A stretch of 15,847 nt of DNA from positions 8,485-24,331 of the forward strand of contig NVTL01000020.1 of assembly GCA_002401565.1 (NCBI GenBank), read 5' to 3'. Source of the stretch: Rhodospirillaceae bacterium. GTDB lineage: Bacteria; Pseudomonadota; Alphaproteobacteria; Rhodospirillales; Magnetovibrionaceae. Under the pieces are notes generated by a model. It searched no databases. It was not told where the DNA came from and saw only the letters and a list, made by a program, of their open reading frames with translations. This document shows positions 1 to 15,847 of this stretch, piece after piece. Within the stretch, counting starts at the first letter, position 1, and the number at the start of each line of letters is the position of its first letter. Made by a program: the position numbers and the translations under genes.

Positions 1-86
1 CAAGACGGTGAAACAACCAAATCCGTATCGGGGCAATATGTATCATCAATCAAATTAATAAAAAGGCGCTGACGATGTTCGCTCAT
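1..86 (-). CDS. Unidentified protein, N-terminal fragment cut by window edge
   Basis: An ATG at 86-84 overlaps the TGA of the upstream nucleotidyltransferase gene as ATGA, and the frame stays open to the window edge. It gives 28 residues that begin MSEHRQRLFINLIDDTYC. This is too little to name a family. The 4-bp overlap argues that it is a real, translationally coupled member of the sugar-acid operon. A methyltransferase or other sugar-modifying enzyme would fit the position, but that is only a guess from context. The remainder of the gene lies outside the window. Confidence 0.6.
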   Translation of the reverse strand, partial: MSEHRQRLFINLIDDTYCPDTDLVVSPS

Positions 87-835
87 GCCCTAAATTCTCG
101 CCAACGCCGTTCTATGTGGGTGTTCTTTTCCACCAAATCGGGCGATGCGTCTAAAAACGAAATGATTTCAGCTAAACTATAATCCATGCGTCCCGAAAAA
201 TGTTCAACAATCGCTGTGATCACATCCATGTCTTCGTTTGTATCAACTTCGATTTCCAATTCGGGACGGTTCAACAAGGCTGGAGCCTCAACATTTTGAA
301 CAGTGTAGAGATCGGGATGCTGGCGAATAAATAAGGTGCCGTGTTCACGAATTCTGGGGTCTTGTGTTCTGGTATCGGAATCTTGCAACGCACTTAACTT
401 AAAAACTTCGACTTCCATACCCGGCGGATATGTGGTGGTCAGATCATTGCCGAGAAAATCATACCCCCCGTCCTTTAAGAAACGACCGATTATTTCATCA
501 ATAATTTTGGGGTCAACCAATGGGGCGTCTCCAAACGCGACAACACCGACATCGGCTTTTTCGCTTTCAAGCGCCCCAAGCAAACGCGAAAGAACGTCAT
601 CTTCATCGCCGCGAAAACAAGAAACATTTTGGCTTTTTGTATACGCCTCGACAACATCATTATCAGGACTGTCGGGTGTGGCAACAACGATCGCGTCTAT
701 GCCTTCAGCCAGCTTTAAGCGGTCTAACAGATGACCCAGCATTGGTTTTCCAGCAATCGGCATCAACGTTTTGCCCGGCAGGCGGCTTGATCCCATGCGA
801 ACCGGGACAACAGCGATAACGCGTTGAAGGCTCAT
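83..835 (-). CDS. SpsF-type nucleotidyltransferase (cytidylyltransferase family)
   Basis: A 250-residue protein of the GT-A-fold nucleotidyltransferase group that contains SpsF, NeuA and KdsB. It probably activates a 2-keto-3-deoxy sugar acid with CTP in the cytoplasm. The N-terminus carries the nucleotide-binding signature (VPVRMGSSRLPGKTLMPIAG, about residues 10-29), followed by PMLGHLLDRL, FRGDEDDVLSR and the acidic FGDAPLVDP segment near residue 101. The combination of MGSSRLPGK with GDEDDVL and TYPPGMEVEVF resembles the SpsF/COG1861 branch more than classical NeuA. The ATG at 835 overlaps the preceding TGA (ATGA), with an AGAGG ribosome site about 10 bases upstream. The family is confident. 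The substrate, and whether it makes a CMP-sugar, are inferred from the adjacent NeuB-type synthase. Confidence 0.85.
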   Translation of the reverse strand: MSLQRVIAVVPVRMGSSRLPGKTLMPIAGKPMLGHLLDRLKLAEGIDAIVVATPDSPDNDVVEAYTKSQNVSCFRGDEDDVLSRLLGALESEKADVGVVAFGDAPLVDPKIIDEIIGRFLKDGGYDFLGNDLTTTYPPGMEVEVFKLSALQDSDTRTQDPRIREHGTLFIRQHPDLYTVQNVEAPALLNRPELEIEVDTNEDMDVITAIVEHFSGRMDYSLAEIISFLDASPDLVEKNTHIERRWREFRA

Positions 836-2169
836 ACGGGTTCAACCTCTTCAATTTCTTCAAGCAATCCATTGTCGACCAATTTTTGGGCTGCACTGCA
901 TAAATTTGCAAAGGGCTGTCCGCTGCGTTCTGCGATGGCGATTAAGTCATTTGAACCATCCGCTGAAAACATCATCCACGTGATCGCATCGATTTCGGCT
1001 TCGACGGTCATATTTGCTTTGTCAGCATTCGCAGACTGATTTAACGCCCCGCCGGTTTGCGGATATAATCCACGTTTTCCCAATTGGGGTTCGCAATACG
1101 GCATCAAGGTTTTGTAAACGCGGTTTTGTTCCAAAATTTCAATTGCATCGACATACATTTCAAATGAAGCCAACAAGTTTTCACCCGTAACAAAATCCAA
1201 ATCATCCAAGGATGTATGGTATTCGTCATAGTCATAATATTTATCTTTGGCGATGGTACCCACCGGAATGCGAAACGCCGGCATGGAATATTGGCGTTCG
1301 TCTGATCCATCGGGGGCGAACGGACGCAGCCAAGGCTCGATCCCTTTATCCTTAAAGGCAAGCTTAACGGCACGGTCCATAAGATGATCGCCCAAAAAAG
1401 TTTCCTTATACGACAAACGCCCAGGCCCACCGCAACAGGACAAGACAAAGCCACCTTCAATGTTTTTCATCGCTTGTTCATTGTGAAACAAATAACTGAT
1501 GGCCCCAATGGTTTCGGGTAACCAAACAAACCGATAACTGTGTCGACGTTTTTTTTTCTGAGCAAGATAGCGATTTAAGAATGAGGTAACGACCATGCCG
1601 GATTGATTGTCATTGGCCATCCAAGGATGGCAGCAATATGTCGAAATCAAAAATTCTTTCTGTGACGTGCCGGGCAAAAGTGATTCTGCGAACGTCAAAT
1701 GCCCATCTTTAAGCGTGCTTTTAATCACCACGCGATAGCGCGCATTCCGGTCCAGTTTATCAAATTGTTTTTGGGCAAGACAAAAGCCCCAGCTTTCTTT
1801 GTAATAGCTGGTTCGGTAAGGAATCGCATCGGGTGAATTGGGCAAGGTATGAAGATGAGATTGCAAATCTTTGAACGAAAATTCATCATCAATCGGCAGG
1901 CTGTAACCAACAACGTGCAAACCATTTTGTTGAAAATCAACAATGCGTTTGCCATCCAATGTGGCGATGTACGCCTCTGTAATGATCCATTCTTTGGGAA
2001 TGGTCCAATCGTAAACTTCGGTGCCGGATGGATATTCTTTGACTTCAACATTGGCGATGCCTTTGATGATTTCAAGACTTTCGCGCACACCATCCCCGGT
2101 GATGGAACGGGTGATGGGAAACAGGCGCGTCAACAATCCATGAAGTTCTTGCGCGGTTGGCAACGTCAC
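832..2169 (-). CDS. DUF4910 aminopeptidase-like (M28-like) zinc protein with C-terminal winged helix
   Basis: A 445-residue protein of the COG4310/DUF4910 family (DUF2172 plus DUF4910 plus HTH_47-type tail), which has an M28-peptidase-like fold. Candidate zinc ligands are all visible: His181 and Asp187 in the CCHPWMANDNQSG segment, Glu219 in WLPETIGAI, an Asp in APDGSDERQ (about 287-290) and His318 in YHTSLDD. A winged-helix-like tail covers about residues 387-440. There is no signal peptide, so it is probably cytoplasmic. It sits between the sugar-acid synthase and the nucleotidyltransferase, overlapping both by 4 bases, so a role on an acylated or aminoacylated sugar intermediate (amidase or deacylase) is plausible but unproven. 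A GTG start at 2169 is chosen over the ATG at 2184: it has GGAGGA six bases upstream and forms a clean GTGA overlap. The true substrate is unknown. Confidence 0.85.
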   Translation of the reverse strand: MTLPTAQELHGLLTRLFPITRSITGDGVRESLEIIKGIANVEVKEYPSGTEVYDWTIPKEWIITEAYIATLDGKRIVDFQQNGLHVVGYSLPIDDEFSFKDLQSHLHTLPNSPDAIPYRTSYYKESWGFCLAQKQFDKLDRNARYRVVIKSTLKDGHLTFAESLLPGTSQKEFLISTYCCHPWMANDNQSGMVVTSFLNRYLAQKKKRRHSYRFVWLPETIGAISYLFHNEQAMKNIEGGFVLSCCGGPGRLSYKETFLGDHLMDRAVKLAFKDKGIEPWLRPFAPDGSDERQYSMPAFRIPVGTIAKDKYYDYDEYHTSLDDLDFVTGENLLASFEMYVDAIEILEQNRVYKTLMPYCEPQLGKRGLYPQTGGALNQSANADKANMTVEAEIDAITWMMFSADGSNDLIAIAERSGQPFANLCSAAQKLVDNGLLEEIEEVEPV

Positions 2170-3221
2170 GCCAAATCCTCCCATTGTAAAATATGGTCTT
2201 CTTCAAGATCTGTTGAAAGAGAACGACCGACAACCTCATCCCAATGCAGGGGGCTAATGCCATGCGCAGGGCGTTTATAAGTCAGATCAGACTCGTCAAG
2301 AACAGTTCCCGCTTTCAAAGGACGATCGATAACAATTGACCGCCGAGCATGTTCTCGAGCGGGGGCTTCGGCGTCCAATGGTTTTTTACCTTGTTCCCCA
2401 GAAACCACCGTTAACAAGTCAACATTTTCGATAAATCGTTTTAAGTCATGAACATCCATTGCATGATAATGGTCGTTCCCCGGCAAGGTCTTGTCATGGG
2501 TAAAGTGTTTTTCGAGCACCACAGCACCTTTTTGCCAAGCCGCCGTGAGTATCAACATGCGTTCATCCGGCAAAGTGTGATCGGAATAGCCGATCAGCGT
2601 ATCGGGATAGGTATGGCGCAAACCTTTAATCATATCCAAATGGGCATTTTCATTGGGGCATGGGTAATTCAAGATGCAATGAAGCAAGATTAAATCCTGA
2701 CACCCCGCCTTTTCCAATGTGGACACAGCATGGTCAATTTCGTCGAGGGTCGAAGCCCCCGTAGACAACAAAACAGGTTTTTTCTTGCCCGCGATTTGGC
2801 GCAACAAAGGAACATTGGTCAGGTCCGCCGAGGCAATTTTATGAAACGGTAACAGCGGGTCTAAAAAATCTGCGGCATCAGAATCAAACGGTGTCGATAA
2901 AAAATCAATACCAACATCTTGACAATGTTCGGCCAAAGTGACGTATTCATCTTTGCCAAACATATCGTATTTTTGAAACAATTTATGTTGGCTTTGCGTG
3001 GGTTCTTTTGAAGTGTCCCAATACGCAGGGCTGTGTTTCGATGCGATACGGCTGGCTTTATAGGTTTGAAATTTTGCGGCATCTGCACCGCCCTCTTTAC
3101 ACAGATCAATCAGCCGTTTGGCGGTATCCATCGAACCTTCGTGGTTCACGCCAATTTCGGCAATCACATACGGACGACCGCCGGCCCGAACCGTACTTTT
3201 CCCGAGTTTAATTTCAGTCAT
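2166..3221 (-). CDS. NeuB/SpsE-family sialic-acid-like synthase with SAF domain
   Basis: A 351-residue cytoplasmic enzyme of the NeuB/PseI/LegI/SpsE family. These enzymes condense phosphoenolpyruvate with an N-acyl hexosamine to give a nine-carbon 2-keto-3-deoxy sugar acid. The TIM barrel carries IAEIGVNHEG (20-29; Glu22), AAKFQTY (Lys50), LSTPFD, a KIASAD segment, IGYSDHT (a metal-binding His) and VLEKHFT (Glu, Lys and the second metal-binding His). An antifreeze-like SAF domain closes the C-terminus, including RSIVIDRPLKAG and YKRPAHGIS. Full family length. The ATG at 3221 is preferred over the one at 3257, because the latter adds 12 unconserved residues read inside the aminotransferase gene. 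The chosen ATG overlaps the aminotransferase stop as ATGACTGA. Family membership is sure; the exact sugar (sialic, legionaminic, pseudaminic or other) is not readable. Confidence 0.92.
   Translation of the reverse strand: MTEIKLGKSTVRAGGRPYVIAEIGVNHEGSMDTAKRLIDLCKEGGADAAKFQTYKASRIASKHSPAYWDTSKEPTQSQHKLFQKYDMFGKDEYVTLAEHCQDVGIDFLSTPFDSDAADFLDPLLPFHKIASADLTNVPLLRQIAGKKKPVLLSTGASTLDEIDHAVSTLEKAGCQDLILLHCILNYPCPNENAHLDMIKGLRHTYPDTLIGYSDHTLPDERMLILTAAWQKGAVVLEKHFTHDKTLPGNDHYHAMDVHDLKRFIENVDLLTVVSGEQGKKPLDAEAPAREHARRSIVIDRPLKAGTVLDESDLTYKRPAHGISPLHWDEVVGRSLSTDLEEDHILQWEDLA
2176..2181 (-). promoter_or_regulatory. Ribosome binding site that fixes the GTG start of the DUF4910 gene
   Basis: The coding strand reads GGAGGA at 2181-2176, then six bases (TTTGGC), then GTG at 2169. 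This strong Shine-Dalgarno lies inside the end of the NeuB-type gene. It would be inside the reading frame if the ATG at 2184 were used, so it supports the shorter protein. Confidence 0.7.
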
Positions 3222-4431
3222 GGGTAAAATTTCCGTTGCGAATATCGTCAAGGGCACGACGCGTTAAATTGATCATGTCTGTAAATTCTTTTTCACTCAT
3301 CCAATGTTGGAACGGAAACGACACCATATTGTCAAAGAAGTTTTCAGTATTGGGACAATCCGCCTTTCCAAAACCTGCTTTTTCAAACAGGGGATAACGA
3401 TAAAGAGGATGATATTGCACCACGGCTTTGATTCCGTGTGTATACGCCAGCAAGGACAAAAAATCGTCGCGTGTGGCGCCAAATTGTGCACCGTTATAAC
3501 GCACCGCCATCAAATGCCAGGCGTGTTCGCAATCTTTGGGAATCTTTTGAAATTCTAATTCCGGGTAGTCCCGAAAAGCTTCGATAAAACGGTCTGCACG
3601 GGTCTTGCGGTCTGCGTTAATGGTTTTTAAACGGTCCAGTAATTTTGAACCCAAGGCACATTGTACTTCGCCAATGCAAAAATTGTACGGCCAAAGCCCA
3701 TCAACATCAAAATCGACGTTGCTCATCGCCGGGACCCAATAATGCGGGCGATCACCTTCGTAACCGCGCATGCCATTGTGTCGCAATCCGGGAACCAATT
3801 TTGCATGCTCATCAGACTTAACCGTCAACATGCCGCCTTCACCCAGCGTCGAAATGTTTTTATGGGTGTGAAAACTGAAACAACCAAAATCACCAATAGA
3901 ACCAGCCTGACGACCTTTATAAGACACACCAACAGCCTGTGCTGCATCTTCGACAACCAACACGTTATGAATTTTTGCCAAGTCCATAATCGGGTCCATG
4001 TCGCACATCAGACCATACAGATGAACGACGATAATCACCTTGGTGTTATCCGTAATCAGTGGATGGATTGTATCGACTGTGACAACACGAGTGTCTGAAT
4101 CAATATCGGCCCACACCAATTTTGCACCGGTCCGGGCAAACGGAATGGCGGTTGCGGCAAATGTATGAGCCGGCAAGATCACTTCATCGTCGGGTCCCAA
4201 ATCACACAACAACGCAGACAATTCCAACGCTGCGGTACAACTGGATACGGCAAAGGCGTGATTGGCCTGTGTATACGTTTTAAAACGGTCTTCAAATTCG
4301 GATTGATAATGCCCCTGTGTCAATGGATCAGCTGCCCGCATAGCTTCAACCACGGTAGCAATTTCTTCTTCCGTATAGGTTAAGCCACGCCCGCTCCAAG
4401 GGACTTTTATGTCGCTTATATTATTTGGCAT
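3214..4431 (-). CDS. DegT/DnrJ/EryC1/StrS-family PLP sugar aminotransferase
   Basis: A 405-residue fold-type I PLP enzyme that transfers an amino group, usually from glutamate, to a keto- or aldehydo-sugar. Visible features are the SSCTAALEL phosphate-binding segment (about 63-71), LPAHTF (86-91), EDAAQAVG (161-168; Asp162 for the pyridine nitrogen), SIGDFGCFSFHTHKN with the Schiff-base lysine at Lys191, and GEGGML (197-202). Length is typical. It ends in an 8-base overlap with the NeuB-type synthase, and its ATG lies 4 bases after the radical SAM stop with AAAGGA about 11 bases upstream. It could act before the synthase (as PseC or LegC do on a UDP-4-keto sugar) or, together with the KdnB-like dehydrogenase upstream, on an aldehyde at the chain end, as KdnA does. 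The sequence alone does not decide. Confidence 0.93.
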   Translation of the reverse strand: MPNNISDIKVPWSGRGLTYTEEEIATVVEAMRAADPLTQGHYQSEFEDRFKTYTQANHAFAVSSCTAALELSALLCDLGPDDEVILPAHTFAATAIPFARTGAKLVWADIDSDTRVVTVDTIHPLITDNTKVIIVVHLYGLMCDMDPIMDLAKIHNVLVVEDAAQAVGVSYKGRQAGSIGDFGCFSFHTHKNISTLGEGGMLTVKSDEHAKLVPGLRHNGMRGYEGDRPHYWVPAMSNVDFDVDGLWPYNFCIGEVQCALGSKLLDRLKTINADRKTRADRFIEAFRDYPELEFQKIPKDCEHAWHLMAVRYNGAQFGATRDDFLSLLAYTHGIKAVVQYHPLYRYPLFEKAGFGKADCPNTENFFDNMVSFPFQHWMSEKEFTDMINLTRRALDDIRNGNFTHD

Positions 4432-4435
4432 ACTC

Positions 4436-6331
4436 CTAACGTCCTTTGCGTAAAGGGTTCATTGCGTCTGTTGTGCCGACGTAACCGCCCATATCCTTTT
4501 CAACTGTGCGCCGCAAAGATTGAAAGGTTACTTTTTTACGGGGAAGAACAGCCCATTTAAGGACGTCCCCCACGTCCCGAAAACGCCCACGCGTTAAGGA
4601 TAGTAGCAAATAAAGAGGCAACATCACGTTGCGAAATGGGTAGACCAAGTGTGGATGACAGATCAAAATCATATTAAACTTCCGCCCTTTGAGGAGCTTC
4701 CACAAGGATGGGATAACATCGCCATCAGCTTCCAATCGCTCTCTTCTGCTATGAATGCTGTCTGAGACCAAAGTTCGTTCACCTGGCAACCGATCATCTT
4801 TAACCTCTTGATTTTCCGCTCCTCGTTCCATACTCAACTTTGGTTCGTTGTAATAACCTGAAATAGGACGCGATTGCTTAAAGAAGTTACCATCATGAGC
4901 CAAAACCTTGTGATAATGCGCCAAGCCAAATTTTTTCACATAGGCCCCTAAGACCTCAAGCCGAATACGAGGCCGCCACAAAAAACAAACAAGACGTGGA
5001 GCATCGGTGAAATTATGGGTCGCATCCGAAGCATTTTTATCAGAGATCAACTCTAAATACTCTTCTTCGCTATCAAGATCGTCTCCAATTAAACCTAAAT
5101 GGCGTGCGTATTCGTACAATGGAGTTCCCGGCAATGCTTGGGCATAGTTAATACTCAAGTCATTTGGGTTTTGGCTCTTATCCAAGGTCAAGGCATATTT
5201 GCAAAACTCAGCGCTCTCTACGGCCGTTCGGGTTGATTCTCCCGGCATACCTAACACCAACTGGACAACCGTCTGTATCTTGGCACCAACAGTCCAGCGC
5301 ATGGCATTTCGATTGTCTTCAATTTTGGTTTTCTTTTCCATGACCTGAAGAATATCAGGGCTGCCCGTTTCCATGCCGTAGTTAATCGAACAGCACCCCG
5401 CATCTTTCATCATGGTAATTTCATCGGGAGTAATACAATTCACCCGCATCCCGCCAACATGCCAGAGCACATCCAATTCTTTAACTTTTTCGCAAAACTC
5501 TTTTAGCCAACGAGAATCTGTTCCAAAGTTTTCGTCGCCAAACCCAAGAAAGCCCACATTATACTTTTCCATCACTTCTTTAATGCGTTCGATGACTTGG
5601 TCGACTGGAATGTAGCGAATGCCCTTATCCCAGCGGTGACAAAATGTACAACGCGCAACACATCCCTTTGAACCGGGTATAATGGTGACTTTTTTATCTT
5701 TGCGATGTTTTTCAAAAGCTCGGGTGTCTTTTTCAAACCATGGAAACACACCATTTTCATCAAATGCATCCATAAAAAAAACACTCATATCCGAGGTTTC
5801 CTCTAAATCAGCATAATCATAATTATACACTTCAGACTTTGGAAGCGACTGAGCAAACCCAGCTTCAACCATATGACCATGTTCATCCAATAACGTTGCG
5901 CCATGAATATCTGCAAAATCAGCAACAACCGATGTGGTTTCGGCACGTTTGCAAATATCAAAAAACGCCTTCTCGCCTTCACCAATGACGCATATATCTG
6001 TTCCCGTGCGCTGCAAAATTATTTCCGCACTGGCCGCTAAATTCCCCCCAACAACGATCAGCGTATTGGGCAGCGCCGCTTTCACATCTAGGGAAAGTTG
6101 CTTGGTATAGCTGTATGCCGTTGACACGACAGAACTGATGCCAAGAACATCGGGGTTGGCATCAATAATATGCTGCACAGCATCTTCATAAGTGGGACGA
6201 TTAGCATCAATATTATAAAACTCAACATCGAGCCCCTGTGTGCGAAGGTATTTAACAATTGATAAACTGCCCATGGGAGGGAAAGACGTTGGCACCGGAC
6301 GGATCGGCGTTGTTACCATCATGATATTCAT
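4436..6331 (-). CDS. B12-binding-domain radical SAM protein
   Basis: A 631-residue enzyme. The N-terminal about 150 residues look like the cobalamin-binding Rossmann domain (MMVTTPIRPVP, PPMGSLSIVKYLR, DVLGISSVVS, LIVVGGNLAA, ICVIGEGE), without the DxHxxG base-off motif, which is common in this class. The radical SAM core follows with the 4Fe-4S motif CVARCTFC (Cys224, Cys228, Cys231) and LGFGDENFGTD. A C-terminal extension of roughly 180 residues includes a hydrophobic segment near the end (LPLYLLLSL). Cobalamin-type radical SAM enzymes catalyse C- or P-methylation, cyclisation or rearrangements. Here the likely target is a sugar, lipid carrier or glycan precursor, which is inference from context. 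The start at ATG 6331 has TAGG six bases upstream. The stop lies 4 bases before the aminotransferase ATG, so the two are co-transcribed. Confidence 0.88.
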   Translation of the reverse strand: MNIMMVTTPIRPVPTSFPPMGSLSIVKYLRTQGLDVEFYNIDANRPTYEDAVQHIIDANPDVLGISSVVSTAYSYTKQLSLDVKAALPNTLIVVGGNLAASAEIILQRTGTDICVIGEGEKAFFDICKRAETTSVVADFADIHGATLLDEHGHMVEAGFAQSLPKSEVYNYDYADLEETSDMSVFFMDAFDENGVFPWFEKDTRAFEKHRKDKKVTIIPGSKGCVARCTFCHRWDKGIRYIPVDQVIERIKEVMEKYNVGFLGFGDENFGTDSRWLKEFCEKVKELDVLWHVGGMRVNCITPDEITMMKDAGCCSINYGMETGSPDILQVMEKKTKIEDNRNAMRWTVGAKIQTVVQLVLGMPGESTRTAVESAEFCKYALTLDKSQNPNDLSINYAQALPGTPLYEYARHLGLIGDDLDSEEEYLELISDKNASDATHNFTDAPRLVCFLWRPRIRLEVLGAYVKKFGLAHYHKVLAHDGNFFKQSRPISGYYNEPKLSMERGAENQEVKDDRLPGERTLVSDSIHSRRERLEADGDVIPSLWKLLKGRKFNMILICHPHLVYPFRNVMLPLYLLLSLTRGRFRDVGDVLKWAVLPRKKVTFQSLRRTVEKDMGGYVGTTDAMNPLRKGR

Positions 6332-6380
6332 TGAAAGCCTACTATTTTCTTCTTGTTATATTTGCGCATGCGGCACTGCA

Positions 6381-7046
6381 TCAGAGTGCGTGTTTGTCAC
6401 TTAACTTAGCTTCAAAAATGCCTGCTTTATCCTGATCTTTGGTCATGTTGCCGTCATGTTGACGATACCGATAAAGAGGAAGCTGGACCCTATGGATCGT
6501 GTATTTCTGTTCAAAACGATAACGAAGGTCTTGATCTTCATGGATATGAAATTCATCATCGTAAAGACCAATTGCAATCAAATGATCTGCACGAAACATA
6601 ATTCCACAGCCAATGGGATCCGTCATACAGTTCTTACGCTCTAATACATTTTCCATGCTGTCTATCATAAAGTAATCACAGGCCACCGCGTCCATATCCG
6701 TATTGAATTCTAAGAACTGGCGTAAGATATATAAATAATCGGCCTGCACGTAATCATCGGCATCCACACGAACAATGTATTTTCCACGAGCCTTCTTAAT
6801 CGCCTTGTTCAAACTTCCTGGCAAACCAAGCTGTTTGTCATTTTGAATGATCACAATTTGGTCTGAAAACAGCTCCATCGCATAAGCCGTACGGTCCGTG
6901 CTGGCATCATTGATGACAATGACTTCGAACTCTTTTTCATCAACCGTTTGTCCCAAGACAGACCGGATCGCACGCCCTATATGAATCTCTTCATTAAAAG
7001 CTGGAATGATGACGGATATTTGTGGGATTTGAGACACGGATAACAC
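6381..7046 (-). CDS. Family 2 glycosyltransferase (GT-A)
   Basis: A cytoplasmic glycosyltransferase of at most 221 residues. The N-terminus has [11 protein letters not shown] and [10 protein letters not shown], the nucleotide-sugar DxD motif appears in VRVDADDYV, and [10 protein letters not shown] provides the acidic catalytic-base region. [17 protein letters not shown] near the end is typical of GT2 proteins, so the gene is complete although short. It has no membrane segment. Two GTG starts are possible: 7046, which lengthens the protein by three residues, and 7037, which has TAGG eight bases upstream and may be the true one. It follows the KdnB-like gene after 17 bases and probably adds a sugar to the glycan built by this operon. 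Donor and acceptor are unknown. Confidence 0.88.
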
Positions 7047-7063
7047 CTAGCTTATTTAAGATA

Positions 7064-8140
7064 TTACATGAGGCGAAAGAGTTCGCTGACTTTCTTAAAG
7101 GTCAATATCTCTTTGAAGTCATCTCCAAGAGCATTGACTAACGGTTTTTCATGAACGATAGAGGCATCGAATAATTGCTGCATCTGCTGTTCATCAAGCT
7201 CGGCGCAGACACCCTGTGGAATATCCACGCCATTGGCTTTGGCCATGGTCTTGAACTCTTTAGTTTCCTGCGGATAGAACTCATCCATGACATTCATGAC
7301 AATACAATTTGCGACACAATGATGAAGGCCTAAAACCATGCTCAACCCTGCCGACAGAGGATGCACCAAACCAACAAAGCTGTTGCCAATGGCGCTGCCC
7401 CCCAAAAAAGATGCGACCATCATCTGTTCACGATTTCCAAGGCTTTGCATATCATCGGACAAAAATATATCTCGGCAAATTTTCAAAGCCTGATCAGAAC
7501 ACGCATCGGCAAAGGCATTGCGAAACCGGCCTTGCAAAGACTCGATGCAATGAATGTAAGTATCCATGCCGCTATAAAAATACTGATCCTTCGGCACAGA
7601 GTCTGTCAAATTGGGGTCGAGGATCAAGCGATCATAAACCGTAAAGTCGCTGTTCATACCAAGTTTAAGGTTTTTACTGTGGTTCATCAGCACACACGTG
7701 CGCGAACCTTCGGCTCCTGTACCTGATAATGTCGGCACACCAATTTTAAAAATACCAGGAACCTTGACCAAATCCCAACCTTGATAATCCTCCGATTTTC
7801 CGCCATTGGTCAGCAAATTAGCCATGCCTTTACCAATGTCGAGGGTGCTTCCTCCACCAATGGCAACGATAACAGCAGGCATTTTTTCAAGAGCACGAAC
7901 ATCACCCGTAAGGGCATCTAGCTGGTCTGTAGTGGGCTCATGAGTGCTGTCGACAAAAATTAATGCGTCTTCATCACGAACGGGCAACCCCTTAACCAAG
8001 GCAGATGATTTAAAATAGTGATCCATAAGGAAAAGAACTGAGCCGGGCGTTTGTTCTAGACGCACATCAATCATTGTTTCCAAATGATCAATCGCTCCCT
8101 CACCGATATAATACTGTCCAACTGTTTTCGTTACACGCAT
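7064..8140 (-). CDS. Iron-dependent alcohol dehydrogenase, KdnB-like (Kdo 8-oxidase family)
   Basis: A 358-residue group III metal-dependent alcohol dehydrogenase. It has the GGGST nucleotide-binding motif (95-99) and a full metal-ligand set: Asp193, His197, His260 and His274, with the 4/63/14 spacing seen in FucO. The stretch from SEDYQGWDL through VPTLSGTGAEGSRT to GMDTYIHCIESLQG matches what I recall of Shewanella KdnB. KdnB oxidises C8 of Kdo to an aldehyde, which the aminotransferase KdnA then aminates to 8-amino-Kdo. The DegT-family gene three places downstream could supply that second step. It is the first gene after the ops-like site and so the first expected RfaH target. Start ATG 8140 has GGA eight bases upstream. 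The dehydrogenase family is certain; the KdnB function is a strong but unproven reading. Confidence 0.85.
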   Translation of the reverse strand: MRVTKTVGQYYIGEGAIDHLETMIDVRLEQTPGSVLFLMDHYFKSSALVKGLPVRDEDALIFVDSTHEPTTDQLDALTGDVRALEKMPAVIVAIGGGSTLDIGKGMANLLTNGGKSEDYQGWDLVKVPGIFKIGVPTLSGTGAEGSRTCVLMNHSKNLKLGMNSDFTVYDRLILDPNLTDSVPKDQYFYSGMDTYIHCIESLQGRFRNAFADACSDQALKICRDIFLSDDMQSLGNREQMMVASFLGGSAIGNSFVGLVHPLSAGLSMVLGLHHCVANCIVMNVMDEFYPQETKEFKTMAKANGVDIPQGVCAELDEQQMQQLFDASIVHEKPLVNALGDDFKEILTFKKVSELFRLM

Positions 8141-8164
8141 GTACTATTCCATTATTTATTTTCT

Positions 8165-8199
8165 AAAAAACCAAATCCAGACAAGCTACCGCACTTTGG
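8165..8199 (-). terminator. Weak terminator-like stem with T6 tract in the kdnB-like leader
   Basis: On the coding strand CCAAA (8199-8195) can pair with TTTGG (8175-8171) and is followed directly by six T (8170-8165). The 19-base loop contains the ops-like site. The stem is short and has only two G-C pairs, so as an intrinsic terminator it would be leaky at best. Its overlap with the ops-like element suggests a possible control point, but this is inference. Confidence 0.3.
8183..8193 (-). promoter_or_regulatory. ops-like element (RfaH recruitment site)
   Basis: The coding strand reads TGCGGTAGCTT at 8193-8183, against the ops consensus GGCGGTAGCNT; only the first base differs. The GCGGTAGC core, able to form the small non-template hairpin known from Escherichia coli, is intact. 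Counting the last T as -1, the site also fits the elemental pause pattern G-10, T-1, G+1 (the next base is G). It lies between an RfaH homologue and the first gene of a long glycan operon, on the transcribed sense strand, where a working ops must be. No second copy was noticed in the window. Confidence 0.75.
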
Positions 8200-8235
8200 G
8201 TGAAAAGACTTCCTCCAAAGCGTACGTCCTGGTCA

Positions 8236-8259
8236 CGTCATAAAATCGTTCTTATGACG
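8236..8259. repeat. Perfect 8-bp inverted repeat across the rfaH stop codon
   Basis: CGTCATAA (8236-8243) and TTATGACG (8252-8259) are perfect inverted copies separated by 8 bases. The right arm contains the TAA stop of the RfaH homologue. In the minus direction no T-run follows, so it is not a standard intrinsic terminator. It could be a pause or mRNA-stabilising hairpin, or a protein site. Confidence 0.5.
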
Positions 8260-8749
8260 CTTTTGCTAAATTCTCTACGGATGCCTGCACCCGCACTTCA
8301 CGCCCCATAAGGTCCAACAATAAAATTGCGCGCCGATCTCCAGAGACTTCTTCCAACAGAGCCATGTGCTCTGCAAAAGCCCCGGCTTGGATCCGCACAA
8401 CATCCCCTTTTTTCAAACCATTGAGTGCTAAATTAACGACACCATTTTGTTCTTGGGTACGGATCATATCAACAATACTATCGGCAACCGCACAGGGGGC
8501 ATTGCCAAACTGAACCAAACCAATCACCCCCACGGTGCTATTGATCGCCCGCCACTGTTGCTGTTTTAAGCTTATGCTTACAAACAAATAACCGGGGAAA
8601 ACGGGGCGCAGAACGGTCTGTGTTTTTCGGGCGTGACGGATCACCTTGCTGTACCGTGGCAAATACACCTCAAACCCCTGATTTTTCAGATGCCATGCGG
8701 CGCGGTCTTCAGCGCCTGTTTTAGTGCGGACAACAAACCATGCTTTCAT
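8252..8749 (-). CDS. rfaH: RfaH-like transcription antiterminator (specialised NusG paralogue)
   Basis: A 165-residue protein with an N-terminal NGN domain (about 1-95) and a C-terminal KOW domain (about 112-165). Such proteins bind RNA polymerase paused at an ops site and let it read through long surface-polysaccharide operons. My recalled E. coli RfaH aligns without gaps over the first 90 residues: W4, K10, G12, R16, H20, L21, FPxYLFV (51-57), N70, T72 and FG (81-82) agree, while the DNA-contacting Arg73 is Val here. The length (162 in E. coli) and the short linker argue for RfaH rather than housekeeping NusG. Its ATG overlaps the upstream regulator stop (ATGA). The ops-like site 60 bases beyond its stop strongly supports the function. 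It could instead be another NusG-paralogue subfamily with a similar site. Confidence 0.87.
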   Translation of the reverse strand: MKAWFVVRTKTGAEDRAAWHLKNQGFEVYLPRYSKVIRHARKTQTVLRPVFPGYLFVSISLKQQQWRAINSTVGVIGLVQFGNAPCAVADSIVDMIRTQEQNGVVNLALNGLKKGDVVRIQAGAFAEHMALLEEVSGDRRAILLLDLMGREVRVQASVENLAKAS

Positions 8750-9399
8750 TTTTCAGCATCCCCGTTCAAACGCCGCGAAATATGCAACAGCGGTACCGTG
8801 AAAATTTGCTCATCACGAAAATATTCTCGCAACATTTCATAAGCTTCCTGAGGAGCATCTGCACTTGTGATAACAATGGCCGACAGATCAAGCTCTTGCA
8901 TCGCCGTTAAGTTGCTCACCACCGACAAGCCAGAAAATTGTTCCTGATTGGAAGCCGGCTGAACGATTGCCAAGACGTCTATTTCGGTTTCTTGAGCCGA
9001 AATAATGGCAATTTCAGCAATTTCACTCATACCGAATAGGGCGACGCGCGTATGTTCGTGTTGCTTCACATCCTCAAAAACAACCGTGTACTCTTCACGC
9101 ACTTGGCGGAAAAAATCTAAGGAACTGGATAAGTATTCCCCAATTAAACGGCTTTTTTCGCTAAATCCTTTTGGGGTAATGTAATAAACAAAGCGTTTTG
9201 CCGGGGCCTGGGTGATCTTAATCAGGCCCTTTTTAGCGGCGCGCTTCAACAGGCTATTGGTCAAACCAAGCGCCACACCAATACGGCTGGCCAGCCCGCG
9301 TTGTGTCAATTGCTCATCATTTTCAAGCACCGCCAACAACGACAAGGTCGCACGATCAACTAATTTTGTACGATCTCTGGTCTCTTCAGAAGCGGGCAT
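8746..9399 (-). CDS. Winged-helix regulator with Rossmann-like sensor domain
   Basis: A 217-residue protein. Residues about 12-80 form a MarR-type winged helix (LLAVLENDEQLTQRGLASRI, TNSLLKRAAKKGLI, wing with KRFVYYITPKGF), close to the regulators found at exopolysaccharide loci. Residues about 113-205 look like a Rossmann-type domain (TRVALFGMSEIAEIA, IDVLAIVQPA, LSAIVITSAD), which may sense a nucleotide, nucleotide-sugar or CoA. The start is placed at ATG 9399, which has AAGG eight bases upstream; a TTG at 9420 would only add seven residues. The gene is coupled by ATGA to the rfaH homologue, so the regulator sets the level of the antiterminator. A palindrome overlaps its own promoter, which suggests autoregulation. 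The ligand and the sign of control are unknown. Confidence 0.75.
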   Translation of the reverse strand: MPASEETRDRTKLVDRATLSLLAVLENDEQLTQRGLASRIGVALGLTNSLLKRAAKKGLIKITQAPAKRFVYYITPKGFSEKSRLIGEYLSSSLDFFRQVREEYTVVFEDVKQHEHTRVALFGMSEIAEIAIISAQETEIDVLAIVQPASNQEQFSGLSVVSNLTAMQELDLSAIVITSADAPQEAYEMLREYFRDEQIFTVPLLHISRRLNGDAEK

Positions 9400-9428
9400 A
9401 CTCAAAACCTTAAAATACAATATTTACC

Positions 9429-9447
9429 ATGTTCACGCATTGAACAT
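9429..9447. promoter_or_regulatory. Palindromic operator candidate (ATGTTCA-N5-TGAACAT)
   Basis: Perfect 7-bp arms separated by 5 bases lie 4 bases downstream of the predicted -10 and about 30 bases before the regulator ATG. This overlaps the expected transcription start. The size and symmetry fit a dimeric winged-helix protein, and the adjacent regulator gene is the natural candidate to bind it. Confidence 0.6.
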
Positions 9448-9451
9448 TGCA

Positions 9452-9480
9452 GATATACCTTATTTTTTTGAAAATACCAA
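9452..9480 (-). promoter_or_regulatory. Sigma70-like promoter of the regulator-rfaH pair
   Basis: The coding strand has TTGGTA (9480-9475) as -35 and TATATC (9457-9452) as -10, each 4 of 6 to consensus, with an ideal 17-base spacer that is A/T-rich. It would start transcription near 9445, inside the palindrome, and drive the regulator, rfaH and, by readthrough, the sugar-acid operon. Confidence 0.45.
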
Positions 9481-9502
9481 CTTCTAAATGCCTCGTCGGA
9501 CC

Positions 9503-9519
9503 TCGCAACACCGGTGCGA
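9503..9519. repeat. Small inverted repeat upstream of the regulator promoter
   Basis: TCGCA (9503-9507) and TGCGA (9515-9519) are inverted copies with a 7-base loop, and they enclose the perfect palindrome CACCGGTG (9509-9516). It lies 23 bases upstream of the predicted -35 and just after the stop of the upstream membrane-protein gene. No T-run follows on either strand, so it is not an intrinsic terminator; an activator site is possible. Confidence 0.35.
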
Positions 9520-9534
9520 AACAGATGAAAAACA

Positions 9535-11148
9535 TCACTGGCGCCGCGGATTACCCATAAAGGGATATAAAAGCTCACCTAGAAATTCATAGCGCTGAAT
9601 GGTCCGCGTACACCCCTGTTGAAAAGATTGAGATATTTTTCGAACCTCACCCGTTTTGTAGCTCCAAAAAATAAACTGCGGGGCATTTACGGCTTTTCCT
9701 CCAACAAGCTCCTCAGGATTAGCACATCTTGCCCGACTAAGTTCTGTGCCTTGCACGGTGGTTTTCCACAATCGGTTATTTACGAATAAGCCAACCACAC
9801 TTTTCCCTGTTTCAGATTCAATTTTTTGGGACACAAATTGTAGACCACGAGAATTATCCAAACCGTGGAAAAGATGCATTGGGGCTCCAAGCTCGACCAA
9901 CAACACCGTTTGTTCTATATCAAAATTTATAGTTGCCCCTTGGTTTTCAAGCGGCTCAATCAATTTAGCGATGGCTTCGACCGGAACCGAGGCAATCACG
10001 TCTCGCTGGTATGAGTGTCCCCGCCCCCAATCACTGGCCCGCAAAAAGAAGGCGGCTATAATCAAGACATAAACGGCGGTGGTGACAATCTGAATATTCT
10101 TAGCTCGCAAGGACAATACAAGGCTGCTCAGCATTCCAAACATCAGGCATAACCAGATTGAAATTGCGGATAAAAAGCGGGCTTCATCCGTTGTTCCGGT
10201 TATCCGGTAATTGCCAAGGGTAACCACCAATATCCCGCCCATAATCCCTGCGACACAGGCTAAAATGACCAAAAGCATCGATGGGCCTTTTAAAAACTCT
10301 GAACGTCTTTGATAGAGTTTAAATAAAACGAACATAAAAAGTGGGGCCGCCATCAGGCCGATAACACCCATTGATGACAAAACTTCAAAAGGAAAACGAA
10401 TAAATACATTCTCGGCAAACAAGGATAGTTTCGCGGATAATTTCAGCCCGCCTCCCGAAAGGACGCGGCCTTCCATGCCATAAGATGGCAGATAATTCGC
10501 GATTAAACCGATTTGCGCCACAACAGCCGCCGCAAAGACCTTATAGGTTTCTTGGCGTTCCGTAGACGTATCCAAAGACAGTTTGATGAGAATTAAGGGT
10601 ATCCACGCCCCCCAGATGGTTTCATAAATCAAACTGGACAGGACAAGTAAGGTGACAAAAACAAAAGCCTTCTTAAGCGCTGAAAACCTTGAAAACAAAG
10701 CGGTTCCGGCAAGTGCCAACAGTCCGACCATGGCCAATTGGCTCAAGGCCGTATTCCACAAAACAGGTGCAATGCTCCACGGCAAAAAGATATACAAAAT
10801 GGCTGATGCCCCGGCGGCAAAGGTTGCATTTTTGGTCGTGCCAGAAAGCTTGGAAAGAACAGCCTTAAAAAAAGAAAAGAGTGCTGCCGCCGTTAAGCCC
10901 GCAACCGTAATGGCATACCAGCCCCAGCTAATTTGGTCATGACCAAAAAAATAACGAGGGATGGCGATGGGAAAAAAGTACAAAAACCTTTCCCGCCGAC
11001 CATAAAAAAGGGCCTCTTCAAATGTATCGGCAATGGCCAAGGGAACATCATCGCCATAAAAGCCAATAAAAAAAGGGCGCCAAATCAGGCCGATGAAAAC
11101 AGTGAGAAAAACGATGACATAAGGAAGAAAGCGCTTTTGTGAAATCAT
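9535..11148 (-). CDS. Large multi-spanning membrane protein, GT-C glycosyltransferase-like
   Basis: A 537-residue inner-membrane protein. A first membrane helix (about 8-30) is followed by an acidic pair in YGDDVPLA (Asp33, Asp34), then roughly nine or ten more hydrophobic helices to about residue 370. A soluble, probably periplasmic tail of about 160 residues ends the protein. One helix followed by a loop with an acidic pair, many helices and then a soluble domain is the layout of GT-C enzymes that use polyprenyl-phosphate sugars. I recognise no specific family, so the enzyme call is by architecture. It follows the methyltransferase gene after 10 bases, with AGAG upstream of its ATG. A donor could come from the GtrB-like gene on the other strand. 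An O-antigen polymerase-like or GtrII-like role is an alternative. Confidence 0.65.
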   Translation of the reverse strand: MISQKRFLPYVIVFLTVFIGLIWRPFFIGFYGDDVPLAIADTFEEALFYGRRERFLYFFPIAIPRYFFGHDQISWGWYAITVAGLTAAALFSFFKAVLSKLSGTTKNATFAAGASAILYIFLPWSIAPVLWNTALSQLAMVGLLALAGTALFSRFSALKKAFVFVTLLVLSSLIYETIWGAWIPLILIKLSLDTSTERQETYKVFAAAVVAQIGLIANYLPSYGMEGRVLSGGGLKLSAKLSLFAENVFIRFPFEVLSSMGVIGLMAAPLFMFVLFKLYQRRSEFLKGPSMLLVILACVAGIMGGILVVTLGNYRITGTTDEARFLSAISIWLCLMFGMLSSLVLSLRAKNIQIVTTAVYVLIIAAFFLRASDWGRGHSYQRDVIASVPVEAIAKLIEPLENQGATINFDIEQTVLLVELGAPMHLFHGLDNSRGLQFVSQKIESETGKSVVGLFVNNRLWKTTVQGTELSRARCANPEELVGGKAVNAPQFIFWSYKTGEVRKISQSFQQGCTRTIQRYEFLGELLYPFMGNPRRQ

Positions 11149-11158
11149 TTAAAGTCTC

Positions 11159-12025
11159 TTACGGTTTAGGGCGCGCAATAACGGTTTGGGATAAACACAT
11201 GGACATCACCTTGCCCAAAGCAAAAACAACAGCCACCGCGCCAAGAACGAGCCAGCGCACGGGGGTTAAGCTTTTCGGCAAATCAACGGCGGCTAACGGA
11301 GAATTATGCTGATGGACCTTTTGCACCTCCATCCCCGCCGTTTCCAACAAACATCGCAAAGATTTAACGGAAAAATGATTGAGGTGATGGGCGCTATACA
11401 GACGGTTAAAGACGGACTTAAACCCTAAGCTCCGCGCGATACGGGCCATTGTATATAAAAGACCAGACTCGTTAACGGTCATCACCACAATAACGCCATT
11501 GGGGGAACACAGCTCTTTCAATCGTTTTGAAAATGATAAGGGATCTTCCATATGCTCGATTGAAGCAAGGGAAACGATAACGTCATATTGACGAGTAATT
11601 TCCATATCCATGACATTTTGCTGAATAAATTCAATGCCGGGTGCCAATTCGTTGGGCGACAAGTCCACGCCAATCAGTTCAAGGCCGGGGTGCGTATTGT
11701 GAAGGTGCTGTAAAAAATCCCCGCGACCGCATCCAATATCAAACACGCTTTTTGCATCGCTTGGGATGTTGTTGCCGATCCATTCAAACAACGCAATGTG
11801 GGGGTTTTCAAACCAGTTTTTATGCTCTTCATCATAATAATCTGCGGAATATTCTTCAATAACGCGCAATGTTTCCAGATGAGTAAAAGCATGATCACAT
11901 TGGGTGCACCGCCAAATTTCAGAATCAGGATGATCATAAGCAAACTGGGCCGAAGCACCACAAATGGGGCACGAGCTTTGACGGGGTGTGGCTGAAGTCA
12001 TTCGACGCAGGCTTTCATTTAACAT
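11159..12025 (-). CDS. Class I SAM-dependent methyltransferase with zinc ribbon and C-terminal membrane helix
   Basis: A 288-residue protein. The N-terminus has a CPIC...CTQC zinc-ribbon pattern (Cys19, Cys22, Cys40, Cys43). The AdoMet-binding motif I is SVFDIGCGRGDFL (93-105), followed by GVDLSPNE and a later VSLASIEHMEDP segment. A hydrophobic stretch near residues 262-283 (WLVLGAVAVVFALG) probably anchors the C-terminus in the membrane, which suits an enzyme acting on a lipid-linked or membrane-bound glycan. This ribbon-plus-methyltransferase arrangement is frequent in sugar-modifying enzymes of polysaccharide clusters. The ATG at 12025 lies about 15 bases after a good promoter; an alternative ATG at 12001 would remove eight residues. 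The acceptor is not known. Confidence 0.85.
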   Translation of the reverse strand: MLNESLRRMTSATPRQSSCPICGASAQFAYDHPDSEIWRCTQCDHAFTHLETLRVIEEYSADYYDEEHKNWFENPHIALFEWIGNNIPSDAKSVFDIGCGRGDFLQHLHNTHPGLELIGVDLSPNELAPGIEFIQQNVMDMEITRQYDVIVSLASIEHMEDPLSFSKRLKELCSPNGVIVVMTVNESGLLYTMARIARSLGFKSVFNRLYSAHHLNHFSVKSLRCLLETAGMEVQKVHQHNSPLAAVDLPKSLTPVRWLVLGAVAVVFALGKVMSMCLSQTVIARPKP

Positions 12026-12046
12026 TGACGATGCTTTAGATTGTTA

Positions 12047-12075
12047 CTTATATGAAGCCTGCAATTACATGACAA
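12047..12075 (-). promoter_or_regulatory. Sigma70-like promoter for the methyltransferase and GT-C-like genes
   Basis: TTGTCA (12075-12070) and TATAAG (12052-12047), each 5 of 6 to consensus, are separated by exactly 17 bases on the minus strand. The expected start lies near 12040, leaving a leader of about 15 bases before the ATG at 12025. The divergent gene on the plus strand starts at 12144 and must use another promoter in the same 118-base gap; I could not place that one convincingly. Confidence 0.6.
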
Positions 12076-12143
12076 GGTATTAAACGCTTTTAGCCTGTGG
12101 CATAATCAGTCAACAATATTAAAGACAGAAAGTAATTTAGATT

Positions 12144-13103
12144 ATGCCTGAGATATCGATTGTCATCCCCGCTCACAATGAAGCGACCAATATTGACATT
12201 ATTTATTCAGAAATTTCAAAAGAGCTGAGCAAAGAACGTATTGAAGTCATCTTTGTTGATGATGGCTCCACCGATAAGTCTGTCGGCCAAATTCTTGAGC
12301 TGAAAAGCAAACATTCTAATGTCCGTTTGGTGCGTCTATCGCGGAATTTTGGGCATCAGGCGGCTTTGATGGCGGGCATAGCCTCGGCAAGCGGAAAAGC
12401 AATCATTACAATGGATTGTGATATGCAGCATTCTCCCACGCACCTGCCCAAAATGGTCGCAAAATGGCGTGAAGGCCATAAAATCGTGCAAATGGTGAGA
12501 CAGAAAACAGAGGGCATTGGCTTTTTCAAAAACCTTTTTTCCAATGTTTTTTACAGCATGATCAACCGCTTAAGTGAATTTCCGATTGTATCTGGTGCCG
12601 CTGATTTCCAACTTTTGGACCAGCATGTCGCAAAATACCTAATCAGCACAAAAGGCCGCCAGCATTTCATTCGGGGCACCATCAGTTGGTTGGGGTTCAA
12701 TCCGGCAACCATTGAATACACCGCCATGGAAAGGCATTCAGGGTCTGCCAGCTACAGTTTTTGGCACAGTTTAAAACTTGCCAAAGTCGCCCTGTTTTCC
12801 ATGTCAAAATTCCCCTTAAGGCTGGGCATATATTTTGGTGTATTTGTTGCTCTGCTTTGCTTTCTTTACATTATTTATACAATTGTCATGTGGTTTGGCG
12901 GAGAAACCATTCCGGGCTGGGCCTCGATCATGGTGATGTTTTTGTTTGTTGGGGCCGTGCAAATCATCATTCTCGGCATCATTGGCGAATATATTGGTCA
13001 GATTTATGATTCAGGGCGGAGCCTCCCCGCTTACGTCAAATATCCAGAAGAAGACGAACATTTTTGGCTTGAACAAAAAACCGACGAGCCCACCGACCCT
13101 TAA
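12144..13103 (+). CDS. Polyprenyl-phosphate glycosyltransferase, GtrB/ArnC/DPM1-like (GT2)
   Basis: A 319-residue enzyme that probably transfers a sugar from a nucleotide donor to undecaprenyl phosphate at the cytoplasmic face. The catalytic domain starts ISIVIPAHNEA, continues with IFVDDGSTD (Asp39, Asp40), RLSRNFGHQAALMAGI and the metal-binding ITMDCDMQH (Asp91, Asp93). Two C-terminal membrane helices (about 226-255 and 262-290) and a short cytoplasmic tail complete the GtrB-type layout; the length is normal. It is the only plus-strand gene. It diverges from the methyltransferase across a 118-base gap and converges on the YbhN-like gene with overlapping stop codons. The lipid-linked sugar could feed the GT-C-like protein. 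Which sugar it carries is unknown. Confidence 0.92.
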   Translation: MPEISIVIPAHNEATNIDIIYSEISKELSKERIEVIFVDDGSTDKSVGQILELKSKHSNVRLVRLSRNFGHQAALMAGIASASGKAIITMDCDMQHSPTHLPKMVAKWREGHKIVQMVRQKTEGIGFFKNLFSNVFYSMINRLSEFPIVSGAADFQLLDQHVAKYLISTKGRQHFIRGTISWLGFNPATIEYTAMERHSGSASYSFWHSLKLAKVALFSMSKFPLRLGIYFGVFVALLCFLYIIYTIVMWFGGETIPGWASIMVMFLFVGAVQIIILGIIGEYIGQIYDSGRSLPAYVKYPEEDEHFWLEQKTDEPTDP

Positions 13104-14071
13104 TTGGGAAAGACGTCTGCTTTTATGATATTGCGATCAGAACGCCCCAGCCAAACAAGTCCGCCGGGAAGCGCAATCACCAGTGTTTGCAAGCCAAAAA
13201 CAACGGACAAAATTAACGCATTTTCAGGGGCAATGCCGATGAAGCCAAACGCCGTCACCATGCTGGCTTCTCTGACACCCCAACCGGCAATGGAAATTGG
13301 TAACGTTGTGACCAAAAGGACAAGGGGAATAAGCACCATAGAGTTAATCAAAGTCAATTGCTCGCCCAGGCCCAACGCCAGCCCTAACACCCAAACGCCA
13401 ACCACAATGTTAATATGACCAAAGACAGACAACAGCAAAATGTAACTGGTATGGCGAAGGTTTAAAAAAACGGTGCGCGTATCTTGAGCCAGCTTGGCTC
13501 CTCCGCGGACCAAGCGCCAGCGGCTAAATTTCGCGGGCAGACGGTCCAGCAGCATCAGCATTCCCGTGCCTAGAAAGGCAATTATTGTTAAGATCCCCAA
13601 AAGCCACTGCGGTCCCATATCCCCGCCACGGTTCATAAAAAAAGGCTGAAACGCCACCACTAGCAAAAACAAGCCAAGGATGGTTGCGACCCGTTCCAAC
13701 AGCACGCTGTTTATAGATGTCGCAAGCGCAAGCCCCGCCTTGTGGGCTTTATAAATACGCACCGCATCGCCGCCAATTGAACTGGGCAAAATTTGATTAA
13801 AGAAGTTGCTGATGAAAATAATTTTTAAAGCACTCATAAAATGCATCGCAACGCCCAGCACCCCAAGCACAGCTTGCCAACGGGCTGTGGCAACGACAAA
13901 TTGCAAGGTCAAAATAAAAGTCGAGGCGACAACCATGGTGACCGAAGCTTCACTCAGCTGAACCAACAATTTGTCAAAATCTACGTCACGCAGTACATAA
14001 AAAATAAGCAAAATGGAAAGCACAGCCTTAAGGGTCAGCCCCAGATAAAATTTTATTGATTTTTTCTGCAT
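13100..14071 (-). CDS. YbhN/AglD-type membrane protein (LPG_synthase_TM family)
   Basis: A 323-residue inner-membrane protein with about seven or eight hydrophobic helices, of the family PF03706 (lysylphosphatidylglycerol synthase transmembrane region, UPF0104). Family hallmarks are RWQAVL, the NQILPSSIGGDAVRIYKAHKA segment, SVLLERVATILGL, and ISIAGWGVREASM near the C-terminus. Members are linked to lipid or lipid-linked sugar translocation, but most are uncharacterised. The start is ATG 14071, six bases after AGGG and just beyond the rodA stop; a second ATG sits directly before it at 14074. The frame stays open much further upstream, but there it only reads rodA in another frame. Its TAA shares bases with the stop of the convergent GtrB-like gene. 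It could assist that gene's lipid-linked sugar across the membrane. Confidence 0.85.
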   Translation of the reverse strand: MQKKSIKFYLGLTLKAVLSILLIFYVLRDVDFDKLLVQLSEASVTMVVASTFILTLQFVVATARWQAVLGVLGVAMHFMSALKIIFISNFFNQILPSSIGGDAVRIYKAHKAGLALATSINSVLLERVATILGLFLLVVAFQPFFMNRGGDMGPQWLLGILTIIAFLGTGMLMLLDRLPAKFSRWRLVRGGAKLAQDTRTVFLNLRHTSYILLLSVFGHINIVVGVWVLGLALGLGEQLTLINSMVLIPLVLLVTTLPISIAGWGVREASMVTAFGFIGIAPENALILSVVFGLQTLVIALPGGLVWLGRSDRNIIKADVFPN

Positions 14072-14079
14072 CATTAACC

Positions 14080-15237
14080 CTACATCTCGTCGCCACTGTC
14101 GCGTCGACCGATGGTTTGGTCCCTGTGGATGTGTACGCACAGCAACAGGCCAAAACCAAACAGGATCGTCAACATAGCGGTGCCGCCGTAGCTGACCAGC
14201 GGCAAGGGCACGCCAACTACGGGGATCAGGCCCATGACCATGGCGATGTTGATGAAAACATAGAGGAAAAATGTCATGGTCACGCCGATGCCGACCAAAC
14301 GGCCAAAGTGATTTCTGGACGACAAAGAAATCGACAGTCCATACACCAACAACAGCGTATACAACGCGATCAGCACCAAACCACCGACCAGACCCAGTTC
14401 TTCGGCCAGCATGGTGAAGATAAAGTCGGTTTGTTTTTCCGGCAAAAAGTTCAAGTGACTTTGCGTGCCTTGCATAAAGCCTTTGCCAAACATACCGCCC
14501 GAACCCAAAGCAATTTTGGATTGGATGATGTGATAGCCCGATCCTAAGGTATCGGATTCTGGGTTTATAAACGTCAAAATGCGTTGCTTTTGATACTCGC
14601 GAAGCAAGGTAAACCAAGCCACCGGAGCACTCACCAGCCCCAATATGCCAAGGGTGACAAACTTCCACATGTGCACACCTGCGACAAAAAACATGGCCAA
14701 ACTGGCCATGACAATCATCAACGTTGTGCCCAAATCAGGTTGGCGCAAAATCAAAAAGGCCGGAGCCGCAACCATCAAAATGGGCGGCACCAAAAACATC
14801 GGGCGGCCAACGTCTTCAAGGCTTCCGCCATGAAAATAGCGGGCCAAGGCCACCACCAAAGCGGCTTTCATAAATTCAGATGGCTGCACATTAAAAAGGC
14901 CAAAACTGATCCAGCGTTGCGCGCCCATGCCAACAAAGCCCGCGACTTCGACCGCGACCAACATCGCCAGCATGATAAAATAAAACGCATACGCATAGCG
15001 CAACCACAACCGAAGGTCGGTCAAAGCCACCACCACCATGCCAATCAGCCCCACGCCAAACCGCACCATTTGACGAGACGCCCACGGGTCTAAGTTTCCA
15101 CCGCCCGCGCTGTACAGCATGGCAAAGCCGATGCACGCGGTCAAAATCAACAACACCACAAACAACCAATGTAAATGCAGCAGTTTTTGACCAATGGTCA
15201 TTTTGTTTTGGGACAGTAAGCCTTCAAAATGCAGCAC
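14080..15237 (-). CDS. rodA: RodA, SEDS-family peptidoglycan polymerase
   Basis: A 385-residue inner-membrane glycosyltransferase that polymerises lipid II for lateral wall growth, working with PBP2. Visible family signatures are GAQRWI (105-110), QPSEFMK (118-124), RQPDLGT (165-171), GSGGMFGKG, NFLPEKQTDFIF with the catalytic-site Asp271, EELGLVGG and PLPLVSYGGT. About ten membrane helices; full length. The start is the GTG at 15237, which has AGGAGGT six bases upstream, rather than the ATG at 15201. It begins 2 bases after the mrdA stop, the usual mrdA-rodA order, and its ribosome site lies in the last mrdA codons. The YbhN-like gene follows after 8 bases, so it probably belongs to the same transcript. 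Confidence 0.97.
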   Translation of the reverse strand: MLHFEGLLSQNKMTIGQKLLHLHWLFVVLLILTACIGFAMLYSAGGGNLDPWASRQMVRFGVGLIGMVVVALTDLRLWLRYAYAFYFIMLAMLVAVEVAGFVGMGAQRWISFGLFNVQPSEFMKAALVVALARYFHGGSLEDVGRPMFLVPPILMVAAPAFLILRQPDLGTTLMIVMASLAMFFVAGVHMWKFVTLGILGLVSAPVAWFTLLREYQKQRILTFINPESDTLGSGYHIIQSKIALGSGGMFGKGFMQGTQSHLNFLPEKQTDFIFTMLAEELGLVGGLVLIALYTLLLVYGLSISLSSRNHFGRLVGIGVTMTFFLYVFINIAMVMGLIPVVGVPLPLVSYGGTAMLTILFGFGLLLCVHIHRDQTIGRRDSGDEM

Positions 15238-15239
15238 GC

Positions 15240-15847
15240 TTAAACCTCCTGTTTTTGAGGTTTAGGGTTGATCGGAATAAGGCGCTGAACTTCTTTTAAG
15301 ATATCGCGCGCGATGGGCGCCGCCGTAGAAGAGCCGCCACCGCCGTGTTCAACCACAACACTGACCGAAAAACGGGGATTGTCGTAAGGGGCATAGCCAA
15401 CAAACAAAGCATGGTCGCGTTCTTTCCACGGTAATTCATGATTTTTCAAAACCCGCGTTTCCCGTTCGGCCTTGGTAATCCGGCGCACTTGAACGGTACC
15501 TGTTTTGCCTGCCATACGCTGCGTATTGTCTTTGATGCGAGACCGAAATGCCGTGCCGGTCGGTGAATTCACAACATTAATCATACCGTCTAGAACCAGT
15601 TTCAGGTGCTCGGGGATAAGGCCGATTGATTTTTGTTCGACTTTGGCAAAGGGCGCAATGCTGTCTTTTGTTATTTTATCTTTGGTCAGGCGCGGCGTGA
15701 TTTCATGCCCGCCATTAGCAAGACGCGCGGTCATCACCGCCAATTGCAAAGGTGTGGTCAGGATATAGCCCTGACCGATGCCCGCGATTAAGGTTTCGCC
15801 CAATTGCCACGGCGTTCCAATAGCCGCTTTTTTCCATTCATTGCTGG
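15240..15847 (-). CDS. mrdA: Penicillin-binding protein 2 (MrdA), C-terminal part cut by window edge
   Basis: The last about 202 residues of a class B PBP; the frame enters from the right edge already open (SNEWKKAAIGTPWQLGETL). GQGYILTTPLQLAVMTARLANGG is a PBP2 hallmark before the third catalytic motif. The KTG box itself is in AGKTGTVQ (codons near 15498-15506), followed by HALFVGYAPYDNPRFSVSVVVEHGG. The Ser-x-x-Lys and Ser-x-Asn motifs lie outside the window. This transpeptidase crosslinks peptidoglycan in the periplasm as partner of RodA, encoded 2 bases downstream. The tail is short and ends PKPQKQEV. Confidence 0.95.
   Translation of the reverse strand, partial: SNEWKKAAIGTPWQLGETLIAGIGQGYILTTPLQLAVMTARLANGGHEITPRLTKDKITKDSIAPFAKVEQKSIGLIPEHLKLVLDGMINVVNSPTGTAFRSRIKDNTQRMAGKTGTVQVRRITKAERETRVLKNHELPWKERDHALFVGYAPYDNPRFSVSVVVEHGGGGSSTAAPIARDILKEVQRLIPINPKPQKQEV
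15244..15250 (-). promoter_or_regulatory. Strong ribosome binding site for the rodA GTG start
   Basis: AGGAGGT on the coding strand lies six bases before GTG 15237 and inside the final codons of mrdA (Gln-Glu-Val-stop). It decides the rodA start and implies translational coupling of the two partners. Confidence 0.8.

Follow-up and report, generated by a model that had tools for sequence, protein, structure and literature searches.

The segment 8179–8223 on the (−) strand of the window (the whole stretch of DNA analysed here, 15,847 nucleotides from the MAG of a Rhodospirillaceae bacterium) very probably represents, at a probability that we put at about 0.82, an element that recruits the RfaH-like protein whose gene lies immediately upstream. 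An RNA hairpin is followed directly by an ops-like site in the leader of a glycan operon. The position of this element is conserved in related genomes, its hairpin covaries, and it is both linked to the RfaH-like gene and found in the same genomes as that gene. From this arrangement we infer pausing, binding, antitermination and co-transcription at the element. The features concerned are:

8746–9420, (−) strand: MarR_EPS-like winged-helix regulator gene, start codon uncertain (HTH_24, MarR_2)
8252–8749, (−) strand: RfaH-like NusG paralogue gene, 165 aa (PF02357, NGN domain)
8179–8223 (C37:16663-16707), (−) strand: hairpin-ops element, model R1 match of 39.7 bits
8215–8221, (−) strand: predicted 5' arm of the RNA hairpin, GCTTTGG
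8193–8199, (−) strand: 3' arm of the RNA hairpin, CCAAAGT, its last base adjoining GCGGTAGC (predicted fold and group covariation)
8182–8193, (−) strand: ops-like 12-mer TGCGGTAGCTTG, bases 1–12, the presumed pause T11 being 8183
7064–8140, (−) strand: iron-containing alcohol dehydrogenase type gene (PF00465), first of the downstream operon
83–7046, (−) strand: further co-directional genes (glycosyltransferase 2, B12/radical SAM, DegT aminotransferase, NeuB, DUF4910, cytidylyltransferase)

The best NusG-type model for the paralogue is that of RfaH (NCBIfam TIGR01955), at 129.6 bits and thus under the equivalog cut-off of 144.5. The protein also remains under the cut-offs for housekeeping NusG (TIGR00922, 76 bits against 135.7), UpxY (79.2 against 100) and LoaP (62.5 against 125). 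Its closest relative of solved structure is E. coli RfaH, and it is related to proteins of an Alphaproteobacteria bacterium MAG (69% identity) and a Magnetovibrio sp. MAG (60%). Since it is the sole PF02357 match in the 86% complete MAG, a housekeeping nusG was not found in that assembly. The MarR_EPS-like protein scores 56.2 bits against TIGR04176, below the cut-off of 88. The co-directional run behind the site spans some 16 kb before a second ops copy is reached, counts 13 genes of 110 codons or more over that distance, and continues beyond the window; the 8-kb glycan operon of the initial sequence-only reading was therefore an underestimate. The DegT aminotransferase, NeuB and cytidylyltransferase genes (window 83–835 and 2166–4431) suggest that the operon product may be a nonulosonic-acid-type sugar.

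The ops-like site TGCGGTAGCTT lies at 8183–8193 (−), on the sense strand of the operon, as stated in the sequence-only reading, which had also noted the adjoining RfaH-like gene; it is conserved in relatives. Its central octamer GCGGTAGC (8185–8192, −) lies 59 nt 3' of the stop codon of that gene, in a gap of 111 bases between the gene (8252–8749) and the next gene start at 8140. The 12-mer includes the GCGGTAGCNTG core of ops. Base 1 is T instead of the G of ops (GGCGGTAGCNTG), and this single difference, already remarked upon at the outset, is the rule in the group: T occurs in 46 of 52 sites and G in six.

With up to two mismatches, GGCGGTAGCNT is matched 14 times in the window against 8.7 expected, two of these with one mismatch. 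The 3.03 Mb MAG holds eight copies of GCGGTAGCNT, as against 57 of the backward-read pattern, and six of the eight fall inside open frames that are 222 codons long or longer. The remaining two, the window site and C37:632-641, are located in frames of 47 and 75 codons and are the only matches to the hairpin-ops model R1 in the MAG at E<=0.01. They share the context TTTTCACC-A-AGTGCGGTAGC-TGTCTG and lie on the same strand, 16 kb apart. The second hairpin-ops copy (G000:C37:628-671) is outside the window, at a contig end, where it precedes an exporter-like gene (gene type judged by eye).

A search of 150 genomes of the order gave NusG-type matches in 139. Matches with E up to 2.8e-12 define 70 RfaH-like loci, weaker ones being taken as housekeeping NusG and excluded, and 69 of these loci have at least 150 nt of sequence 3' of the stop. 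Sense GCGGTAGC occurs within 200 nt of the stop in 52 of the 69: at 43–96 nt in 50 (median 57.5), and at 176 and 192 nt in two further loci. No antisense copy occurs in those 200 nt of the same loci, and the rate downstream of the gene is 229 times that in the rest of the loci. Moreover, GCGGTAGC is the commonest 8-mer (50 loci) in an unpreset count over the first 120 nt after the stop. When sites were located via the hairpin arm, by a search which itself required G......C, GCGGTAGC was found in 50 of 51 order loci and GCGGCAGC in one; this search gave no match in 18 loci. Base 11 is T in 48 of the 52 sites, and base 12 is G in all 52. The exact site is absent within 200 nt from 17 of the 69 loci, one of which has GCGGCAGC. 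Loci without the site include seven close relatives with 59–70% identity (L014 and L016–L021); the partial match L092 was likewise counted as a locus without a site.

In 64 of the 70 RfaH-like loci a co-directional MarR_EPS-like gene precedes the RfaH-like gene, and the next gene start often follows closely behind the site (median 31 nt in 47 of 50 loci). Together with the 50 of 69 loci carrying GCGGTAGC, this establishes a conserved marR-rfaH-(hairpin+ops)-glycan operon cassette. Loss of the octamer from the leaders of relatives had been named as an observation that would speak against an ops site; the octamer is kept in those 50 order loci, 43–96 nt 3' of the gene. Since gene and element have in part descended together, these loci are not independent of one another.

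A hairpin stands immediately ahead of the octamer. The consensus of its 3' arm is TTCACCCGGAST, the predicted stem ends one or two bases ahead of GCGG in 33 of 52 sites, and the fold z score is below −1 in 45 of 52 (median −2.0). From stem end to T11 the distance is 10–11 nt, approximately the spacing of hairpin-stabilised pauses such as his. In an arm-swap test on 51 sites (L089, lacking this hairpin, was excluded), own arms scored 20.65 versus 17.47 ± 0.29 for swapped arms, the maximum of 300 swaps being 18.19. A plain alignment took 50 of the 52 sites (without L080 and L089) and left the 5' arms unaligned because loop lengths differ. Model R1 was therefore built from a seed, the 12 sites of one register, and the sites were then realigned (51 rows). 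The ungapped seed has double changes in four of eight pairs (11 cells versus 3.8; 0 of 500 shuffles). The 49 distinct realigned rows, in an alignment fitted to the model, have them in six of eight pairs (38 cells versus 12.9; 0 of 500 shuffles). In the realigned set, L096 (+ strand) was kept although it is an antisense artefact to which the near-palindromic hairpin gave rise; L067 and L078 did not reach the threshold.

Model R1, which was trained on gene-adjoining sites and thus favours them, detects the element at E<=0.01 in 61 of the order's 150 genomes, at E<=0.001 in 52 of 385 genomes of the class, and in 18 of 349 genomes of the phylum. Eight of these 18 belong to family f213 of another class, and an RfaH-like gene lies within 1.5 kb of four f213 sites (L187, L193, L195 and L203). 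The RfaH-like protein (E<=1e-15) is present in 87 of the same 385 class genomes. With the own genome set aside, the remaining 384 divide into 46 with element and gene, five with the element only, 40 with the gene only and 293 with neither (Fisher p 8e-30); 46 of the 51 element genomes thus have the gene. Within the order, the gene is present in 47 of the 48 genomes having the element at E<=1e-4 versus 66 of 150 overall; 19 genomes have the gene with no element at this threshold, and 83 have neither. Of the 55 class sites, 26 stand at most 250 nt behind the gene, and another seven follow it on its own strand at up to 25 kb. A further seven are elsewhere on the contig of the gene (four divergent, within 3 kb), 10 are on other contigs, and five are in genomes where the gene was not detected.

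Many of the genes behind 32 distal loci are nucleotide-sugar dehydratases, DegT aminotransferases, glycosyltransferases and exporters, as judged by eye with no domain search. At least four of the distal matches (L157, L171, L172 and L175) look like chance or coding sequence and were discarded. Six genomes of the family have the RfaH-like gene with no site within 200 nt, and five of them (G001, G007, G009, G011 and G015) hold an exact CACC-N5-TGCGGTAGCNTG elsewhere, suggesting that some RfaH-like proteins probably act in trans. The sixth, G004 (66% complete), has no exact copy. In the nine genomes searched with one mismatch allowed, the pattern gave nine matches (seven exact) against 12 for the backward control, and only the seven exact ones count as support. 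The idea of a linked, possibly self-contained cassette put forward in the sequence-only reading is thus borne out for the regulator-rfaH-ops-operon order, but self-containment is only partial, five of those six genomes having copies elsewhere. That reading did not include the covarying hairpin, the copies at further operons or the absence of R73 and E48 from most of the proteins. One locus (L169; G009:C40, 58057-58327) carries two CACC-context ops copies on opposite strands, about 230 bases apart. In a divergent layout, ops is opposite in strand to the RfaH-like gene in L126, L129, L146 and L208, and in L208 it precedes a MarR_EPS gene.

Seven alphaproteobacterial plasmid loci were examined, among 40 listed of 399 matching records. 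The Mesorhizobium sp. 131-2-5 plasmid has a hairpin and GCGGTAGC 70 nt past the gene, with TG one base farther than in ops, followed by genes for a nucleotide sugar dehydrogenase and then an epimerase. In Sulfitobacter sp. CB2047 the site is divergent from the gene. No site lies directly downstream of the gene on the plasmids of Cereibacter sphaeroides, Aestuarium, Bradyrhizobium, Novosphingobium and Sulfitobacter faviae.

These observations suggest the following working for a recruitment element. As a promoter could hardly fit into the short stretch from stop codon to site, RNA polymerase (RNAP) would reach the leader after reading marR-rfaH or from a promoter inside them. The nascent RNA would fold into the hairpin behind RNAP, which would pause at T11 of ops, and the exposed non-template GCGGTAGC would capture the RfaH-like protein. 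The latter would then exclude NusG and stay on RNAP, lessening pausing and Rho termination over the 16-kb glycan operon, and might perhaps also recruit the ribosome. Where copies of the element occur elsewhere, the same protein could serve other glycan operons.

In E. coli RfaH, K10, H20, R23 and R73 contact ops (PMC5995543, consulted in part). The window protein has K10, H20, N23 and V73 at these positions, and the 52 proteins with a site have K10 in 8, H20 in 25, R23 in 35 and R73 in one; the full E. coli set is absent from the window protein and from nearly all of the group. As K10, H20 and R73 occur only in 8, 25 and one of the 52, the protein-ops contacts, to judge from these residues, cannot be quite those of E. 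coli. Q24, T72, G74, F56 and R138 are present in 52 of 52 site-bearing proteins, F56 being the RNAP-binding residue of the NGN domain (PF02357), and Q24 is also present in 15 of 15 proteins without a site. Among residues linked to autoinhibition, E48 occurs in one of the 52 proteins, I93 in 22 (V in 29) and F130 in 44.

AlphaFold predicts an all-beta KOW domain for the window protein (pLDDT 88.4, pTM 0.64). The input comprised 54 sequences: the window protein, two MAG relatives and 51 of 68 usable virus-contig proteins. In Foldseek, the model aligns over 167 columns with fully recruited RfaH (8phk, TM 0.55) and over 94 columns with autoinhibited RfaH (2oug). As the alignment was mostly viral and no E. 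coli control was run, the beta KOW prediction is a pointer only to a non-autoinhibited protein. If it is right, the ops core would be kept by a non-autoinhibited protein reading ops not quite as in E. coli.

Of the alternatives, the likeliest, though still improbable, is loading without sequence reading. A preprint (PMC13015549, in the portions available) describes RfaH homologues predicted to be constitutively folded and lacking ops-binding residues, and reported to be active in cis without ops. A constitutively active, cis-acting paralogue of this kind could load onto RNAP in the vicinity of its gene with no need to read the DNA, in which case hairpin and octamer would serve only to delay RNAP. 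The presence of E48 and of R73 in only one protein each, the predicted beta KOW domain and the reported ops-independent activity of such homologues all favour this possibility. Like them, the window protein adjoins a long operon, has partly lost the ops contacts and has a KOW domain predicted to be beta; in contrast to their reported independence of ops, it has a conserved ops directly behind its gene. G4, G5, A7 and G8 of ops are needed by E. coli RfaH and dispensable for pausing, according to the consulted part of PMC5995543, yet 50 of the 51 sites located via the hairpin arm, those with GCGGTAGC, keep all four. Moreover, loading in cis does not explain copies at distant operons, and most proteins retain F130 and I93 or V93, residues connected with autoinhibition in E. 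coli.

A second alternative, for which we see very little probability, is that the element is an attenuator, an mRNA-processing or stability site, or a signal in translation of the next gene, its adjacency to the RfaH-like gene reflecting block inheritance only. Covariation of the hairpin would suit such a role, as would a location 43–96 nt past the stop, often close to the next start. Such a role does not account for the exact E. coli RfaH recognition core, nor for the near confinement of copies away from the gene to genomes having it; nor do Rfam families give a credible match to the element. Finally, that the window match is due to chance can be dismissed: GCGGTAGC occurs once, with 0.20 expected and at least one copy in 37 of 200 dinucleotide shuffles, so that the window alone would not exclude chance, but place and context are conserved in 50 of 69 loci, the second MAG copy has the same context and the octamer is the commonest downstream.

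Recruitment of the RfaH-like protein remains the preferred reading, and E. coli RfaH-ops the closest parallel. Both systems have the GCGGTAGCNTG core with T11 and G12, a location in the leader of long polysaccharide operons and an NGN-KOW protein with F56 and R138. They differ in that the gene here stands directly before its site, whereas in E. coli it stands alone; base 1 is T; R73 and E48 are nearly always absent and K10 is mostly replaced; and the KOW domain is predicted to be beta here, whereas it is alpha-helical in E. coli.

The JUMPstart RNA (RF01707) likewise has a stem-loop just ahead of GGCGGTAGCGTG, as found here. Since the parts of E. coli JUMPstart come in this same order, the combination of hairpin and ops is in itself no new architecture. 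The stem and loop sequences differ, the 3' arm here being TTCACCCGGAST, and RF01707 (gathering score 35 bits) has no match in window 8000–8400 or in the own genome at E<=10, nor in 18 loci at E<=1. The E. coli control gives 61.1 bits, with a 5-bp stem ending two bases ahead of GCGG; membership of RF01707 is therefore ruled out. JUMPstart is listed for Gammaproteobacteria in the part of PMC2864571 consulted, and the alphaproteobacterial form is outside RF01707 coverage. The E. coli ops-paused complex has been described as distinct from hairpin-stabilised ones (PMC11001881, in part), whereas hairpin and ops signals are joined in the element here. As to earlier reports, Alphaproteobacteria account for 18% of rfaH genes, and an HTH regulator adjoins cluster CL4 (PMC7593976, in part). 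The open-licence literature searched, partly in excerpt and including PMC11150451, PMC7819879 and PMC6391919, mentions neither ops nor JUMPstart for Alphaproteobacteria or for the position immediately behind rfaH, which does not prove absence from print.

UpxY, TaA and LoaP are NusG paralogues encoded inside or near their target operon. The window protein shares this arrangement. It differs from UpxY and LoaP in being under both cut-offs and in that the mark here is an ops-type site.

Related pairs occur in phages. A viral scan with a single protein as query gave no match. The virus-contig set comprises 71 loci after exclusion of duplicates by the first 100 downstream bases, though some near-copies are still in it. 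In 18 of these loci GCGGTAGC occurs no more than 200 nt behind the paralogue, a rate 26 times that found elsewhere; a single copy is antisense. Two other groups have ACGGTAGTG (seven) or GCAGCGCG (10), seemingly behind hairpins as judged by eye. Q24 is found in 18 of 18 GCGGTAGC proteins, seven of seven ACGGTAGTG proteins, one of 10 GCAGCGCG proteins and 17 of 36 with none of the three; E10 is found in none, none, 10 of 10 and two of 36, respectively. The site groups are probably related by descent, so these residue patterns are not independent events. The GCAGCGCG loci (L211, L212, L216, L218, L222, L233, L235, L255, L256 and L257), with their E10, possibly use another recruitment code. In four of four virus-contig loci checked, the NusG paralogue and ops-like site are followed by a terminase large subunit gene (GCGGTAGC in L249 and L259; ACGGTAGTG in L225 and L250), an order that looks like a late-gene antitermination module.

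Among such paralogues, recruitment is understood in detail for E. coli RfaH alone, and ops contacts and autoinhibition are held to have been acquired together (PMC7593976, in part). The system described here is a probable RfaH/ops variant in which gene and site are physically linked and ops is kept, and in which autoinhibition may be absent. More tentatively, and with somewhat less than even odds, ops could be older than, or independent of, the autoinhibited fold-switching state of RfaH. NusG paralogues of wide distribution (in Alphaproteobacteria, in a second class of the phylum and in phages) would then have their own hairpin-plus-pause landing site directly behind the gene; sites and DNA-reading residues (GCGGTAGC, ACGGTAGTG and GCAGCGCG groups) would diversify together, and a non-autoinhibited protein would still be guided by sequence. 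A clade that has the ops core and a conserved hairpin, at approximately the pause-hairpin spacing, but in which E48 and R73 are nearly always missing is a natural case of these features coming apart. Such natural protein-site pairs would allow tests of how NusG paralogues find their operons and of the order in which the features arose, and the element provides a means of cataloguing RfaH-controlled glycan operons throughout Alphaproteobacteria. The pair recurs before sugar-coat operons of many related bacteria and makes a second, differently built RfaH system available for testing.
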